A DNA stretch of 64,000 nt, from the NCBI GenBank assembly GCA_029961055.1, contig JASBVM010000047.1, forward strand, positions 1 through 64,000. Direction: 5' to 3'. A program made the translations under genes and the position numbers. The notes below the pieces were generated by a model. That model had not been told where the DNA came from, did no database searches, and saw only the letters and a program-made list of their open reading frames with translations. Position 1 is the first letter of the stretch. Every line of letters begins with the position of its first letter. Origin of the DNA: Bacillota bacterium (lineage in GTDB: Bacteria; Bacillota; Sulfobacillia; JAIMAT01). Positions 1 to 64,000 of this stretch are shown piece after piece.

Positions 1-2
1 TC

Positions 3-251
3 ACCCTGACCAACCTGGGCATGTACCGGGTGGACGGGTTCACGCCCATCCTGAACGCGCCGCAGATCGCGACCTTGGGGGCGGGGCGGATCGCGCCCGA
101 GGCGCGGGCCTTCGACGATGGCCGCATCGAGGCGCGGCCGGTCCTTCACCTGTCGCTCACCTTCGACCACCGCGCCGTCGACGGAGCGCCCGCGGCAGCC
201 TTCCTGGACAGGTTGGTGCGCCGGTTGGAGGGCGCGGAGGGGCTCGAGTAG
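3..251 (+). CDS. 2-oxoacid dehydrogenase E2 acyltransferase, C-terminal end (partial)
   Basis: This is the last 82 codons of a gene entering from the left edge. The fragment is the end of the catalytic (CAT-like) domain of a dihydrolipoamide acyltransferase, which moves an acyl group from lipoyl-lysine to CoA in the pyruvate, 2-oxoglutarate or branched-chain dehydrogenase complex. The signature DHRAVDGA carries the family's active-site His and Asp (HxxxDG), and the preceding NLGMYRVDGFTPILNAPQ stretch is the usual substrate-pocket region. The lipoyl and subunit-binding domains lie outside the window, so the substrate cannot be decided. It is convergent with the permease gene that ends at 357. 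Confidence 0.9.
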   Translation, partial: TLTNLGMYRVDGFTPILNAPQIATLGAGRIAPEARAFDDGRIEARPVLHLSLTFDHRAVDGAPAAAFLDRLVRRLEGAEGLE

Positions 252-356
252 GCGGGTCCGCCGCCTGGCGGCCGTCGGGGGGAAGTCAGGCAGGGGTCTC
301 ACGGGCCGGCAGGCCGGGCGCAGGGACTGCCGGCCCCGCAGGACGCGCGGCCAGGC

Positions 357-1937
357 TCAGGGGCGCTCCCCCCGCTTGGCGGTCGCGGCCGCGGCCCCAC
401 TCGAGGAGCGCGGCGCTCCCCCCGGCTTCCTCCCCGTGTACAGGTGGGCACCCGCGAAGAGCAACGCGGCCAGCAACCATCCCGAGGCGTAGGAAGGCGC
501 CGCTCCCCATCCGACCCGGGGCGCGTGCATCACGCCGAACCAGGCGAAGACCGAGCCCAGCACCGCCCAGGCGCCGGCGGCGTCGAAGCGGCGGTCGATC
601 AGCTCGGTGATCACGGCCGCCGTCACCAGCACGATGAGGAGGAAGCCGTCCGCCAGCCCCCCGGCCGCCCGCCAGTAGACCGCCTTCTCCAGGACCGCGC
701 GGACGTGGGGTGCCTCCGGGTCGATGTGGAGAGCGGTCAGCGCCGAGCTGAGCGGCGAGGTGACCAGGTAGCCGGCCGGGACCAGGAGCCCGAAGAGGAG
801 GGCGGGGTAGTACTTCCTGTCCATGGCGCCGAGGGCGGTGTTGCCCACCTCCACCGCCACCCAGGCGGTGATGGCGGCCAGGATCGGCCAGGGGAAGAGT
901 TCGGAGCCGAACCAGCCGAGACCGGCCACGGTCAGCGCCAGGTAGACGACGGGCGTCCAGAGCTGGAAGGCGGTGCGGGCTCCCAGCTTTTTGAAGGGCG
1001 GCTGAAGCGAGTAGATCAGGTTGGTGACGGGCGAACCGGCCAGGCCCCCCACCACGTTGGCCGCCCCGTCGGCCGCCAGCGCCCAGCGGACGTCGTAGCG
1101 GTCGCCGGTGGTGTCCGAGGCCTCGACGGCTGCCACGTCCTGGACAATCTGGTAGAGCGCCACGGGCAGGATGACCGAGAAGTACGGGAGGACGCGGAAG
1201 AGCGCCTCCAGGGGAGCGGGGGAGACGATCCAGGGCGCGGTGGGGTGGAGGCCCTGCCAGACCGGCCGGTGGTAGCCCACCGCCACGGCGAGGACCAGCG
1301 GGATCCACCAGACCACCAGGAAGCCCGGGATCCGCCAGCGGGTGAAGGGCAGGTCGGCGTAGAGGCCGACGAAGACCAGGGCCAGCGCCACCAGGCCGAC
1401 GACGGGCTGGTCGAAGAGCCGGATCAGCAGGACCATGCCCAGGTAGGTGTACATGCCCGCCCCGAAGACCGTCATCACCGCCGGCCGCGGGATCCCGCGG
1501 CGGAGGAGGCGGCCGAAGGGCGCGGCCACCAGCTTGAGCAGCCCGGTCCAGACGGTGGCGGCGGCACCCATGGCCCAGGCGAGAAGCGGGTCGTGGCTTG
1601 TGCGGTAGACCGGCAGCATGATGGAGAGCGTGTAGGCGATCATGGCCGGCACGTTGCTCCCGTAGACCTGAGCCGTCACGTCGTTCCGCCTCTCGCGCGC
1701 GCCGAGCTTCAGCGCCATGCCCAGCATGGCCAGCGCGCCCAGGGCGAAGCCGAGCGCGCTCCCCGGCAGCATCCGGCCCACGGCCAGCGAGCGCGGGAAG
1801 CCCATCTCCACCAGAAGGAAGACGGGGATCGCGGCCTGCGCCACGTTGAACCCGAGCTCGATGACGAAGCCGTCCACGTCGCCCCGGCCCGGTCGCGTCC
1901 ATGCCGGCAGCCTCTTGAACCCGCCCGCTTCCGCCAT
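357..1937 (-). CDS. NCS2-like membrane permease
   Basis: A 526-residue polytopic membrane protein with about 12-14 hydrophobic segments. The stretch QDVAAVEASDTTGDRYDVRWALAADG resembles the substrate-binding region of NCS2 nucleobase permeases (AzgA/PbuG type), and NVVGGLAGSPVTNLIYS resembles the conserved half-helix that follows it. I therefore infer a proton- or sodium-coupled transporter, substrate unknown. The start is set at an internal ATG preceded by GGGGTGG; a GTG four codons upstream is the alternative. The C-terminal 30 residues are Ala/Ser/Arg-rich and probably cytoplasmic. It lies 240 bp downstream of uppP on the same strand. A different, clearer purine permease occurs at 41667-43019, so this one may carry another substrate. 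Confidence 0.7.
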   Translation of the reverse strand: MAEAGGFKRLPAWTRPGRGDVDGFVIELGFNVAQAAIPVFLLVEMGFPRSLAVGRMLPGSALGFALGALAMLGMALKLGARERRNDVTAQVYGSNVPAMIAYTLSIMLPVYRTSHDPLLAWAMGAAATVWTGLLKLVAAPFGRLLRRGIPRPAVMTVFGAGMYTYLGMVLLIRLFDQPVVGLVALALVFVGLYADLPFTRWRIPGFLVVWWIPLVLAVAVGYHRPVWQGLHPTAPWIVSPAPLEALFRVLPYFSVILPVALYQIVQDVAAVEASDTTGDRYDVRWALAADGAANVVGGLAGSPVTNLIYSLQPPFKKLGARTAFQLWTPVVYLALTVAGLGWFGSELFPWPILAAITAWVAVEVGNTALGAMDRKYYPALLFGLLVPAGYLVTSPLSSALTALHIDPEAPHVRAVLEKAVYWRAAGGLADGFLLIVLVTAAVITELIDRRFDAAGAWAVLGSVFAWFGVMHAPRVGWGAAPSYASGWLLAALLFAGAHLYTGRKPGGAPRSSSGAAAATAKRGERP

Positions 1938-2177
1938 CGCTCTCGCCACCCCGGGCTAGGTTGCGCCCCGGGGAGAGGCGGCACTCGTGCGGACCGGCTC
2001 CCGCTCTTTTCGCGCGGCGGCGGGAGAGGGGACGGCTTTGCCTCCGCCTGGCTGAACGTTCGCCTGTCCGGCGCTCCGCGGAGATCCGTCCGGAACCCGG
2101 AAAACAAGTACGCTCCCGTGCTCCGGCGTGGCGAGCGGGCGGTTTCCGCCCCCCGCCCGGAGGACGCGCCGGGCTCT

Positions 2178-3149
2178 TCAGCCGCGCAGGACAAGCAACA
2201 GAAGCGAGACCAGCCCGGCCGCGGCGGAGTAGACCGCGAACGGCCAGAGCGTGCCCGTCCGGAAGTAGCGCGAGAGCCAGCGGACGCTGGCGTAGGCGGC
2301 GACGCCGGCCACGAGGCCCCCCAGCACGGCCGTGCCCAAGGCGCCGTGTACGCGCAGGAGCTTGGGGACCTCCAGCAACCCGGCCGCCAGGATCAGCGGC
2401 GCGCTGAGCAGGTAGGAGTAGGTGGCCGCCGTCAGCCTGGAGAGCCCCGCCCCCAACCCTGCCGTCATCGTCACACCCTCCCGCGAGAAGCCGGGCAGGA
2501 GAGCCAGCGCCTGCGTCACGCCCACCCAGAGCGCCTCGCGCAGGCCGAGCCGGTCGATCGCCATCTCGGCGTCGGGCAGGCGGGTACTGAGGGCTCCCGC
2601 GCCCTGGGAGAGCGCAGGCCGATCGCCCGCCTCCGCCGCCCGGGGGCCGACCGGCCGGAGCGCGCCGCCCGAGAGGCCACCGTCCGCGCCGCGTGCCCGC
2701 CCCGGGCGGCGGGCGTAGAGCAGCTCGCCCAGCGCCAGCACGCCGCCGTTCAGGAGGAGGAAGAGCGCCGCCAGCCGGGGCGAGGCGAAGAGGCGGGCCA
2801 CCGGCTTTTCCAGGAGGAGACCCAGGAGACCCGTGGGAACGACGCCCACCACCACCAGCCAGGCGAGCCGGGCGGCCGGATCGGTCTCGGGCCGCCCCAG
2901 GCTCCGCCGGCCCAGGCTGCGGAAGAAGCCCCGGACCACCTCGACCCAGGTCCGCCAGTAGAAGGCGAGGAGCGCCGCGGCCGTCCCCAGGTGGAGCATC
3001 ACCGCGAAGGGCAGGAAACTTGGGGCCGCCTGGTCGATCCGCCAGCCGGCCAGGGTGGGGAGGAGGACCAGGTGGCCCAGGCTCGAGACCGGAAAGAGCT
3101 CCGTCACGCCCTGGAGGAGGCCCAGGAGGACGGCTTGGAGCGTGTTCAA
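2178..3149 (-). CDS. uppP: undecaprenyl-diphosphatase
   Basis: A 323-residue integral membrane phosphatase of the BacA/UppP family, which dephosphorylates undecaprenyl diphosphate to recycle the peptidoglycan carrier lipid and can confer bacitracin tolerance. Both family motifs are present: an N-terminal LQGVTELFPVSSLGHL with the catalytic Glu/His, and a second motif PGFSREGVT, in which the usual PGxSRSG Ser is Glu but the Arg is kept. The insert between the halves (about residues 150-190) is Gly/Ala/Arg-rich and longer than usual. I chose the TTG start because GGAGG lies 8 nt before it and the resulting N-terminus matches the family; an ATG five codons upstream has no ribosome site. The gene sits directly behind the truncated partition gene of the integrated element, so it may now be transcribed from the element. 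Confidence 0.88.
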   Translation of the reverse strand: MNTLQAVLLGLLQGVTELFPVSSLGHLVLLPTLAGWRIDQAAPSFLPFAVMLHLGTAAALLAFYWRTWVEVVRGFFRSLGRRSLGRPETDPAARLAWLVVVGVVPTGLLGLLLEKPVARLFASPRLAALFLLLNGGVLALGELLYARRPGRARGADGGLSGGALRPVGPRAAEAGDRPALSQGAGALSTRLPDAEMAIDRLGLREALWVGVTQALALLPGFSREGVTMTAGLGAGLSRLTAATYSYLLSAPLILAAGLLEVPKLLRVHGALGTAVLGGLVAGVAAYASVRWLSRYFRTGTLWPFAVYSAAAGLVSLLLLVLRG

Positions 3150-3188
3150 TCGCCTCGCCTCCATCGCGGGTTACGGCCCGGAACGGGC

Positions 3189-3917
3189 TTACGCGCCGTG
3201 CTCCACGTGGCGCTCCGGGACCTCCAGGGCGGCGGCCCGCTCGGCCACCGCTCGGCGCACGCTGTCCACCACGGCGTGGTAGCCCACGTCGAGCGAGCCC
3301 GAGCGCCCCTCGTCCGGTACGGCGGCCCCGTCGGCGCCGGGGACGAGGAGCGAGAGGTCCGTCGTCCGGTAGCCGATGTCGATCACGCCCACTTCCGCCC
3401 CGGCCAGGCCGGGGTCGGTCCGCAGCGCGGTCAGGTAGGCCGTCAACGCTTGCGGCGCCACCGTCACGCCCGTGAACTCGACGTAGCGGGCGTCCTGCCC
3501 GTCCACACTGACCCAGGCACCGTGGCCCGCCAGCGCGTCGCGGAGCGCCCTCCGCTCGGCTCGCCGGATGTAGGCGGAGAGGGGGAGGCCGACCATCAGG
3601 CCCGCCTGCCCGTCCGCCCCAAGCAGGTAGGCCGCCGTCAGCACTAGCACCGCGTAGTCACGCCGCGAACTCGCGTCGCTCCAAGTCCGGCTCGCGCCTG
3701 CCCGGACGGCTGCCTCGCCAACCAGATACCGGCGGCTGTCACCGTCCAGCCCTTGGATCTGGACGACATGCTCCGACAGCCGCGCGCCAAGCGCGGCGGC
3801 GAGCTCGCCACTTCCGGCCGCCGCCGCCACCGCCGAGGGAAACATGAGCCGCCGCCCGTCTTGGGCGGCGGCCTTCGTGAAACCGTAACCCACGTCCGCC
3901 GCGACCAGCATCGACAC
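3189..3917 (-). CDS. ParM/Alp-type actin-like ATPase, C-terminally truncated
   Basis: A 242-residue actin-fold protein. Phosphate-loop motif 1 is at the N-terminus (VAADVGYGFTKAA, residues 5-17). Phosphate 2 is the conserved VGVIDIGYRTTDLSLL stretch near residues 177-192, followed by SGSLDVGYHAVVD. Family members segregate low-copy plasmids by filament growth and are usually 300-350 residues long. Here the protein stops before the C-terminal adenosine motif (the GGGA region), so about 80-100 residues are missing. The stop lies about 40 bp from the uppP start, which suggests the gene was cut by the recombination that inserted the element. GTG (3917) or ATG (3911) could start it; both follow GAGGGGGCG. 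It is probably not functional as a filament ATPase. It is the last gene of a minus-strand run starting at 8563. Confidence 0.75.
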   Translation of the reverse strand: MSMLVAADVGYGFTKAAAQDGRRLMFPSAVAAAAGSGELAAALGARLSEHVVQIQGLDGDSRRYLVGEAAVRAGASRTWSDASSRRDYAVLVLTAAYLLGADGQAGLMVGLPLSAYIRRAERRALRDALAGHGAWVSVDGQDARYVEFTGVTVAPQALTAYLTALRTDPGLAGAEVGVIDIGYRTTDLSLLVPGADGAAVPDEGRSGSLDVGYHAVVDSVRRAVAERAAALEVPERHVEHGA

Positions 3918-3944
3918 CGCCCCCTCGAATCAATCTCTCGTCGC

Positions 3945-4178
3945 CTATTCAGCCGCGCCCCCGCCGGCGGCGCCATCGAGCATCGCCAACACGGCGCTCG
4001 CTGGGATGCGCAGGGCCCGCATCCCAGGCACCCGAACCGCCGCCAGCCGGCCCGACCACACGAGCCGGTACACGGTCATCTCCGACAGATCCAGCATCCG
4101 CGCCACATCGCGCACCCGGAGGTAGCGCTCGCCGCCGCCCCCCGGATCGCGCGCGGCCGCCCCCATCGCGCCCTTCAT
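3945..4178 (-). CDS. excisionase-type helix-turn-helix protein
   Basis: A 77-residue protein with a single winged-helix MerR/excisionase-like domain: YLRVRDVARMLDLSEMTVYRL (about residues 19-39) followed by a beta-hairpin wing with GRLAAVRVPGMRALRIP. This matches the HTH_17/excise family, whose members bind DNA as recombination directionality factors or replication/partition regulators. The ATG is preceded by GGGGAGGTGGC with 5-6 nt spacing, so I prefer it to an in-frame upstream ATG. It sits between the primase gene and the partition gene and ends 28 bp before the latter. Because no integrase is present, a partition- or replication-control role is as likely as excision. Confidence 0.75.
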   Translation of the reverse strand: MKGAMGAAARDPGGGGERYLRVRDVARMLDLSEMTVYRLVWSGRLAAVRVPGMRALRIPASAVLAMLDGAAGGGAAE

Positions 4179-4236
4179 CGGAGCCACCTCCCCTCTGAGT
4201 CGTGCGTCCGCGCCGTCCATGACGGGCGGGCGGGGA

Positions 4237-5541
4237 TCACCCCGCCCGCTCCCCGCCCTCGTCCCAATGCTCGGCCACCCACGCGGCCGCCCGCCAATCG
4301 GCCTTCATGGCGGCGTCGTCGCCCAGGGCGGCCGCGCCGAGCAGCGCCATGACCAGCCCCGGCGGGGCCCCGGCGCGGAGCATCAGAGCCGCCGCCCGCC
4401 GCCTGCGGCCCGGGGCGGTCGTCTCCGGGTCGAACGCGCGCGCGAGCTCGGGCGGCAGCCCGCCCGCCGCCTCGGCCCCGTCCAGGAACTCGGCCAGGGC
4501 GGCCCAGTCGGGCTCGGGAAATGGCGGGACGGCGGCCCGGTGCTTGGCGAGCATGTCGCCCAGGTACTTCCAGGGATCGCGCCGCTCGCGGAACTTGGCC
4601 GCTATCCCCCAGCCGGGCGTCAGATATACGGCGGCGATCAGGCGCTCCGGCACGCCCCGCTCGACCAGGTGGCGCGTCACCGCCCAGTCCGTCCCCGACC
4701 TGTCCCGCGCGCCATCCGGCCGCGCGTCGCCCTCCACGATCCGCCGGACGCACCACTCCGCCACGCCGTACCGGCGCAGCTCCTCCAGCAGCCCCTCGCC
4801 CCGCGGCGCGCCCTCGGCCGCCGCCGCCCCCAGGCCGGGCGCGGGGCCCATCGCCCTCCTGGCCTCGGGCTCCTCTAGGAACGCCACCGCCCAACCAGGC
4901 AGCGGGGAGAGCGGCGCGTCCAGCGCGAGCTCGTACCGCTCGCCCGACGCGTGGACGCTCGGCGGCGCGACCGTGTAGCCGGCGCTCAGAATGTCGATCT
5001 TGGCGGTGCGCCCGCGGCGCGTCGCCCTGGTGGCGGGGGCGCCGGGAGGGAGCAGGTAGTAGCGGTGCACGTGGTCGCCGCGCCGCACGACGGGGCCGGG
5101 CGGCAGCCCCAGCGCCTCCGCCTCCTCCACCGCCTCCCGCGAGTCGAGGTCCACCACCGCCAGGCCGCTCGGCCTCAGCGCGATCGCCACGTTGGCCTCG
5201 CGCCACGCGGACCACCGCAGCGTCCACGCCGGCGCGCCGTCCCACTCCATCTGGCGCAGGAGCCCGCCCGCCCTCACAACCGGCGCCTTGCCCACGCTGT
5301 GGGCCTTGGCGCCGCGGTGGTCGTGCCACCCGGCCGTGCAGCCCGACGGACCGGCCGGGTCCGGCGCGCACACCGGGATCGGGTGCAGCCCGGCGCCGTA
5401 GTAGATCCGCGCCGCCATCCACGGCGGGCGCCCCGCGGCCCTGGCGAAGACCCGCAGGTCGCGGGGCGGACTCGAGCGGACGGCGGCCGCCCACACGGCG
5501 GGGGCCGCGCCGGAACCGAGTGGATTTCCAAATTCGTCCAT
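4237..5541 (-). CDS. bifunctional primase-polymerase (Prim-Pol) replication protein
   Basis: A 434-residue protein. The N-terminal domain (about residues 35-210) matches the Prim-Pol fold of plasmid and phage primases. It has a GxHPIPV-like entry motif, the catalytic acidic strand GLAVVDLDSRE (about residue 131), an HRYYLLPP strand and the typical KIDILSAGYTVAPPSVHASG segment. The C-terminal 200 residues are helical and resemble primase C-terminal regions. It would make primers and extend them at the element's origin. The start is the ATG preceded by AGAAGGAGGGCGATCG; the reading frame stays open another 118 codons upstream, but that part is the repeat region at 5608-5753 and is unlikely to be translated. 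The iteron region lies immediately upstream, between this gene and the replicative ATPase, a classic replication-module layout. Confidence 0.85.
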   Translation of the reverse strand: MDEFGNPLGSGAAPAVWAAAVRSSPPRDLRVFARAAGRPPWMAARIYYGAGLHPIPVCAPDPAGPSGCTAGWHDHRGAKAHSVGKAPVVRAGGLLRQMEWDGAPAWTLRWSAWREANVAIALRPSGLAVVDLDSREAVEEAEALGLPPGPVVRRGDHVHRYYLLPPGAPATRATRRGRTAKIDILSAGYTVAPPSVHASGERYELALDAPLSPLPGWAVAFLEEPEARRAMGPAPGLGAAAAEGAPRGEGLLEELRRYGVAEWCVRRIVEGDARPDGARDRSGTDWAVTRHLVERGVPERLIAAVYLTPGWGIAAKFRERRDPWKYLGDMLAKHRAAVPPFPEPDWAALAEFLDGAEAAGGLPPELARAFDPETTAPGRRRRAAALMLRAGAPPGLVMALLGAAALGDDAAMKADWRAAAWVAEHWDEGGERAG

Positions 5542-5607
5542 CGATCGCCCTCCTTCTCCCACCATCGACAGCGCCGGAACGCCCGCATCACGGCAGAAGC
5601 AGGAACC

Positions 5608-5753
5608 CCTAGAGCCAAGCGGGTTTCGGGAATTAAGGTCAGAAAAGGGCAAAACCAGCGCACCGCCGGTCGCGCCAAAGGCGGCGAAGCCGGGACGCCT
5701 AGAGCCGCAAGGCTTTCGGGAATTAAGGCAAGAGAAGGTCAAACACGCGCGCA
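5608..5753. repeat. two imperfect direct repeats, 90-bp period
   Basis: Two copies about 55-60 bp long share CCTAGAGCC and the 15-bp core TTTCGGGAATTAAGG, with partial matches downstream. The cores are at 5624-5638 and 5714-5728, exactly 90 bp apart. They lie between the iteron cluster and the primase start, in a reading frame that happens to stay open on the minus strand. The spacing and position suggest binding sites for a replication or regulatory protein rather than coding duplication. Confidence 0.7.
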
Positions 5754-5897
5754 CGGCGCTTTTCGGCGTAGGGACGGCGCCCTCAAATCGGGCCGGTTTT
5801 CGGCCCTTTCCTCCCACCGATCGCCGGAAGCATTGATCCGCAAGGGTTTTAGGCGCCGCGCCACACCCGAACCAGGGGCGCGTGGGATCGGGCACCT

Positions 5898-6175
5898 GCG
5901 GGAGGTCCGCGGGAGGTCCGCGGGAGGTCCGCGGCAGACCTCCCGCAGCCGAAAGCCGCGCCGCTCAAGGCTTTCGGGGCCGCTGCGGGAGGTTGCGGGA
6001 GGTTTTTCGGACCCTATACACACGCGCGGGCGCGCGCGTGTGTGCGAAGGATCAGGAAAACCTCCCGCAACCTCCCGCACGTGCCCGCAATCCCGCGTCC
6101 CAAGCCGGTTTGGGCCGCGGGAGGTCGAGATCCCGACCTCCCGCAACCTCCCGCAACCTCCCGCGGACCTCCCGC
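5898..6175. repeat. iteron array: 13 copies of GCGGGAGGT in both orientations
   Basis: Thirteen perfect copies of the 9-mer occur in 278 bp. Plus-orientation copies start at 5898, 5909, 5920, 5985, 5995 and 6117. Inverted copies (ACCTCCCGC) start at 5938, 6060, 6070, 6136, 6146, 6156 and 6167. Neighbouring copies in a run are 10 or 11 bp apart, one helical turn. The array is centred on a palindrome (6018-6043) and contains a second hairpin (5949-5957 with 5969-5977, CCGAAAGCC/GGCTTTCGG). It lies in the gap between the primase and ATPase genes. Arrays of phased short repeats beside replication genes are typical of plasmid or phage origins bound by an initiator. Origin function is inferred. Confidence 0.8.
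6018..6043. repeat. 11-bp-arm palindrome inside the iteron array
   Basis: ACACACGCGCG (6018-6028) and CGCGCGTGTGT (6033-6043) are perfect inverted repeats around a 4-nt loop. Two plus-oriented iterons lie just upstream and two inverted ones just downstream, so the site is the symmetry centre of the array. A strand-opening, priming or cruciform site is plausible. Confidence 0.75.
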
Positions 6176-6198
6176 GCCGATCCCGACCCGGCCGCGAC

Positions 6199-8046
6199 TC
6201 AGAAGAGATCCACGTCGTCCGCGACGGCAGCCCCGGCGGCGACCTCTGCCGCGGGCGCGGCCCCCACGAGCCTGAAGACGGCCGATCCGGCGTGGCCGTC
6301 GCGCTCCCGGACGATCATCCTCCCGCCGATCACGCGCCCGGCGACGCGGCGCAGCGCGTAGCCCATCCTGGACGCCGCCGCCGGGCTCGCGTAGTCGTCG
6401 TGGCGGATCACCCGGCCGAGGAGCCCGCGCTCCGCCGCGATCCTGGCGACCTCCCTGGCGCCGACCGGCTCGTCGGCGTGCTCCTCCCACCACGCCTCGA
6501 CCAGGGCGCGCCACTCGTCGGCCTCGGGGTCGGCCGACCGGATGAGCTCGTCACGATTCCCCAGGAATCCCTTGACGCCGGCGACGCGCAGGATCCCGCC
6601 GATCGCGGCCTGCCAGGACTCGTAGGAGCCCATCGTCATCGCAGGCGACGGATCCTCCGGCCGCCCGGCCGCGATCCACGCCTGGACCAGGGTGAGCGCC
6701 GCGCGGACCAGCTCCGCCAGGCGCTCCTCGGCCCACTCGAGGAGCCGCGGGTGCCGGAACCCGGTCCTCGTCCACGGCTCCTCGACGCGGGGGTCGATCC
6801 GGATGGGGACGACGCGGCGGGCCATCGTCCCGCCGTACTGGATGTTGTTCCCTGTGATGATCCAGGTCGTCAGGTTGGGCGCCCGGGCGGTCCGGGACTG
6901 CCCGAGGAGCCGCCCCTCGTACGCCGGCGCCGTAAGAACGGCCTCGAGCGCGTCGCCCCTGACCGTGGCGCCGTTGGCGTTGTCCCATACGACCGCGCGC
7001 TGGCCGCCGAGCAGCAGGGCCAGGAGCGTCTTGCCCGCCTCGGTCTCGTCCTCGGGCAAAGATCGCACGGGTACGACCTGCCCGACGCCCGGCAGGAGGA
7101 GGGCTTGGGCGAGGAGCGACTTGCCCGACCCCGCCTGCGGGGCGTCGATCGCCCAGAGCGGCGACGGCGGGCGGAACAGCGGCCGGCAGACCGGCTCGAG
7201 GAGCAGCCCGAGGGCGTTGGCGCGGCTCGCTTGGTCCACGAACGGGAAGTCGCCCAGGTACTCGCCGAGCAGCAGCTCCAACGCCCGCCGCACGGCGCCG
7301 TCCGACGGCTCGGGGTCCACGCGCAGGTCGGCGCCGGCCAGCCTGGGGTGCGGCCAGTAATAGACGCCGGTGGCGGGCTGGTAGCCGGGCTCGGCGTGGA
7401 TGCCGTCCGCCGCCACGACGGGCACGCGCGAGACGTACTTCAGCGGCGCGGCGGGCTTGGTCGGCGCCGCCACCACGGCCTCGGCCAGCACGCGCGGCGG
7501 GCTCGCGCGCCGCGCCCCGTCCCGGGTGAGCCGCAACCAGTCCGCGCGTTCGGCCAGCCAGACCTCCACGGTGGCCGGCGTCATCGGCACGATGCGCGGC
7601 GCCCGCTCGCCGCCAGCCGGGTCGGTCTCCTCGCCAACGGTCACCAGCTCGCCGGCGCGCTCCCACAGGGTGGGCTTGTCCGAGGCCGCGTCGGCGGCGA
7701 TCAGGCTCATCGCGACCCGGTAGGCCGCGGCGAGGTCGTCGACGCAGACTTCCGGCCGGCCGCCACCGCCCCCGCCGGCGGCGGCTTGGGCGGCGCCCCC
7801 GTCCTCGCCCGCGCCGCTGTCGGCCCGGCCCCGCTTGCCGCGCCCGCCCCGTCCGCGCCCGCCCCGGGCGCCGTCTCCGCCGCCGGACCGGGCGGCCAGC
7901 TCCCGGATCCGCGCGAGCAGTTCCGCGGGCGGCGCCGCCCGGCCGGCGGGTTGACCGCCGGCGTCGGGCTGACGTACAATCTTGCTGTCAAGGTCCGCAG
8001 CCCCGCCCGCCGAGCCGACGGCGGGCGCTGCCTTTTCCTGGTCCAC
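6199..8046 (-). CDS. replicative ATPase/helicase-like protein (D5/SF3-type)
   Basis: A 615-residue protein. After a Gly/Arg-rich low-complexity N-terminus (residues 40-95), a P-loop ATPase domain occupies the middle: Walker A WAIDAPQAGSGKSLL at about 300-312, Walker B VVWDNANG at about 352, a sensor-like TWIITGNNIQYGG, and an arginine-finger-like MARRVVPIRID. This order is typical of superfamily III/D5-like helicases and DUF927-type ATPases paired with primases on mobile elements. A C-terminal winged-helix-like region (about 530-590) follows. The start is GTG with GGGGGAGGTGACGAAGC in front. It overlaps the preceding RRXRR gene by 59 bp, which indicates translational coupling, and the iteron origin follows its stop. 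Helicase activity is inferred. Confidence 0.78.
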   Translation of the reverse strand: MDQEKAAPAVGSAGGAADLDSKIVRQPDAGGQPAGRAAPPAELLARIRELAARSGGGDGARGGRGRGGRGKRGRADSGAGEDGGAAQAAAGGGGGGRPEVCVDDLAAAYRVAMSLIAADAASDKPTLWERAGELVTVGEETDPAGGERAPRIVPMTPATVEVWLAERADWLRLTRDGARRASPPRVLAEAVVAAPTKPAAPLKYVSRVPVVAADGIHAEPGYQPATGVYYWPHPRLAGADLRVDPEPSDGAVRRALELLLGEYLGDFPFVDQASRANALGLLLEPVCRPLFRPPSPLWAIDAPQAGSGKSLLAQALLLPGVGQVVPVRSLPEDETEAGKTLLALLLGGQRAVVWDNANGATVRGDALEAVLTAPAYEGRLLGQSRTARAPNLTTWIITGNNIQYGGTMARRVVPIRIDPRVEEPWTRTGFRHPRLLEWAEERLAELVRAALTLVQAWIAAGRPEDPSPAMTMGSYESWQAAIGGILRVAGVKGFLGNRDELIRSADPEADEWRALVEAWWEEHADEPVGAREVARIAAERGLLGRVIRHDDYASPAAASRMGYALRRVAGRVIGGRMIVRERDGHAGSAVFRLVGAAPAAEVAAGAAVADDVDLF

Positions 8047-8563
8047 GCTTCGTCACCTCCCCCCCTCCAGCGGCGGCTGCCCGGGCGGTCCGCCCCTCGG
8101 ACGTCCTCCAGGGCGTCCGCGTCCGGTGGCGCTTGCGCGCCAGCGGCGCGGCCATCAGCCGCTCTACCGCCGCCCGGAGCTCATCGTCGAGCGCGGCCAG
8201 GAGCGCCGCGCCCCACGCCGCCCAGTCGGCCTCGCCCCACTTCCACAGCTCCGCCGGACCGGGCCAGGGCAGGCCCGCGGCCTCCGCCACGGCCGCCGCC
8301 GGCCGCGCGCCGACCAGGGCCAACGCCCCCTCCACCTCCCGCAGACGGCGGACCCTGGCGGCCACGGCGTCGCGCAGCGCCCGCGCCGTGCGCGGGTCCT
8401 CGGCGGCCCGCTCCTTGGTCTCGGCATCCGTGATCGGCGTCAACAGGACGATGGCCCCGGCGCCGCGCCAGACCGCCCGGCCCCGGCGCACCGCCCGGCG
8501 TGCGCGGCCCGGAGTGCAAGTCGAGACCAGCCGACCGCCAGGGTCATAGACCACCACCCGCAT
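7988..8563 (-). CDS. stand-alone RRXRR (PLMP)-domain protein
   Basis: A 191-residue protein. Its first 43 residues (MRVVVYDPGGRLV... ending GAGAIVLL) match the RRXRR/PLMP module: short beta strand ending in D, a turn, then a basic helix with RARRAVRRGRA, then a hydrophobic strand. In IscB-type RNA-guided nucleases this module precedes RuvC and HNH domains. Here neither is present; instead there is an alpha-helical region (residues 50-150, with WKWGEADWAAWGAALLAALDDE) and a basic tail rich in Arg/Gly. The ATG follows GGGGGAGGAG by 10 nt; longer in-frame starts lack a site. It is the first gene of the element's replication operon, divergent from the XRE regulator. A nucleic-acid-binding accessory role is a guess. 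Confidence 0.6.
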   Translation of the reverse strand: MRVVVYDPGGRLVSTCTPGRARRAVRRGRAVWRGAGAIVLLTPITDAETKERAAEDPRTARALRDAVAARVRRLREVEGALALVGARPAAAVAEAAGLPWPGPAELWKWGEADWAAWGAALLAALDDELRAAVERLMAAPLARKRHRTRTPWRTSEGRTARAAAAGGGEVTKRGPGKGSARRRLGGRGCGP

Positions 8564-8593
8564 GTGGGCGCACTCCTCCCCCGGAGGTGTGTC

Positions 8594-8612
8594 GCGCTGT
8601 GGTCGACAGCGC
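8594..8612. promoter_or_regulatory. operator-like inverted repeat in the divergent regulator region
   Basis: GCGCTGT (8594-8600) and ACAGCGC (8606-8612) form a perfect 7-bp inverted repeat with a 5-bp centre. It lies in the 150-bp divergent region between the replication operon (leftward) and the XRE regulator (rightward), just before TATAGT (8622-8627), a possible rightward -10. A second inverted pair, ACAGCC/GGCTGT, lies near 8667-8684 next to TGTCAA (8682-8687), the complement of a perfect leftward -35 TTGACA. These are reasonable binding sites for the adjacent XRE protein, as in phage-type lysogeny switches. Which promoter each controls is not established. Confidence 0.45.
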
Positions 8613-8713
8613 GGGAGGAGATATAGTACCGTCATAGCTGGCAACTCCTCCGGTTCATAGTGGAGCACAGCCCGACGCGGCTGTCAACCGGAGCGGTTGG
8701 GAGGATGATCGAC

Positions 8714-9382
8714 GTGGCTAGGAGGTATGGGGTGCTGCTGCGAAGGTGGCGGGAGCGCGAGGGGCTGTCGCTCCGCGCCGCCGCCCGCAGGTTCGAGTGC
8801 ACTGAGATCTTCATCGCCGACGTGGAGCGGGGGAGGAAACGCGCACCCGCCTATTCACGGACCGCGTTCAAGATGTTCGAGCTTGTGAGGCCGGACCGCG
8901 CTGTGGATCGGCTGTACGAGGACCTTTTGTGGGACCTGACCGATGGCCGGAGAAACCAGCAGGTGGCGATCAAGGCGACCCAGGCGGTGTTGTCGGCGCT
9001 CGCCAGTCCGGTCGGGGACTGGCACGCCGTCAGCGACGCCTTGGTCGATGCGGCGCAAGCGGGCGATCTCGCGGAGGTGACGGTCGAGGGGGATCGGATG
9101 CGGTTGTCCGGCGCGGCCGCGTCTGTGTACGCTTGGCCGCGCTCCGTGCTGATCGACTTCCTGCTTGAGACGACCGATGAGTTGGTTTTCCGCTTCCATT
9201 CGGCGTCGGACCCGCATCACACGCTGATCCCTTGGGATGGCCAGCTCGGCGTGCGGATCCGGCCGGAGTTCGCGGACGAGCGCGCGCCGTGGGTCCGGGA
9301 GCACTTCCCAGATCTCATGCTCACGACCATCCTGGATTACGAGCCGGCGCCAGACGGGGCCGGCGGTGGGGCCGAGAGGTGA
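8714..9382 (+). CDS. XRE-family phage-type transcriptional regulator
   Basis: About 222 residues. The N-terminal helix-turn-helix covers residues 3-45: YGVLLRRWREREGLSLRAAARRFECTEIFIADVERGRKRAP, a standard Cro/CI-type HTH with the second helix RAAARRFE and recognition helix TEIFIADVERG. The remaining 170 residues are unfamiliar and probably mediate dimerisation or sensing. The GTG start is chosen because GGGAGG lies 9 nt upstream; in-frame ATG codons at 8660 and 8705 have worse or no site. It is the only plus-strand gene at this end of the element and is divergent from the replication operon, which suggests it represses that operon and itself through the inverted repeats between them. Confidence 0.75.
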   Translation: MARRYGVLLRRWREREGLSLRAAARRFECTEIFIADVERGRKRAPAYSRTAFKMFELVRPDRAVDRLYEDLLWDLTDGRRNQQVAIKATQAVLSALASPVGDWHAVSDALVDAAQAGDLAEVTVEGDRMRLSGAAASVYAWPRSVLIDFLLETTDELVFRFHSASDPHHTLIPWDGQLGVRIRPEFADERAPWVREHFPDLMLTTILDYEPAPDGAGGGAER

Positions 9383-9574
9383 GGGGACGGCGTTCGTCCG
9401 TTCCGCTGGAGGGCCGGGCGGCCCCCCCCGTCGCACCCGGACGGAGTACCGGAAGAGGTGCTGGGGCTGCTGGGGGAGGGGCCGGGCGAGGAGAAAGGGG
9501 AGGAATGAGCGGCACGGAGGGCGGGCCGACCGGGGCGGGGAAGGCGGCGCAAGGCACGAACGCCCCGGTCACTT

Positions 9575-10165
9575 TCAGGGGCATTCTCCTTCTTTGGTCT
9601 CGATGCCAAGAACGTCTCCGGAGTCGGTGGCGATCGTCACGCGCGCGACGTACCTGTTCCCGTCTATGTCCGAGTACCGTACATAGAACGACCACGGGTT
9701 TTCCATCGGCTTTTTGTCGGCCTGATAGCCGAGAAGTACCTTGATCTCGAGCTCGTCGCCGGGGGCCAAGATGTTCGGGAGACGACCGGCATTCTGGAGA
9801 TCAGCAACCCTCTCGTCGTCGGGCGGCGGGAATGGTGCGCGCCCCACAGCAGCTTGCTGCAACACGCTCAGGTCAGGGTCGCAAAAGAAGTTGGTGCCCA
9901 AGATGGCTGGCCCATGCCCCGCGTTGCGGATTGCGAAGTGATACCAGCGGGAGGACGGTGCGCCGCCCACAGCCGACTGTGTTGCAATGGGCTTGCCGCG
10001 CTTGTCGAAGGTCACCAGCGGTCGGATCTGGGCCTTGATGCCATTTTGGGCGGCCTGGACACCAGCTCTGGCGGCAGCCGCCGACCTCATTGTGTACATC
10101 GCCATCGCAAAGTTGGCCATGGCGACAAAGCCGTTCACGATGACGTTAGCAACCTGCCAGTCCAT
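9575..10165 (-). CDS. membrane-anchored hypothetical protein
   Basis: A 196-residue protein of unknown function. An N-terminal hydrophobic helix (VIVNGFVAMANFAMAMYTM, residues 8-26) should anchor it in the membrane. A beta-rich domain follows (residues 45-185) with YHFAIRNAGHGPAILGT, APGDELEIKVLLGY and a closing strand pair including YSDIDGNRYVARVTI. The pattern resembles small extracytoplasmic beta-sandwich domains often found as cargo on mobile elements. It follows the small helical gene at 10177-10419 by 11 bp, so the two are probably co-transcribed leftward. The GC content here is visibly lower than in the neighbours, consistent with foreign origin. No catalytic motif is seen. Confidence 0.6.
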   Translation of the reverse strand: MDWQVANVIVNGFVAMANFAMAMYTMRSAAAARAGVQAAQNGIKAQIRPLVTFDKRGKPIATQSAVGGAPSSRWYHFAIRNAGHGPAILGTNFFCDPDLSVLQQAAVGRAPFPPPDDERVADLQNAGRLPNILAPGDELEIKVLLGYQADKKPMENPWSFYVRYSDIDGNRYVARVTIATDSGDVLGIETKEGECP

Positions 10166-10176
10166 ACAAGAATCCT

Positions 10177-10419
10177 CTAAGGGGAATGCAAGTCAAGGCC
10201 AGGCCAGGCCACATCGTCGGCGAGGTAGCCCCTGAACCACGCATCGAAACGCCGCCGGGCCTCCCGCCTCTCCTCGTCGGTCATGCGGGCCTCGAGGGCG
10301 GCCAGCTCGCGGCGGGCCGCCGCCGCGTCGCGCTCGGCCCTGTCCCAGTCGCCGGAGTCCTCCGCCTCGGTCAGCGCCCGGCGCGCCCTGACCCACCGCT
10401 CCACCAAGCCGGCGGCCAT
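10177..10419 (-). CDS. small helical protein, paralogue of 17973-18185
   Basis: An 80-residue charged helical protein. Its core RRALTEAEDSGDW...RRELAALEARMTDEERREARRRFDAWFRGYL is predicted as one long coiled-coil-like helix hairpin. A second copy with well over half of its residues identical lies on the other side of the restriction-modification operon and on the opposite strand. Function unknown. The ATG overlaps the stop of a 12-codon upstream frame (10420-10458) whose end supplies GAGGAGGAG as the ribosome site, so translation is probably coupled. It is followed by the membrane-anchored protein at 9575-10165. Confidence 0.6.
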   Translation of the reverse strand: MAAGLVERWVRARRALTEAEDSGDWDRAERDAAAARRELAALEARMTDEERREARRRFDAWFRGYLADDVAWPGLDLHSP

Positions 10420-10458
10420 TCAGCGCTCCTCCTCCACGTCGATGCTCTTGATTTCCAT
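10420..10458 (-). CDS. 12-codon upstream reading frame
   Basis: Encodes MEIKSIDVEEER. Its ATG has GGGAGGCGGAG upstream and its stop TGA directly abuts the next ATG. The last codons double as the ribosome binding site of the 80-residue gene. It may be a translated leader that couples expression, or chance. Confidence 0.3.
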   Translation of the reverse strand: MEIKSIDVEEER

Positions 10459-10747
10459 GGCGTTCTCCGCCTCCCTGCACCGGATCTCGGTCACGGCAGA
10501 AGGATCATGGGTAATGCCCTGGTAGTCTCAGGCAACGAGCCCATGCTGGTGGAACGGCCTGCCACGGGGCGCGTAGCCGGGCGGGCGCGTGACGTTGGCT
10601 CTGCGGCTCCGGTGTCGTTGGCGGGAAAGGCAGGCTGCAACTCGTGGCAGTATCTCCGCCGATCCTTAGCGGCCAGCCGGCGTCTGCTAGGACGGTGGGG
10701 CGAACAGTCTTGGAGGTCCCGCCAGTGAGTTGGCGAATGATGTCAAA
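10459..10747. other. gene-free divergent spacer before the restriction-modification operon
   Basis: No convincing gene is seen on either strand. The rightward promoter of hsdM begins at 10748. A leftward promoter for the small helical gene must lie here, but I could not pick one with confidence. Confidence 0.5.
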
Positions 10748-10776
10748 TTGACGAAGGAGATCCCGGCCACTATGTC
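10748..10776 (+). promoter_or_regulatory. sigma70-type promoter of the hsd operon
   Basis: TTGACG (10748-10753), a 17-bp spacer, then TATGTC (10771-10776). Transcription would begin near 10783, giving a 56-nt leader with GAGGTG in front of the hsdM ATG. Confidence 0.6.
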
Positions 10777-10838
10777 CCGGCCCGTGGGGATGCCATGAGA
10801 GGGATCTCTCCACGTGAAGCGAGGCTGCGAGGTGGGCC

Positions 10839-13673
<2,835 letters not shown>

Positions 13674-13677
<4 letters not shown>

Positions 13678-14758
13678 GACGGGAGGCGAAGCGCCTGCTG
13701 GAGAAGGCAACCGACTCGCTGCTGCTGAGCGTGGAACTGTTCAACCGGCCGCAGGATCGGGGCAGGGTCAGCGCGGTCCTCATCTTGCTGGATCACGCCT
13801 TCGAGATGCTGCTCAAGGCGGCAATCCTCCATCGTGGCGGGCGGATCAGGGAGCGACGCAGCAGGGAGACCATCGGGTTTGACAAGAGCGTGCGAATCGG
13901 GTTGAGCGATGGCAAGGTTAGGTTTCTGTCAGAGGAGCAGGTGCTCGTCCTCCAGACGATCAACGGGCTGCGGGACGCGGCGCAGCATCATTTGCTGGAC
14001 GTCTCAGAGGGGCAGCTGTACATGCACGTGCAGTCGGGGGTCACTCTCTTTCGAGACCTGCTCAAGAGCGCGTTCGGGCAGGAGCTGACATTCTACCTGC
14101 CGACGCGCGTCCTGCCGGTCTCGACGGCGCCGCCCACGGATCTCGTGACGCTCTTTGACTTTGAGGTGGAGGAGATTAAAAAGCTGCTCGGCCCCGGACG
14201 AAGGCGGCACGTCGAGGCGCGGGCCAGGCTCCGGCCGCTGGCCATTCTGGACTCGACGCTGAGAGGGGAGAAGACGCAACCGAGCGATGGTGAATTGCGC
14301 CGGATCGGCCGAGAGCTCCTCGCGGGGAAGCACTGGACCGAGGTCTTCCCAGGGGTTGCGGCGGTCGAGATTACTCCCGACGGTGGCGGACCCGCGCTGT
14401 CGTTGCGCCTGTCGAAGAAGGATGGCGTCCCTATCCAGCTTGTTCCCGAGGGCACCCCAGGAGCGTCCGTCGTGGCCGTGAAGCGGGTGAACGACCTCGA
14501 TTTCTACAACCTCGGGGCCAGACAGCTCGCCGAGAAGGTCGGCCTGACGGCGCCGAAGCTGGTGGCGGTCGTGGGGCACCTTGGTATCCGGGATGATCCC
14601 GATTGCTACAAGGAGATCAGGATCGGCAGGAGCGTGCACAAGCAGTACTCGCGGCGGGCGATCGAAAAGATCAGAAAGGCCCTGGCGGATGGTTTAGACG
14701 TGGAAGCGGTGTGGGCGGCCTGGCGGGGCCGCTGGCAAACCGATCGGAAGGTGGACCC

Positions 14759-14762
<4 letters not shown>
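13674..14762 (+). CDS. DUF3644 protein inserted in the hsd operon
   Basis: A 362-residue protein whose N-terminal 180 residues match the DUF3644 pattern: [26 protein letters not shown], a [17 protein letters not shown] helix, and [29 protein letters not shown]3644 proteins are frequent neighbours of type I restriction-modification genes and defence islands; their role is unknown. The all-helical N-terminus resembles HEPN-like folds, and LRDAAQHH could be a degenerate RxxxxH-type motif, but this is only suggestive. The C-terminal half (residues 240-340) has a helix-turn-helix-like segment [23 protein letters not shown] and stop overlap the flanking genes by 4 bp on each side, so it is strictly co-translated with hsdS and hsdR. 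Confidence 0.75.
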
Positions 14763-17878
<3,116 letters not shown>

Positions 17879-17972
17879 TGGCTGGGAAGGGCGGCGTGAG
17901 CCGCTATCTCGGATCGTTTGGCGCCTTCGCCCTACGAGGAGCGCTGGCGGTTCCTGGGAGGGTTCAGCGCCG

Positions 17973-18185
17973 TTGGACAGTGCTGACTTGGTCTTGAGGT
18001 GGGCGGCCGCTCGCCAGCGTCTGACGCTGGCGGAGGATTCGGGCGACTGGGCGGCGGCGGAACTGGAGGCCGAGGCGGGGCGGCGGGAGCTGGCTGAGCT
18101 GGAGGCCCGCATGACGGCGGGCGAGCTGCGCGAGGCGCGTCGGCTCTTCGACGCGTGGTTCAAGCGGTACTTGGAGGAGGACTAG
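17973..18185 (+). CDS. small helical protein, paralogue of 10177-10419
   Basis: A 70-residue highly charged helical protein with the core RLTLAEDSGDW and RRELAELEARMTAGELREARRLFDAWFKRYL. It is clearly homologous to the 80-residue protein at 10177-10419. The two copies bracket the hsd operon in inverted orientation, one on each strand. The likely start is TTG (17973), with GGGAGGG about 11 nt upstream. Function is unknown; the two-helix shape could serve dimerisation, protein inhibition or nucleic-acid binding. Its placement directly after hsdR suggests it travels with the restriction system. Confidence 0.6.
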   Translation: MDSADLVLRWAAARQRLTLAEDSGDWAAAELEAEAGRRELAELEARMTAGELREARRLFDAWFKRYLEED

Positions 18186-18205
18186 CGGGTCGGCGGTGAG
18201 GGCGT

Positions 18206-18463
18206 GTGGCGCAACTGTCTGACGTCATCGCGGGCGGCCTCCTTACCCTCGCGGGCGCGCTGGCTGATCGGATCGCGGCCCATTGGCTCGACGGCAGGCG
18301 CGAAGCTCGGCGGGGGGAGGCCGAGCGCAGGAGGCGGGAGAGGGAGAGGAGCGGTCGAGCTCGGATGCTACCGCTTGGATGCTCACCAAGAGTCCGTTGG
18401 AGCGCGCTGCCGAATGGCGGAGCATGGTGTTGGCCGCAGCTAGTCCCGGGTGGAGGGCGGTAG
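18206..18463 (+). CDS. short hypothetical protein, doubtful C-terminus
   Basis: An 85-codon frame starting at GTG. The first 45 residues look real: a hydrophobic helix LSDVIAGGLLTLAGALADRIAAHWL followed by a basic, Arg/Glu-rich helix, as in small membrane-tethered proteins. From about residue 50 the sequence turns into unlikely Trp/Cys/Pro-rich text, so a frameshift or decay after 18350 is possible. No family is recognised. It lies between the small helical gene and the AlbA_2 gene, all on the plus strand. Confidence 0.3.
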   Translation: MAQLSDVIAGGLLTLAGALADRIAAHWLDGRREARRGEAERRRRERERSGRARMLPLGCSPRVRWSALPNGGAWCWPQLVPGGGR

Positions 18464-18470
18464 GTACGAC

Positions 18471-19730
18471 ATGTCGCTGGTGGACGATCTTCGCGAGCGC
18501 CTTCGCGCAGCCGAAGCGGCCGGGCGGACCAGGGAAACTCTACTGGAATTCATCGCGCAGCGCCTGCCGGAAAGCACGGTCTTGGACTACAAGCGGACTC
18601 TCGACCTCGCTGAACCGAGGCACAGGCGGACTCTCGCCAGGACCGTGGCCGCGTTCGCCAACGCCCACGGAGGCGTCCTGGTACTCGGCGTGGCGGAGAA
18701 GGATCGGACCGGGGAGCCGGACGCAGAGGCCGAGTTGACGCCGGTGACCACGCCCGTAGGCGTCGATCTGTCCCAGCAGATCACGAACATTGTGAACGAC
18801 TTGGTCCGGCCCACGCCACGGTACGATCTCGTGACGTTCCCGGCTGGCGACGGTCGCGGCGTCGTGGTGTTCGTGTGGGCCGGGGAAGACAGGCCGTACA
18901 CCGTGCAGGACGGAGCCGACTTCGAAGTCCCGGTGCGGCGGGGCACATCGGTCGTGGGCGCGTCTCGCGAGGAGCTGGACCGGATCTACGAGGGGCGGAC
19001 GATATCCCGGATGACTTTGGAGGCCGAAGGCGAAGCAGAATGCAGGCGATACGTGCCTGCTGCTCTGTTGGATGTGCCGCTCGCCTTTATCTACATCGTC
19101 CCGGACATCAGACGTCCAGATCTCCTTAGCCTGGAGAAATTGAACGCTAACAGGGTATGGAGACCGGAAGCGACATATGCGTATAGGAATCTGCCACCGG
19201 TATTCCCGATGGTTGATCGGTGGAGTGCGCACGAAGAAGCGGCTACGCACGAAGTATGGACAGGAGATCGAGAATCCTATTGGTCCAGCGTCGTGGTGTA
19301 CCGCGATGGCAGATTGGCCGCTTGGTATCGTCTCTTGAACGTGACTGGGGAGCGGGTTTCCCCAGTGTACCTCATCCATGCGCTTCACGCTACTTTGGGC
19401 CCTTATGCGCGGGCCATCCGAGAGTTTGGGCTCCTGGCCGGCTTCAGTGTGATGCTGTCCCTCTGTAATGTGTCTAGGAGAGAGGTCGACCCGCTCGTTT
19501 CAGGCGATGGAGTGAAGGCGTTCGCGTACGCTCCCCGACCTCGATCCGGGCGTCTCCTGGCCGGAGCCAGCCACGAGGACGTCGATCGGCTCTGCTTCTG
19601 GCTTTGGGAGCAAGCGCTCCGGGCAGCTGGCGAGGGCCGTCAATTGCATGATTGGAGTGCGGATCCGATAGCTAGTGTAGTATACAACTACCTCTGGCAC
19701 GCCGAACCTGCGGGGCTGCCTACAATCTGA
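18471..19730 (+). CDS. AlbA_2 (Schlafen-type) domain protein
   Basis: A 419-residue protein. Its N-terminal domain (about residues 20-165) fits AlbA_2: LPESTVLDYKRTLDL, RTVAAFANAHGGVLVLGVAE, then QITNIVNDLVRPTPRYDL and FEVPVRRGTSVVGASREELDRIY. AlbA_2 proteins bind nucleic acid or nucleotides and include Schlafen-like nucleases and transcription regulators; they are common in defence-related and mobile regions. The remaining 230 residues are lower in GC and not recognised; they contain a beta-rich segment around WTGDRESYWSSVVVYRDGRLAAWYRL. ATG at 18471 is preferred over a GTG seven codons upstream. It lies downstream of the restriction-modification operon, so a defence-related role is plausible but unproven. 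Confidence 0.7.
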   Translation: MSLVDDLRERLRAAEAAGRTRETLLEFIAQRLPESTVLDYKRTLDLAEPRHRRTLARTVAAFANAHGGVLVLGVAEKDRTGEPDAEAELTPVTTPVGVDLSQQITNIVNDLVRPTPRYDLVTFPAGDGRGVVVFVWAGEDRPYTVQDGADFEVPVRRGTSVVGASREELDRIYEGRTISRMTLEAEGEAECRRYVPAALLDVPLAFIYIVPDIRRPDLLSLEKLNANRVWRPEATYAYRNLPPVFPMVDRWSAHEEAATHEVWTGDRESYWSSVVVYRDGRLAAWYRLLNVTGERVSPVYLIHALHATLGPYARAIREFGLLAGFSVMLSLCNVSRREVDPLVSGDGVKAFAYAPRPRSGRLLAGASHEDVDRLCFWLWEQALRAAGEGRQLHDWSADPIASVVYNYLWHAEPAGLPTI

Positions 19731-19802
19731 CGGCATATCGAGTTGAGCTTCGGCACCCGGATGAAGCGAACGAGGAACCCGTATCTCCGAGCCCGGGCCG
19801 AT

Positions 19803-20254
19803 TCAGACGGGGCCGCCGACGAAGAGCGCCGTCGGCTCCACGACCGCGCCCTCGCCGAGCAGGAGGGCCTCGCATGCGATGTGCGCTCCGGCCGCCGGGC
19901 GGGCACCGGCCGCCAGCGCCGCGCCCCTCCCCGTCAGGGTGCGCACGCGCCCGGCCAGGTCGATGAGGGCCTCCCACGGCCGGTCGTCGGGGACGGAGGC
20001 GAACAGCGCGCGCTCGACGTCATCCGGGGAGGGGAACAGCTCCGTCAGCATGTCCACCGCTGCAGCCTGAGCGCCCGCGGATGCCGCAGCTCCGACGCGC
20101 CCACTACCCCGCGGCCGTCGAGGTGGCGCGCCACCGCCAGGCTGAGCGCTCGGCCCAGCCGATCCCGCTCCCGCAGCGCTGCCATCCTCCATTGCCGGGC
20201 CGCCGTCAGGCGAGTGGACGGCTCGTTAATGCCGCAATCCGAAGTCGGACTCAT
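19803..20254 (-). pseudogene. hypothetical protein split by a frameshift
   Basis: Two overlapping minus-strand frames look like one gene of about 150 residues. The first frame starts at 20254 with a good site (GGAGGGAGATCGGCAA before ATG) and reads MSPTSDCGINEPSTRLTAA, then a helical part through LSLAVARHLDGRGVVGASEL, before becoming nonsense and stopping at 20045. The second frame takes over around 20085-20100 and continues as sensible helical protein (AAVDMLTELFPSPDDVERALFAS, then PWEALIDLAGRVRTLTGRG) to the stop at 19803. One indel between about 20080 and 20105 would restore a single product. No family is recognised. It lies behind the 150-residue gene at 20317, probably in the same transcript. 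Confidence 0.5.
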
Positions 20255-20316
20255 TTGCCGATCTCCCTCCGACGACATGTCCGCGCCGGCCGACAGAAGC
20301 GGGGGCCATGCGCGCG

Positions 20317-20769
20317 TCACAGCGCCTTGCCATGCCCGCCGACACCGTAGAGGATGTCCTTCACGCCGTCGCGCAAGCGCTCGCAGTACTCCGCGGCGGC
20401 CAGGCACGCTTCGGGCTCCAGACCGCGGCTCGTGATGGTCGCCAGGAATCCTTCGACCGTGCTGATCGAGGTGGGATCCGCCGCAACGCCCAGGGCAGCG
20501 CGGGCGCGGGGCCAGTTGCGACGCGGACCTCGCTGATCGAAGAACCAGCGGAAATCCGGGCTGCGGCGGTCCAGCTCAAGCCCGCCGCGTTCGGCCGCTT
20601 CCCGGAGCTTACGGCTCGTCATGTCCATGTCCACGGCGAAGGCGTGGAGCGCGCGCAGCTCCGCATCTCGGTTGGCACGGCTCCTCAGGTGCGACTGCCA
20701 CGCGGACATCAGCAGCGGCAGGGCCGCTTCGGCCGATCTGATGAGAGCCGCCAGCTCGTCAGGTGTCAT
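20317..20769 (-). CDS. hypothetical protein of the integrated element
   Basis: A 150-residue, mostly helical, soluble protein: MTPDELAALIRSAEAALPLL at the start, a middle segment with RSPDFRWFFDQRGPRRNWPRA, and the end EYCERLRDGVKDILYGVGGHG. Codon usage and charge pattern look protein-like throughout, but no motif ties it to a known family. The ATG has no clear ribosome site. It is the rightmost gene I would assign to the element and is followed downstream by the frameshifted gene at 19803-20254. Confidence 0.55.
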   Translation of the reverse strand: MTPDELAALIRSAEAALPLLMSAWQSHLRSRANRDAELRALHAFAVDMDMTSRKLREAAERGGLELDRRSPDFRWFFDQRGPRRNWPRARAALGVAADPTSISTVEGFLATITSRGLEPEACLAAAEYCERLRDGVKDILYGVGGHGKAL

Positions 20770-20911
20770 GGGAAGCGTTTCTTGACCACGGGTCTGATTC
20801 CTACGCGGTGTTCGCGAAGGCGCCCAACGGGTCTGGCGCGGTGTGGTTGGAGGGGCCGCCCCGCCTCGTTCTTGGGGGCCGGGCGAGCGCCCGGCGTGGA
20901 AGGATTTAGGC

Positions 20912-20962
20912 GAAATCTTGGGGACCGGATTGGGGACCGAAGCCCCCGTGGTCCCCGATTTC
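20912..20962. repeat. long inverted repeat near the right edge of the element
   Basis: GAAATC-tt-GGGGACC (20912-20926) pairs with GGTCCCCGATTTC (20950-20962) as 13 bp with a 2-nt bulge. A second GGGGACC at 20932-20938 gives an alternative, shorter hairpin with the same right arm. The TTGGGGAC(C)GGATTGGGGAC unit at 20918 recurs at 21127-21145. It could be a terminator-like hairpin, a recombination site or an element end. Confidence 0.55.
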
Positions 20963-20969
20963 AGGCGGC

Positions 20970-21535
20970 GCTCTGCGCGGCGCCCGGCGCCGGGAGGCCG
21001 CGTCGTGCAAGGCTTGGCGCTCGTGGCGGTGTTCGCCAGAGCGCCGCCAGCCGAGTCCCACCTTCGGCACCAGAGAGTTCAGAAAGCCTTGTGCCAAGCC
21101 GCTTTCCGGCCTTGCCCCCGCTGGTTTTGGGGACGGATTGGGGACAGGGCCAGGGTGTGGTTTGGGAGCCGCTGGAATTCGCGGTACCGAATTCTGGCGG
21201 CTCTTCTTCTGTCCGAGGCTCTACTTCGCGCGCGGGAGCGCCCGAACGGGGGAGATGATCGCGTCGGCCGCCGCGGCCGCGCCTCCTGCCGGGCCGGCGG
21301 GATCTCGGTACCGGTTGACTTGCGCTCGCGGGCAACGCCCCGTCTTCCGTCGCGCAGCTCCCGGCCAAGGCGTCGAGCCACGCCCGCTCGGACGCCGCGC
21401 CCGGATTTGGCTGGCCCGCATGTCGCCCATCCTCCACGGCCAGGTCCCACCGCGCCAGCGCGACCTCTCCTTGCCGGTCCCCCAGGGATTCCACCCGGCC
21501 GTCCCACCGGTTGACCACTGGAAGCCCCCTCTTCG
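20970..21535. other. gene-poor stretch between the element and mgtA
   Basis: No confident gene. A minus-strand frame (start near 21518, first 65 residues MVNRWDGRVESLGDRQGEVA and on) has protein-like composition but then degrades into Pro/Arg/Ser-rich text, so it may be a decayed remnant. A second copy of TTGGGGAC-GGATTGGGGAC lies at 21127-21145. Confidence 0.4.
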
Positions 21536-21564
21536 TTGACGCGCGGGTCTCCCGGCAGCATAAT
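21536..21564 (+). promoter_or_regulatory. sigma70 promoter of mgtA
   Basis: TTGACG (21536-21541), exactly 17 bp, then CATAAT (21559-21564). Transcription should begin near 21571, about 20 nt before the M-box. Confidence 0.8.
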
Positions 21565-21587
21565 GGCCCACGGCAACAGGAGCCATC

Positions 21588-21748
21588 GCACCTCGTTAGG
21601 CGAGGCGTGCACGCAAACAGAGGCCGCTGACCGGAAACGTCGAGAGACGCCCACGGTCAGGACAGGCGAGGTCGGAGTAAGGCTTCGCCCGAAGCGGCTG
21701 GGGCCCGCGCCCTTACGTTGCGTGCTGCTGAAGCTCGACGAGAGGGGA
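21588..21748 (+). ncRNA. M-box (ykoK-type) Mg2+ riboswitch
   Basis: The conserved M-box landmarks occur in order: CGTTAGGCGAGGC (21594 on), GGCCGCTGACCGG, AAACGTCGAGAGACGCC, GGTCAGGACAG, GTAAGGCTT, and the closing GCTGAAGCTCGACGAG. They align closely with the known M-box leader of Bacillus mgtE. M-box RNAs fold when Mg2+ is plentiful and switch off Mg2+ transporters. The 3' arm of P1, GCTCGACGAGAGG (21733-21745), is complementary, with a 2-nt bulge, to CCTCTCGCGTCGAGC (21775-21789), the 5' half of the following terminator. So low Mg2+ should free P1 to form an antiterminator and switch mgtA on. Confidence 0.93.
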
Positions 21749-21771
21749 GCGGTGGGCGGGCAGCGCCCAGC

Positions 21772-21806
21772 ATGCCTCTCGCGTCGAGCGAGAGGCATTT
21801 TTCTTC
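21772..21806 (+). terminator. intrinsic terminator of the M-box expression platform
   Basis: ATGCCTCTCGC (21772-21782), loop GTCGA, GCGAGAGGCAT (21788-21798), a perfect 11-bp stem running into TTTTTCTT. It competes with the antiterminator formed by 21733-21745. Confidence 0.92.
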
Positions 21807-22002
21807 TGTGCGTCGTGCGGGTCCACCGGGAGACCGCAGGCGGTCGACGCCGGCCCTGGGCCCCACGGCCGCCCGCATGGCCGGGCGGAGGTGCGCGCGG
21901 GGGAGACCCGCCGTCGCGCCGCGCGCCGGCCGGGCGGACCCGTCCTTCAGCCGCGGCGAGCCTCCATGGGACCTCGCCCGCCTCGGGAAAGGGGGGACAG
22001 TC

Positions 22003-22119
22003 ATGAACCCGGGTGACCCGGCGGAATCTCCGAGCGACCGAAGACCTGGGAGCTCCCGCGGCCTCGACCACCCAGGGAAGGCTGTGGCATGGCTGTCCTC
22101 CGCGCCGACCGCGCGATGA
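22003..22119 (+). CDS. possible Pro-containing leader peptide upstream of mgtA
   Basis: A 38-codon frame beginning MNPGDPAESPSDRRPG, with ATG preceded by AAAGGGGGGACAGTC at good spacing. It lies in the mgtA leader after the riboswitch terminator. In enterobacteria a short Pro-rich peptide (MgtL) in the mgtA leader controls transcription by ribosome stalling. There is no sequence similarity to MgtL here, only position and early prolines, so the analogy is inference. It could also be a chance frame in GC-rich DNA. Confidence 0.35.
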   Translation: MNPGDPAESPSDRRPGSSRGLDHPGKAVAWLSSAPTAR

Positions 22120-22213
22120 TCCTGCGAGCGTCGTTGCGACGACGCCTCCTCCGGGGGTGCAGGCAGCCCTCCTCGTGAGGGCAGGCATCGCACCGGCCCC
22201 TGCGGATCACAGC

Positions 22214-22254
22214 CCCCGGCATCCTCGTGACGGCCGGCAGCAGGCCTGCCGGGG
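22214..22254 (+). promoter_or_regulatory. mutually exclusive hairpins in the mgtA leader
   Basis: CCCCGGCA (22214-22221) pairs with TGCCGGGG (22247-22254), while CCGGCAG (22234-22240) pairs with CTGCCGG (22246-22252). Both use the same 3' strand, so only one can form. This could be a second attenuator below the M-box or a ribosome-controlled switch. Confidence 0.35.
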
Positions 22255-22408
22255 CATCCTTGCGCATGCGGCCGCCGGAGCTCGCCGTTGGATCCGTCTT
22301 CTCCGTCTTTTGACCCGCTTTGACCCGGAGAACGGGATGGGGACATCGACCCGATCCGGTCTCTCCCGGCACGAAGATGACGCAGCGAAGGAGAGGAGGA
22401 GAGATCGC

Positions 22409-25117
22409 ATGCTCATGTCCACGGTTCTGCAGCGCCGGTCCCGGACCGCCGTGGAGCGCCAGGACCACGAGAGGACGGATGCGCTCCTCCGCATGAGCGA
22501 CCTTCCGGAGGAGCAGGTCGTCGAGGAACTGGGGACGACATGGAACGGCCTGAGCGATGCCGAGGCGGAGGCCCGTCTGGACCGTTACGGTCCGAACGAG
22601 GTCCCCGAGAGGCAGCAGCCCTCCTGGGCCAGGCGGCTGTGGGACGCCTTCGTCGATCCCTTCATCGTCGTGCTGCTCATCCTGGCCGCCGTCTCCACCT
22701 TCACGGACATCCTGTTCGTGGCGCCGAAGGAGCGCGATCCGTCGAGCGTGATCATCATGATGACCATGGTCCTCGTCAGCGGAGCGCTCCGCTTCCTCCA
22801 GGAATGGCGGTCTGACGAGGCGGCGAAGAGGCTCAGGGCCCTCGTGACCCTGACCGCCCTCGTCGAGCGCAGGGAGGCGGGCAAGCAGGAGAGGCCGTTC
22901 TCCGTCCTGGTCCCGGGGGACATCGTCCACCTCGCCGCGGGGGACATGATCCCGGCGGACCTGCGCATCCTCGTCGCCAAGGACCTCTTCGTCAACCAGT
23001 CGGTCCTCACCGGCGAGTCGGAGCCGGTGGAGAAGGTGAGCTCGCCCTGCGTCGGGGGGGCGGAGCGGCCTTCGGGCAACCCCGTGGAGCGCCCGAACCT
23101 CGCCTTCATGGGTTCCAACGTGGTGAGCGGCACGGCCGTCGGCGTCGTCCTGGCCACGGGCCGGCAGACCTACTTCGGCTCGGTGGCCGAGTCGCTGGCC
23201 ACCCGGCGGGAGGCGACGGGCTTCGAGATCGGCGTCCGCCGCACGAGCTGGTTGCTCATCCGCTTCATGGTGGCGATGGTGCCCGTCGTCTTCTTCCTCA
23301 ACCTGCTCACCAAGAGCGAATGGCTCGACTCGCTCCTCTTCGCCCTCGCGGTCGCCGTCGGGCTGACGCCGGAGATGCTGCCCATGATCGTCAGCGTCGG
23401 CCTTGCCAAAGGGGCCGTCATCATGAGCCAGAAGAAGGTGATCGTGAAACGCCTGGGGGCGATGCAGAACTTCGGCGCGATGGACGTCCTGTGCACCGAC
23501 AAGACGGGGACCCTCACGCAGGACAGGGTCGTCCTCGAGTTCTTCCTGGACGTCCACGGCGACGAGGAGCCGCGCGTCCTCAAGCACGCCTATATCAACA
23601 GCTATTTCCAGACCGGGCTCAAGAACGTCCTGGACCGCGCGATCCTGGCCCATGCCGGCGAGGAGTTCGCCTGGATCGAGCAAAACTATGAGAAGGTCGA
23701 CGAGATCCCCTTCGACTTCGTGCGCAAGCGGATGAGCGTGGTCGTCCGCGACAGGACCGGGAAGACCCAGCTGATCACCAAGGGTGCCGTCGAGGAGCTG
23801 CTCGCGATCTCTTCTCATGTCGAATACCGCGGGCAGGTCGTGCCGCTGACCGGCGAGCTGCGGGCGGAGATCCTCACGACGGTCCGGCAGCTGAACGAGA
23901 AGGGGCTGCGTGTGATCGCCGTCGCCCAGAAGACCAACCCGCCGGCGGCCGGTGCCTTCACCGTCGCCGACGAGAGCGACATGGTCCTGATGGGCTACCT
24001 CGCCTTTCTCGACCCGCCGAAGGAATCGGCTCCGCAGACGATCCGGACCCTGAGAGAGTACGGTGTCAACCTGAAGATCCTCACCGGTGACAGCGACGTG
24101 GTCACGCGCGCCATCGCCGGGAAGGTCGACATCCCCGCGGACCGCGTCCTGCTCGGCAGCGACGTCGACCGGATGGACGACGGAGCGCTTCGGCGGGCGG
24201 TGGAGGAGACCATGATCTTTGCCAGGCTCACGCCTGCCCACAAGGCGCGCATCGTCAGGGCGCTCCGAGCCAACGGTCACGCGGTGGGCTTCCTCGGCGA
24301 CGGCATCAACGACGCCCCGGCCATGCATGCGGCCGACATCGGCATCTCCGTCGAGAACGCCGTCGACATCGCGAAGGAAGCGGCGGACATCATCCTCCTG
24401 GAGCGGGACCTGCGGGTCGTGGTGGACGGGATCATCGAGGGAAGGAGGACCTTCGGCAACATCGTCAAGTACATCAAGATCACCGCGAGCTCCAACTTCG
24501 GCAACGTCTTCTCGGTCCTCGTGGCCAGCTGGCTCCTGCCGTTCCTGCCGATGACGCCGCTGGAGCTGCTCTTCCTCAACCTCACCTACGATCTCGCCAT
24601 GACCACCATGCCCTGGGATCGGATGGACCGGGAGTACCTGCTCCGCCCCCGCCAGTGGGACGCACCCGCCATCGGCCGGTACATGGTCTGGTTCGGGCCG
24701 ACGAGCTCCGTCTTCGACGTGACGACGTACGCCCTCATGTTCTTCCTCGTCGCGCCGGCGACGGTCGGCGGCGCCTACGCGGTGCTGCCGGAGCCCCTGA
24801 AGGCGCAGTTCGTCGCCCTCTTCCAGAGCGGGTGGTTCGTGGAGAGCCTTTGGACGCAGACGCTGGTCGTCCACATGCTGCGGACCGAGAAGGTTCCCTT
24901 CCTGCAGAGTCTCGCCGGCTTGCCCGTGCTGCTGGCCACGGGTGCGGCGGTCGCCGTCGACACCGTCATCCCCTTCACCCGGCTGGGAGCCCACCTAGGC
25001 ATGAGCCCCCTGCCCGCCTTCTACTTCCCGTGGCTCCTGGCCACGCTGCTCGGCTACCTGACCCTCGCCCAGCGCGTCAAGAGCCGGTTCATCCGGCGGT
25101 TCGGCGCGCTGATCTGA
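22409..25117 (+). CDS. mgtA: magnesium-translocating P-type ATPase
   Basis: A 902-residue P-type ATPase of the MgtA/MgtB class (type IIIB) that imports Mg2+ across the cytoplasmic membrane. Visible: an N-terminal cation-ATPase domain (LSDAEAEARLDRYGPNEVPER), the actuator motif LTGESEPVEK, the phosphorylation site CTDKTGTLTQDR (Asp near residue 364), a nucleotide-binding domain with KGAVEELL, the hinge GDGINDAPAM near 630, and C-terminal transmembrane helices with the MgtA-typical PWDRMDREYL region. Ten membrane segments are expected. The ATG is chosen for GGAGAGGAGGAG just upstream and because homology starts soon after. It is controlled by the M-box and terminator upstream. Monocistronic; the convergent ABC genes end at 25228. 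Confidence 0.95.
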   Translation: MLMSTVLQRRSRTAVERQDHERTDALLRMSDLPEEQVVEELGTTWNGLSDAEAEARLDRYGPNEVPERQQPSWARRLWDAFVDPFIVVLLILAAVSTFTDILFVAPKERDPSSVIIMMTMVLVSGALRFLQEWRSDEAAKRLRALVTLTALVERREAGKQERPFSVLVPGDIVHLAAGDMIPADLRILVAKDLFVNQSVLTGESEPVEKVSSPCVGGAERPSGNPVERPNLAFMGSNVVSGTAVGVVLATGRQTYFGSVAESLATRREATGFEIGVRRTSWLLIRFMVAMVPVVFFLNLLTKSEWLDSLLFALAVAVGLTPEMLPMIVSVGLAKGAVIMSQKKVIVKRLGAMQNFGAMDVLCTDKTGTLTQDRVVLEFFLDVHGDEEPRVLKHAYINSYFQTGLKNVLDRAILAHAGEEFAWIEQNYEKVDEIPFDFVRKRMSVVVRDRTGKTQLITKGAVEELLAISSHVEYRGQVVPLTGELRAEILTTVRQLNEKGLRVIAVAQKTNPPAAGAFTVADESDMVLMGYLAFLDPPKESAPQTIRTLREYGVNLKILTGDSDVVTRAIAGKVDIPADRVLLGSDVDRMDDGALRRAVEETMIFARLTPAHKARIVRALRANGHAVGFLGDGINDAPAMHAADIGISVENAVDIAKEAADIILLERDLRVVVDGIIEGRRTFGNIVKYIKITASSNFGNVFSVLVASWLLPFLPMTPLELLFLNLTYDLAMTTMPWDRMDREYLLRPRQWDAPAIGRYMVWFGPTSSVFDVTTYALMFFLVAPATVGGAYAVLPEPLKAQFVALFQSGWFVESLWTQTLVVHMLRTEKVPFLQSLAGLPVLLATGAAVAVDTVIPFTRLGAHLGMSPLPAFYFPWLLATLLGYLTLAQRVKSRFIRRFGALI

Positions 25118-25186
25118 GGGGGAGGAGCCGGGGCGGGGAAGGATATGGCGAGGCAGGATGCCGCCGGCGCGCGGACGCCGGAGCAG

Positions 25187-25218
25187 CCGGCGGGCGGGAG
25201 GCACGCCCCGCCCGCCGG
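25187..25218. terminator. GC-rich hairpin between convergent genes
   Basis: CCGGCGGGCGGG (25187-25198) and CCCGCCCGCCGG (25207-25218) form a perfect 12-bp stem in the 110-bp gap between mgtA and the convergent ABC operon. There is no T-run on either side, so it may terminate or pause transcription in both directions or be Rho-assisted. Confidence 0.55.
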
Positions 25219-25227
25219 GCCCGCCGG

Positions 25228-26406
25228 TCACTCGTAGCGGAGCGCCTCCACCGGATCGAGCGCCGCCGCCCGCATGGCCGGGTAGACCCCGAAGAAGAGC
25301 CCCACTGCCGCCGCGAAGGCGAAGGCGCCCAGGATGGCGCTCCAGGAGACCACCGCGGGGAAGCCCATCAGCCGGTCGATCACCAGCGAGCCGGCCGTGC
25401 CCACCGCCATGCCGACGACGCCGCCCGCCAGGCTGAGCACGGCCGACTCGGTCAGGAACTGCGCCAGGATGTTCCGGCGCGTCGCCCCGAGCGCCTTGCG
25501 GATGCCGATCTCCCGCGTCCGCTCGCTGACCGTCACCAGCATGATGTTCATGATCCCGATGCCGCCCACCACCAGCGAGATGGCGGCGATGGCCGCCAGC
25601 ATCAGGGTGAGCGTCTGCGTGGCCGTCCCCAGGGCGGAGAGGAGCTGCGTCTGGTTGAAGACGCGGACCGGCGGCTGGCTCTCGCCGGGCTGGCCGTGCT
25701 CCAGGTCCATCACCGTGGCGATGTGGTTGGCCGCCAGCTGGGCGTCCTGTGAGCTCCGCGCCTGGGCCATGATCTGGCCGACGCGGTCGGTCCCGGCCAG
25801 CTCCTGGGCCAGGCTGAGCGGTATGAAGACCACGTCGTCGTTGTTCTGGCCGAAGCTGGAGCCGACCGGCGCCAGCTCGCCCACCACCGTGACCTCGGTC
25901 CCGTCGACCTCCATCGTCTGCCCGACGGCGGGGCCGCCGCCGAAGAGCTCCTGGGCGACGGTCTGCCCGATCACCGCCACGGGCAGGCGGCGGTTCTCGT
26001 CCAGCGCCTGGAGGAAGCGTCCCCGCGCCACCTTCAGGTCGCGGATCGCCGCGTACTGCGGCCAGGTGCCCTCGACCGTGGTCGCGTAGCTGAGCCGCCC
26101 GCGGGCGACGGTGCCGTTCGGCACGGTGACCACCGGCACGGCCGCCGTGATGGTGGGCACACGCCCGACGAGCTCCTGCGCGTCGGCCGCGGTCAGCTGC
26201 ACGCCGCCCGCCGGCGTCACCGAGATCAGGTTCGACCCCAGCCCCTCCAGCTGCGCGGTCACCGAGGAGCAGGCGCCCTGGCCGACGGAGACCAGCAGGA
26301 TGACCGCGGCGACGCCGATGATGATCCCGAGCATGGTCAGGAAGGTGCGCAGCTTGTTCTCCCCGATCCGGAGCAGCGCGTCCCAGATCGACTCGACCCA
26401 GCTCAC
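25228..26406 (-). CDS. MacB-type ABC transporter permease
   Basis: A 392-residue permease of the FtsX/MacB type. It has one N-terminal membrane helix ([24 protein letters not shown]), a large extracytoplasmic domain (residues 45-260), and three C-terminal helices in a FtsX block ([45 protein letters not shown]). Such permeases pair with a MacA-like adaptor to expel peptides, antibiotics or siderophores from the membrane or periplasmic face. In Gram-positive bacteria the trio acts without an outer-membrane channel. It is the last gene of a three-gene operon with 4-bp overlaps (adaptor-ATPase-permease). The substrate cannot be predicted. Confidence 0.9.
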
Positions 26407-27125
26407 CTTCCCTCCCCCTCCCCGCCGCCGGCGGCTGCGGCCGCCGCAGGCGTCCGTTCGTCCGCCTCCAGTCGCCCGTCGCGGATGCGCAGCTGGCGCC
26501 GCGCCCTGGCCGCGACGGAGGCGTCGTGGGTGACCAGGATGACGGTCATGCCCTCGCGGTTGAGCCGCTCGAAGAGCTCCAGCACCTCCGCCCCGGCCAC
26601 GCTGTCCAGGTTGCCCGTCGGCTCGTCGGCGAGGACGATCGCCGGCTCGGTCACCAGCGCCCGCGCGATGGCCACCCGCTGTTCCTGCCCGCCCGAGAGC
26701 TCGCTGGGCCGGTGATCCATCCGTTCGGCCAGCCCCACCGCCGCCAGGGCCGCCTCCGCCCGGGCGCGCCGCTGGCGCGCCGGCACGCCGGCGTAAAGGA
26801 GCGGCAGCTCCACGTTCTGGCGCGCCGTCAGGCGGGGAAGCAGGTTGAACTGCTGGAAGACGAAGCCGATGCGCCGGTTCCGGATCCGCGCCAGCTCCTC
26901 GTCGCTCCGGTCCTGCACCGGGATCCCGTCGAGCTTGTAGACGCCGGAGCTGGGCCGGTCCAGCGCCCCCAGGATGTGCATCAGCGTCGACTTGCCCGAG
27001 CCCGACGGACCCGTCAGTGCGAGGAACTCGCCCTTCTCCACCGAGAACGAGATCCCGCGCAAGGCATGCACGTCGATCCCGCCGCGGTGGTAGACCTTCT
27101 CCACCTGTTCAACCTCGATGATCAC
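26403..27125 (-). CDS. ABC transporter ATP-binding protein (LolD/MacB class)
   Basis: A 240-residue ATPase with all ABC motifs: Walker [12 protein letters not shown]-loop [12 protein letters not shown], signature [15 protein letters not shown], Walker [13 protein letters not shown] and switch His in LVTHD. The signature and the [20 protein letters not shown] start place it in the LolD/MacB export subfamily. It energises the permease encoded directly downstream, with a 4-bp overlap, and takes its start 4 bp inside the adaptor gene. A C-terminal Ala/Gly-rich tail of about 20 residues is not conserved. Confidence 0.93.
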
Positions 27126-28945
27126 CGGCCGGAGCCTCCCGTGCCGCCGCCTGCGCCTCCCGTACCGCCGCCTCCTCCGCCGAAGCCGCCACCCGAGGCC
27201 GGGCGACCTCCGTTGCCGAAGCCACCGCCTCCCGGTCGACCGCCTCCGAGGTCAAAGCCGCGGCCGCCCTCCCCGCCCAGGCCGAAGGGGCGGAAGCCCG
27301 CCTGCGGCGTGCCCCCGCTCGACGAAGCCTGGCTTGTGGCCACGATCACCTGCTCCCCCTCGCTCAGCCCGGAGACGATCTCCGCCCAGCGCGGGGTGAC
27401 GACGCCGAGCTCGACCACCTTCCTGACCGGCTGCCCGTTCTCAAGCACCTGCACGAGGCCGCGGCTGTTGGGCGCCGCGCTCAGCCCGCCCGAGGGCTGG
27501 ACCACCGCCTCCGTCGGCACGCGGAGCACGTTCTGCCGCTGGGTGACGACGATCTGGGCGTGGCCGGTCATGCCCGGCAAGAGCCCCGTCGGCTGCTGGA
27601 TCGAGATCCAGACCGGGAAGGTGGCCACCCCGTTCTGCGAGGTCGCCTGCCCGGCGATGTCGCTCACCGTGCCCTGGAAGAGCTTCCCCGGGAAGGCGTC
27701 CACGGTCACCGTGGCCGGCTGGCCCACGTGGATCTGGCCGATGTCGAGCTCGCTGACGTTGGCCTCGAGATCGATCTCGCCCTGGGGCCGGATGGTGAGA
27801 AGACCGCCGGAGTTGGCGGAGCCGCCGCTGGCTCCCGAGCTTCCTGCGTCCTGCCCACCGGCCGAGCCGCCTTGGCCCACGCTGTCCCCCACCTGCACCG
27901 CGACGTCGGTGACCACGCCGTCCACGGGCGCGACCACGTGCAACTTCGCCTTCTGGTCCAGGTCGGACTGGAGCGTCAGCTGCGCCGCCTGGACCTGAAG
28001 CCTTTGCTGGCTGACCTGGGTCTCGTCGGCGGGGTTGGTGGCGATGGAGAAGAGGCGCTGGCCGGCATCGACCCATTGGCTGGCGCTCACCAGCACCGTC
28101 CCCACCGTCCCGGCTCGCGGCGCCAGGACCTGGACCGGGTCGTTGTAGGCGAAGCTGCCCTGCTCCGTCAGCGGCCCCTGAGCCGTCTGGATCGTCGCCT
28201 GGCCCGTCATCCCCGCCTTCAGCAGGCCGGGGTTGGTCAGGCGGAGCTTGACGGTGTAGAGGATGGTCTGCGAGCCCGGCGTGCCGCTCCGGTCGACGCT
28301 GACCACCGTCGCCGGGAGCGGCTCGGGCGCGAAGTTGTCCGCGACGACGCTCGCCTTCTGACCCGGCTGGATCCGCTCCATGTCCGGCTGGATCACCTGG
28401 CTCTGGAAGAGGATCGTCCGGTCGTCGACCAGCGTGGCCAGCACGTCCTTGGCCTTGACTTGCTGGTTGGAAGCGACGTTCAGCGATTGCACCCGGCCCG
28501 CCGACGGCGCCGTCACCCAGATCTCGCCAGGAAGGGAGGCGGACATCGCCTGCTCGGGCGGGACGTTCAACGTGCTGGCGAGCGTCAGGAGGGCGTTCTG
28601 CACGTTGATCTGATCCCTCTGGATCTGGGTGTCGAGGCTTGGGTCGCTCAGGTCGACCAGAGGATCGCCCTTGTGCACCGCCTGCCCGTTCTTGACGTGG
28701 ACGGCGGTGACCACCATCTGGCCGCCCACCTCGGGAGGTCCGACCGTCACCGCATCGGGGCTGACCAGCGTCCCGTCGGCCTGGACCGTGACGGTGATGT
28801 CACCGCGGCGCGCCGGTACGGTGGTGTACCGGACGGACGGCTCGGACTTGAGGACGCGGGCGCGGACGTACCATCCGCCGCCCCCGACCACCGCGAGCAC
28901 GATCAGGACGCCGAGCGTCCACTTCCACCAGCTTCGCTTGCGCAC
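27122..28945 (-). CDS. MacA/HlyD-type adaptor (periplasmic adaptor family) of the ABC exporter
   Basis: A 607-residue membrane-fusion protein. An N-terminal anchor (WTLGVLIVLAVVGGGGWYV) follows the GTG start, which has GGAGGGAG upstream; the longer frame upstream lacks a site. Unusually it holds more than one lipoyl/barrel-sandwich-like region: around residues 60-95, 165-200 and 355-375 (KLHVVAPVDGVVTDVAVQVGD). These are followed by beta-barrel domains and a C-terminal membrane-proximal domain (NVLRVPTEAV, ELGVVTPRWAEIVSGLSEGEQVIV). A Gly/Gln/Ser linker interrupts it near 385-405, and the last 70 residues are a Gly-rich tail. It is the first gene of the exporter operon. It is longer than typical MacA (about 380 residues), so a duplicated hairpin region is likely. 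Confidence 0.87.
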   Translation of the reverse strand: MRKRSWWKWTLGVLIVLAVVGGGGWYVRARVLKSEPSVRYTTVPARRGDITVTVQADGTLVSPDAVTVGPPEVGGQMVVTAVHVKNGQAVHKGDPLVDLSDPSLDTQIQRDQINVQNALLTLASTLNVPPEQAMSASLPGEIWVTAPSAGRVQSLNVASNQQVKAKDVLATLVDDRTILFQSQVIQPDMERIQPGQKASVVADNFAPEPLPATVVSVDRSGTPGSQTILYTVKLRLTNPGLLKAGMTGQATIQTAQGPLTEQGSFAYNDPVQVLAPRAGTVGTVLVSASQWVDAGQRLFSIATNPADETQVSQQRLQVQAAQLTLQSDLDQKAKLHVVAPVDGVVTDVAVQVGDSVGQGGSAGGQDAGSSGASGGSANSGGLLTIRPQGEIDLEANVSELDIGQIHVGQPATVTVDAFPGKLFQGTVSDIAGQATSQNGVATFPVWISIQQPTGLLPGMTGHAQIVVTQRQNVLRVPTEAVVQPSGGLSAAPNSRGLVQVLENGQPVRKVVELGVVTPRWAEIVSGLSEGEQVIVATSQASSSGGTPQAGFRPFGLGGEGGRGFDLGGGRPGGGGFGNGGRPASGGGFGGGGGGTGGAGGGTGGSGR

Positions 28946-29396
28946 GGAGCTCCCTCCACCCTGCCACGCGGATGCTAGATCGAACCAGCGGGATGATAGC
29001 CCCGGCCGCCGGGGCGAAGATGAGAGGGCCCTGAGAGTTCTCTGGGAATACGCCGAGACCTTCAACGGGGGCGCCCATGCCGGGAGCTTCGACCGGATCG
29101 CCGAGGGGTTCGGGCGCAGGCGATCGCCTCGGAGAGAGCGGACCTCCGCGTTTTTTCCTCTGCACCCTTGCACGGTACGTTGCCGGCGGCCCGCTCGGCA
29201 GGCGGGAGCAGGATCGAGCCCGGGGAGAGCAGGAAAGTGGCCGCATCCACGGCCGGGGCGGCCTCCGGCACCGGGGCGGCTGCGCCCGGCAGGCTGACGG
29301 CCCTGTCTCCCCCGCCGCCGGGAGGACGACGGCAGACCCGGCGTCCGGACGTGGCGGGTCCTGTCGCCCCATGAGGATCCCTGCTTCCGGGCGGGG
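28946..29396. other. intergenic region upstream of the exporter operon
   Basis: No convincing gene. The leftward exporter promoter should lie near 28990-29020; ATGATA at 28994-28999 reads TATCAT on the minus strand and is a possible -10. A short GCGG/CCGC hairpin followed by six T's (about 29143-29157) could be a plus-strand terminator, although no plus-strand gene precedes it. Confidence 0.35.
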
Positions 29397-30200
29397 CTAG
29401 CCCCGTGCGGCGAAGCCCGGTGAGCCCGCCTCCCCGCTGCCCGCGGCCATCGGCCGCAGCCGGCCCAGCACCGCGGGTGCCGGCCGCGGCGGCTCCTCCG
29501 CCGGCTCGGCCAGGAGGAAGCCCTGGAGCAGATCGACCCCCATCTCCCCGACCGCTTCCAGCTCGCCCGCCGTCTCCACGCCCTCCGCCACCGCCATCGC
29601 TCCCAGGGAATGGGCGAGACCGACCAGGGCGCGGACTACCGCCCGCCGGGCGCGGTCCCCATCCACCCCCCGCACCAGCGACATGTCGATCTTGAGGAAG
29701 TGGGGCTCGATCTCCGCCACCGTCCGCAGGCTCGAATAGCCCGCGCCGACGTCGTCCACCGCGATCCGGTAGCCCTGCTCGCGGTAGATGTGCAGCGCCC
29801 GCCGGAAGGCCTGGTAGTCGTCGATAAGCCGCCGCTCGGTGATCTCGAAGACCACCTGGGCCGGGTCGATGGCCATCTCGTCGAGCCAGCGGTGGGTCAC
29901 GCCCAGGCGGAAGGAGGGCGAGCGCACGACCAGCGGGTCGACGTTCAGAAAGAGCGTGCCGGCGTCGGGGAACCAGCGCCGTTTGGCGCGCAGCGCGGCA
30001 TGGCGGCAGGCATAGTCCAGTTCGATGACGCGGTCCTCGGCCTCCGCGGCGCGCCAGAGCGCCTCCGCCGCCTCCAGCGGCGAGCCGGCCGGACCCCGGC
30101 TGAGCGCCTCGTAACCGTAGACGACCCCGTCGGCTGCGCGCACCAGCGGTTGGAGCAGCGTCCGGATCCCGTTCGAAGAGAGGACTTCTTCCACGGTCAT
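29397..30200 (-). CDS. EAL-domain cyclic-di-GMP phosphodiesterase
   Basis: A 267-residue protein that is essentially one EAL domain without sensory or membrane parts. The catalytic residues look complete: YEALSRG (EAL motif), NVDPLVV, FEITERRL, AVDDVGAGYSSL (DDFGTG-like, with Val-Gly in place of Phe-Gly), LKIDMSLVRG, AVAEGVETAGEL and QGFLLAEP. It should therefore hydrolyse c-di-GMP to pGpG. The ATG is preceded by GGGGAGACGG; another ATG eight codons upstream lacks a site. It counters the diguanylate cyclase encoded at 60459-61316. The last 30 residues are Pro/Gly-rich and unconserved. Monocistronic. Confidence 0.9.
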   Translation of the reverse strand: MTVEEVLSSNGIRTLLQPLVRAADGVVYGYEALSRGPAGSPLEAAEALWRAAEAEDRVIELDYACRHAALRAKRRWFPDAGTLFLNVDPLVVRSPSFRLGVTHRWLDEMAIDPAQVVFEITERRLIDDYQAFRRALHIYREQGYRIAVDDVGAGYSSLRTVAEIEPHFLKIDMSLVRGVDGDRARRAVVRALVGLAHSLGAMAVAEGVETAGELEAVGEMGVDLLQGFLLAEPAEEPPRPAPAVLGRLRPMAAGSGEAGSPGFAARG

Positions 30201-30345
30201 GGCCGTCTCCCCGTTCCGTGGCACGAGATGGCGGTCCCCTTTCGACGTTATTCATCTTACCCATTTGCGGAACAGCCCGGCTTCTGCCCGCCAGGCCGCC
30301 GCTCAGAGCATCGGGTGACGCGGGCTCTCGTTGAGACGCGGGCGC

Positions 30346-30561
30346 TCAGGTCCCCTGGCCGCGGTGCTGCGGCCGGATGCGGGTGCGACCGACCTTGGCC
30401 CGCACGTCCGGATCGGCCAGCTGCCGCCCCGGCAGGTCGCCCGCCAGGTCGACGGCGCTCTCCGCCCCGGGGTCGGGCCGGCCGGCCCGGCCATCCCCGG
30501 GGGGCGCATCGCGGCGACCCCGGGCGGGGCGGTCGTCTCCCGTCCCCCGTCTTCTCGGCAT
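30346..30561 (-). CDS. small basic hypothetical protein
   Basis: A 71-residue Arg/Pro-rich protein with an excellent ribosome site (GGAGGTGAGGAGGGG directly before ATG) in a region otherwise lacking minus-strand genes. The C-terminal half (AESAVDLAGDLPGRQLADPDVRAKVGRTRIRPQ) is more protein-like than the N-terminal half. No family recognised. It lies between the EAL gene downstream and the metal-transporter operon on the other strand. Confidence 0.45.
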   Translation of the reverse strand: MPRRRGTGDDRPARGRRDAPPGDGRAGRPDPGAESAVDLAGDLPGRQLADPDVRAKVGRTRIRPQHRGQGT

Positions 30562-30631
30562 CCCCTCCTCACCTCCGACGTCCAGGATGCCCGTCCGGGT
30601 GCGCATCCAGCTGCCTCTCGTCCGCCGGCCG

Positions 30632-30660
30632 TTGCCAAGGTGGTTGAGACTGCGTATCAT
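30632..30660 (+). promoter_or_regulatory. promoter of the metal-transport operon
   Basis: TTGCCA (30632-30637), 17 bp, TATCAT (30655-30660). Transcription would start near 30667, leaving a 74-nt leader before the GTG at 30741. The Fur-family gene at the end of the operon is a candidate regulator, but no clear Fur or Zur box is seen. Confidence 0.65.
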
Positions 30661-30740
30661 AGACAGCACAGAGGAACGAGATTTAGTATCAAGTGCGCAA
30701 GAGGCCGGCACGCCGGCCAGGAACGGGAGGCGAGGGCCCT

Positions 30741-31682
30741 GTGCCCGACATCCTGAACCAGTTCCCGATCGGACATTCGACCGCGTCGCTGGGGGTCGTC
30801 CTCCTGGCAGCCTTCCTGCTGGGCGTGGTCCACGGCGTGACGCCCGACGAGCACACGTGGCCCATCACCTTCAGCTACGCCATCGGCAGCTTTTCGGCAC
30901 GGCGGGGCCTCCTGGCGGGGCTGGCCTTCTCGCTCAGCTTCACCTTCCAGCGCGCGCTGGCGTCGGAGCTCGCCTACTTCGCGCTGCTCCGCTTCGCGCA
31001 GAGCGACCCGGCCTGGGACCTCCGCCTGGCGGTGGTCGTCGGGCTCGTGATGGTCCTGGCGGGGGTCTACGTACTCCGGCTCGACCGCTCGCTCCACCTG
31101 CATCTCCACCTCCGGCTCCCCTGGCTCGAGCTCGCCGGGCATCACCACCGGGACCTTCCCGAGGCGGAGGAAGGACGGGAAGAGAGCCGGATGCCGACGC
31201 CGGCCATGGCGGCCGTGCACGGCTTCATCGCCGGCTGGGGCTTCGGCGCCTTCGCCCTCGTCCTCTACTCGGTCCTGGCACCGGCGATGCCCAGCGCCAG
31301 CCTGGCCTGGCTGCCGGGAGCCGCCTTCGGCCTGGGGACGACGGCGGTCCAGGCGACGGCCGGGGCGGCCTTCGGCTGGTTCTCGCGCCGGCTGGGCCTG
31401 CCCGGGGAGAGCGCGGAGAGGCTGGCCCACCGGGTGGCCGGCAATACTCTCACGTACGGCGGGCTGGCCTTCGTCCTGGCGGGCGCGCTCGGTCTCGCCG
31501 ACCCGGCGCTGACCGCCTTCGCGATTCCCACCGGCCTCCACCTCCCCGGGCTGGAGCACCTGGACATGGAGCTCCTGCTGGTGATCGTGGTCGTCCTGGG
31601 GATCGGCATGGGCAGTCTGGTGGCCGGCTGGCGGCGCGAGCTGGCGCGGTCGCTCGGAGAGCAGCGGGGCAGCGCGTCGTGA
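30741..31682 (+). CDS. NiCoT/UreH-like metal transporter-like membrane protein
   Basis: A 313-residue protein with about seven or eight membrane helices. The first helix carries GVVHGVTPDEHTWPITF, which matches the Hx4DxH-like metal motif of nickel/cobalt transporters and UreH/RcnA relatives. A cytoplasmic His-rich loop (LHLHLHLRLPW...GHHHRD, about residues 115-140) could bind or sense metal. A second-half HGFIAGWGFGAFAL resembles the repeated helix of the same families. The GTG start has GGGAGGCGAGG upstream. It heads an operon with a nitrilase-family hydrolase and a Fur-family regulator, which supports a metal-related role. Import or export, and which metal, cannot be told. Confidence 0.65.
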   Translation: MPDILNQFPIGHSTASLGVVLLAAFLLGVVHGVTPDEHTWPITFSYAIGSFSARRGLLAGLAFSLSFTFQRALASELAYFALLRFAQSDPAWDLRLAVVVGLVMVLAGVYVLRLDRSLHLHLHLRLPWLELAGHHHRDLPEAEEGREESRMPTPAMAAVHGFIAGWGFGAFALVLYSVLAPAMPSASLAWLPGAAFGLGTTAVQATAGAAFGWFSRRLGLPGESAERLAHRVAGNTLTYGGLAFVLAGALGLADPALTAFAIPTGLHLPGLEHLDMELLLVIVVVLGIGMGSLVAGWRRELARSLGEQRGSAS

Positions 31683-31699
31683 GAGAATAGGGAGACGGG

Positions 31700-32569
31700 G
31701 TGGTGGCTTTGCGCGTAGCCGTCGGCCAGTTCCGCTCGCTTCCCGACAAGGAGGCGAACCTGGAGCGGATGGAGAGCTTCGCCCGCTCGGCGGCCCGAGC
31801 GGGCGCCGAGCTGCTCCTCTTCCCGGAAGGCGCCATGGCGCCCTTCGACGACGAGGCGGCCCCGCGTCTGCCCGAGTGGGCGGAGGAGCTGGACGGGCCC
31901 TTCGCCCGGCGCCTGGCGGAGATGGCGCGGCGGTACGGCCTTCTCCTGGTGGCCGGGCTCCTCGAGCGGCCGGCCGGGGCCGGCGACGCGGCCGGCGGGC
32001 GGCGCGTCTACAACACGGCGGTCGCCTGGGGCCCCGACGGCAGGCGCCTGGCCGCCTACCGGAAGATCCACCTCTTCGACGCGCTGGGGAGCCTGGAGTC
32101 CGACCGCTTCCTCGCGGGGGAGGAGGAGCCGCCCGTCTTCGACTGGAGCCCGCGGGAGGGGGCGCGGCTCCGCCTGGGCCTCGCGATCTGCTACGACGTT
32201 CGCTTCCCGGAGGTGAGTCGCCGCCTGGCGGAGCGGGGTGCGGAGCTGCTGCTCCTCCCCTCGGCCTGGGTGCGCGGCCTTCTGAAAGAGGAGCAGTGGG
32301 AGCTGCTGGTGCGCGCGAGGGCGCTGGAGAATACCTGCTACGTGCTGGCCGCGGACCAGGTGGGCGGCCCCTACTGCGGCCGGAGCCTCCTGGCCGATCC
32401 GATGGGCCTGGCCGCGGCGGCTGCGGGCGAGGAGGAAGCGCTGCTCCTGGCGGACGTCGATCCGGGCCGGGTGCGGCGGGTGCGCGAGAAGCTGCCGGTC
32501 CTCCGCCACCGGCGGCCGGAGCTCTACCGGCGCTGGCAGGCGGGAACGGCGGAGGGGACGGAGGCGTAG
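31700..32569 (+). CDS. carbon-nitrogen hydrolase (nitrilase superfamily)
   Basis: A 289-residue cytoplasmic amidase-fold enzyme with the Glu-Lys-Cys triad: Glu in LLLFPEG, Lys in YRKIHLFD and Cys in LAICYDVRFPE. A second conserved Glu is seen in KEEQWELLVRARALENTCYV. The pattern is closest to omega-amidase/Nit2-like and predicted carbon-nitrogen hydrolases, which cleave small amides such as alpha-ketoglutaramate or deaminated glutathione. Substrate is not determined. It follows the transporter gene by 17 bp and precedes the Fur-family gene by 16 bp, so it belongs to the same transcript, although the functional link to metal transport is not obvious. Confidence 0.88.
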   Translation: MVALRVAVGQFRSLPDKEANLERMESFARSAARAGAELLLFPEGAMAPFDDEAAPRLPEWAEELDGPFARRLAEMARRYGLLLVAGLLERPAGAGDAAGGRRVYNTAVAWGPDGRRLAAYRKIHLFDALGSLESDRFLAGEEEPPVFDWSPREGARLRLGLAICYDVRFPEVSRRLAERGAELLLLPSAWVRGLLKEEQWELLVRARALENTCYVLAADQVGGPYCGRSLLADPMGLAAAAAGEEEALLLADVDPGRVRRVREKLPVLRHRRPELYRRWQAGTAEGTEA

Positions 32570-32585
32570 ACCGGAAGGGGACGGA

Positions 32586-33068
32586 GTGGGAGGCATGGGC
32601 GAGACCAGCGGTCAGCATCGGAAGGAAGGAGCGGTGGAGCGCCTGCGGCGGGCCCGCCGCTCGATGACGCCGGCGCGCCGTTCGGTGATCGAGGCGATGT
32701 CCGAGCTCTCGCAGCCCTTCTCGGCCGGAGAGCTGTGCGACGCGGTGGCTGCCCGCTTTCCGAAGGTCGGCCGCGCCTCCGTCTTCCGGACGCTGGCGCT
32801 CCTGGAGAACCTGGGTGCCGTCCAGCGGATCCATACGGGCGGCCGCGAGAGCTACATCCTCTGCGAGTCGACGGCCCATCACCACCACCTGATCTGTACC
32901 CGCTGCGGCCGGACCGAGGAGATCCAGCTGGCGCTCGACCAGCAGATGGAGTCGGCAGCGGCCTCCCGCGGCTACACCCACCGGGAGCATATCATCGAGA
33001 TCTTCGGGCTCTGCCCGGAGTGCCAGGCGGCCGAAGCCGCCGGGAGCGGAGCGGGGAGATCCCGGTAG
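32586..33068 (+). CDS. Fur-family metal-dependent repressor
   Basis: A 160-residue regulator. The winged helix is in residues 28-95 (MTPARRSVIEAMSEL, SAGELCDAVAARFPKVGRASVFRTLALLENLGAVQRI). The dimerisation domain holds the regulatory HHHHLICTRCGRTEEI cluster, and two CxxC pairs (CTRC, CPEC) should bind structural zinc. The sequence does not distinguish Fur, Zur, Nur or PerR. Its position as last gene in an operon with a Ni/Co-transporter-like protein favours nickel or zinc sensing. A GTG (32586) and an ATG (32595) are both possible starts. An unrelated strong promoter lies 35 bp after its stop. Confidence 0.9.
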   Translation: MGGMGETSGQHRKEGAVERLRRARRSMTPARRSVIEAMSELSQPFSAGELCDAVAARFPKVGRASVFRTLALLENLGAVQRIHTGGRESYILCESTAHHHHLICTRCGRTEEIQLALDQQMESAAASRGYTHREHIIEIFGLCPECQAAEAAGSGAGRSR

Positions 33069-33102
33069 TTTTCGGACTTTACAGTGACTTTTCGACAGGC
33101 GG

Positions 33103-33130
33103 TTGACATGGCGCACCGTGGAGCTATATT
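33103..33130 (+). promoter_or_regulatory. strong promoter of the structured RNA
   Basis: TTGACA (33103-33108), 16 bp, TATATT (33125-33130): the best consensus match in the window. The start point would be near 33137, the first base of the RNA's closing stem. Confidence 0.75.
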
Positions 33131-33136
33131 CAAGAT

Positions 33137-33222
33137 GAACGCACTTCTGGGGACCAGCTCCGGAAGCTCGACAGGGGATCGCCGGAGCGAGCCGAAAGGC
33201 GAAGGACTCTGGAGGTGCGTTC
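33137..33222 (+). ncRNA. unidentified structured RNA
   Basis: Starting right at the predicted transcription start, GAACGCAC (33137-33144) pairs with GTGCGTTC (33215-33222) to close a multibranch structure. Inside are hairpins CTGG-GGA-CCAG, CTCCGG...CCGGAG and GCC-GAAA-GGC, giving a four-way-junction layout. No plus-strand gene follows for several kilobases, so it is more likely a free small RNA than a riboswitch for a downstream gene, unless it serves a gene I did not recognise. It did not match the tRNA, tmRNA, SRP RNA, 6S, RNase P, cobalamin, TPP, SAM, glycine, yybP-ykoY or NiCo patterns I compared by eye. The 3' end is undefined; no T-rich terminator is seen. Confidence 0.55.
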
Positions 33223-33307
33223 AGGCGTTTAACCCCTGGAAGCGCGCCCGGTTCCCCTGCTCCACCAGCCCGCGCCGTCGAGGTCGCCCGACCCGCGGCG
33301 GGCCGTC

Positions 33308-33520
33308 TCAGAGGTGCGACACCAGGCGACGCTCGAGCCAGAGGCGGAGCGTCGTCCTCAGGAGCTGCCGCTCCGGCGGGGCCAGCGCCACCCCGGGTGG
33401 AAGACAGCTCGCGACGGTGTGAAACAGGTCCTCCACCAGCCCCTGGATCACCGGCTCGTCCGGCCGGATCGGCGCCCGTTCCGGATCTGCTCCCGCTGCC
33501 ACCCCTTCTTGCCGGGCCAT
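33308..33520 (-). CDS. small hypothetical protein
   Basis: A 70-residue acidic-to-helical protein starting MARQEGVAAGADPERAP, with a plausible amphipathic helix EPVIQGLVEDLFHTVASCL and a C-terminal helix LLRTTLRLWLERRLVSHL. No good ribosome site is seen and no family is recognised. It lies behind the copper operon on the same strand and could be its last gene, 196 bp after the preceding stop. Confidence 0.4.
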   Translation of the reverse strand: MARQEGVAAGADPERAPIRPDEPVIQGLVEDLFHTVASCLPPGVALAPPERQLLRTTLRLWLERRLVSHL

Positions 33521-33716
33521 GGGGCTCTTCTCGTCCACGGCGGTATCCCCCCGGCCGGCCCCCACAGGCTCCGCACCGGACGGACACCCGGCTCCGCCCG
33601 GTGTCGCCCCGCGGCCAGCCCTCGCCTCGATGGTACGTGTGCTCCGGGCGGAGGGCGATGACCCGGCCGAGCGATCGGAGCGGCACCGGTGCGGCGCCTC
33701 CTCCCTCGCGTCGACA

Positions 33717-36248
33717 TCAGGGCTGCGGTTCGAGGCGGAGCAGGCCGCGGGAGTCGCCCACCCAGATCAGGGGCCTGCCGCGACTCTCTCCTCCGGTCAG
33801 GTAGAAGACGGTGGCGGTGGGACAGGCCACCGTCTGCCAGGTGCTGCCGCCGTCCCGGCTCCGGGCGAGACCGCCGCCCATGGATCCGGCCACGAGCTGC
33901 CGGCCGCCCTCCCAGGCGGCCAGACCCATCAGGCCTTTGACGAAGATACCCTGGTCCGCCTCCTCCCAGCTCCCCCCACCGTCGTGGCTCACCCAGGCGC
34001 CGGAGTCCATGGCTGCGGCCCAGACGACCGAGCGCGGCAGCACCAGGATGCGGTAGGCGAGCCTGGCGCGCCTCTCGACCAGCCGCCAGCTCCGCCCGCC
34101 GTCGTCCGAGCGGAGGAGACCCTCGGCGCCCCCTGCGAAGAGCCTTCCGGTTCGGTCCGGGTCGGCCGCCAGAGCGATCACGCCTCGAAGCTGGGGAGAC
34201 CCGGCGAGCAGCCGCCAGCTGCGACCCCGGTCCGGGCTGTAGGCGATTCCCGCCTCGGTGGCGGCCCAGAGGCCGCCCGGATGCCAGGGCGAGGGAAGGA
34301 TCGCGGCCACCGAGCGGCCGGGCGCGCGCCCCGCCCGCCAGTGGACACCCCCGTCGGTGGAGAGCCAGAACCGGTCGCCCGCGCCCAGGTACCAGGTGCG
34401 CCCGTCCGGGGCGATGGCGGCCGCCTCCACCGCCCGGCCGCGGGCAAGCGCCACCCGGTGCCAGCTCCGGCCGCCGTCCCGGCTCCAGACGGCGCCGTCC
34501 CCCGTGCCCACCAGGAGTGTGGCGGCCGAGCGAGGCGAGGGCGCGATCGCGTAGACCGGGGCGCCGAGGTCGGTCCGCCGCGGCCGGAGGGCGGGATCGA
34601 TGGCCCAGCTGCAGTCGGGGGAGGCGCCGGGCGGCGCCACGGACAGCTGGAATCTGGCCTGGAACGACGGGCCTTCCGCGGCCGGTCTCCCCGCTGCCGC
34701 CGCACCCGGGCGGGCGCTCGAGCGGAGCGTGAGCACCACCTGCCAACCGCCTGCCATGCTGAAGGCGTCGGTCGACCCCGTGTAGCGGCCGGAGCCGCCG
34801 GGCGCGAGACGGACGGTGGCCGTGCCCATCTCCATGTCGAGGCTCTCCACCTCCGCCTGCACGGCGAGCCCGTCCACCGGACGGCCCCGCGAGAGGACGG
34901 TGAGCGCCAGCTGGTTCCGGCCGATCACGGCGGGGGAGACCCGGAGCTCGAGCCGGTAGGGACCGGCGGTTTCGGACGCCTGGTAGCGACTGGGGGCCGG
35001 GCGGCCCAGCACCCAGCCCGGGTTGGCCACCAGCAGGGCACCTCCCGCCAGGAGGAGCCCCGGGAGGGCGAAGGCGGCAGCGTGGGGGCGGCGGGCGCGG
35101 ACCGGCACGGCCACCACGGCGGCCAGACCGACGCCGACCAGCGCCGCCCAGAGCGGAAGGGCCGGCTGCTCCAGCGTCCAGGCGAGCGCATAGCCGGGAA
35201 GCGGCTCTTCGGGGTCAGGAGGCGAGCTTCCCGTCAACACCCCGGTAGCGAGAAGGACCAGGAGCAGGGCGGCCGCCTCGAAGCGCAGCGCGCGGGCGAA
35301 GAGACGCCCGGGCCGCGGCCTCTGGCGCGCGGCGTCGGCGCTCTCCAGTCGCCGCGCGGTCCAGAAGCGGTGGCTCCCTGCCGCAAGGAGCGCGAGCGCC
35401 CAGAAACCCAGCTTGACCAGCAGGGCGTGACCGTAGTCCGACCGGAGCGGGTCGGGCAGCGGCAGGAAGCGGTCGGTGGCGGAGACGAGCCCGCTCAGGA
35501 CCACCAGCGCCAGCGCCCGCGCCGCCAGGCCCGAGAAGCGGCCGAGCTCCTCGCGGGTCAGCTCGCGCCCCTGGCGCAGGCGGCGCGGCCGCTCGACCAG
35601 GCTCAGGAGGAGCACGCCGCCCAGCCAGACGCCGACGGCCCACTGGTGGAGCACATCCGCCGGGACGGCCAGCCACGGGCGGGGGCTCGAGCCGGCGTGG
35701 GCGCCGAGCGCCACCAGGACGCTCAGCGCGAGGAGGAGACCGGTCTGGATCCAGCCGGGCGCAGCCCGCCTCCACTCCAGCAGCCACGCCACCCCGGCCA
35801 GGGCCAGGCGGAGAAGCCAGAGACGCCCGTAGCGCGTGGCCTCCAGGAAGAGCAGCGCCCCCGGCTGACCCGGCGGGAAGGGAGTACCCAGCACGCCGGC
35901 GACCCGGACCCAGGTGAGCGCCGCGTCCGCCAGCAGATAGCCGAGGCCGGCGGAAAGGGAGATCGGGCGGTAGGGTGCTGCCGCCGGGGAACCGCCGAGC
36001 CGCGAGGCGACGAAGGGCGGCGCGATCCAGAGCGCGAAGGCCAGCGCCCGCAAGGCGACCAGAAGGCTGCTGGCCGGATCGGGCGGCTCCATGCTGACCG
36101 CCTGGAGGAGATGCCAGCTGGCCAGGGCGGCGAGGGCGAAGGCGCCCGTCGCCGACGCCCACCGGAGCCCCTCCCAGAGCGGCCCGGCCGGGCCCGGAGC
36201 CGGCGCAGCCCCCCTCCGCACCTCCACCCCCCTCGCTTCAGGCCCCAT
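33717..36248 (-). CDS. CopD copper-resistance protein fused to an Asp-box beta-propeller
   Basis: An 843-residue fusion. Residues 1-420 are a CopD-like integral membrane region with about ten helices (HAGSSPRPWLAVPADVLHQWAVGVWLGG is the CopD-type His-containing helix). Residues 455-560 form a beta-sandwich reminiscent of YtkA/FixH-like domains (NQLALTVLSRGRPVDGLAVQAEV). Residues 580-843 hold six Asp-box (S/T-x-D-x-G-x-x-W) repeats: SRDGGRSWHR, STDGGVHWRA, SPDRGRSWRL, SDDGGRSWRL, SHDGGGSWEE and SRDGGSTWQT. These predict an extracytoplasmic propeller of the BNR/sortilin type. The gene is the end of the copper operon, 4 bp after copC. CopC-CopD pairs import or sequester copper; the propeller may bind a partner or the cell surface. 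This domain mix is unusual. Confidence 0.82.
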   Translation of the reverse strand: MGPEARGVEVRRGAAPAPGPAGPLWEGLRWASATGAFALAALASWHLLQAVSMEPPDPASSLLVALRALAFALWIAPPFVASRLGGSPAAAPYRPISLSAGLGYLLADAALTWVRVAGVLGTPFPPGQPGALLFLEATRYGRLWLLRLALAGVAWLLEWRRAAPGWIQTGLLLALSVLVALGAHAGSSPRPWLAVPADVLHQWAVGVWLGGVLLLSLVERPRRLRQGRELTREELGRFSGLAARALALVVLSGLVSATDRFLPLPDPLRSDYGHALLVKLGFWALALLAAGSHRFWTARRLESADAARQRPRPGRLFARALRFEAAALLLVLLATGVLTGSSPPDPEEPLPGYALAWTLEQPALPLWAALVGVGLAAVVAVPVRARRPHAAAFALPGLLLAGGALLVANPGWVLGRPAPSRYQASETAGPYRLELRVSPAVIGRNQLALTVLSRGRPVDGLAVQAEVESLDMEMGTATVRLAPGGSGRYTGSTDAFSMAGGWQVVLTLRSSARPGAAAAGRPAAEGPSFQARFQLSVAPPGASPDCSWAIDPALRPRRTDLGAPVYAIAPSPRSAATLLVGTGDGAVWSRDGGRSWHRVALARGRAVEAAAIAPDGRTWYLGAGDRFWLSTDGGVHWRAGRAPGRSVAAILPSPWHPGGLWAATEAGIAYSPDRGRSWRLLAGSPQLRGVIALAADPDRTGRLFAGGAEGLLRSDDGGRSWRLVERRARLAYRILVLPRSVVWAAAMDSGAWVSHDGGGSWEEADQGIFVKGLMGLAAWEGGRQLVAGSMGGGLARSRDGGSTWQTVACPTATVFYLTGGESRGRPLIWVGDSRGLLRLEPQP

Positions 36249-36251
36249 GCG

Positions 36252-36863
36252 CTATCGCCGCAACCACCGGTCGACGAGGAAGACCGCGACGCCGCCGGCG
36301 ACGAAGCCGACCGCCGCCCAGAGCACCGGGCTCCCCGCGGGCCGGGTGGCGGCCGCTTCCCGCGCGGGCTGGGCACCCGCCCCACTCGCGCCCGCCCCAC
36401 CGGCGGAGGCGGGGGCCGCACCGGTCGGCGGCGTCGAGCCGGCGGAAGCGGAGCCCGAGCCGGAGGCCGAAGAGGAGGCGACGCGGAAGGTGAAGCTTCC
36501 GCTCAGCTTGTGGCCGTCGCTGGAGAGGTTCTGCCAGTCGACCGTGTAGACGCCGGGCGGCAGGTCCGGCTTGAGCGGCACCTGCATCGACCGGTTCCCG
36601 GCCAGGACGTGGCTCGGTCCCGAGGTGACCGGATGGCCCCCCGCGTCGACGACCGTCATCGAGGAGAACGAGGGCTCGATCTCCTCGCCGAAGGTGGCGG
36701 TGACGGCGGCCGGGGAGTGGTCGAGCACGCTGCCGGGGGCGGGATCGGACCGGACCAGGTGGGCGTGCGCCGAGACCGCCTGCAGCGGAACGAAGGCGGC
36801 CAGCGCCACGGCCAGAAGGAGCGCGGCGAGCCGCGGCCGCGGGTGGTGCATGCTTCCTCGCAT
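36252..36863 (-). CDS. CopC-domain copper-binding protein with C-terminal anchor
   Basis: A 203-residue exported protein. A signal peptide ends at AVSAHAHLV, so the mature N-terminus is the His that in CopC binds Cu(II). The CopC beta-barrel follows (HLVRSDPAPGSVLDHSP, LSSDGHKLSGSFTF with the second His/Asp ligands). After a Ser/Gly/Ala/Pro linker (residues 130-178) a C-terminal membrane helix (VLWAAVGFVAGGVAVFLV) with an Arg-rich end anchors it. This layout is the YobN/YcnJ-like form typical of Gram-positive bacteria. It probably hands copper to the CopD partner encoded next. Confidence 0.88.
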   Translation of the reverse strand: MRGSMHHPRPRLAALLLAVALAAFVPLQAVSAHAHLVRSDPAPGSVLDHSPAAVTATFGEEIEPSFSSMTVVDAGGHPVTSGPSHVLAGNRSMQVPLKPDLPPGVYTVDWQNLSSDGHKLSGSFTFRVASSSASGSGSASAGSTPPTGAAPASAGGAGASGAGAQPAREAAATRPAGSPVLWAAVGFVAGGVAVFLVDRWLRR

Positions 36864-36879
36864 GGCTGACGACCTCCCG

Positions 36880-37572
36880 TCACGAGGTGGGTTGTGCGGG
36901 ACGCCCCCGGGGCGGACGGACCAGACCGCTTCCGTAGGCGTACGAGGCCAGCTGCGTCCGGTTGCGCAGGTGCAGCTTGGCCAGGATGTTGCGCAGGTGG
37001 TTCTTCACCGTCGCCGGCGAGAGGTGGAGCCGCCGGGCGATCTCGTCGTTCTGGAGACCGGCGGCGGTCAGGCGCAGCACCTGCGTCTCGCGCTCGGTCA
37101 GCGGCGGGGCGGCCTCGTCCCCGCCGGGCGAGGGCGCGGGGTTGGTGGAGGCGAACTCGGCCACGATCAGGGCGGCGATCTCGCGCGAGATCGGCATGCC
37201 CTGCGAGACCACCTGGCGCAGGTACTCGATCCAGTGGCCCGGGTCCAGGTTCTTCAGGAGGTAGCCCTGGGCGCCGTTGCGGATCGCCTGGAAGAGGTCG
37301 GCCACGTCGCTGGAGACGCTCAGGATGACCACCACCGAGCTGGGCGAGAGGGCGCGAAGCCGGCGCGTCGCCTCGATGCCGCCGATGCCCGGCATGCGCA
37401 CGTCCATCAGCACCAGGTCCGGCGCCAGCTCCCCGGCCACGCGCAGCGCCTCCTCCCCCGAGGCCGCCTCGCCCACCACCGCGAAGTCGGGCGCCTCCTC
37501 CAACACCGTGCGGATGGCGCGGCGGGCGAGGGCGCTGTCGTCCACCACCAGCGTCCGGACCGGTTCAGGCAC
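36880..37572 (-). CDS. NarL/FixJ-family response regulator
   Basis: A 230-residue two-domain regulator. The receiver has Asp9-Asp10 (VVDDSALARRA), the phosphoacceptor in LVLMDVRMPG (Asp near 56), and KN (LLKNLDPG) near 105. The C-terminal LuxR-type HTH is LTERETQVLRLTAAGLQNDEIARRLHLSPATVKNHLRNILAKL. It overlaps the sensor kinase gene by 8 bp and pairs with it. Being embedded between the oxidase-like fusion and copC, it probably regulates copper or respiratory genes in response to a membrane signal. Confidence 0.93.
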   Translation of the reverse strand: MPEPVRTLVVDDSALARRAIRTVLEEAPDFAVVGEAASGEEALRVAGELAPDLVLMDVRMPGIGGIEATRRLRALSPSSVVVILSVSSDVADLFQAIRNGAQGYLLKNLDPGHWIEYLRQVVSQGMPISREIAALIVAEFASTNPAPSPGGDEAAPPLTERETQVLRLTAAGLQNDEIARRLHLSPATVKNHLRNILAKLHLRNRTQLASYAYGSGLVRPPRGRPAQPTS

Positions 37573-38458
37573 CGCCCGCCGCCTCCACGCGCGGCTCCCG
37601 CACGGCGAGAGGGCCGCCGCGCAGTCGGAGCTCCGTCCCGCGGCCCGGCGCGCTCTCCAGCGCCAGCTCCCAGCCCGCCTCCGCCGCCCGCCGGCGCATC
37701 AGGGCGAGCCCGAACCCGCGCGGCACCCGCTCCGGATCGAAGCCCACGCCGTCGTCGGCGATGGTGAGCAGGAAGCGCCCGGGCACCTCTTCGTTCCAGC
37801 CGACGCGGACCGTCTGCGCCCGGGCGTGCTTCCTCACGTTGACCAGCGCCTCGCGCACGATGGCCGCCAGCCGGCGGCGCTCCGCGGCTCGCAGCGGGAG
37901 CGGGGCGGGGAGGGGCGGCTCGCAGCGGAGGAGGATGCCGGATCCCAGGAGGACCTCTTCCATGACGCGGGAGAGGTCGTCCCCCGCCTCGTCGGCCGCT
38001 TCCTCCTCGGACGCGCGCAGGCGCCGGAGGGCCCGGCGCACCTCCGCGTCCACCTCCCCCAGGGCGGCCAGCACGTCGTCCATCGCGCCGCTCAGCTCCT
38101 CCGGCGCCCTCTGGCGGAGGTGGCGCAGCTCCACGCCCAGGAAGAAGAGCGCCTGCAGGACCCGGTCGTGCAGCTCCGCCGCCACCGCCTCGCGCTGCTC
38201 CAGCGCCAGCCGCGCCGCGCGCTCCGCCTCCGCCCGCCGGATCCAGCGCGCCATCAGCCGGAGGACGACGCGGAAGTAGACGAGGCTGCCCAGCAGGGCC
38301 AGCGCCCCCGTCGCCAGGTTGCCCAGCGGCGTCGGCATCCGCTCGAAGAGCGGCAGGCCGTGCCGGAGGAATTCGAAGCCGCCGGCCATCGCCGCGGGGA
38401 GAAGGATGGCCGGCCAGAGAATGCGCCCCGGGATGAAGGCGGCGGTTTCCCTCGTCAT
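37565..38458 (-). CDS. NarL-type sensor histidine kinase
   Basis: A 297-residue kinase. Two membrane helices near the N-terminus (ILWPAILLPAAMAGGFEF and LGNLATGALALLGSLVYFRVVL) have almost no extracytoplasmic loop, so it probably senses within the membrane or through a partner. The dimerisation/phosphoacceptor HisKA_3 motif is AELHDRVLQALFFLGVEL (His near residue 97). The HATPase domain shows ALVNVRKHARA (N box), IADDGVGFD (G1) and RGFGLALMRRRA. It overlaps the fused COX2-CtaG gene by 4 bp. The genetic coupling suggests it monitors the state of that respiratory protein or of copper. Confidence 0.92.
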   Translation of the reverse strand: MTRETAAFIPGRILWPAILLPAAMAGGFEFLRHGLPLFERMPTPLGNLATGALALLGSLVYFRVVLRLMARWIRRAEAERAARLALEQREAVAAELHDRVLQALFFLGVELRHLRQRAPEELSGAMDDVLAALGEVDAEVRRALRRLRASEEEAADEAGDDLSRVMEEVLLGSGILLRCEPPLPAPLPLRAAERRRLAAIVREALVNVRKHARAQTVRVGWNEEVPGRFLLTIADDGVGFDPERVPRGFGLALMRRRAAEAGWELALESAPGRGTELRLRGGPLAVREPRVEAAGGA

Positions 38459-40179
38459 CCCCGTGCCTCACCTCCCGCGGGCTCCGCCTCCAGCCGCCCG
38501 AGCAGGAGCGCCAGCTCGACCAGGGTGGCCAGGCCGAAGAAGAGGCCGAAGCCCATCATCACCGCCCCCGCCAGCTGCTGGTCCAGCATCACCGGGAGGC
38601 CGTAGATCCAGGGCTGGGCGAAGCTCGCGTAAAAGCTGTAAATGGGCGTGGGACTGAACAGGAACCAGATGGGGATGGTCTCCCCGACCAGGAAGGCGAA
38701 GCCGAAGTAGGCGACGCCCACCCCCGGCCCGAAGCGCCCCCGCCGGCCCGGCAGGAGCCCCACCGCCGGCGCCCAGAGGAGGAGCGCCGTGAGGAGGAAG
38801 GTCAGGTGCTCCGCGTCGTGCACCCAGACGGCGCCCTCCGCCAGGTTGTAGAAGAGCGGCGCGTGCCAGAGGAGCAGCAGCGTGTGGAAGGCGAACCAGC
38901 CAGGCCACGGCCGCTCCGCGACGCGGGCCGCCAGCCGGCCCGCATGCTGCGCGAGCCTTGGCGCCAGGCGGCGGCGCGCCCCCTCGGGCAGCGCCCAGGG
39001 AAGGACCGCCAGCGGCGCGCCCAGCAGCAGGAGCGGCGCCGCGACCATGATCAGCAGGTTGTGTTCCACCATGTGGAAGGTCATCAGGTGGTCGGCCAGC
39101 GCGTCCACGGGCGACTCCACCGCCGCCACCCCCGCCGCCAGGCCGCCGAACCAGGCCAGCGCGCGCCAGGCGGGCAGCGCCGGCCTCGGGCTCCTCGCGC
39201 GGAGCCGGTACCCGCCGAGCCCGTAGGCGGCCGCCAGCAGCACGGCGGGCAGCCAGACGGGGGCGTCGGACCGCCAGGGGCCGGTGAGGAGGACCGTGCG
39301 GATGTCGGTGCCCACCAGGCGCGAAGGGTCCTCCAGCGCGGCGCGCGTCACCGGACTGGCATAGGTGCGCTGGGTGCGGAGGAAGGCGACGATGGCGTCG
39401 ATCTCCTGCGCCTGCAGCTTCCTGGGCAGCCGCATGGTGGTACCCGGCTTCACCCCCGCCGGGTCGCGCAGCCAGGCGGCCAGGTGCGCCTCGTCGGCCG
39501 GCACCAGCGCCATGGCGCCCACGCCCAGCCGGTCGCCGATCCCCGTCAGATTGGGCCCCGCCTTGCCCTGGGCCGGCGTGCCGTCGATGGTATGGCAGCT
39601 GCTGCATCCCGCCGACCCGTCGAAGAGCCGCCAGCCGGCCAGCGCCTCGCCCCCCAGGCCGCGGAGCCCCACCGGATGCCGGTGCGAGGCGACCCAGCGG
39701 GCGAAGTCGGAGGGCGACTCCGCCACCACGCGCAGGCGCATGTTGGCCTCGTTGAGCCCGCAGAGCTGCTTGCACTCACCCCAGTAGACGCCGGCGCGCC
39801 GCGCCACCATCAGGCCCTGGTCGGGCCTCCAGGGGTCGGCGGTCAGCTGGCCGACCAGGTCCTGCACCCAGAAGCTGTGGATCACGTCGGCCGAGCGGAC
39901 CTCCAACGCCACCGGCCTGCCCACCGGGATGTGCAGCTCGTTGGCCGTGACGAAGCCGTACTGCGGGTAGCGGAACTCCCACCACCAGGTGTGGCCGATC
40001 ACCTGGACGCGGAGCGCCTGCGAGGGCGTCGCCCGGGAGGCCGGGGGGAGGAAGCGGTAGACGGCCGCGCCGGCCAGGACGAGAAGCATGAGGAAGGCCA
40101 GCCCGAGGCGGGGGTGACGGAGACGGAGGCCCCCGGCTGCCAGCTCAAGCGTCGGACGGCGCCAAGCCCTGCCGCGCAC
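38455..40179 (-). CDS. COX2-cytochrome c-CtaG fusion with an altered CuA site
   Basis: A 574-residue three-part protein. (1) Residues 25-160: one membrane helix plus a cytochrome oxidase subunit II cupredoxin domain (HTWWWEFRYPQYGF, VIHSFWVQDLVGQL). (2) Residues 175-275: a class I cytochrome c (CSSCH at 192-196, axial Met in GTTMRLP near 249). (3) Residues 310-560: a CtaG-type polytopic domain (HMVEHNLLIMVAAPLLLLGAP, WHAPLFYNLAEG, DQQLAGAVMMG). In the CuA loop CKQLCGLNEANM both Cys (136, 140), His101 and Met147 are kept. The usual His is Glu144 and the bridging Glu is Gln138, so a normal binuclear CuA is doubtful. No subunit I gene is adjacent. GTG start after GGGGAAGGAG. Confidence 0.85.
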   Translation of the reverse strand: MRGRAWRRPTLELAAGGLRLRHPRLGLAFLMLLVLAGAAVYRFLPPASRATPSQALRVQVIGHTWWWEFRYPQYGFVTANELHIPVGRPVALEVRSADVIHSFWVQDLVGQLTADPWRPDQGLMVARRAGVYWGECKQLCGLNEANMRLRVVAESPSDFARWVASHRHPVGLRGLGGEALAGWRLFDGSAGCSSCHTIDGTPAQGKAGPNLTGIGDRLGVGAMALVPADEAHLAAWLRDPAGVKPGTTMRLPRKLQAQEIDAIVAFLRTQRTYASPVTRAALEDPSRLVGTDIRTVLLTGPWRSDAPVWLPAVLLAAAYGLGGYRLRARSPRPALPAWRALAWFGGLAAGVAAVESPVDALADHLMTFHMVEHNLLIMVAAPLLLLGAPLAVLPWALPEGARRRLAPRLAQHAGRLAARVAERPWPGWFAFHTLLLLWHAPLFYNLAEGAVWVHDAEHLTFLLTALLLWAPAVGLLPGRRGRFGPGVGVAYFGFAFLVGETIPIWFLFSPTPIYSFYASFAQPWIYGLPVMLDQQLAGAVMMGFGLFFGLATLVELALLLGRLEAEPAGGEARG

Positions 40180-40229
40180 GCGATCGCCGCTCCTTCCCCG
40201 TGCCTGTCTCCGACCCGGTCACACGCCGG

Positions 40230-40721
40230 TCACATCCCCGGCATGGCGGCCGCCGCGCTCCGCACCTCCACGGGCACCTCGACGAGGCCGGCCCGCCGGA
40301 AGCGGAGCTGGAGCTGGAAACGGTCGCCCGGCCGGAGGCTCCTCCGCAGGTCGAAGAGCATGATGTGGTAGCCGCCCGGCGCCAGCGAGAGGCTCTTTCC
40401 GGCGCCCACCTCCAGCCCGCCGGTGACCGGCTGCATCTCCATCACCCCGCCGTTCATCCTGCTCTGGTGGAGCTCGGCGCGGCCGGCCACGTCGGTGCGG
40501 ACGTCGAGCAGCCGGTCCGCCTGGCCGGTGGGGTTCTCGATGGTCAGGTAGACGGCGGCGTTCTGGCCGGCTTCGGCGGCCCGCGCCCAGGCCTGGCGGA
40601 GGCGAAGCGAGTTCTTTCCGGAGGCGGGCGAGGCGGCCCGGGCGGCGCAACCCGCCAGGAGCAGGAGCGAGGCGACCGCCGCCACCGCGGCCCGTCGCAT
40701 CCACCGTGGACGTGCTTCCAT
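40230..40721 (-). CDS. PCu(A)C-type periplasmic copper chaperone (lipoprotein)
   Basis: A 163-residue lipoprotein with lipobox LLLLAGC near residue 24. The PCuAC fold shows the metal motif: His and Met in ELHQSRMNGGVMEM and the later HIM in PGGYHIMLFDL, the H(M)x10Mx21HxM-like arrangement that carries Cu(I) to CuA centres of cytochrome oxidase together with Sco. The ATG follows AGGAGGTCTAGGAAGCAG. It lies between sco1 and the COX2-CtaG fusion in the copper operon, exactly where a CuA assembly factor is expected, although the fused subunit's CuA site lacks its His. Confidence 0.9.
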   Translation of the reverse strand: MEARPRWMRRAAVAAVASLLLLAGCAARAASPASGKNSLRLRQAWARAAEAGQNAAVYLTIENPTGQADRLLDVRTDVAGRAELHQSRMNGGVMEMQPVTGGLEVGAGKSLSLAPGGYHIMLFDLRRSLRPGDRFQLQLRFRRAGLVEVPVEVRSAAAAMPGM

Positions 40722-40780
40722 CTGCTTCCTAGACCTCCTCGCCCGGACGCGAGGCGGCAGGCCCGCTGCTCCGCCTGCCG

Positions 40781-41419
40781 CTAGCGCCCGGCCAGGATGA
40801 GACGGACGTCGTGCAGCATCGCCTCCGGCCGGGTGCCGAAGGAGAAGAGAAGCCTGAGCTGACCGCGCGGGTCGATCAGATAGACGTAGGACGAGTGGTC
40901 GACCAGGTAGGTGGCGGCACCGGCGGCCTGCCGCTTGTGGACGTAGACCCCGTACTCCTTCCAGACCGGCTGCAGCTGCCCAGGGCTTCCCGTCAGGCCG
41001 ATGGCGGCCGGCTCGAAGCCGAAGGGCTCCAGGTAGCCCGCCATGCGGGCGGCCGTGTCCCGCTCGGGATCGACGGTGACGAAGAGCACGCGCACCCGCC
41101 GGGCGTCGGCCCCCAGCCGCTCCTGGACCTGGCGCAGGTCGGAGAGGGTGGTGGGGCAGACGTCCGGGCAGGTCGTGTAGCCGAAGTAGAGCAGGACCAC
41201 CTTCCCGCGCAGCGACGCGAGGTCGAAGCTCCTCCCCCGCGTGTCGGTCAGCCGGAAATCCGGAGCCTGCGCAGGCGGCTGGAGAAGCTCGCCCTGGAAG
41301 CGGGGAGGCGCCAGCAGTTGCAGGCGCCAGGCCGCCGCCGCCACGAGAAGGAGGGCGGCTCCGGCCAGCCCCAGCCAGAGGCCCACCCTCCGCCTTCGCC
41401 CGAGCTGCCCGTTCCGCAC
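40781..41419 (-). CDS. SCO1/SenC-family copper assembly protein
   Basis: A 212-residue thioredoxin-fold protein with an N-terminal membrane anchor (VGLWLGLAGAALLLVAAAAW). The copper-binding CxxxC is in YTTCPDVCPTTLSDL and the third ligand His in YLVDHSSYVYLID, so it should bind Cu and reduce or metallate the CuA site of oxidase subunit II. The GTG start has GGGGTGA upstream. It is the first gene of the copper/oxidase operon; two operator-like repeats lie just upstream. Confidence 0.93.
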   Translation of the reverse strand: MRNGQLGRRRRVGLWLGLAGAALLLVAAAAWRLQLLAPPRFQGELLQPPAQAPDFRLTDTRGRSFDLASLRGKVVLLYFGYTTCPDVCPTTLSDLRQVQERLGADARRVRVLFVTVDPERDTAARMAGYLEPFGFEPAAIGLTGSPGQLQPVWKEYGVYVHKRQAAGAATYLVDHSSYVYLIDPRGQLRLLFSFGTRPEAMLHDVRLILAGR

Positions 41420-41462
41420 GCGACGTCACCCCAGACAGGCTGACGGAACATCTGCCGCACGA

Positions 41463-41487
41463 CAATTGTAAGCGAAGCAATTGTAAG
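41463..41487 (-). promoter_or_regulatory. tandem cop-box-like operator upstream of sco1
   Basis: CAATTGTAAG occurs twice (41463-41472 and 41478-41487), 15 bp apart. With flanking bases the first reads GACAATTGTA and the second AGCAATTGTA, 9/10 and 8/10 matches to the CopY-type operator TACAnnTGTA. On the minus strand each copy also contains TACAAT, a good -10. A copper-responsive repressor of the CopY/BlaI type would therefore occlude the promoter. No such repressor gene is in the window. Confidence 0.5.
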
Positions 41488-41601
41488 AAGGGTGGAGGGG
41501 GGGTGGGATAGCCCGAAAGAACCATTTCTCCATGGCAATGTGCGTAAACGTTCCGGCCGGGGCGGGCCCATGCGCGCAGCGGATGACGGCCCGCGGCAGC
41601 G

Positions 41602-41639
41602 CGAGAGGGCGGCGCGCCCGCCGGCGCACCGCCCTCTCG
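41602..41639. terminator. GC-rich hairpin after the purine permease gene
   Basis: CGAGAGGGCGG (41602-41612) and CCGCCCTCTCG (41629-41639) form an 11-bp stem, 28 bp past the permease stop. There is no T-run, so if it ends transcription it does so imperfectly or with Rho. Confidence 0.5.
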
Positions 41640-41666
41640 GCTCGTCACGGATCGTTCGAATGCGCT

Positions 41667-43019
41667 TCAGGCAGGCAGGACGAAGCTGAGCGCGAAGAGC
41701 GCCGCCACGATCCAGAGCGCCCAGTGGACCTCCCGCGCCCGCCCGGTGGCCAGCTTGATGACGCAGTAGCTGATCAGGCCGTAGCCGATGCCGCGCGAGA
41801 TGCTGTAGGTGACCGGGATGGTCAGCAGCGTGACGAAGGCCGGGAAGGCGTCGGCGAAGTCGTCGAAGGGGATGTCCCTGACGGCGCTCATCATCAGGAA
41901 GCCGACCACGATCAGCGCCGGCGCCGTCGCCTGGGAGGGCACCATCAGGAAGAGCGGCGCGAAGAAGACCGAGACCAGGAAGAGGAGCCCGGTCACGAGC
42001 GAGGTGAGCCCGGTCCGGCCGCCCTCGGCCACGCCGGCCGAGGACTCGACGTAGGTGGTGACCGAGGAGGCGCCGAAGAGGCCGCCCACCATCGCCGCCA
42101 GCGAGTCGACGAGCAGGATGTTGCGCAGGTTGGGGAGGCGCCCTTCCTTGTCCAGGAGGCCGGCTTCGCCGCCCACGGCCACCACCGTGCCCATGGTGTC
42201 GAAGAAGTCGGTCATCATGAAGGCGAAGACCGCGGCCAGCATGCCCAGCCGGAGGGCCCCGGCGATGTCCAGCTGCCCGAAGGTGGCGAACGAGGCGGCG
42301 CCCGGCACCTCGAAGAGGCGCGTGGTCACGTGCGTGATGCCCATGGGGATGCCGATCAGGGTGGTGCCGATGATCCCCAGGAGGATGGCGCCCCGGATCC
42401 GCAGCGCCACCAGCGCCGCGGTCAGGAGGAGCCCGATGACGGTCAGGATGACGCCCTTGTCGGTGACGGAACCGAAGGTGACCACGGTCGCCGGGCTGGC
42501 CACCACCAGCTTCGAGTTGACCAGGCCGATCAGGGCGATGAAGAGGCCGATGCCGACGCCGATCGCCTTCTTCAGGTGGAGCGGGATGGCGTTCATCACC
42601 GCCTCGCGCACGTTGGTCAGCACCAGCAGCGTGACGATGGCACCCTCGACGAAGACGACGCCCATGGCCGTCTGCCAGCTGACGTGCTGGCCGGCGACCA
42701 GGCCGTAGGTCAGGGCGGCGTTCAGCCCCATGCCCGAGGCCAGCGCGAAGGGTGCGTTGGCCACCAGTCCCATGGCGATGGTCATGATGCCGGCCGCCAG
42801 CGCCGTCGCGACCGCCGCGCCGGCCTTGGGCACGCCCGCGTCGCCCAGGATGGCCGGGTTGACAAAGAGGATGTAGGCCATGGTCATGAAGGTGGTGAGA
42901 CCGGCCGTCACCTCGGTGGAGAGGCTGCTCCCCCGCTCGCGCACGCGGAAGAGCCGCTCGAGGAAGGAGTCGGATCCCGCCGCCGCGCGCGCTTCCTGCT
43001 CCGCCTGCAAGACGCCCAC
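41667..43019 (-). CDS. AzgA/PbuG-type purine permease (NCS2)
   Basis: A 450-residue permease with 12-14 helices. The family start EVTAGLTTFMTMAYILFVNPAILGDAG, the DFFDTMGTVVAVGGEAG segment in the middle and the closing YSISRGIGYGLISYCVIKL are typical of adenine/guanine/hypoxanthine:H+ symporters. The GTG start has GAGGAGG upstream with 7-nt spacing. A minus-strand promoter (TTGCCA, 18 bp, TACACT) and two PurBox-like sequences precede it, which fits control by purine supply. Monocistronic, with a hairpin after the stop. Confidence 0.93.
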   Translation of the reverse strand: MGVLQAEQEARAAAGSDSFLERLFRVRERGSSLSTEVTAGLTTFMTMAYILFVNPAILGDAGVPKAGAAVATALAAGIMTIAMGLVANAPFALASGMGLNAALTYGLVAGQHVSWQTAMGVVFVEGAIVTLLVLTNVREAVMNAIPLHLKKAIGVGIGLFIALIGLVNSKLVVASPATVVTFGSVTDKGVILTVIGLLLTAALVALRIRGAILLGIIGTTLIGIPMGITHVTTRLFEVPGAASFATFGQLDIAGALRLGMLAAVFAFMMTDFFDTMGTVVAVGGEAGLLDKEGRLPNLRNILLVDSLAAMVGGLFGASSVTTYVESSAGVAEGGRTGLTSLVTGLLFLVSVFFAPLFLMVPSQATAPALIVVGFLMMSAVRDIPFDDFADAFPAFVTLLTIPVTYSISRGIGYGLISYCVIKLATGRAREVHWALWIVAALFALSFVLPA

Positions 43020-43034
43020 CGCAAGCCCTCCTCA

Positions 43035-43074
43035 AAAACCGAACGTTCGGAATGACAGAGAAAAGAACGATCGG
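43035..43074 (-). promoter_or_regulatory. PurBox-like sites upstream of the purine permease
   Basis: CCGAACGTTCGG (43039-43050) is a perfect palindrome; with its flank AAAACCGAACGTT it agrees with the Bacillus PurR box AWWWCCGAACWWT at 12 of 13 positions. A second copy, GAACGATCGG, lies at 43065-43074, 24 bp from GAACGTTCGG. Both are just downstream of the predicted transcription start, a position suited to repression. No purR gene is in the window. Confidence 0.5.
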
Positions 43075-43085
43075 AAACCGGTGCG

Positions 43086-43115
43086 AGTGTAGCACCTCTC
43101 GGAGGGCGGTGGCAA
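43086..43115 (-). promoter_or_regulatory. promoter of the purine permease gene
   Basis: Read on the minus strand: TTGCCA (43115-43110), 18 bp, TACACT (43091-43086). The start point falls near 43079, overlapping the PurBox-like repeats. Confidence 0.6.
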
Positions 43116-44645
43116 CTAGCCGGCACTGGGCAGGAAGCGCGGCGGCCGCCGTGCCCGTGTCGCCTGCTCGAAGGCGTGGGCGATGCGGAGCAGGGTTGGC
43201 TCGCTCCAGGCGGTGCCCATGAAGGTGATCCCCACCGGCAGCCCGCGGACGGAGCCGGCGGGGACCGTGATCAGGGGATAGCCGGCCCGGGCCGCCGGCC
43301 CCGAGCTTCCCCAGACGCCCTGGTCGCCGTTGACCGGATCGATCAGCCAGGCCGGCCCCCCGCTGGGTGCCACGAGCGCGTCGAGGCGGTGGGCGCGCAG
43401 GACCGCGTCGATCCCCTCCTCACCCCCCAGCCGGCGGCTCCGGGCCAGAGCCTCGCGGTAGGCCGGCTCCGTCAGCGGCCCCTTCTCCGCGGCCATGAGG
43501 AAGAGCTCCTGCCCGAAGAAGGGCATCTCCTCGGCGGCGTGCGCCTCGTTCCAGGCGATCAGCTCGTCCAGCGTCCGCACCGGGACGCCCGGCCGCCCCG
43601 CCAGGTAGGCCTCCAGGTCGGCCTTGAACTCGTAGAGGAGGACGGTCATCTCGGCGTCGTCCTCCTTGTAGCGGGTGGGCGAGGGGAGGTCGGCGGGGTC
43701 GACCAGCTCCGCGCCCAGCTCGCGCAGGGCCTGGAGCGCCCCCTCGCAGACGGCGTCCGCCTTCTCGCTGAACCCCCAGAAGCCCTGGCGGGCGACGCCG
43801 ATGCGGACCCCGCGCAGGTCGCCGCCCAGGAAGCGCGTGTAATCGCCGGCCGCCTTCGCCGCCGCGGCCCTGGTGGCGGGATCGCGCTCGTCCGGCCCGG
43901 CGATCGCCGAGAGGAGGAGCGCCGCGTCGCGGACCGTGCGCGCGATGGGCCCCACCGTGTCCTGGCTGTGCGCGATGGGGACCACCCCGGCGCGGCTGGT
44001 CAGGCCGACCGTCGGCTTCAGCCCCACCACTCCGCAGGCGCTGGACGGGCTGACGATGGAGCCGTCGGTCTCGGTTCCCAGGGCGGCCGCGCAGAGGTTG
44101 GCGGAGACGGCGGCGGCGGAGCCGGAGCTGGAGCCGGAGGGATTCCGGTCCAGCGCGTAGGGATTCCGCGTCTGGCCCCCGCGGCCGCTCCAGCCGCTGA
44201 TGGAGTGGGTGGAGCGGAAGTTGGCCCACTCGGAGAGGTTGGCCTTGCCCAGGAGGACGGCGCCGGCGGCGCGGAGCCGCTCCGCGACGGTGGCGTCGCG
44301 GGGCGCGGGCGTCCCGGCCAGCGCCAGCGAGCCGGCGCTGGTCTGCATGCGGTCACCCGTGTCGATGTTCTCCTTGACCAGGACGGGGATCCCGTGGAGG
44401 GGGCCTCGGACCCGGCCCTCCCGGCGCTCGGCGTCGAGGCGTGCGGCGATCGCCTCGGCGTCGGGGTTCAGTTCCAGCACGGAGCGGAGGCCGGGGCGAC
44501 CGCCCGGCTGGTCGCGGTCGAGGAGCGCGATCCGCTCCAGGTAGAGGCGGGTGAGGGCGAGCGAGGTCAGCTCGCCGCGCGCCAGGGCGGCCTCGAGGTC
44601 GGCCAGCGTCGCTTCCTCCAGGGGGGCGAAGTCGGGCGTTGTCAC
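43116..44645 (-). CDS. amidase (amidase-signature family)
   Basis: A 509-residue amidase-signature hydrolase. The Ser-cisSer-Lys triad is visible: Lys in [15 protein letters not shown] (about 83), and the Gly/Ser-rich block [45 protein letters not shown] (about 165-210) with both serines. It is closest to the amidases that follow the [22 protein letters not shown] pattern, which act on diverse amides or peptide amides; GatA function is unlikely without GatB/C neighbours. The GTG start has a strong GGAGGTGATC. No signal peptide is seen, so it is cytoplasmic. Substrate unknown. Confidence 0.88.
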
Positions 44646-44804
44646 GGCGATCACCTCCGGGTCGTGGCGGGAGCCCGGTCCGCCCAGGGAGCGGCTCCGG
44701 GTCGCCCGTCGCTGGCTTCGCCCCGGCGGGGCCGCTTCCCTGTGAGGGGCAGGACGACCGGGCTTTCCGCCGCCTCCGGGGGGGGGCGACGGGGGGAACG
44801 AAAG

Positions 44805-44829
44805 ACCCCCTGCGCACCGCGCAGGGGGT
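44805..44829 (-). terminator. terminator of the 41-residue membrane protein gene
   Basis: ACCCCCTGCGC (44805-44815) and GCGCAGGGGGT (44819-44829): 11-bp stem, 3-nt loop. On the minus strand it is followed by CTTTCGTT, a weak T-rich tail, 19 bp past the small gene's stop. Confidence 0.6.
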
Positions 44830-44847
44830 GGGCGGGCCATCCCCCCT

Positions 44848-44973
44848 CTACCGGAGGAGCGCCGCCCGCCGCAGACGGAGAAAGGCGCCGAGCCAGTCCT
44901 CCAGTTCGACCCAGGCGACCACCGCCGAGGTCAACAGGGCCACCAGGAACGCATCGGCCAGCCACCAGGTCAT
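44848..44973 (-). CDS. 41-residue single-span membrane protein
   Basis: A short gene with strong local support. The ATG is preceded by GGAGGGGGCTGTGGGG, the product has one clear membrane helix (WWLADAFLVALLTSAVVAWV) and then an amphipathic, basic end (LGAFLRLRRAALLR), and a terminator hairpin follows the stop. A 9-bp stem hairpin (45010-45018 with 45024-45032) lies in its leader. No family is recognised; it has the look of small regulatory or stress membrane proteins. It stands alone between the amidase and the secreted protease, all on the minus strand. Confidence 0.6.
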   Translation of the reverse strand: MTWWLADAFLVALLTSAVVAWVELEDWLGAFLRLRRAALLR

Positions 44974-45096
44974 CCCCACAGCCCCCTCCTCGCCTGCCGG
45001 CCGGGCAGACCGTCCCGGTCACACCGGGACGGGTGCGGAGCCCTTGTAAAAACGTTTGTTACTACACCTAGTATGCGTATTCCTGCCACCGGGCGC

Positions 45097-46026
45097 TCAT
45101 CTCGGAGGGGATCCGCCGCCGCGACCCCCCTGGCTCGAGATCCGGTCGTAGGCCGCCACCGCCCGGGCGACCTCCTGGGCGGGGATGTAGCTGAGCGTGG
45201 CGGCGCCGGCGCTTCCTCCCACGCTGGTGAGAAGGCCGAGCCAACGCCCCTCCAGGAGGCCTCCGGCCTGGGGCAGGGCGAGAAGGGCTCCGCCGGAGCA
45301 GCCGGGCAGCGCCGCCGGCGCCTCGGTGGCCACCGTCGCCCCCTCGAAGCCCGTGGCCGACGTCCCTCCGCCGCGAAAGGCGACCGGGAAGGACTGGAAG
45401 GACCAGGCGGGGCCGCGGACGCAGTCGACCTCCCCTGCCGTCGCCGCCGCCGGCGCCCCGCTCGGGTCGCTCGAGCCGGTTCCGCCGCCCGCCCCCGCGG
45501 GGGCGACCGCGGGAAGCGGGAAGGGCGTCACCTGGTTCGGGTCCAGGGAGGGCACCTCCAGCACCGCCAGATCCACCCCGTCGGCCAGGAAGACCTTCCT
45601 CGCCGGCAGCGCCTCCGGGGAACCGGGCAGGTGGACCGCGACGCCCAGCCAGGTGGCGCCCGGCGGCCCGAGCACGTGCGCCGCGCTCACCACCAGGATC
45701 CGCCGCGGTCGATCCGGAAGCGGGGCGGCCACCACCGTTCCCGTCCCGGTCCGGCGCCCCGCCTGCCCCGCCTGCACGTAGTCCGCCTCCACCCCCACCT
45801 CGCCGGGCGCGGGCGTGGAGCGCTCCGGAGCGGGGGGTGTCCCCAGGTCCACGAGACGGCCGCCGGCCGGCTGGGCGGCGGCCGGAGCCCGACCCTGCGT
45901 CCGGGAAGACGCTCCAGCCCCCGCCAGGGGCCTCCCCTGCGGGACGGCGAAACTGACGAAGCCCACCAGCGTCATGGCCACCAGGAAGCGACGCAGGTGG
46001 CGGAAGATCGCCCGTCCGTCACGCAA
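45097..46026 (-). CDS. secreted trypsin-like serine protease domain protein
   Basis: A 309-residue exported or membrane-anchored protein. An N-terminal basic segment and hydrophobic helix (FLVAMTLVGFVSFAV) precede an Ala/Pro-rich linker. The chymotrypsin-fold triad is visible: His in LVVSAAHVLG, Asp in LADGVDLAVLEV, Ser in ALPGCSGGALLAL, so it may be an active S1-type peptidase acting outside the cytoplasm. There is no PDZ domain, unlike HtrA. The TTG start is chosen because GGAGGTGAC lies 7 nt upstream; a GTG three codons earlier overlaps the site. It is divergent from the NO-related operon. Confidence 0.78.
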   Translation of the reverse strand: MRDGRAIFRHLRRFLVAMTLVGFVSFAVPQGRPLAGAGASSRTQGRAPAAAQPAGGRLVDLGTPPAPERSTPAPGEVGVEADYVQAGQAGRRTGTGTVVAAPLPDRPRRILVVSAAHVLGPPGATWLGVAVHLPGSPEALPARKVFLADGVDLAVLEVPSLDPNQVTPFPLPAVAPAGAGGGTGSSDPSGAPAAATAGEVDCVRGPAWSFQSFPVAFRGGGTSATGFEGATVATEAPAALPGCSGGALLALPQAGGLLEGRWLGLLTSVGGSAGAATLSYIPAQEVARAVAAYDRISSQGGRGGGSPPR

Positions 46027-46133
46027 CCGCGTCACCTCCGCCGCCTCTCGACAGGGCCATGGTGGCTCCGGCCGCTCACAAGAGGACGAGATGGCGCTGA
46101 GAAAACGATAAGAAGACGCCCCGCCCGGCGGCG

Positions 46134-46176
46134 TGTGACCGCGATCACGGCGCCGGCACCGCTGCCCGCCTACGCT
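46134..46176 (+). promoter_or_regulatory. Crp/Fnr-type site A and promoter of the NO-related operon
   Basis: TGTGACCGCGATCACG (46134-46149, centre 46141.5) contains the palindrome GTGACCGCGATCAC. A -10-like TACGCT begins at 46171, 29.5 bp from the centre, which places the site at about -41.5, the class II activator position. There is no good -35, as expected for an activated promoter. Sites B and C show the same geometry. Confidence 0.7.
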
Positions 46177-46246
46177 GGGGCCGCGGGCTGGCGCGGCGCA
46201 GACCGCCGCCTCCGGCGGTCGCGAGCGCCGGCGCCCGCGGAGGAAG

Positions 46247-47611
46247 GTGGCCCGGATGCCTTCGACCCGCGTCTCGCGCTGGACCCCCCGCTTCTTCGCG
46301 GTGGCGTTGCTCTGCTTCCTCGCCGCCCAGTCCTGGATGGCGGCGGGGTTGACCTGGCCCTTCCGGTCGCCGGGCTCGCCGGGGACGCTGGTGGCGGTCC
46401 ACCTCCTCACCGTGGGTTGGCTGACCACGCTGATGCTGGGCGCACTCCACCAGTTCGTGCCGGTCATCACCGCCGGCGCGCCCGCGAGCGAGCGGGCGGC
46501 CGGATGGACGCTGGCGCTGGTGGCGGGCGGGCTCGCCCTGATGCTGACCGGCTTCCTGGCCTACGGGGCGGGCGCCTGGCCGCTGGCGCTGGCGCTGCCG
46601 CCGGGCGGCCTGTGGGTGGCGGCGGGCGCCTGGCTCGCCGCCGCGCAGCTCGGCCGGACGCTGGCGTCGGCGCGGCCGCTGCCGCTGCCCGCCCGGTACG
46701 TGGCGGGCGGCCTTCTCTTCCTCGTGCTGGTGCCTGCGCTGGGGGCGGCGCTGGCGCTGGCGGTGGTGGTGCCCGAGCGGGTCGGCCTCGCCGGGGCGGG
46801 CTTCCTGCTGGGGAGGGGGCTGTCGCTCCACCTGCTCGCGGGGCTGGGCGGCTGGTTCACGCTCACCGCCATGGGCGTCGCGCTCAAGCTGCTCAGCATG
46901 TTCGCCCTGGCGCCGGAGGATCGCGGCCGCCTGGGAGCCTGGGCCTTCGGCCTGGCGGCCGCGGGTCTGGGCCTCGCCTGGCTCTTCGGCTGGGGAGGCG
47001 CGGGGTGGGCGGCGCCGGCCGGGCTGGGCCAGGCGGCGGCTGCCGCGGGCGTGGCGCTCTACCTGGCCGACATGGTCCGGCTCTACGGGCAACGGCGGCG
47101 GAAGCGGCTCGAGCTCAACGCCGCCTTCGCCGCCTGGGCCCTGGCGGCACTGGGCCTGGAGCTCCTGGCGCTGGTGCTGGCGCGCCTCGCCGGCGGGCTG
47201 GCGGAGTGGGCGCCGGTGCTGGTCCAGCTGGCTCTCTTCGGATGGCTCTCCGGTCTCGGGCTCAGCCAGCTGGTCAAGATCGTCCCCTTCCTCACCTGGG
47301 TCGAGCGCTACGGGCCGCTGATGGGCCGCGCCCCGGTCCCCCGCGTGCAGGACCTGCTGGACGAGGGGCGGGCACGGCCGTGGCTCGTCGCCTACTTCGC
47401 CGCGGCGGCGACCGGGGTGGCGGCGGCCGCCGGCATCGTGGCGAGCGGCGGGGCGGGGGCCGCGGCCGCCGGCTGGTCGGCCGTCTGGAGACTGGCCGTG
47501 CTGGGCCAGCTCGTGGGCACGGCCGGCCTGGGGCGGGAGCTCTGGCAGGTCCGCCGGGCCCGGCCGGCGACATCGGCGACCGCGCCCTCGATGGTGGCAG
47601 GACGGCGGTGA
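46247..47611 (+). CDS. heme-copper-oxidase subunit I-like 12-TM membrane protein
   Basis: A 454-residue protein of about 12 membrane helices. Helix 2 reads VHLLTVGWLTTLMLGALHQFVPVI (His52, His68), matching the HxxxxxxGW...GAxxxxVP helix of heme-copper oxidases and NO reductases, and a second copy of the pattern occurs at HLLAGLGGWFTLTAMGVALKLL (His195). A later QLVKIVPFLTWVERYG ends the core. The HPE-V/Y and HH copper-B motifs of true oxidases are absent, so it is not a standard terminal oxidase. It may bind heme and handle NO, or be a NnrS-like protein. A paralogue is encoded at 53831-55201. It opens the operon behind Crp/Fnr site A, with DUF2249, DUF59 and hemerythrin genes. Confidence 0.7.
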   Translation: MARMPSTRVSRWTPRFFAVALLCFLAAQSWMAAGLTWPFRSPGSPGTLVAVHLLTVGWLTTLMLGALHQFVPVITAGAPASERAAGWTLALVAGGLALMLTGFLAYGAGAWPLALALPPGGLWVAAGAWLAAAQLGRTLASARPLPLPARYVAGGLLFLVLVPALGAALALAVVVPERVGLAGAGFLLGRGLSLHLLAGLGGWFTLTAMGVALKLLSMFALAPEDRGRLGAWAFGLAAAGLGLAWLFGWGGAGWAAPAGLGQAAAAAGVALYLADMVRLYGQRRRKRLELNAAFAAWALAALGLELLALVLARLAGGLAEWAPVLVQLALFGWLSGLGLSQLVKIVPFLTWVERYGPLMGRAPVPRVQDLLDEGRARPWLVAYFAAAATGVAAAAGIVASGGAGAAAAGWSAVWRLAVLGQLVGTAGLGRELWQVRRARPATSATAPSMVAGRR

Positions 47612-47688
47612 GCGGTGCCCGGTCCGCCCGGCCGCCGGGGACCGCGGGTGGGGAGGGCGGGAGGAGATCGACGACGGGAGGGGTCGAC

Positions 47689-48249
47689 ATGCGGGAAGGC
47701 AGGACGGCGGCGGTCTCGCTCCGGACGCTGGACGTGCGCGACGACCTGCGGGCGGGGCGGGAGCCGCTGGGGCGGATCCTCGAGGCGGTGCGGCAGCTGC
47801 GCGAAGGCGAGGGGCTCCGGCTCCTGGCCACCTTCGAACCGCTGCCCCTCTACCGGGTGCTGGAAGCCAGGGGGTTCGAGCACCGGGCGCGCCGCCTGGA
47901 GGGCGGCGACTGGGAGGTGACCTTCCTGCCCCGGGAGGGCGGCCGGGGTGGCGGGGCCGCGGACACGGCCGTCGGCCGCGCCGGTGGAGGTGACGGAGAG
48001 GGCGGGGCGTGGCCGGAACCGGTTCGCTTCCTGGACAACCGCGGGCTGGAACCGCCCGAGCCCATGATCCGGATCCTCCAGACGCTGGAGGAGATGGCGC
48101 CGGGCGAGGTGCTGGAGGCGGTCAACGAGCGCGAGCCGGTCTTCCTCTACCCGGAGCTGGAGGCGCGGGGTCACGCCATCCGGAGCGAGAGGCGGCCGGA
48201 CGGCGTCCACCTCCGGATCCGGCGGGGGCAGGCGGGAGAGGGGAGGTGA
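47689..48249 (+). CDS. tandem DUF2249 protein
   Basis: A 186-residue cytoplasmic protein made of two DUF2249 domains: LDVRDDLRAGREPLGRILEAV...DWEVTFLP (residues 15-80) and LDNRGLEPPEPMIRILQTLEEM...VHLRI (about 112-180). The domains are joined by a Gly-rich linker. DUF2249 is a small TusA-like alpha/beta domain repeatedly found beside hemerythrin, DUF59 and NO-reductase or nitrite-reductase genes; its biochemistry is not settled. Neither domain shows the TusA catalytic Cys. The ATG follows GGGAGGGG. The next gene starts 5 bp after the stop. Confidence 0.82.
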   Translation: MREGRTAAVSLRTLDVRDDLRAGREPLGRILEAVRQLREGEGLRLLATFEPLPLYRVLEARGFEHRARRLEGGDWEVTFLPREGGRGGGAADTAVGRAGGGDGEGGAWPEPVRFLDNRGLEPPEPMIRILQTLEEMAPGEVLEAVNEREPVFLYPELEARGHAIRSERRPDGVHLRIRRGQAGEGR

Positions 48250-48254
48250 GGCGC

Positions 48255-48596
48255 GTGCGCGAGGAAGATCGCGGGCAGCCGGCGCCCGCCGCCGACCCGG
48301 GCCTGGAACCGCGGCTCTGGGAGGCGCTGCGCGAGGTCTTCGATCCCGAGCTCGGCTACAACGTGGTCGACCTGGGCCTGATCTACGGCCTCGAGGTGGA
48401 GGGCGGCCGCGTCCGCGTGGTGATGACCATGACCACCCCCGGCTGCCCGGCCGGCGACATGCTGGAGGAAGGCGTCCGCCAGCGCCTCCTCCAGCTCCCC
48501 GGCGTCGAGCGGGTGGAGGTCCGCCTGGTCTGGTCGCCACCCTGGACGCCCGGGATGATGAGCGACGATGCCAAGCGCTACTTCGGCTTCGCCTGA
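48255..48596 (+). CDS. DUF59 (MIP18/PaaD-type) iron-sulfur assembly-related protein
   Basis: A 113-residue protein with a DUF59 domain: LREVFDPELGYNVVDLGLIYGLEVEGGRVRVVMTMTTPGCPAGDML. It includes the conserved DPE, the DLG-Y turn and the reactive Cys in TTPGCP. The C-terminus VRLVWSPPWTPGMMSDDAKRYFGF is typical of the PaaD/SufT-like subgroup. These proteins help deliver or mature Fe-S clusters. The GTG is chosen with GGAGGT 7 nt upstream. In this operon it may repair or load Fe-S proteins exposed to NO, such as the ferredoxin encoded at 51328. Confidence 0.9.
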   Translation: MREEDRGQPAPAADPGLEPRLWEALREVFDPELGYNVVDLGLIYGLEVEGGRVRVVMTMTTPGCPAGDMLEEGVRQRLLQLPGVERVEVRLVWSPPWTPGMMSDDAKRYFGFA

Positions 48597-48609
48597 GGGG
48601 GTGGCGGCG

Positions 48610-48908
48610 ATGGAGAAGCGCGAGGCGCTCCAGGCGCTGGCGGGGCTGAGGGCGGGCGGGTTCGATCCCCTGGCGGAGGGGCGCTGGAGACGGAGGTCCT
48701 GGCGCGGATCCCCTTCGAAGAACCCTCGCGCCAGGGGCGGCGGGCCGGCCTCTTCCCGCCCCGGAGCCCGGCGGGCTCGGCGTACGCGGAGCTGGCCCGG
48801 CGGGTGGCCAGGGAGCTGGGGCTGGAGGGGGAGGCGGTCCCCCTGGCTGCGGGCAGGCCCGCGGGGAAGGAGACCGAGAAGGAAGAGGAAGCGGGGGATG
48901 GGGCATGA
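48610..48908 (+). pseudogene. hypothetical protein with a one-base frameshift in a G-run
   Basis: Reading from ATG 48610 gives MEKREALQALAGLRAGGFDPLAEG, then turns to Arg-rich nonsense. The neighbouring frame continues naturally as ALETEVLARIPFEEPSRQ, then a Pro/Gly segment, then AYAELARRVARELGLEGEAVPLAA and on to a TGA that overlaps the next ATG. Adding one G to the run at 48678-48681 would join them into a protein of about 99 residues. The preserved stop/start overlap shows the gene belonged to the operon. It is either a sequencing or assembly error or a recent mutation. The family is not recognised; the LARIPFEEP stretch only loosely resembles the end of P-loop ATPases. Confidence 0.6.
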
Positions 48909-49645
48909 CGGAGAGCGTTCGCCCCGAGGTCGCCGGGGCGGGGCGGGAGCCGGCGCCCGACCCGAACCGGGCGGCCCGGGAGCAGATCGTCCGGCACCAT
49001 GCGCAGCTCCTGGCGGGGCTGGAGCGCCGGACCCGGGAGCTGGTGACGGCGCCGGAGGACGGGTGGGCGGCGGCGCGGCAGGCGCTGCTCGACTACGTCG
49101 ACGCCGAGCTCCTGCCGCACGCGCGCGGGGAGGAGAGAACGCTCTACCGGCAGGCGGTGAGGCTTCCGGAGCTGGCGCTGCTCGTCGACTCGCTCTTCGG
49201 AGAGCACCGTCGCATCGCCGAGCTGCGGGAGGCGGTGAAGGGCGCCTCCTCCCCCCTGGAGGCGTCGCCCGCCGCCGGCGGCCTGCTGGAGATCTTCCGC
49301 CTGCACGCCGAGAAGGAGAACCGCTACGTCGTCTCGGCCCTGGCGGCCGACGCGGGCACCGACCTGGAGGCGCTCCTGGGCCGGCTCCACGAGCGGAGCC
49401 AGCCGGGGGAGGGGCTGCTCGACGTCCGCCACCTGCCGCCCGCCGAGCGGCACCGCCGGATCTTCGCCACCTGGCAGGAGCTCGAACCGGGGGATTCCTT
49501 CCTCCTCGTCAACGACCACGATCCCGCGCCGCTCCACTACCAGCTGGCCGCCGAGCAGCCGGGCCGCTTCAGCTGGGAGGTGCTCGAGGCGGGTCCGGCG
49601 GTCTGGCGGGTGCGGATCGGCCGGCGGGCGGAGACGGGCAGGTGA
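48905..49645 (+). CDS. hemerythrin-like protein with C-terminal DUF2249 domain
   Basis: A 246-residue cytoplasmic protein. Residues 20-160 are a hemerythrin four-helix bundle with candidate iron ligands: HH at 35-36, His/Glu in ELLPHARGEERTLY, His in FGEHRRIAELR, and His/Glu in FRLHAEKENRYV. These are the normal di-iron set of HHE proteins. Residues 172-243 are a DUF2249 domain (LDVRHLPPAERHRRIFATWQEL...PAVWRVRIG). Hemerythrin-DUF2249 fusions bind O2 or NO and, as in YtfE/ScdA relatives, can repair nitrosylated iron centres. The ATG overlaps the preceding TGA. The context of nitrite reduction supports an NO-binding role. Confidence 0.87.
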   Translation: MTESVRPEVAGAGREPAPDPNRAAREQIVRHHAQLLAGLERRTRELVTAPEDGWAAARQALLDYVDAELLPHARGEERTLYRQAVRLPELALLVDSLFGEHRRIAELREAVKGASSPLEASPAAGGLLEIFRLHAEKENRYVVSALAADAGTDLEALLGRLHERSQPGEGLLDVRHLPPAERHRRIFATWQELEPGDSFLLVNDHDPAPLHYQLAAEQPGRFSWEVLEAGPAVWRVRIGRRAETGR

Positions 49646-49654
49646 CGGGGCGCG

Positions 49655-50155
49655 GTGTCGGTCCCCTGGGCGCGGTGGGTCCTCTTCCTTCACCTGGCGG
49701 CGGCCATCTTCTGGATCGGCGAGATGCTGACGCTCTCGCTCATCCTGGTCCCCGCCTCGCGCAAGCTGGGCGGCGCCGCCGAGCGCGCGCGGCTCTTCCA
49801 GGCGGTCGGCCGCCTCTCGCGGCCCTGGATGCTCGGCGCCCTGGCGGTGCTGATCGCGACCGGCCTCGGCAACCTGGCCTTCCGCGGCGTGGGCGGGACA
49901 GAGCTGCTCGCGCCCTCGTTCTACGCTTCCGGCTTCGGGCGGCTCCTCGGCCTGAAACTCGGGCTGGTGACGGTCATCCTGCTCCTCACCCTCCTGCACG
50001 ACCGGGTCAGCCTGCGCTCGGCCGGCGGCCTCCCGGCCGCCCCGGGCGATGCGGGGGCGGCCTGGCCCAGCCGGCTCAGCGCCTGGCTCGGCCGCCTCAA
50101 CCTGCTCGCCAGCCTTGCGGCCGCCTATGTCGGCCTCCGACTCCTGACGGGCTGA
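49655..50155 (+). CDS. CopD-like four-helix membrane protein
   Basis: A 166-residue membrane protein with four or five helices: VLFLHLAAAIFWIGEMLTLSLILVP, PWMLGALAVLIATGLGNLAF, LGLKLGLVTVILLLTLLHDRVS and LNLLASLAAAYVGLRLL. The LHLAAAIFWIG...LVP start and the LKLGLV...HD segment match the short CopD/DUF4149-like family, often found with nitrite and NO reductases. A heme- or copper-related role is possible (His13 and the His in LLHDR are candidate ligands). The GTG start lies 9 bp after the hemerythrin gene, so it ends the operon driven from site A. Confidence 0.72.
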   Translation: MSVPWARWVLFLHLAAAIFWIGEMLTLSLILVPASRKLGGAAERARLFQAVGRLSRPWMLGALAVLIATGLGNLAFRGVGGTELLAPSFYASGFGRLLGLKLGLVTVILLLTLLHDRVSLRSAGGLPAAPGDAGAAWPSRLSAWLGRLNLLASLAAAYVGLRLLTG

Positions 50156-50203
50156 GGACGACCGCCTCCACCTTCCCGGGGGAGGGGGCGCTGAGCGGCC
50201 GGG

Positions 50204-50246
50204 CGTGACCGCGGTCACAGAGGGGTGGGCGGCCTCGCCCTAGCCT
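50204..50246 (+). promoter_or_regulatory. Crp/Fnr-type site B and promoter of the nitrite reductase gene
   Basis: CGTGACCGCGGTCACA (50204-50219, centre 50211.5) is a perfect 14-bp palindrome at its core. TAGCCT starts at 50241, 29.5 bp from the centre, the same distance as in sites A and C, placing activation near -41.5 and the start near 50253, just before the ribosome site. Confidence 0.72.
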
Positions 50247-50268
50247 TGTCAGCGGGGAGGGGAGGATC

Positions 50269-51321
50269 GTGCAGGGGAAGCCGACCGTACGCTGGAAGCT
50301 GCTGTCGACCGCCGCCCTCCTGGCCGCGGTGGCGTTCGTCGCCGGCTGCAGCTCCGCCGCATCGCCGGCGGGGGGCGGAGGGGAGCCTGCGGCGACGAAG
50401 GGCCCGCAGGCCGCGGCGCAGGGGCCGCAGGCCGCCGCCGAGGCCGGACGGATGCTCACCGGGCGCTGCCCGAGCCCGAAGCCGGTGCCCCTGGCCTTCC
50501 GGCGCCAGGGGTCGCACGTCTGGGTGGAGCTGGTGGCGGAGCCGGCCACCCTGCCCATCGCGCCCGACCGCTGCTACCGGGCCTGGACCTTCGACGGGCA
50601 GGTGCCCGGGCCGGTCATCCGCCTGCGCCAGGGCGACCTCGTCACCTTCACGCTGGTCAACCGCGACCCCGAGATGGCCCACTCCATCGACTTCCACGCC
50701 GCGCGGACGCCCTGGAGCGTCAACTACCAGCCGGTCCTGCCCGGTCAACGCCTCACCTTCACCTTCCAGGCCGCCGACCCGGGGGTCTTCCTCTACCACT
50801 GCGGTGTGGCGCCCGCCATCCAGCACCTGGCCAACGGCATGTACGGCGCCGTCATCGTCGATCCCAAGGAAGGGCGCCCGCCGGCGCGCGAGTTCGTCCT
50901 GGTGGAGGGCGAGTGGTACCGCTCGGACGACCCCGACGCGCTGCCGACGCAGGCGCCCGTCTACACCGTCTTCAACGGCTATGCCGACCGCTACCTCCGC
51001 CACCCGCTCGCGGCGCGGCCGGGCGAGCGCGTCCGCTTCTACGTGGTCAACGCGGGGCCGAGCCGGTTCGCCTACTTCCACGTGATCGGCGCGATCTTCG
51101 ACCGGGTCGAGACGGACGGGAATCCGGCCAACCTCCTCCGGGGCGTCGCCGGCGCCGTGATCGGGCCGGGCGGTGCCGCCGTCTTCGAGACCCGCTTCCC
51201 GGAGGCGGGCAAGTACCTCTTCGTCAACCATGCCTTTGCGGATGCGGCGCGCGGCGCGACGGGCGAGATCGACGTGCGCCCGCAGGCGCCCGCGCAGCCG
51301 CTCATGCCCATGGAGCCGTGA
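50269..51321 (+). CDS. nirK: copper-containing nitrite reductase (lipoprotein)
   Basis: A 350-residue two-domain multicopper protein that reduces nitrite to nitric oxide. All key residues are in place with the spacing of characterised NirK: type 1 copper His138, Cys178, His186, Met191; type 2 copper His143, His177, His321; catalytic Asp141 and His271. The signal sequence ends in the lipobox VAFVAGC (Cys27), so it is tethered to the outer face of the membrane, as in Gram-positive NirK. An Ala/Pro/Gln linker (30-60) precedes the cupredoxins. The GTG has GGGGAGGGGAGG upstream. It lies directly behind Crp/Fnr site B and is followed by a ferredoxin gene. Its product NO explains the neighbouring NO-related genes. 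Confidence 0.93.
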   Translation: MQGKPTVRWKLLSTAALLAAVAFVAGCSSAASPAGGGGEPAATKGPQAAAQGPQAAAEAGRMLTGRCPSPKPVPLAFRRQGSHVWVELVAEPATLPIAPDRCYRAWTFDGQVPGPVIRLRQGDLVTFTLVNRDPEMAHSIDFHAARTPWSVNYQPVLPGQRLTFTFQAADPGVFLYHCGVAPAIQHLANGMYGAVIVDPKEGRPPAREFVLVEGEWYRSDDPDALPTQAPVYTVFNGYADRYLRHPLAARPGERVRFYVVNAGPSRFAYFHVIGAIFDRVETDGNPANLLRGVAGAVIGPGGAAVFETRFPEAGKYLFVNHAFADAARGATGEIDVRPQAPAQPLMPMEP

Positions 51322-51327
51322 GCCGCG

Positions 51328-51573
51328 ATGCGCGTCACCGTCGACCAGGAGATCTGCATCGGCTGCCCGTTCTGCGAGTCGGTCTGCATCGAGCTCTTCC
51401 GCGTGGACGGGGGTCTCGCCTTCGTCCTCCTCGACCCCGTCCCCCCGGAGCTCGAGGCGTGCGCCCGGGAGGCGGCGGAGGCCTGCCCGGTCGGGTGCAT
51501 CGCGCTCCACGCCGACGACGAGCCGGTCGAGCCCCGCCTCCTGGCCTCGATCCTGCGGGAGCCCGCCCCCTGA
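51328..51573 (+). CDS. single-cluster ferredoxin
   Basis: An 81-residue ferredoxin: CIGCPFCESVC (Cys10, 13, 16, 20) and the distal CPVGC. The CxxCxxC...CP pattern fits one [4Fe-4S] or [3Fe-4S] cluster, with an extra Cys. The acidic surface is typical of an electron carrier. It starts 6 bp after nirK and is probably co-transcribed; it could supply electrons to the radical SAM protein or another redox partner, since the lipoprotein NirK is on the other side of the membrane. Confidence 0.9.
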   Translation: MRVTVDQEICIGCPFCESVCIELFRVDGGLAFVLLDPVPPELEACAREAAEACPVGCIALHADDEPVEPRLLASILREPAP

Positions 51574-51683
51574 GGCAGGGGCGCCGGGCGATCCGGCCGG
51601 ACTCGCCCGGCGCCGGTCGCGAGGCTCTCGCCGGGCCGTGCCGGCGCTCCCGGCCGTGGTAGCCTTGCGGGAGGGGGAGGTCC

Positions 51684-52388
51684 ATGCCCAGCGACGGCCG
51701 TGTCTCCGAGCTGCTGGCGCGGAGCCCGATCTTCACCGGCCTGGATCCGGGCTCCCTCGCGGCCATCGGCGCGCTGCTCCGCCGCCGGCAGCTGGCGCCC
51801 TCCCAGGTGCTCTTCGAACAGGGCGAGCCCGTCACCGACCTCTTCGTCATCGAGAGCGGCCTGATCAAAGCCTTCGTCCTGACGCCGGGAGGGCGGCAGC
51901 AGACCATCAACCTGCTGGGCGCGGGCGAGGTCGTGCCCCACGTGGGCTTCCTGGAAGGAAGCACCTATCCCGCCACCGCCACCGCCCTCGAGCCGACCAC
52001 CCTCTGGGCGCTCGGGCGCGACCCGCTGATGGCGCTCCTCCGCCGGGACGCCCAGCTCGCCATCCGCCTCCTGGAGATCACCGCCCGGCGGCTGGCCGAG
52101 CTCCAGCACCGGCTCCAGGAGACCGCGCTGGGCGACCTCCGCCAGCGCGTGGCCTATGCGCTGGTCCGCCTGGCGAGCGAGCACGGGCGCGGCGAGGGCC
52201 GCTGGCGGACGCTCCCGGCGGGGATCACGCACCAGGAGATCGCCAACCTGGCGGGGGTCAGCCGCGAGAGCGTCAGCCGCATGATGAGCCGCTTCCAGCG
52301 GAACGGCTGGGTGCGCGAGGGAGCGGAAGGCCATCGCCTGGACGTGGCGGCGCTCGCCCGGGAGATGGAGGGGTTCGACCGCCGCTGA
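51684..52388 (+). CDS. Crp/Fnr-family transcription regulator
   Basis: A 234-residue regulator. The cyclic-nucleotide-binding-like beta-roll covers residues 12-125 (SPIFTGLDPGSL, FEQGEPVTDLFVIESGLIKAF, NLLGAGEVVPHVGFLEGS), then the dimer helix, then the C-terminal HTH ITHQEIANLAGVSRESVSRMMSRF. There is no cysteine, so it is not an Fe-S FNR. The cNMP phosphate-binding RxS motif is not apparent either, which leaves heme-based (DNR-like) NO sensing as a reasonable inference. The recognition helix SRESVSRMMSRF resembles that of CRP, in line with the TGTGA half-sites at sites A-C. It lies inside the regulon it probably controls; TAGCCT (51660-51665) is its likely -10. Confidence 0.92.
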   Translation: MPSDGRVSELLARSPIFTGLDPGSLAAIGALLRRRQLAPSQVLFEQGEPVTDLFVIESGLIKAFVLTPGGRQQTINLLGAGEVVPHVGFLEGSTYPATATALEPTTLWALGRDPLMALLRRDAQLAIRLLEITARRLAELQHRLQETALGDLRQRVAYALVRLASEHGRGEGRWRTLPAGITHQEIANLAGVSRESVSRMMSRFQRNGWVREGAEGHRLDVAALAREMEGFDRR

Positions 52389-52464
52389 GGGAGGGCCGTC
52401 CTTCGGCCCCTCGCCCGGTCGCGCTAGGGCGGACACCCGATTGCCTCCACTCGGATCCTTGTTC

Positions 52465-52507
52465 TGTGAGCCCTCTCACTTCGCGCGTCGCTCTCCTCGC
52501 CTACGGT
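52465..52507 (+). promoter_or_regulatory. Crp/Fnr-type site C and promoter of the radical SAM operon
   Basis: TGTGAGCCCTCTCACT (52465-52480, centre 52472.5) has both TGTGA and TCAC half-sites. TACGGT starts at 52502, again 29.5 bp from the centre. The leader to the radical SAM ATG is about 110 nt and holds no gene. Confidence 0.68.
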
Positions 52508-52621
52508 GGTCGCGGGACGACGCTCCGGCCGGTGGCTTCCGGGGGGCACCTGGCCTGCGGGCGGTCCGCGAGATGCTCTCCGCGAGACGCTCTGGAGACG
52601 CTCCGGGAGGAGGCGGGGGCC

Positions 52622-53767
52622 ATGCCGGCCCTGGCATTCGATCAGAAGCCCTTCATCGTCATCTGGGAGACGACGCGTGCCTGCCAGCTGGCCTGCCGCC
52701 ACTGCCGGGCGCGGGCGGTGCGCCGGCGCCACCCCGGCGAGCTGAGCACCGAAGAGGCCTTCGGCCTCGTCGACCAGCTGGTGGAGATGGACCGGCCGCT
52801 CTTCGTGCTGACAGGCGGCGACCCCATGGAGCGCGACGACCTGGTGGAGATCGTCCGCTACGCCAGCGCGCGGGGGCTCGTCACCTCCATCACGCCCAGC
52901 GCCACGCCCAGGGTGACCTTCGAGCGCATGCGGGCGTTGCGCGAGGCCGGTCTCGCCCACTGGGCGTTCAGCCTGGACGGCTCCACCCCGGAGATCCACG
53001 ACCGCTTCCGCGGGTTCCCCGGGACCTTCGCCCTGACCATGGAGAGAATCGGCTGGCTTCGGCAGCTCGGGATCCCCCTGCAGATCAACACCACCGTCAG
53101 CCGTTTCAACGTGGACGACCTGCCGGCCATGGCGGAGCTGGTGGAACGGCTGGGGGCGGTCCGCTGGAGCCTCTTCTTCCTGATCCCCACCGGCCGCGCG
53201 CGCCTGGGCGACCTGCTCTCGCCCGAACAGCACGAGCAGGTCCTGCTCTGGCTCGACGACCTGAGCCGGCAGGTGCCGTATGACATCAAGACCACCGAGG
53301 GGCCCCAGATCCGCCGCATCCGGGCGATGCGCGAGGCGGCGGCGACGGGAGGAGGGTCGCCGTCCGCGGAGGACGCCGAGGTCGTCGAGACGGCGACGGA
53401 GGCCGGTCGGAGGGAGGCGGGGGGCGTCCCGCGCAGCCGGCGGCCGGTCTGGGACGGAAACGGCATCCTCTTCGTCTCCCACGTGGGGGAGGTGTACCCG
53501 TCCGGCTTCCTCCCCGTGGTCGTGGGCAGCGTGCGCGAGACGCCCCTGGCCCGGCTCTACCAGGGGTCGCCCGTCCTGCAGGCGCTGCGCGACCCCTCCC
53601 GGTACCGAGGGAAGTGCGGCTACTGCCCGTTCCGCCGGCTCTGCGGCGGCTCGCGGGCACGCGCCTATGCCGTGACGGGAGAGTACCTGGAGGCCGATCC
53701 CTTCTGCACCTACATTCCCGACCCGCGCGCCGCCGCGCGGGAAGGGACCGGGGCTAGGGCGGGCTGA
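52622..53767 (+). CDS. radical SAM/SPASM protein
   Basis: A 381-residue enzyme. The radical SAM cluster motif is CQLACRHC (Cys21, 25, 28), followed by the GGDPM SAM-binding motif and a TIM-barrel of the usual length. The C-terminal SPASM-like region holds CGYCPFRRLCGGSRARAY...DPFCTY, with at least four Cys for an auxiliary [4Fe-4S] cluster. It resembles the TIGR04053/NirJ-AhbD-type group that acts in heme or peptide modification. In a nitrite-reduction cluster a tetrapyrrole role is a natural suggestion, but no other heme d1 genes are present. A Ser/Glu/Thr insert around 245-265 is not conserved. It has GGGAGGAGGCGG before the ATG. It leads the operon behind site C. Confidence 0.85.
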   Translation: MPALAFDQKPFIVIWETTRACQLACRHCRARAVRRRHPGELSTEEAFGLVDQLVEMDRPLFVLTGGDPMERDDLVEIVRYASARGLVTSITPSATPRVTFERMRALREAGLAHWAFSLDGSTPEIHDRFRGFPGTFALTMERIGWLRQLGIPLQINTTVSRFNVDDLPAMAELVERLGAVRWSLFFLIPTGRARLGDLLSPEQHEQVLLWLDDLSRQVPYDIKTTEGPQIRRIRAMREAAATGGGSPSAEDAEVVETATEAGRREAGGVPRSRRPVWDGNGILFVSHVGEVYPSGFLPVVVGSVRETPLARLYQGSPVLQALRDPSRYRGKCGYCPFRRLCGGSRARAYAVTGEYLEADPFCTYIPDPRAAAREGTGARAG

Positions 53768-53830
53768 GCCGCGGCTCCGGCCGGCGCCGTTCTCCCAGCG
53801 GATGTGGATCGAGAAAGGGGGGAAGGCCGG

Positions 53831-55201
53831 ATGCAGCCGCTGACCCTGGAGCGGCGCCCGGAGGCGGCTCTGCCCCTCGGCCAGATGGCCCTGGCCACGG
53901 CCGGCCTGGCGCTCTTCTCGCTCGCCGTCGGCCTGCTCGGGCCGGACCTGTTCGGGCCGGACGGCTGGCGAACCCCGGCGGCGCTCCTGACGGTTCACCT
54001 GGCGACGCTCGCCTGGTTGACGCCCTTGATGATGGGCGCGCTCTACCAGCTCGTCCCCGTGGTGCTCCACCTGCCCCTGGCGCTGCCGGGCTGGGCCGTT
54101 CCGGCCCGGCGTGTCTACACGCTGGGGCTGGTGCTCTTTCTCGCGGGCCTGGCCGCATGGAGCGGCGTGCCGGGCTTCGGCTGGCTGGCCGCCCGGCCCT
54201 CGGCCGCCTGGATCAGCCTGGCCGCCGGAGGAAGCCTCCTCGCCCTGGCGATCCTCGTCTTCCTGGTGCAGATGGGCTTCACGCTGGCCGGCCTGCGGCA
54301 GGCCGGCTGGAGCCTGCAGGCGGCGGCGGTGCTGGCGGCCCTTCTGGCGCTGGCGGCTGTCGCCGGCTGGGGGCTGACGCTCGCCCTCAACCTGCGGCTC
54401 GGCTTCCTGGGGGCCGGGGTGGAGAAGCAGCTGGCGATCCACGTGACGCTGGGGCTGGGCGGGTGGTTCGGCAGCCTGGCCATGGGCGTCGGCTACCAGC
54501 TGATCCCCATGTTTGCGCCGACGCGCCACCTGGAGCTGCCGGAGGCCGGCTGGGTGCTGGGCGCTTGGCTGCTCGGCCTCGCCGGCGTCCTGGGCGGCCT
54601 CTGGCTTGCGCCTGCGAGCGTACGCTGGCTTCTTCTCCTCCCCGGGGCCTCCATGGTCGCCTGGGCCGGCGACGTCGTGCGCATCGTCCGCCGCCGCAGC
54701 CGCTCCCAGCCCATGCCCCTGGTCACCCGCTTCAGCCTGGCGGCCGCCCTGACCCTGGGCGCGGCCGCCCTCTGGGCGATGGCCGCCGCCTGGGGTCGGG
54801 CTCCGGGCGCGCCGGTGGCGCTGGGCGGCTTCCTGGCGCTGGCCGGTTACACGCTCCTGGGGGTGGGTCAGATGTTCAAGATCGTCCCCTTCGTCCTCTG
54901 GCAGCGCCTCTACCTGGCGGCAGGAAGCGTGCGCCCCTCCCCGGCGGCCCTCGCCTCGCCGCCACCCCCGCTCAAGACCGGTCTCTGGCTTCCCGAGCCT
55001 CCTGCGCAGCTGGCCCTGCCGCTCTTCCTGGTCGCCCTGGGGCTGGTCGCGGCGGGCGCGGCCGGCGGCCTCCCCGCCCTCCTCGTCCCGGGCTGCGTCC
55101 TCTGGGGGCTGGCCGGCCTGCTCTCGACCGGCCTGATCGGCTGGGCCTACCGGGCGGCGGCCCGCTCCGCCCGGGCGCTGGAGGGGTCCCGGCTGCGGTG
55201 A
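53831..55201 (+). CDS. heme-copper-oxidase subunit I-like 12-TM membrane protein (paralogue)
   Basis: A 456-residue membrane protein, paralogous to the one at 46247-47611. The shared helices are VHLATLAWLTPLMMGALYQLVPVV (His56, with Tyr72 where the paralogue has His68), HVTLGLGGWFGSLAMGVGYQLIPMF (His204) and QMFKIVPFVLWQRLY. A copper-B His set is again missing. The pair looks like an internally duplicated, reduced relative of NO-reductase/oxidase subunit I. The ATG has GGGGGGAAGG upstream, 63 bp after the radical SAM gene; the end overlaps the JAMM gene by 4 bp. Being in the same regulon as NirK, NO reduction, NO sensing or heme handling are candidate roles. Confidence 0.7.
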   Translation: MQPLTLERRPEAALPLGQMALATAGLALFSLAVGLLGPDLFGPDGWRTPAALLTVHLATLAWLTPLMMGALYQLVPVVLHLPLALPGWAVPARRVYTLGLVLFLAGLAAWSGVPGFGWLAARPSAAWISLAAGGSLLALAILVFLVQMGFTLAGLRQAGWSLQAAAVLAALLALAAVAGWGLTLALNLRLGFLGAGVEKQLAIHVTLGLGGWFGSLAMGVGYQLIPMFAPTRHLELPEAGWVLGAWLLGLAGVLGGLWLAPASVRWLLLLPGASMVAWAGDVVRIVRRRSRSQPMPLVTRFSLAAALTLGAAALWAMAAAWGRAPGAPVALGGFLALAGYTLLGVGQMFKIVPFVLWQRLYLAAGSVRPSPAALASPPPPLKTGLWLPEPPAQLALPLFLVALGLVAAGAAGGLPALLVPGCVLWGLAGLLSTGLIGWAYRAAARSARALEGSRLR

Positions 55202-55713
55202 TATCCTCCCGGCCGGGGGGGCGGACGTTGGAAGCGACCGGCGGGGAGCCGGCGCGGGGCGGGGACCGGCTCGAACTTCCCCGGGGGCTGGTGCGGGAGA
55301 TGCTGGCCTACGCACGGAGCCAGCTCCCCAACGAGGCGTGCGGTCTCCTGGGCGGCCGGGCCGGCCGGGCCGAGCGCTTCTATCCGGCCACGAACCAGGA
55401 AGCCAGCCCCACCGCCTACTCCATCCCGGCGGAGGAACTCCTCCGTATCCTCACGAGCCTCGAAGGCGAGCAGCTCGAGCTGGTCGCCGTCTTCCACTCG
55501 CACCCGCGCGGTCGCGCCTATCCCTCGCCCGTCGACATCCGCCAGGCGTACTACCCGGAGGCCGTCTACCTGATCGCCTCGCTGGCCGGACCGGAGCCGG
55601 AGCTGCGCGGCTACCGCATCCGGCGCGGACGGGCGGAGAGGGTCGCCCTGGCGTTCCCGGGCGAAGGGAGCGCCTGGCGAGGGCGGCCCGAGGGGGCAAC
55701 CGGGCGACTTTAG
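55198..55713 (+). CDS. JAMM/MPN-type metallopeptidase
   Basis: A 171-residue protein with a complete JAMM zinc motif: Glu in LPNEACGLLGG, then AVFHSHPRGRAYPSPVDI, which supplies HxHx7Sx2D. In bacteria this Mec/RadC-like stand-alone form cleaves C-terminal extensions from ubiquitin-like sulfur carriers or acts in Mo-cofactor, thiamine or cysteine pathways. A partner such as ThiS/MoaD is not in the window. The GTG start overlaps the preceding stop; a TTG ten codons later (55228) with GGGGGG in front is the alternative. It ends the operon from site C. The C-terminal 25 residues are unconserved. Confidence 0.87.
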   Translation: MISSRPGGRTLEATGGEPARGGDRLELPRGLVREMLAYARSQLPNEACGLLGGRAGRAERFYPATNQEASPTAYSIPAEELLRILTSLEGEQLELVAVFHSHPRGRAYPSPVDIRQAYYPEAVYLIASLAGPEPELRGYRIRRGRAERVALAFPGEGSAWRGRPEGATGRL

Positions 55714-55827
55714 CAAGTTTCGGTTGGGAATAGTTGACGGAGCAGCGCCGGGGTGCAAGACTTCCGGTAAGGACCCCACGCGCGCAACAGTCAGCTGGCA
55801 GCATTCGCAGGGGAGGGGGCGCGGGCG

Positions 55828-56184
55828 ATGTCGCAGGCCGGGCTCGAAGAGGAGCTGGAGCCGGAGCCGAGCCATGCCGGCCCGGTCCTCTGCGGGGAGT
55901 TCCAGCGCGCCGCGGAGCTGGTCGGGCGGCGCTGGGTGGTGGAGATCCTCTGGACGCTGGGCGAGGGACCGCTGCGCTTCATGCAGATCCGGCGGCGTGT
56001 GCCCGGGTTGAGCGACCGTCTCCTCTCGCAGCGCCTTCAGGAGCTGGAGCGGGAAGAGCTCGTGGCGCGCGAGGTGGACGCCTCCTCGCGCCCGGTTCGG
56101 GTCGCCTACGCGCTCACCTCCAGGGGCCGCGGGCTGGTCCAGGTGCTCCGCCACCTCCACGGCTGGGCTCACCAGTGGGTCTGA
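55828..56184 (+). CDS. HxlR-family winged-helix regulator
   Basis: A 118-residue regulator with the HxlR pattern: CGEFQRAAELVGRRWVVEILWTLGEGPLRFMQIRRRVPGLSDRLLSQRLQELEREELV, then the wing VRVAYALTSRGRGL. HxlR proteins bind as dimers and often sense redox or electrophilic stress; the Cys at residue 22 sits where redox-active members carry theirs. A TTGACG at 55734 may be its -35, but no good -10 is seen. It is monocistronic at the end of the NO-related cluster; its targets are unknown. Confidence 0.9.
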   Translation: MSQAGLEEELEPEPSHAGPVLCGEFQRAAELVGRRWVVEILWTLGEGPLRFMQIRRRVPGLSDRLLSQRLQELEREELVAREVDASSRPVRVAYALTSRGRGLVQVLRHLHGWAHQWV

Positions 56185-56215
56185 ACGAAGCCTGGCGGCG
56201 CCGGAGGTTGACGCC

Positions 56216-56687
56216 TCACGCTCCCGCTTCGGTGAGGACGAGAAAGGGTCCCCGGGCCCGGTGGACTCGCTCGACGCCCAAGCCGGCCCGTACCACGTTC
56301 TCCGCGCGCGCCGGTCGATGCGGGTGCCTCTCGGACCGGCCACCAGCGGGTCGGAGGGATTCCTCGGCGGGCCGATGAACGGCCGGTGCCCAGGGCCGGA
56401 CCGGGCACCCTGCAGAAGACGCAAGTGGCCAGCACCGTGTCGACCGAGCCGTCGCGGAAGGCCAGCCGTCGTGCGTCCGCCGCCTGGAGGATGACGGGGA
56501 GAGGGGCCTTCCCGTCCCGGGCATGTGCCAGCCTCTTCGGGCTGAAGTCGACGCCCGCCACCTCGCGGGTGGCGGCGGGACCGTCAAGGGGCGGGTTCTT
56601 CCCAGTGCCCGCGCCGATTTCCAGCGTCCGGCCCCGTGCCCGGAGCAGCGTCCGGCGGCGCCAGCCGTCTCGGATCCACCCATCCAT
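56216..56687 (-). pseudogene. decayed SAM-dependent methyltransferase
   Basis: The minus strand from 56687 reads MDGWIRDGWRRRTLLRARGRTLEIGAGTGKN... with a class I methyltransferase motif I (LEIGAGTGKN), then GVDFSPKRLAHAR, QAADARRLAF and DTVLATCVFCRVPGP (motif IV region). After about 56390 the protein becomes nonsense, while a neighbouring frame gives LRPAGGRSERHPHRP, which looks like the missing continuation. The N-terminal YD-A-YD part and the C-terminus are absent. It is therefore a frameshifted, truncated remnant of a phospholipid or ubiquinone-type methyltransferase. Confidence 0.6.
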
Positions 56688-56934
56688 GACGTCACAGACC
56701 CCAGACCCGGGCGTTCCGGTCCGCCTTGCGGCGAACCCTCTCGCTGAGGCGATCGCCGGGCGCGCCGCCTTCCCTCCGTGAGAACCCGTGAGCCGATCTG
56801 GGCGACGCGCCTCCCGGCGGAGGCGTCGGGCAGGAAACGCCTGCCATTGCCAGGCGGCAGGAGGCCGCGCATGAATAGATGAGCACATCGCATGCCTGGG
56901 CCCAAATCCCGTCCAGAGGGAGGCGGATGCGGCG
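56688..56934. other. intergenic region upstream of greA
   Basis: No gene is supported. It should contain the greA promoter; TTGCCA near 56846 is a possible -35, but no -10 at the correct distance is convincing. Confidence 0.35.
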
Positions 56935-57432
56935 GTGGATGAGGAGGTCATCCTCACCCAGGAAGGCTTGAAGAAGCTGGAGAGCGAGCTCGAGGAGCTG
57001 AAGAGGCGGCGGTTGGTGGTGGCCGCCCGGCTCCATGACGCCCGGGAACTGGGCGACCTCTCGGAGAACGGCGAGTACCAGGCGGCGCGGGAGGAGCAGG
57101 GCCAGCTGGAACGCCGGATCGCCGCGCTCGAGGCGACGCTCCAGAAGGCCAGGGTCGCCGACCCCCGCAGCAGCGATCCCGGCGCCATCGCGGTCGGCTC
57201 CCGGGTCGAGGTGGAGGTGGAGGACCCCGACGACCCGGGGCGCGAGGTGCTCCGGATCGTCGGGCCCTCCGAGGCGGACCCGGCCGCCGGCCGGATCTCC
57301 TACCAGTCGCCGGTGGGCTCCGCCCTCATGGGACGGAGGGCCGGCGAGACGGTGGAGGTGAAGCTTCCCGGCGGCGCGCTGGTCCGCTACAAGGTGCTGG
57401 ATGTCCGGGTCGACGAACCGGCGTCCGGCTGA
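56935..57432 (+). CDS. greA: transcription elongation factor GreA
   Basis: A 165-residue GreA. An N-terminal coiled coil (LTQEGLKKLESELEELKRRR...ARELGDLSENGEYQAAREEQGQLERRIAALEATL) carries the acidic tip motif DLSENGEY that enters the RNA polymerase secondary channel and triggers cleavage of backtracked RNA. The C-terminal FKBP-like domain follows (VGSRVEVEVED, ISYQSPVGSALMGRRAGETVEVKLPGG). Full length. The GTG start has GGGAGGCGGATG upstream. Monocistronic. The lack of neighbouring lysS or other usual partners is not unusual. Confidence 0.95.
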   Translation: MDEEVILTQEGLKKLESELEELKRRRLVVAARLHDARELGDLSENGEYQAAREEQGQLERRIAALEATLQKARVADPRSSDPGAIAVGSRVEVEVEDPDDPGREVLRIVGPSEADPAAGRISYQSPVGSALMGRRAGETVEVKLPGGALVRYKVLDVRVDEPASG

Positions 57433-57453
57433 GGCCAGGGTCGGCCGGCCCGC

Positions 57454-58200
57454 TCACCAGACGCGGATCCGGCCCCGGTAGCGCTCCATCCGGCGCGCGT
57501 TCCGCTCGCTGGCGCCGTCCAGGTTCCCGCTCTCCCAGACCGGCGGCTCGAGGCCGCGCTCGACCAGCAGCGCGGCGGCGAGCGCGAAGATCGCCTGGAC
57601 GGCGAAGATCCCCACCACCCCGGAGGCCGGAGCCAGCGGCTGCTCCAGGCCGGGGAGGCGGAGGAGACCTTCACCCAGGGGCGTTCCGGTGTCCACCACC
57701 ACGTCGGCCACCTCGTAGAGCTTCCGGCCGGAGGAGTGGCGCGAGCCCACCGCCTGCGAGTACGGCAGGCTGGTGATGGCCACCACCGGAACGCCCCGCG
57801 CCCGGGCCTCCATCGCCACCTCGATGGGAGCCGCATTCCTCCCCGAGTTGGAGATCACGATCAGCACGTCGGCCGGGGTGAGCCTCCGGTGTTCGACGAT
57901 CGCGCGCCCGAAGCCCTCCAGGCGCTCCAGGAACTCGCTCTTGGTCACGTCCTGGTGGCCGGTCAGGCTGGGCTCGAGGATGGCGTCGACCGGCACCAGG
58001 ACGCCCGCCCGGTAGGCGACCTCCTCGGCGACCAGATGGGAGTGGCCCGTGCCGAAGGTGAAGACCACGCCCCCGCCCGCCACCGCATCCGCCACCAGCC
58101 TGGCCGCCTGCTCGACGGCGCCGGCCTCCCGCTCCACCAACCGTCTCAGCAGCGCCTCCACCCTGCGGCCATACTCCTGCAATACCTCTGCCGGCTTCAT
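57454..58200 (-). CDS. SIS-domain sugar-phosphate isomerase-like protein
   Basis: A 248-residue SIS-domain protein of the UPF0309 type: GGGVVFTFGTGHSHLVAEEVAYRAG, DVLIVISNSGRNAAPIEVAMEARARGVPVVAITS and QPLAPASGVVGIFAVQAIFALAAALLVERG. SIS domains bind phosphosugars, and relatives act in amino-sugar metabolism or regulate it. Exact substrate unknown. The ATG has GAAGGAGGCTGAGC upstream. It is convergent with greA (21 bp apart) and lies downstream of the LCP gene on the same strand, 82 bp away, which hints at a cell-wall sugar link. Confidence 0.85.
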   Translation of the reverse strand: MKPAEVLQEYGRRVEALLRRLVEREAGAVEQAARLVADAVAGGGVVFTFGTGHSHLVAEEVAYRAGVLVPVDAILEPSLTGHQDVTKSEFLERLEGFGRAIVEHRRLTPADVLIVISNSGRNAAPIEVAMEARARGVPVVAITSLPYSQAVGSRHSSGRKLYEVADVVVDTGTPLGEGLLRLPGLEQPLAPASGVVGIFAVQAIFALAAALLVERGLEPPVWESGNLDGASERNARRMERYRGRIRVW

Positions 58201-58282
58201 GCTCAGCCTCCTTCGGTCGCGGTCCCTTCCCGGGCCGCGAACCCACCTTCGCAACCGCCGGGCGCCTCTCCTCGCGCCGGCC

Positions 58283-59344
58283 TCACCCCGGCACCGGCAA
58301 CGGGACGCGGCCCGGGAAGGGCGGCAGGCCGAAGGTGACCGCCACCACGCGCCGGATGGCGTCGGGGTGGGGGAGGAGGACGTCGGCGCCCGCGGGGGTG
58401 ACCCAGTTGCTGACGGCGCCGTTGGCGTAGGCGAGGAGGCCGTGGGCGACGCGGTCCTGGGGGACGGCCTCCAGGGCGGCGGCGTAGGCGAGGACCTGGC
58501 CGGCGGGGAAGTCGGTGCGGATCGTCCTGCCCAGGTCGTCCAGGATGCGGGGGATCCGGGGCAGGTTCTGGACGCGCAGGAACTGCTGCTTGAGGGCGAG
58601 CAGGAGCTGCTGCTGGCGCTGGGCGCGGCCCAGGTCGCCCAGGGGGTCGGCGTGGCGCTCGCGCACGTAGTCCAGGGCCATCTGGCCGTCCATGTGCTGG
58701 ACGCCCTTGGGGATGAGCAGGTGCCGGTAGTGGATCATGTCGGGGGCGGGGAAGCGGGGGTCGTCGAGGGTGTAGGGGACGTCGACGGTCACCCCGCCGA
58801 GGTCGTCGATCAGGCGGCGGAAGCTGTCGTAGTCGAGGACGACGTAGTAGTCGGGGCGGATGCCGGTCAGCTGGGCGACCACCTGCTTGACCAGCGGCGC
58901 GCCGCCGAGCTCGTAGGCGGTGTTGATGCGGTCGTGGCCGTGGCCGGGGATGGGGACCCAGAGGTCGCGCGGGATGGAGAGGAGCGCGGCGCGCTGGCGG
59001 CCGGGATCGAGCCGGGCGAGCAGGATGGAGTCGGTCAGGGGCGGCTGGTGGAGCGTCTGCGCCTGCTGGACGCCCAGCACCAGCACCGAGACCGGCGGCA
59101 GATCCCCGGTCATCGCCTCGGCCACGGAGACCGCGGGTGGGGCGGTCGCCGCCCGCGCCGCCGGCGGCAGCCTGGGCGCGAAGGAGCGGTGGGCCCCGGC
59201 CGCGGCGAGGAGCGCCAGGAGGAGGAAGGAGGCTCCGGCGAGAAGCCAGCGGCGGCGCCCGGGTTCAGGGAGGTCCCCCCGCGCGGGGGAGGGGGGCGGG
59301 GGCGCGGCCGGGGCGGCGCTGTCGCGCTGTGCTTCCTGGTTCAC
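58283..59344 (-). CDS. LytR-CpsA-Psr (LCP) family protein
   Basis: A 353-residue protein with a cytoplasmic Pro-rich start, one membrane helix (WLLAGASFLLLALLAAAGA) and an extracytoplasmic LCP domain. Catalytic residues of the family are visible: DSILLARLDPGRQRAALLSIPRDLWVPIPGHGHDRINTAYELGG (Asp and Arg pairs) and YVRERHADPLGDLGRAQRQQQLLLAL. LCP proteins attach teichoic acids or other anionic polymers from undecaprenyl carriers to peptidoglycan, which supports a Gram-positive envelope. The GTG has GGAGGAGCACCC upstream. The C-terminus extends about 60 residues beyond the core. Confidence 0.92.
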   Translation of the reverse strand: MNQEAQRDSAAPAAPPPPSPARGDLPEPGRRRWLLAGASFLLLALLAAAGAHRSFAPRLPPAARAATAPPAVSVAEAMTGDLPPVSVLVLGVQQAQTLHQPPLTDSILLARLDPGRQRAALLSIPRDLWVPIPGHGHDRINTAYELGGAPLVKQVVAQLTGIRPDYYVVLDYDSFRRLIDDLGGVTVDVPYTLDDPRFPAPDMIHYRHLLIPKGVQHMDGQMALDYVRERHADPLGDLGRAQRQQQLLLALKQQFLRVQNLPRIPRILDDLGRTIRTDFPAGQVLAYAAALEAVPQDRVAHGLLAYANGAVSNWVTPAGADVLLPHPDAIRRVVAVTFGLPPFPGRVPLPVPG

Positions 59345-59479
59345 GGGTGCTCCTCCTCTCCGCGTTCGGGTGGGAGAAGGATGTGCGGAGGGCAGGCGCT
59401 TCTTGCACTTGGTCACCTTGTACGCCGCCCGGTGCCGGATCAGACCGGGGACGAGGCGAGCGAGGAAGGGGGCGCGGCG

Positions 59480-60436
59480 ATGACCGGCTCTGCGGCCGCC
59501 GGAACGCCCGGGGTGGAGCTTCCGCGGCGCGAGATCCCGGGGAGCCGGGTCTGGATCCCCGTCATGGGCCAGGGCACCTGGGGGATGGGGGAGGCGCGGG
59601 CCCGCTTCGCGGCGGAGGTGGAGGCGCTCCGCCTGGGCATCGAGGAGGGGCTGACGCTCATCGACACCGCCGAGTTCTACGGGGCGGGCGGTGCGGAGCG
59701 GGTGGTGGGCGAGGCGGTCCGTGACTGCCGGGAGCGGGTCTTCCTGGTCACCAAGCTCTGGCCTTCGCACGCCGGGCGGAGCGAGGCGCTGGCCGCCCTG
59801 TCGTCGGCGCTCAAGCGGCTCGGCACGGAGTACGTGGACGCGGTCCTCCTCCACTGGCCCACCCGATCGGTGCCCCTCGAGGAGACGCTGGCGGCCTTCC
59901 GGGAGATGCGGGAACGGGGCCTCGCCCGCTTCACCGGCGTCAGCAACTTCGACCTCCGCTGGCTCCAGGCCGCCGGCCGGGCGCTGGGGAGCGGAGAGCG
60001 GCTGGTCTTCGACGAGATCCCCTACGGTCTGGGCGACCGGCGCGCCGAGCGCTCGGTCCTGCCCTGGGTCAGGGAGCATGGGCTGCTGGCCCTGGCGTAC
60101 AGCCCCCTGGCCCACGGCCGCTTCCGCCGCTGGCAGGGCTGGGAGCGGCTGGAGGCATTGGCCCGGCGGCTCGGGCGGACCGCCACCCAGCTGGCGCTGG
60201 CCTGGCTGGTCCGGCAGCCGGCGGTGGTCGCCATCCCCAAGGCGGTGCGGCCGGAGCACATCCGGCAGAACGCCGAAGCGGCCCGCCTCCCGCTGGACGA
60301 GGCGACCCTGGCCGAGATCGAGGCGGCCTTCCCCGCTCCCGGGCGGGAGCTGCGACCGGCGCTCCCGCCCTACAACCTCTTCTTCCGGCTGGCCTGGGCC
60401 GCGACGCACCGGCGGGCACCGGGCGGCCCGGCCTGA
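59480..60436 (+). CDS. aldo/keto reductase
   Basis: A 318-residue TIM-barrel oxidoreductase with the catalytic tetrad: Asp and Tyr in LIDTAEFYG, Lys in LVTKLW, His in VLLHWP. The C-terminal NADPH-binding stretch is AIPKAVRPEHIRQNAEA. It belongs to the broad AKR family acting on small aldehydes and ketones; substrate is undefined. It lacks a signal sequence. The ATG has GAGGAAGGGGGCG upstream. It is divergent from the LCP gene and convergent with the diguanylate cyclase gene, so it stands alone. Confidence 0.93.
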   Translation: MTGSAAAGTPGVELPRREIPGSRVWIPVMGQGTWGMGEARARFAAEVEALRLGIEEGLTLIDTAEFYGAGGAERVVGEAVRDCRERVFLVTKLWPSHAGRSEALAALSSALKRLGTEYVDAVLLHWPTRSVPLEETLAAFREMRERGLARFTGVSNFDLRWLQAAGRALGSGERLVFDEIPYGLGDRRAERSVLPWVREHGLLALAYSPLAHGRFRRWQGWERLEALARRLGRTATQLALAWLVRQPAVVAIPKAVRPEHIRQNAEAARLPLDEATLAEIEAAFPAPGRELRPALPPYNLFFRLAWAATHRRAPGGPA

Positions 60437-60458
60437 GCGGGCGGCAGCTGCAGGCCGC

Positions 60459-61316
60459 TCACCGCCACGGACGGGCCAGGAGGTGGAGGGCGCGGCGGGG
60501 GAGGATCCACCGCCCCTCCTCGGTGAGGAGGGCGAGGCTCCCCGGATCCCCTTCCACCGGCTGGACGGAGAGGACGCGGACCGGCCGTCCGTCCACCCAG
60601 ATACAGCTGACGGAACCCAGCTCGTCATACCCCAGGTTGAGGCGGAGCGCTTCAGGGCCGCCGGCCGGGCCGGCGGCCGGCTCCCCGGCGGGCGGGCGCG
60701 GAGGGCCCTCCTCGCCCGGGGGCCGGCCGTGTCCGTCCGCCGCTTCCTCCCCCTCGACCGGGCCGGGGGGTTCCTCGGACCGCTTGGTCTCGTAGAGCCA
60801 GCGGTCGGCGGCGGCGAGGAGCGCCTCGGGGGTCCGGCCGTCCTCCGGCCAGGCCGCGACGCCCACGCTGATGGTCACCCGGGCACCGGCCCGCCGGGGC
60901 CCCTCCCGGAGGCGCGTCGCGATCTCCGAGGCCTCCGCGCGGCCGGTCTCGGGGAGCAGGATCACGAACTCGTCCCCGCCGAAGCGGAAGAGCTCGTCCG
61001 CCTGGCGGAGCGTCGACCGCCAGAGGGTCGCCAGCTCGGCCAGCAGGCGGTCTCCCGCCAGGTGGCCGTGCCGGTCGTTGTAGCGTTTGAAGTCGTCCAG
61101 GTCCAGGAAGAGGAGGGCGAAGGGCGTGCCGTACCGCTCGGCGCGCGCCAGCTCCTCCGCCAGCCGTGCCTCCAGGAAGCGGCGGTTGAAGGCCCCGGTG
61201 AGCGGGTCCCGGATCGCCTCCTCATGGAGCCGCGCGACCGCCTCCTCCAGCCGGTCCAGGGCCAGGCGGAGCGCCCGCAGTGCGGCAGCCAGTTCGTCCC
61301 CATCCTGTGCGTCCAT
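60459..61316 (-). CDS. GGDEF diguanylate cyclase
   Basis: A 285-residue cytoplasmic cyclase that makes c-di-GMP. A short coiled coil (residues 8-35) leads to the GGDEF domain (DPLTGAFNRRFL, DLDDFKRYNDRHGHLAGD). The active site RFGGDEF is intact at 113-117, and an inhibitory I-site RQAD at 104-107 has exactly five residues in between, so product feedback is expected. The C-terminal 110 residues have a Pro/Gly/Glu linker and a small beta-rich domain (LNLGYDELGSVSCIWVDGRPVRVLSV...WILPRRALHLL) that I cannot assign. With the EAL protein at 29397 it forms the visible c-di-GMP set of this window. Confidence 0.92.
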   Translation of the reverse strand: MDAQDGDELAAALRALRLALDRLEEAVARLHEEAIRDPLTGAFNRRFLEARLAEELARAERYGTPFALLFLDLDDFKRYNDRHGHLAGDRLLAELATLWRSTLRQADELFRFGGDEFVILLPETGRAEASEIATRLREGPRRAGARVTISVGVAAWPEDGRTPEALLAAADRWLYETKRSEEPPGPVEGEEAADGHGRPPGEEGPPRPPAGEPAAGPAGGPEALRLNLGYDELGSVSCIWVDGRPVRVLSVQPVEGDPGSLALLTEEGRWILPRRALHLLARPWR

Positions 61317-61366
61317 GTCGACACCCGGTTCTCTTTCCGCCGCCCGGACGGCGAGGGGGAGCCCGC

Positions 61367-62716
61367 TCAGCGGCGCAGGGCGGCGCCCTCGGCGGCCACC
61401 GCCCGGACCGCCTCCTCGAAGATCGAGAGCCCTTCCTCCAGGATCTCGTTCGGTACGTTGAGCGCCGGCATGAAGCGGATCACCTCGCCGTGGGTTCCGG
61501 CGGGGTAGAGCAGCAGGCCCCGCTCCAGCGCCTCGGCGATCACGCGGTGGGCGGTCTCGCCGTCCGGTCGGCCGCTGGCGGGATCGACGAACTCGACGCC
61601 GATCATCAGCCCGACGCCGCGCACGTCGCCCATGGAGGGGATCTCCCGCTGGAGCTCCCGGAGCCGCTCCAGCACCGAGGGGCCCAGCTGGGCGGCGCGC
61701 TGCGGGAGCGCTTCCTCCTCCAGCACGTCCAGCGTGGCCAGGCCCGCCGCGCAGCTGACCGGGTTGCCACCGAAGGTGGTGCCGTGCGCGGCGGAGCTCC
61801 AGCTGCGCATCAGGCGCTGGGAGGCGCCGACGGCCGAGAGCGGGAAGCCGGAGGCGATCCCCTTGGCCATCACCAGGATGTCGGGGCGGACATCGAAGGT
61901 CTGGGCGGCAAACATCCGGCCCGTCCGCCCGAAGCCGCTCTGCACCTCGTCGAAGACCAGGAGGATGCCGTGCCGGTCGGCGATCTCCCGCAGACCCGCC
62001 AGGAAGCTCCTGGGCGGGACGATGTAGCCGCCCTCGCCCTGGACGGGCTCGACCACGATGGCGGCCACCTGGGAGGGGTCGACCTCGTGCTCGAAGAGGC
62101 GCTGGAGATGATCCAGCGCCTCCTGGGCGACCCGTTCGGGCTCCGCCCGGTAGGCCGAACGGTAGACGTTGGGGTAGACGGAGTGGTAGACGCCGCCCAG
62201 GAGCGGCTCCTCGCGAAGGCGGTACTTGGCCTTGGAGGCGGTCAGGCTCATGGCTCCGAAGGTCCGGCCGTGGAAGCCCCCCCAGAAGGCGACGACCGCC
62301 GGCCTGCCCGTGGCGTACCGCGCCAGCTTGATGGCCCCCTCCACGGCCTCCGCGCCGGAGTTGCCGAAGAAGAAGCTCTCGATCCCCTCCGGCGTCACCT
62401 CGCGCAGGCGGGCGGCAAGCCGGAGGACCGGCTCGTAGGCCGTGACGCCGATGGCGCTGTGGACCAGCTTGTCCAGCTGTTCGCGGACCGCCGCCAGGAC
62501 CCGCGGGTGGCGGTGGCCGGTGTTGTTGGCGGCGAAGCCCTCCACGAAGTCGACGTAACGCCGCCCGTCGGCCCCCCAGAGGAGGGAGCCCTCGGCCCGC
62601 ACCACGGGGAGGTTCGGCCAGTCGTTGGCCAGGGGAGGTGCCAGGAGCTCGCGCAGGTGATCGACCAGTCCTTCGAAAGGAAGCCTGCTCAGCGCTTCGG
62701 ATTCGCCGCGATCCAA
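61367..62716 (-). CDS. class III pyridoxal-phosphate aminotransferase
   Basis: A 449-residue fold-type I aminotransferase. It shows GNSGAEAVEGAIKLARYATGR (phosphate binding), FWGGFHGRTFGAMSLT, EPVQGEGGYIVPP, LLVFDEVQSGFGRTGRMFA (Asp holding the pyridine ring) and the Schiff-base Lys in LVMAKGIASGFP. It is closest to 4-aminobutyrate/acetylornithine/ornithine aminotransferases; the single sequence does not fix the substrate. The start is probably TTG (62716), weakly supported. It stands alone, following the HAD phosphatase gene on the same strand after 91 bp. Confidence 0.92.
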   Translation of the reverse strand: MDRGESEALSRLPFEGLVDHLRELLAPPLANDWPNLPVVRAEGSLLWGADGRRYVDFVEGFAANNTGHRHPRVLAAVREQLDKLVHSAIGVTAYEPVLRLAARLREVTPEGIESFFFGNSGAEAVEGAIKLARYATGRPAVVAFWGGFHGRTFGAMSLTASKAKYRLREEPLLGGVYHSVYPNVYRSAYRAEPERVAQEALDHLQRLFEHEVDPSQVAAIVVEPVQGEGGYIVPPRSFLAGLREIADRHGILLVFDEVQSGFGRTGRMFAAQTFDVRPDILVMAKGIASGFPLSAVGASQRLMRSWSSAAHGTTFGGNPVSCAAGLATLDVLEEEALPQRAAQLGPSVLERLRELQREIPSMGDVRGVGLMIGVEFVDPASGRPDGETAHRVIAEALERGLLLYPAGTHGEVIRFMPALNVPNEILEEGLSIFEEAVRAVAAEGAALRR

Positions 62717-62807
62717 GCCTTTCGCCTGCCTTTCGGGTAGCAGCCCGATCTTTCGACTCCTTCCCTCCTTTTTACTGCGTCCGCGACCGCCCTTCCTCCG
62801 CCAGGCC

Positions 62808-63503
62808 TCACGCCAGTCCCAGGTGGGGTGGAAGCTCCCCCAGGTGGCGGAGGCGGGGGACGCCGGCCGCGGGCCAGAGGTCCCAGGCGTCGTAGAGCAC
62901 CGCGTCCAGGCCGGCCGCCCGGGCGCCGCGCACGTCCACCTCCAGCTGGTCGCCCACGTAGAGCGCCTCGACCGGCTCCAGTCCGAGGCGCGCCAGCGCC
63001 GCCCGGAAGATGGCGGGGTCCGGCTTCTCCACGCCCGCTTCCTCCGAGGTGAGGATCAGGTCGAAGTGCCGCGCCAGTCCGGTCTGCTGGAGGAGGGTGT
63101 GCGCGTGCCGGTCGGCGTTGGTGACCACGCCGAGCCGGAGGCCGGCCGCGCGAAGCCGCTTCAGGACCGGCTCCGCCTCCCGGTCCGGCCGGTCCCAGAT
63201 GCTCTCCCCCCGCCGCACCATCTCCTGCAGGAGCACGCGGGCCAGGGCTCGGGCCGGCGGCTCGTCCAGGCCGAGGCGCCGGCCCACCTCGGCGAGCAGG
63301 TCGAGGGTCGGCAGCGCCCTCCGGTCGACCCCCGGCCACGACCGCCGGGGCCAGCCCTCCTTCCGCACCTCGGCCTCGGCACGGCGGGCGGCCGCCGGAT
63401 CGATCCGACGGCCGCCCACTTGCTCGACGAAGCGGGAGACCAGCTCGCCGTCCAGATGGAGCAGCGTGTCGGCCATGTCGAAGAGGACGGCGCGCACACC
63501 CAT
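62808..63503 (-). CDS. HAD-superfamily phosphatase
   Basis: A 231-residue HAD hydrolase. Motif I is VLFDMADTLLH, in which Met replaces the usual Val/Gly between the two Asp residues; motif II Thr is in GVVTNADRH; motif III Lys is in GVEKPDPAIF; motif IV Asp pair is in LYVGDQLEVDVRGARAAGLDAVLYD. The cap is helical (subfamily I, YjjG/gph-like). It probably dephosphorylates a small metabolite such as phosphoglycolate or a nucleotide. The ATG follows GGGGAGGTGGAAGCC. The longer frame upstream is not translated sequence. Confidence 0.9.
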   Translation of the reverse strand: MGVRAVLFDMADTLLHLDGELVSRFVEQVGGRRIDPAAARRAEAEVRKEGWPRRSWPGVDRRALPTLDLLAEVGRRLGLDEPPARALARVLLQEMVRRGESIWDRPDREAEPVLKRLRAAGLRLGVVTNADRHAHTLLQQTGLARHFDLILTSEEAGVEKPDPAIFRAALARLGLEPVEALYVGDQLEVDVRGARAAGLDAVLYDAWDLWPAAGVPRLRHLGELPPHLGLA

Positions 63504-63595
63504 GGCTTCCACCTCCCCGCCGGGAGGCCTTGGCCGCTGGTCCTGCCGTTCCCTGCCCGGGGCCCGGCCGCGGCGGGCCGCCGTCGCGGCCGGGG

Positions 63596-64000
63596 CTACC
63601 GTTCGTTCCCGAAGCGGCCGACGAAGCTCTGCGCCCCGCCCTTCATCGCGATCACCACCACCGGCTTGGTCGGGTTGTGTTCCGCGTCGAAGGCGACCGT
63701 GCCGGTGACGCCGTGGAAGCTCCGCGTGGCGGCCAGCGCCACGCGGATCTTGGCCGGATCCGTGGAGCCGGCCCGCCGGATGGCGTCCGCCACCAGCATG
63801 ACGGCGTCGTAACCCAGGGCGGCCAGGGCGTCGGGCACCGAGCCGTAGCGCGCCCGGTAGGCGCTCACGAAGGAGCGGACCTTCGGGTCCGGGTCCTGGG
63901 CGGAGTAGTGGTTGGTGAAGTAGGTGCGGTCGAGGGCGGCCGCCCCGGCCAGCTTGACCAGGTCGGGCGAATCCCATCCGTCGCCCCCCAGGACGGGTGC
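63596..64000 (-). CDS. branched-chain amino acid ABC transporter substrate-binding protein (partial)
   Basis: The last 134 codons of a gene that continues beyond the right edge. The sequence GDGWDSPDLVKLAGAAALDRTYFTNHYSAQDPDPKVRSFVSAYRARYGSVPDALAALGYDAVMLVADAIRRAG...VTGTVAFDAEHNPTKPVVVIAMKGG is the C-terminal lobe of a LivJ/LivK-type periplasmic-binding protein (type I fold). The substrate is probably a branched-chain amino acid, another amino acid or an amide. In a Gram-positive cell it would be a lipoprotein, but the N-terminus is not in the window. Confidence 0.92.
   Translation of the reverse strand, partial: APVLGGDGWDSPDLVKLAGAAALDRTYFTNHYSAQDPDPKVRSFVSAYRARYGSVPDALAALGYDAVMLVADAIRRAGSTDPAKIRVALAATRSFHGVTGTVAFDAEHNPTKPVVVIAMKGGAQSFVGRFGNER

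Follow-up and report, generated by a model that had tools for sequence, protein, structure and literature searches.

Within a 64,000-nucleotide stretch of DNA (the window), three TGTGA-N6-TCAC palindromes precede operons around a nitrite reductase gene, which raises the question whether the sites serve a single activator, how far its regulon extends and which cue it answers. The host is an uncultured, GC-rich Bacillota bacterium. The coordinates of all features are listed in the table.

Table. Promoter elements and genes of the three operons and the regulator (positions in the window).
Feature	Position	Strand	Remarks
Crp/Fnr site 1, TGTGACCGCGATCACG	46134..46149	+	upstream of MP1-DUF2249 operon; kept in G001 and G002
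-10-like hexamer TACGCT	46171..46176	+	start 29.5 bp from site 1 centre
MP1	46247..47611	+	12-TM membrane protein of heme-copper oxidase fold; family-invariant His only H52, H195
DUF2249 + DUF2249/TusA-like two-domain protein	47689..48249	+	PF10006 6e-36, PF01206 7e-10
DUF59/PaaD-SufT-like Fe-S assembly protein	48255..48596	+	PF01883 5e-22
ApbC/NUBPL-type iron-sulfur P-loop NTPase remnant	48612..48906	+	middle (~residues 27-302) deleted
Hemerythrin-like domain + DUF2249	48905..49645	+	PF01814 7e-10, PF10006 7e-29
CopD-like small membrane protein	49655..50155	+	PF05425 4e-5, below cut-off
Crp/Fnr site 2, CGTGACCGCGGTCACA	50204..50219	+	upstream of nirK; read directly
-10-like hexamer TAGCCT	50241..50246	+	start 29.5 bp from site 2 centre
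nirK, copper nitrite reductase, divergent	50269..51321	+	TIGR02376 1e-49, 169.5 bits, below cut-off of 296.3
4Fe-4S ferredoxin	51328..51573	+	PF13370 3e-13
Crp/Fnr regulator without cysteine	51684..52388	+	recognition helix SRESVSR; sensor motif PH(86)VGFLEG...YPATA
Crp/Fnr site 3, TGTGAGCCCTCTCACT	52465..52480	+	upstream of radical SAM operon; unlinked G001/G002 orthologues also preceded by a site
-10-like hexamer TACGGT	52502..52507	+	start 29.5 bp from site 3 centre
Radical SAM/SPASM protein, TIGR04053 family (AhbD/NirJ-like)	52622..53767	+	6e-141, 469.9 bits, cut-off 395
MP2	53804..55201	+	MP1 paralogue (alignment)
JAMM/Prok-JAB metalloprotease-like protein	55228..55713	+	PF14464 1.8e-20

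The palindromes and hexamers were found exactly where the initial annotation had placed them, with one common spacing. No -35-like hexamer was detected at any of the three promoters, and the palindromes overlap the position it would occupy. Relative to the predicted transcription start, the palindromes are centred at -41.5, as described for class II sites of CRP-dependent promoters (PMC5957442). TANNNT occurs at only 0.1% of the positions on the + strand of the window, and three such hexamers at a single offset are therefore not attributable to chance. The genome scan suggested in the initial annotation, performed as a pattern search, returned seven exact TGTGA-N6-TCAC sites in 2.28 Mb. Three of them are in this locus; the other four (contigs C9, C17, C23 and C31 of this genome, G000) lack a correctly spaced -10. 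At the density of those four, 0.011 sites are expected in 6.4 kb (P ~ 2e-7 for three). Autoregulation of the regulator gene was considered and rejected: a TAGCCT is present at 51660, but no palindrome is found at the correct distance.

Two sister species, G001 and G002, were compared. Site and spacing in front of the MP1-DUF2249 operon are kept in both. The radical SAM gene is located on a different contig in each and is still preceded by a site, in G002 by TGTGACCGCGGTCACG, where the distance to the -10 is 30.5 bp. Searched with zero mismatches, the combination of site and spacing marks only the MP1 operon, the radical SAM gene and MP2 in G001, and only the MP1 operon and norB (NO reductase) in G002. 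Across the genus, the only genes with the exact pattern are nirK, norB, MP2, the radical SAM gene and those of the MP1 operon; the single exception is a site upstream of DUF488 that is not conserved. The norB promoter of the genome studied here is missing, since the contig begins inside the gene. A nirK with its own site exists only in this species; the sister nirK genes, which lie downstream in the direction of the MP1 operon, have no site within two mismatches. Gene content of the operon also differs: the ApbC/NUBPL-type NTPase gene is intact in both sisters (G001 copy: PF10609, 3e-73) and the CopD-like gene was not found in their corresponding loci. The initial annotation had proposed a local nitrite/NO regulon. 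Co-regulation through identical class II-type promoters is strongly supported by sister and class-wide conservation, but "local" is too narrow and a purely local gene set can be dismissed, as norB of G002 and the radical SAM genes of G001 and G002 carry such promoters on other contigs.

In the class as a whole, an upstream site was found at 12 of 19 norB genes (expected 2.05) and 13 of 27 nirK genes (expected 3.14); with correct spacing, five norB (expected 0.15) and eight nirK genes (expected 0.66) remained, whereby the relatedness of the genomes renders the P values of these tests optimistic. At Bacillota loci with the MP family, near DUF2249/MP operons, a TANNNT lies exactly 29.5 bp away in 26 of 120 site orientations (background 1.1), and in 0 of 20 at MP-family loci of other phyla. 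It could be argued that chance palindromes had met chance hexamers: the motifs are short, and degenerate matches do occur, for instance the near-perfect one upstream of a DUF488 gene (C9:12102), a candidate rejected because its G002 orthologue has no site. Clustering, conservation at genes that have moved and the narrow class-wide maximum at 29.5 bp make this barely credible, and sequence conservation already refutes it.

As the initial annotation had noted, a Crp/Fnr protein with zero cysteines is encoded between the sites. It combines a cNMP-binding-like domain (PF00027, 9e-21) with a Crp-type winged HTH (HTH_Crp_2 PF13545, 1e-15; PF00325, 8e-10) and is the sole full-length Crp/Fnr protein of the genome, a self-search matching only itself. 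It is thus the candidate to bind the three sites and to activate transcription from the predicted starts. The N-terminal cysteines by which FNR holds its [4Fe-4S] cluster are absent. A cAMP-type CRP, acting as a global catabolite-type activator that controls these genes incidentally, would account for a motif equal to the E. coli CRP consensus and for the nearest solved structures, Mycobacterium tuberculosis CRP and GlxR (Z 24.5 to GlxR). Such a role is very improbable, given that the cAMP contacts E72, R82 and S83 of E. coli CRP have no counterparts here (the Glu aligns with H86, and ERSA with TYPAT), that the genome holds very few sites, and that the CRP equivalog score is 51.6 against a cut-off of 266 bits.

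Better comparisons are offered by regulators of nitrogen-oxide metabolism. DNR of Pseudomonas aeruginosa likewise has a Crp/Fnr fold without an FNR-type cluster and a similar Y-x-ATA stretch. Its recognition helix is PETFSR and its motif of the TTGAT type, whereas the regulator studied here has SRESVSR, which is not of the P-E type, and TGTGA sites. HcpR1 of Desulfovibrio desulfuricans, which binds heme, shares with the present system a TGTGA-N6-TCACA site and, by prediction, the control of nitrogen-oxide genes (PMC5701242, PMC1274295). R180 and E181 correlate with G3 and A6 of TGTGA sites (PMC1274295); the helix SRESVSR contains the equivalents of both and predicts the TGTGA motif. HcpR targets are mainly hcp/frdX, nap and nrf, in contrast to nirK, norB, DUF2249 and oxidase-fold proteins here, and the sensor-domain motifs differ; the likeness is functional and does not indicate orthology. 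DnrT of Thermus thermophilus, a Crp-family activator of nitrogen-oxide respiration, also has no FNR cysteine motif and drives the DUF2249 proteins DrpA and DrpB, just as DUF2249 is among the predicted targets here (PMC5748679, PMC6282519). DnrT works with DnrS and controls nar, nor and drp; in the present locus the partners of the DUF2249 proteins are nirK and membrane proteins of the oxidase fold. In Haloferax mediterranei, DUF2249 genes adjoin nirK/nor, are induced in denitrification and have a common promoter motif, CGAAYATDKTYG, which is archaeal and belongs to other regulators (PMC11218638). The system is probably a class II activator regulon which functionally resembles that of HcpR1 and is not confined to this locus.

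The regulator falls into a distinct clade characterized by the PH motif, in which His86 is invariant. Homologous regulators adjoin norB in seven genomes, nirK in three genomes and this genus, and MP genes in seven. Judging from the target genes, the response would be to NO or nitrite. The same regulator might instead answer oxygen limitation or the redox/electron-acceptor state, with the nitrite and NO genes as one part of an anaerobic regulon. In Sulfobacillus-type relatives, correctly spaced sites also precede genes for the fumarate reductase/succinate dehydrogenase Fe-S subunit, heme O synthase and peroxiredoxin-like proteins, and in related Bacillota such a site precedes a ferredoxin gene. 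As these Sulfobacillus-type targets have no clear NO role and the regulators of these relatives lack the PH motif, a broader anaerobic, oxygen or redox signal is possible. It is the less probable reading for this genus, where the pattern is restricted to the genes named above and the regulator belongs to the PH-motif clade and has no cysteines for an FNR-type cluster.

MP1 has no Pfam match. Its predicted model (pLDDT 82, pTM 0.85) superposes on CcoN and NorB with Z 31 over ~400 residues, and both MP1 and MP2 are predicted to adopt the 12-TM oxidase fold. The G001 orthologue of MP2 matches COX1 at 2.5e-4, below the cut-off. Alignment of MP1 with the NorB and COX1 profiles by hhalign gave no match, so that kinship with the oxidases is indicated solely by the fold. 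Heme-copper oxidase and NorB catalytic subunits have six histidine metal ligands (in TM2, TM6, two in TM7 and two in TM10), a set which MP1 and MP2 do not possess; only H52 and H195, candidates for two of the six, are invariant among 28 family members. The family is present in 27 of 28 nirK genomes, whereas norB shows no association with it (10/18, P 0.52). The divergent NirK itself retains in its translation the type 1 and type 2 copper-ligand motifs HSIDFH, HC-x8-H-x4-M, FHVIG and VNH.

The most coherent reading of these sequence data is that the three sites are operators of a single promoter type, through which one activator would co-activate the MP1-DUF2249-DUF59-hemerythrin operon, nirK with its ferredoxin, the radical SAM-MP2-JAMM operon and, according to the sister genomes, norB. 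We consider this probable, including NO, or nitrite via NO, as the likely cue. Neither a cysteine-bound Fe-S cluster nor cAMP would take part in sensing, which may rely on heme bound near His86. A more speculative and rather doubtful extension is that PH-motif Crp/Fnr proteins are an undescribed class of heme-based NO sensors with the MP1/MP2 family, almost invariably accompanied by DUF2249, as main targets. The remodelled two-His heme-copper oxidase fold of that family would then handle NO or copper for nitrite reductase, and such membrane proteins, present in several phyla, would be of a novel type in nitrogen-oxide metabolism.

The promoter rule (TGTGA-N6-TCAC, with TANNNT 29.5 bp from its centre) is sufficiently exact for the prediction of additional regulon genes, as the case of norB shows, and provides a testable regulon in a scarcely studied bacterial class. 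DUF2249 has almost no literature, being named in two of 5.39 million papers; the regulon supplies a functional context for it and for an unnamed oxidase-fold membrane family which tracks nirK. The tie between the uncharacterized proteins and nitrite/NO metabolism, already claimed in the initial annotation, gains strong support from sister conservation and from the class-wide promoters of nirK, norB and DUF2249-MP genes: as the same promoter design recurs before such genes across the class, these membrane and metal-binding proteins would be linked to nitrogen-oxide metabolism.

The initial annotation had described three TGTGA-N6-TCAC palindromes, each with a -10-like hexamer (TACGCT, TAGCCT and TACGGT) starting 29.5 bp from the palindrome centre, and re-reading of the sequence bore this out exactly. 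No -35-like hexamer was found at any of the three promoters. E. coli Crp is known to act at class II promoters from sites centred at -41.5 (PMC5957442). A pattern search of the whole source genome, which is assembled in 54 contigs totalling 2.28 Mb at 96% completeness, gave seven exact palindromes, three of which fall in one 6.4-kb part of the window, where 0.011 are expected from the density of the remaining genomic sites. The pattern TANNNT, which fits all three hexamers, occurs at 0.1% of the plus-strand positions of the window.

Sites, genes and accompanying features (window positions unless a contig, C, of the source genome G000 or a class locus, L, is named)
Feature	Position	Description
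Site 1	46134-46149 (+)	Operon: MP1, DUF2249/TusA-like protein, DUF59 protein, ApbC remnant, hemerythrin-DUF2249 fusion, CopD-like protein
MP1	46247-47611	Membrane protein, paralogue of MP2
ApbC/NUBPL-type iron-sulfur NTPase	48612-48906	Internal-deletion remnant, approximately residues 27-302 gone, frame shifted
Site 2	50204-50219 (+)	In front of nirK, then ferredoxin
Inverted repeat, then TAGCCT hexamer	51574-51660	Repeat GC-rich, perfect, GGCGCCGGGC...GCCCGGCGCC, in the ferredoxin-regulator gap
Crp/Fnr regulator	51684-52388 (+)	
Site 3	52465-52480 (+)	Operon: TIGR04053 radical SAM protein, MP2, JAMM protein
MP2	53804-55201	Membrane protein, paralogue of MP1
Second TIGR04053-like radical SAM paralogue	G000 C4:96011-97078	61% identity to the window copy
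norB	G000 C41:1 (L115)	Runs past the contig start, which makes its promoter unreadable
Conserved 112-residue protein	L148:12485-12820; also L126, L127, L133, L138, L141	Correctly spaced Crp/Fnr sites upstream; Sulfobacillus-type genomes

NirK scored 169.5 bits against TIGR02376, under the cut-off of 296.3, despite which its translation contains the motifs of both copper sites.

Two sister species of the same genus, G001 (Bacillota bacterium Bu54) and G002, were searched with TGTGA-N6-TCAC-N22-TANNNT, allowing zero mismatches beyond the built-in degeneracy. Matches were obtained in G001 at the MP1 operon, MP2 and, on a different contig, the radical SAM gene, and in G002 at the MP1 operon and, on a different contig, norB (product identified by PF22085, 5e-59). 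On a further contig of G002, the radical SAM gene has the site TGTGACCGCGGTCACG upstream, and here the -10-like hexamer, TAGGCT, lies at 30.5 bp. Because relocated genes retain their site, the function of the sites is strongly evidenced. In both sisters nirK lies downstream of the hemerythrin-DUF2249 gene, in the direction of the MP1 operon and without a site of its own; the CopD-like gene, which separates these two genes in the source genome, was undetected in either. The ApbC/NUBPL-type NTPase gene is whole in both.

Across the class, 51 named loci of the MP family were sampled and sites counted at ≤ 1 mismatch. Of the 120 site orientations at Bacillota MP loci, 26 have a TANNNT beginning at 29.5 bp, compared with 1.1 for each other offset; of the 20 at MP loci of other phyla, none does. 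Genes downstream of class sites include DUF2249-MP operons, nirK, hemerythrin-DUF2249, a cupin-like protein, a 112-residue protein (no Pfam or NCBIfam match), and a fumarate reductase/succinate dehydrogenase iron-sulfur subunit, heme O synthase and ferredoxin, the last three named from reading their translations rather than by family search. In a second, independent test, seeded from norB and nirK loci, an upstream site was present in 12/19 norB loci (expected 2.05), correctly spaced in 5 (expected 0.15), and in 13/27 nirK loci (expected 3.14), correctly spaced in 8 (expected 0.66). The P values of the class tests are optimistic owing to genome kinship; the loci nonetheless come from several families. 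The proposed co-regulation is well supported, by sites kept in the sisters at relocated genes and by the class-wide spacing. The nitrite/NO regulon had been called local; its genes are probably co-regulated, but it extends beyond this locus, as norB in G002 and the radical SAM gene in both sisters lie on other contigs.

No Pfam model matched MP1 or MP2. The predicted MP1 model (pLDDT 82, pTM 0.85) indicates a heme-copper oxidase fold, superposing over ~400 residues on cbb3 oxidase (Z 31.4) and NorB (Z 30.7). An alignment of 28 diverse family members left just two invariant histidines, H52 in the second helix and H195 in the sixth. The ligands that true oxidases carry in TM7 and TM10 have been lost. 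In this class, an MP gene was present in 27/28 nirK genomes versus 82/154 genomes overall (Fisher P 6e-8; 11/12 families), and no association was found between MP genes and norB. In most loci the MP gene adjoins DUF2249, including those of Campylobacterota, Deltaproteobacteria, Planctomycetota and Dehalococcoidia.

As annotated, a cysteine-free Crp/Fnr protein is encoded between the sites, namely between sites 2 and 3; a genome-wide search found no other protein in the source genome matching it. After the inverted repeat in front of it comes a TAGCCT hexamer that lacks an upstream Crp/Fnr palindrome, hence the regulator may be expressed from a separate, constitutive promoter. Homologous regulators were encoded, by coordinates, ≤ 5 kb from norB (G005, G012, G014, G027, G028, G044, G056), nirK (G024, G043, G055) or an MP gene (G008, G022, G023, G041, G042, G049, G054). 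Compared with the reference sequences of CRP, DNR, FNR and CooA, the cAMP contacts are lost; the Fe-S cysteines are absent. The closest relatives share a PH(86)VGFLEGG-YPATA motif, absent from Sulfobacillus-type regulators, and His86 might lie near the region of the CooA heme ligand. The recognition helix SRESVSR holds the arginine and glutamate which, in comparative work, correlate with operator positions G3 and A6 of TGTGA (PMC1274295). The closest functional analogue is HcpR1 of Desulfovibrio, a heme-binding protein that recognises this operator motif too (PMC5701242). We infer the identity of the effector, and the regulon would work like an HcpR1/DnrT-type nitrogen-oxide regulon, a likeness of function and not a family assignment to either.
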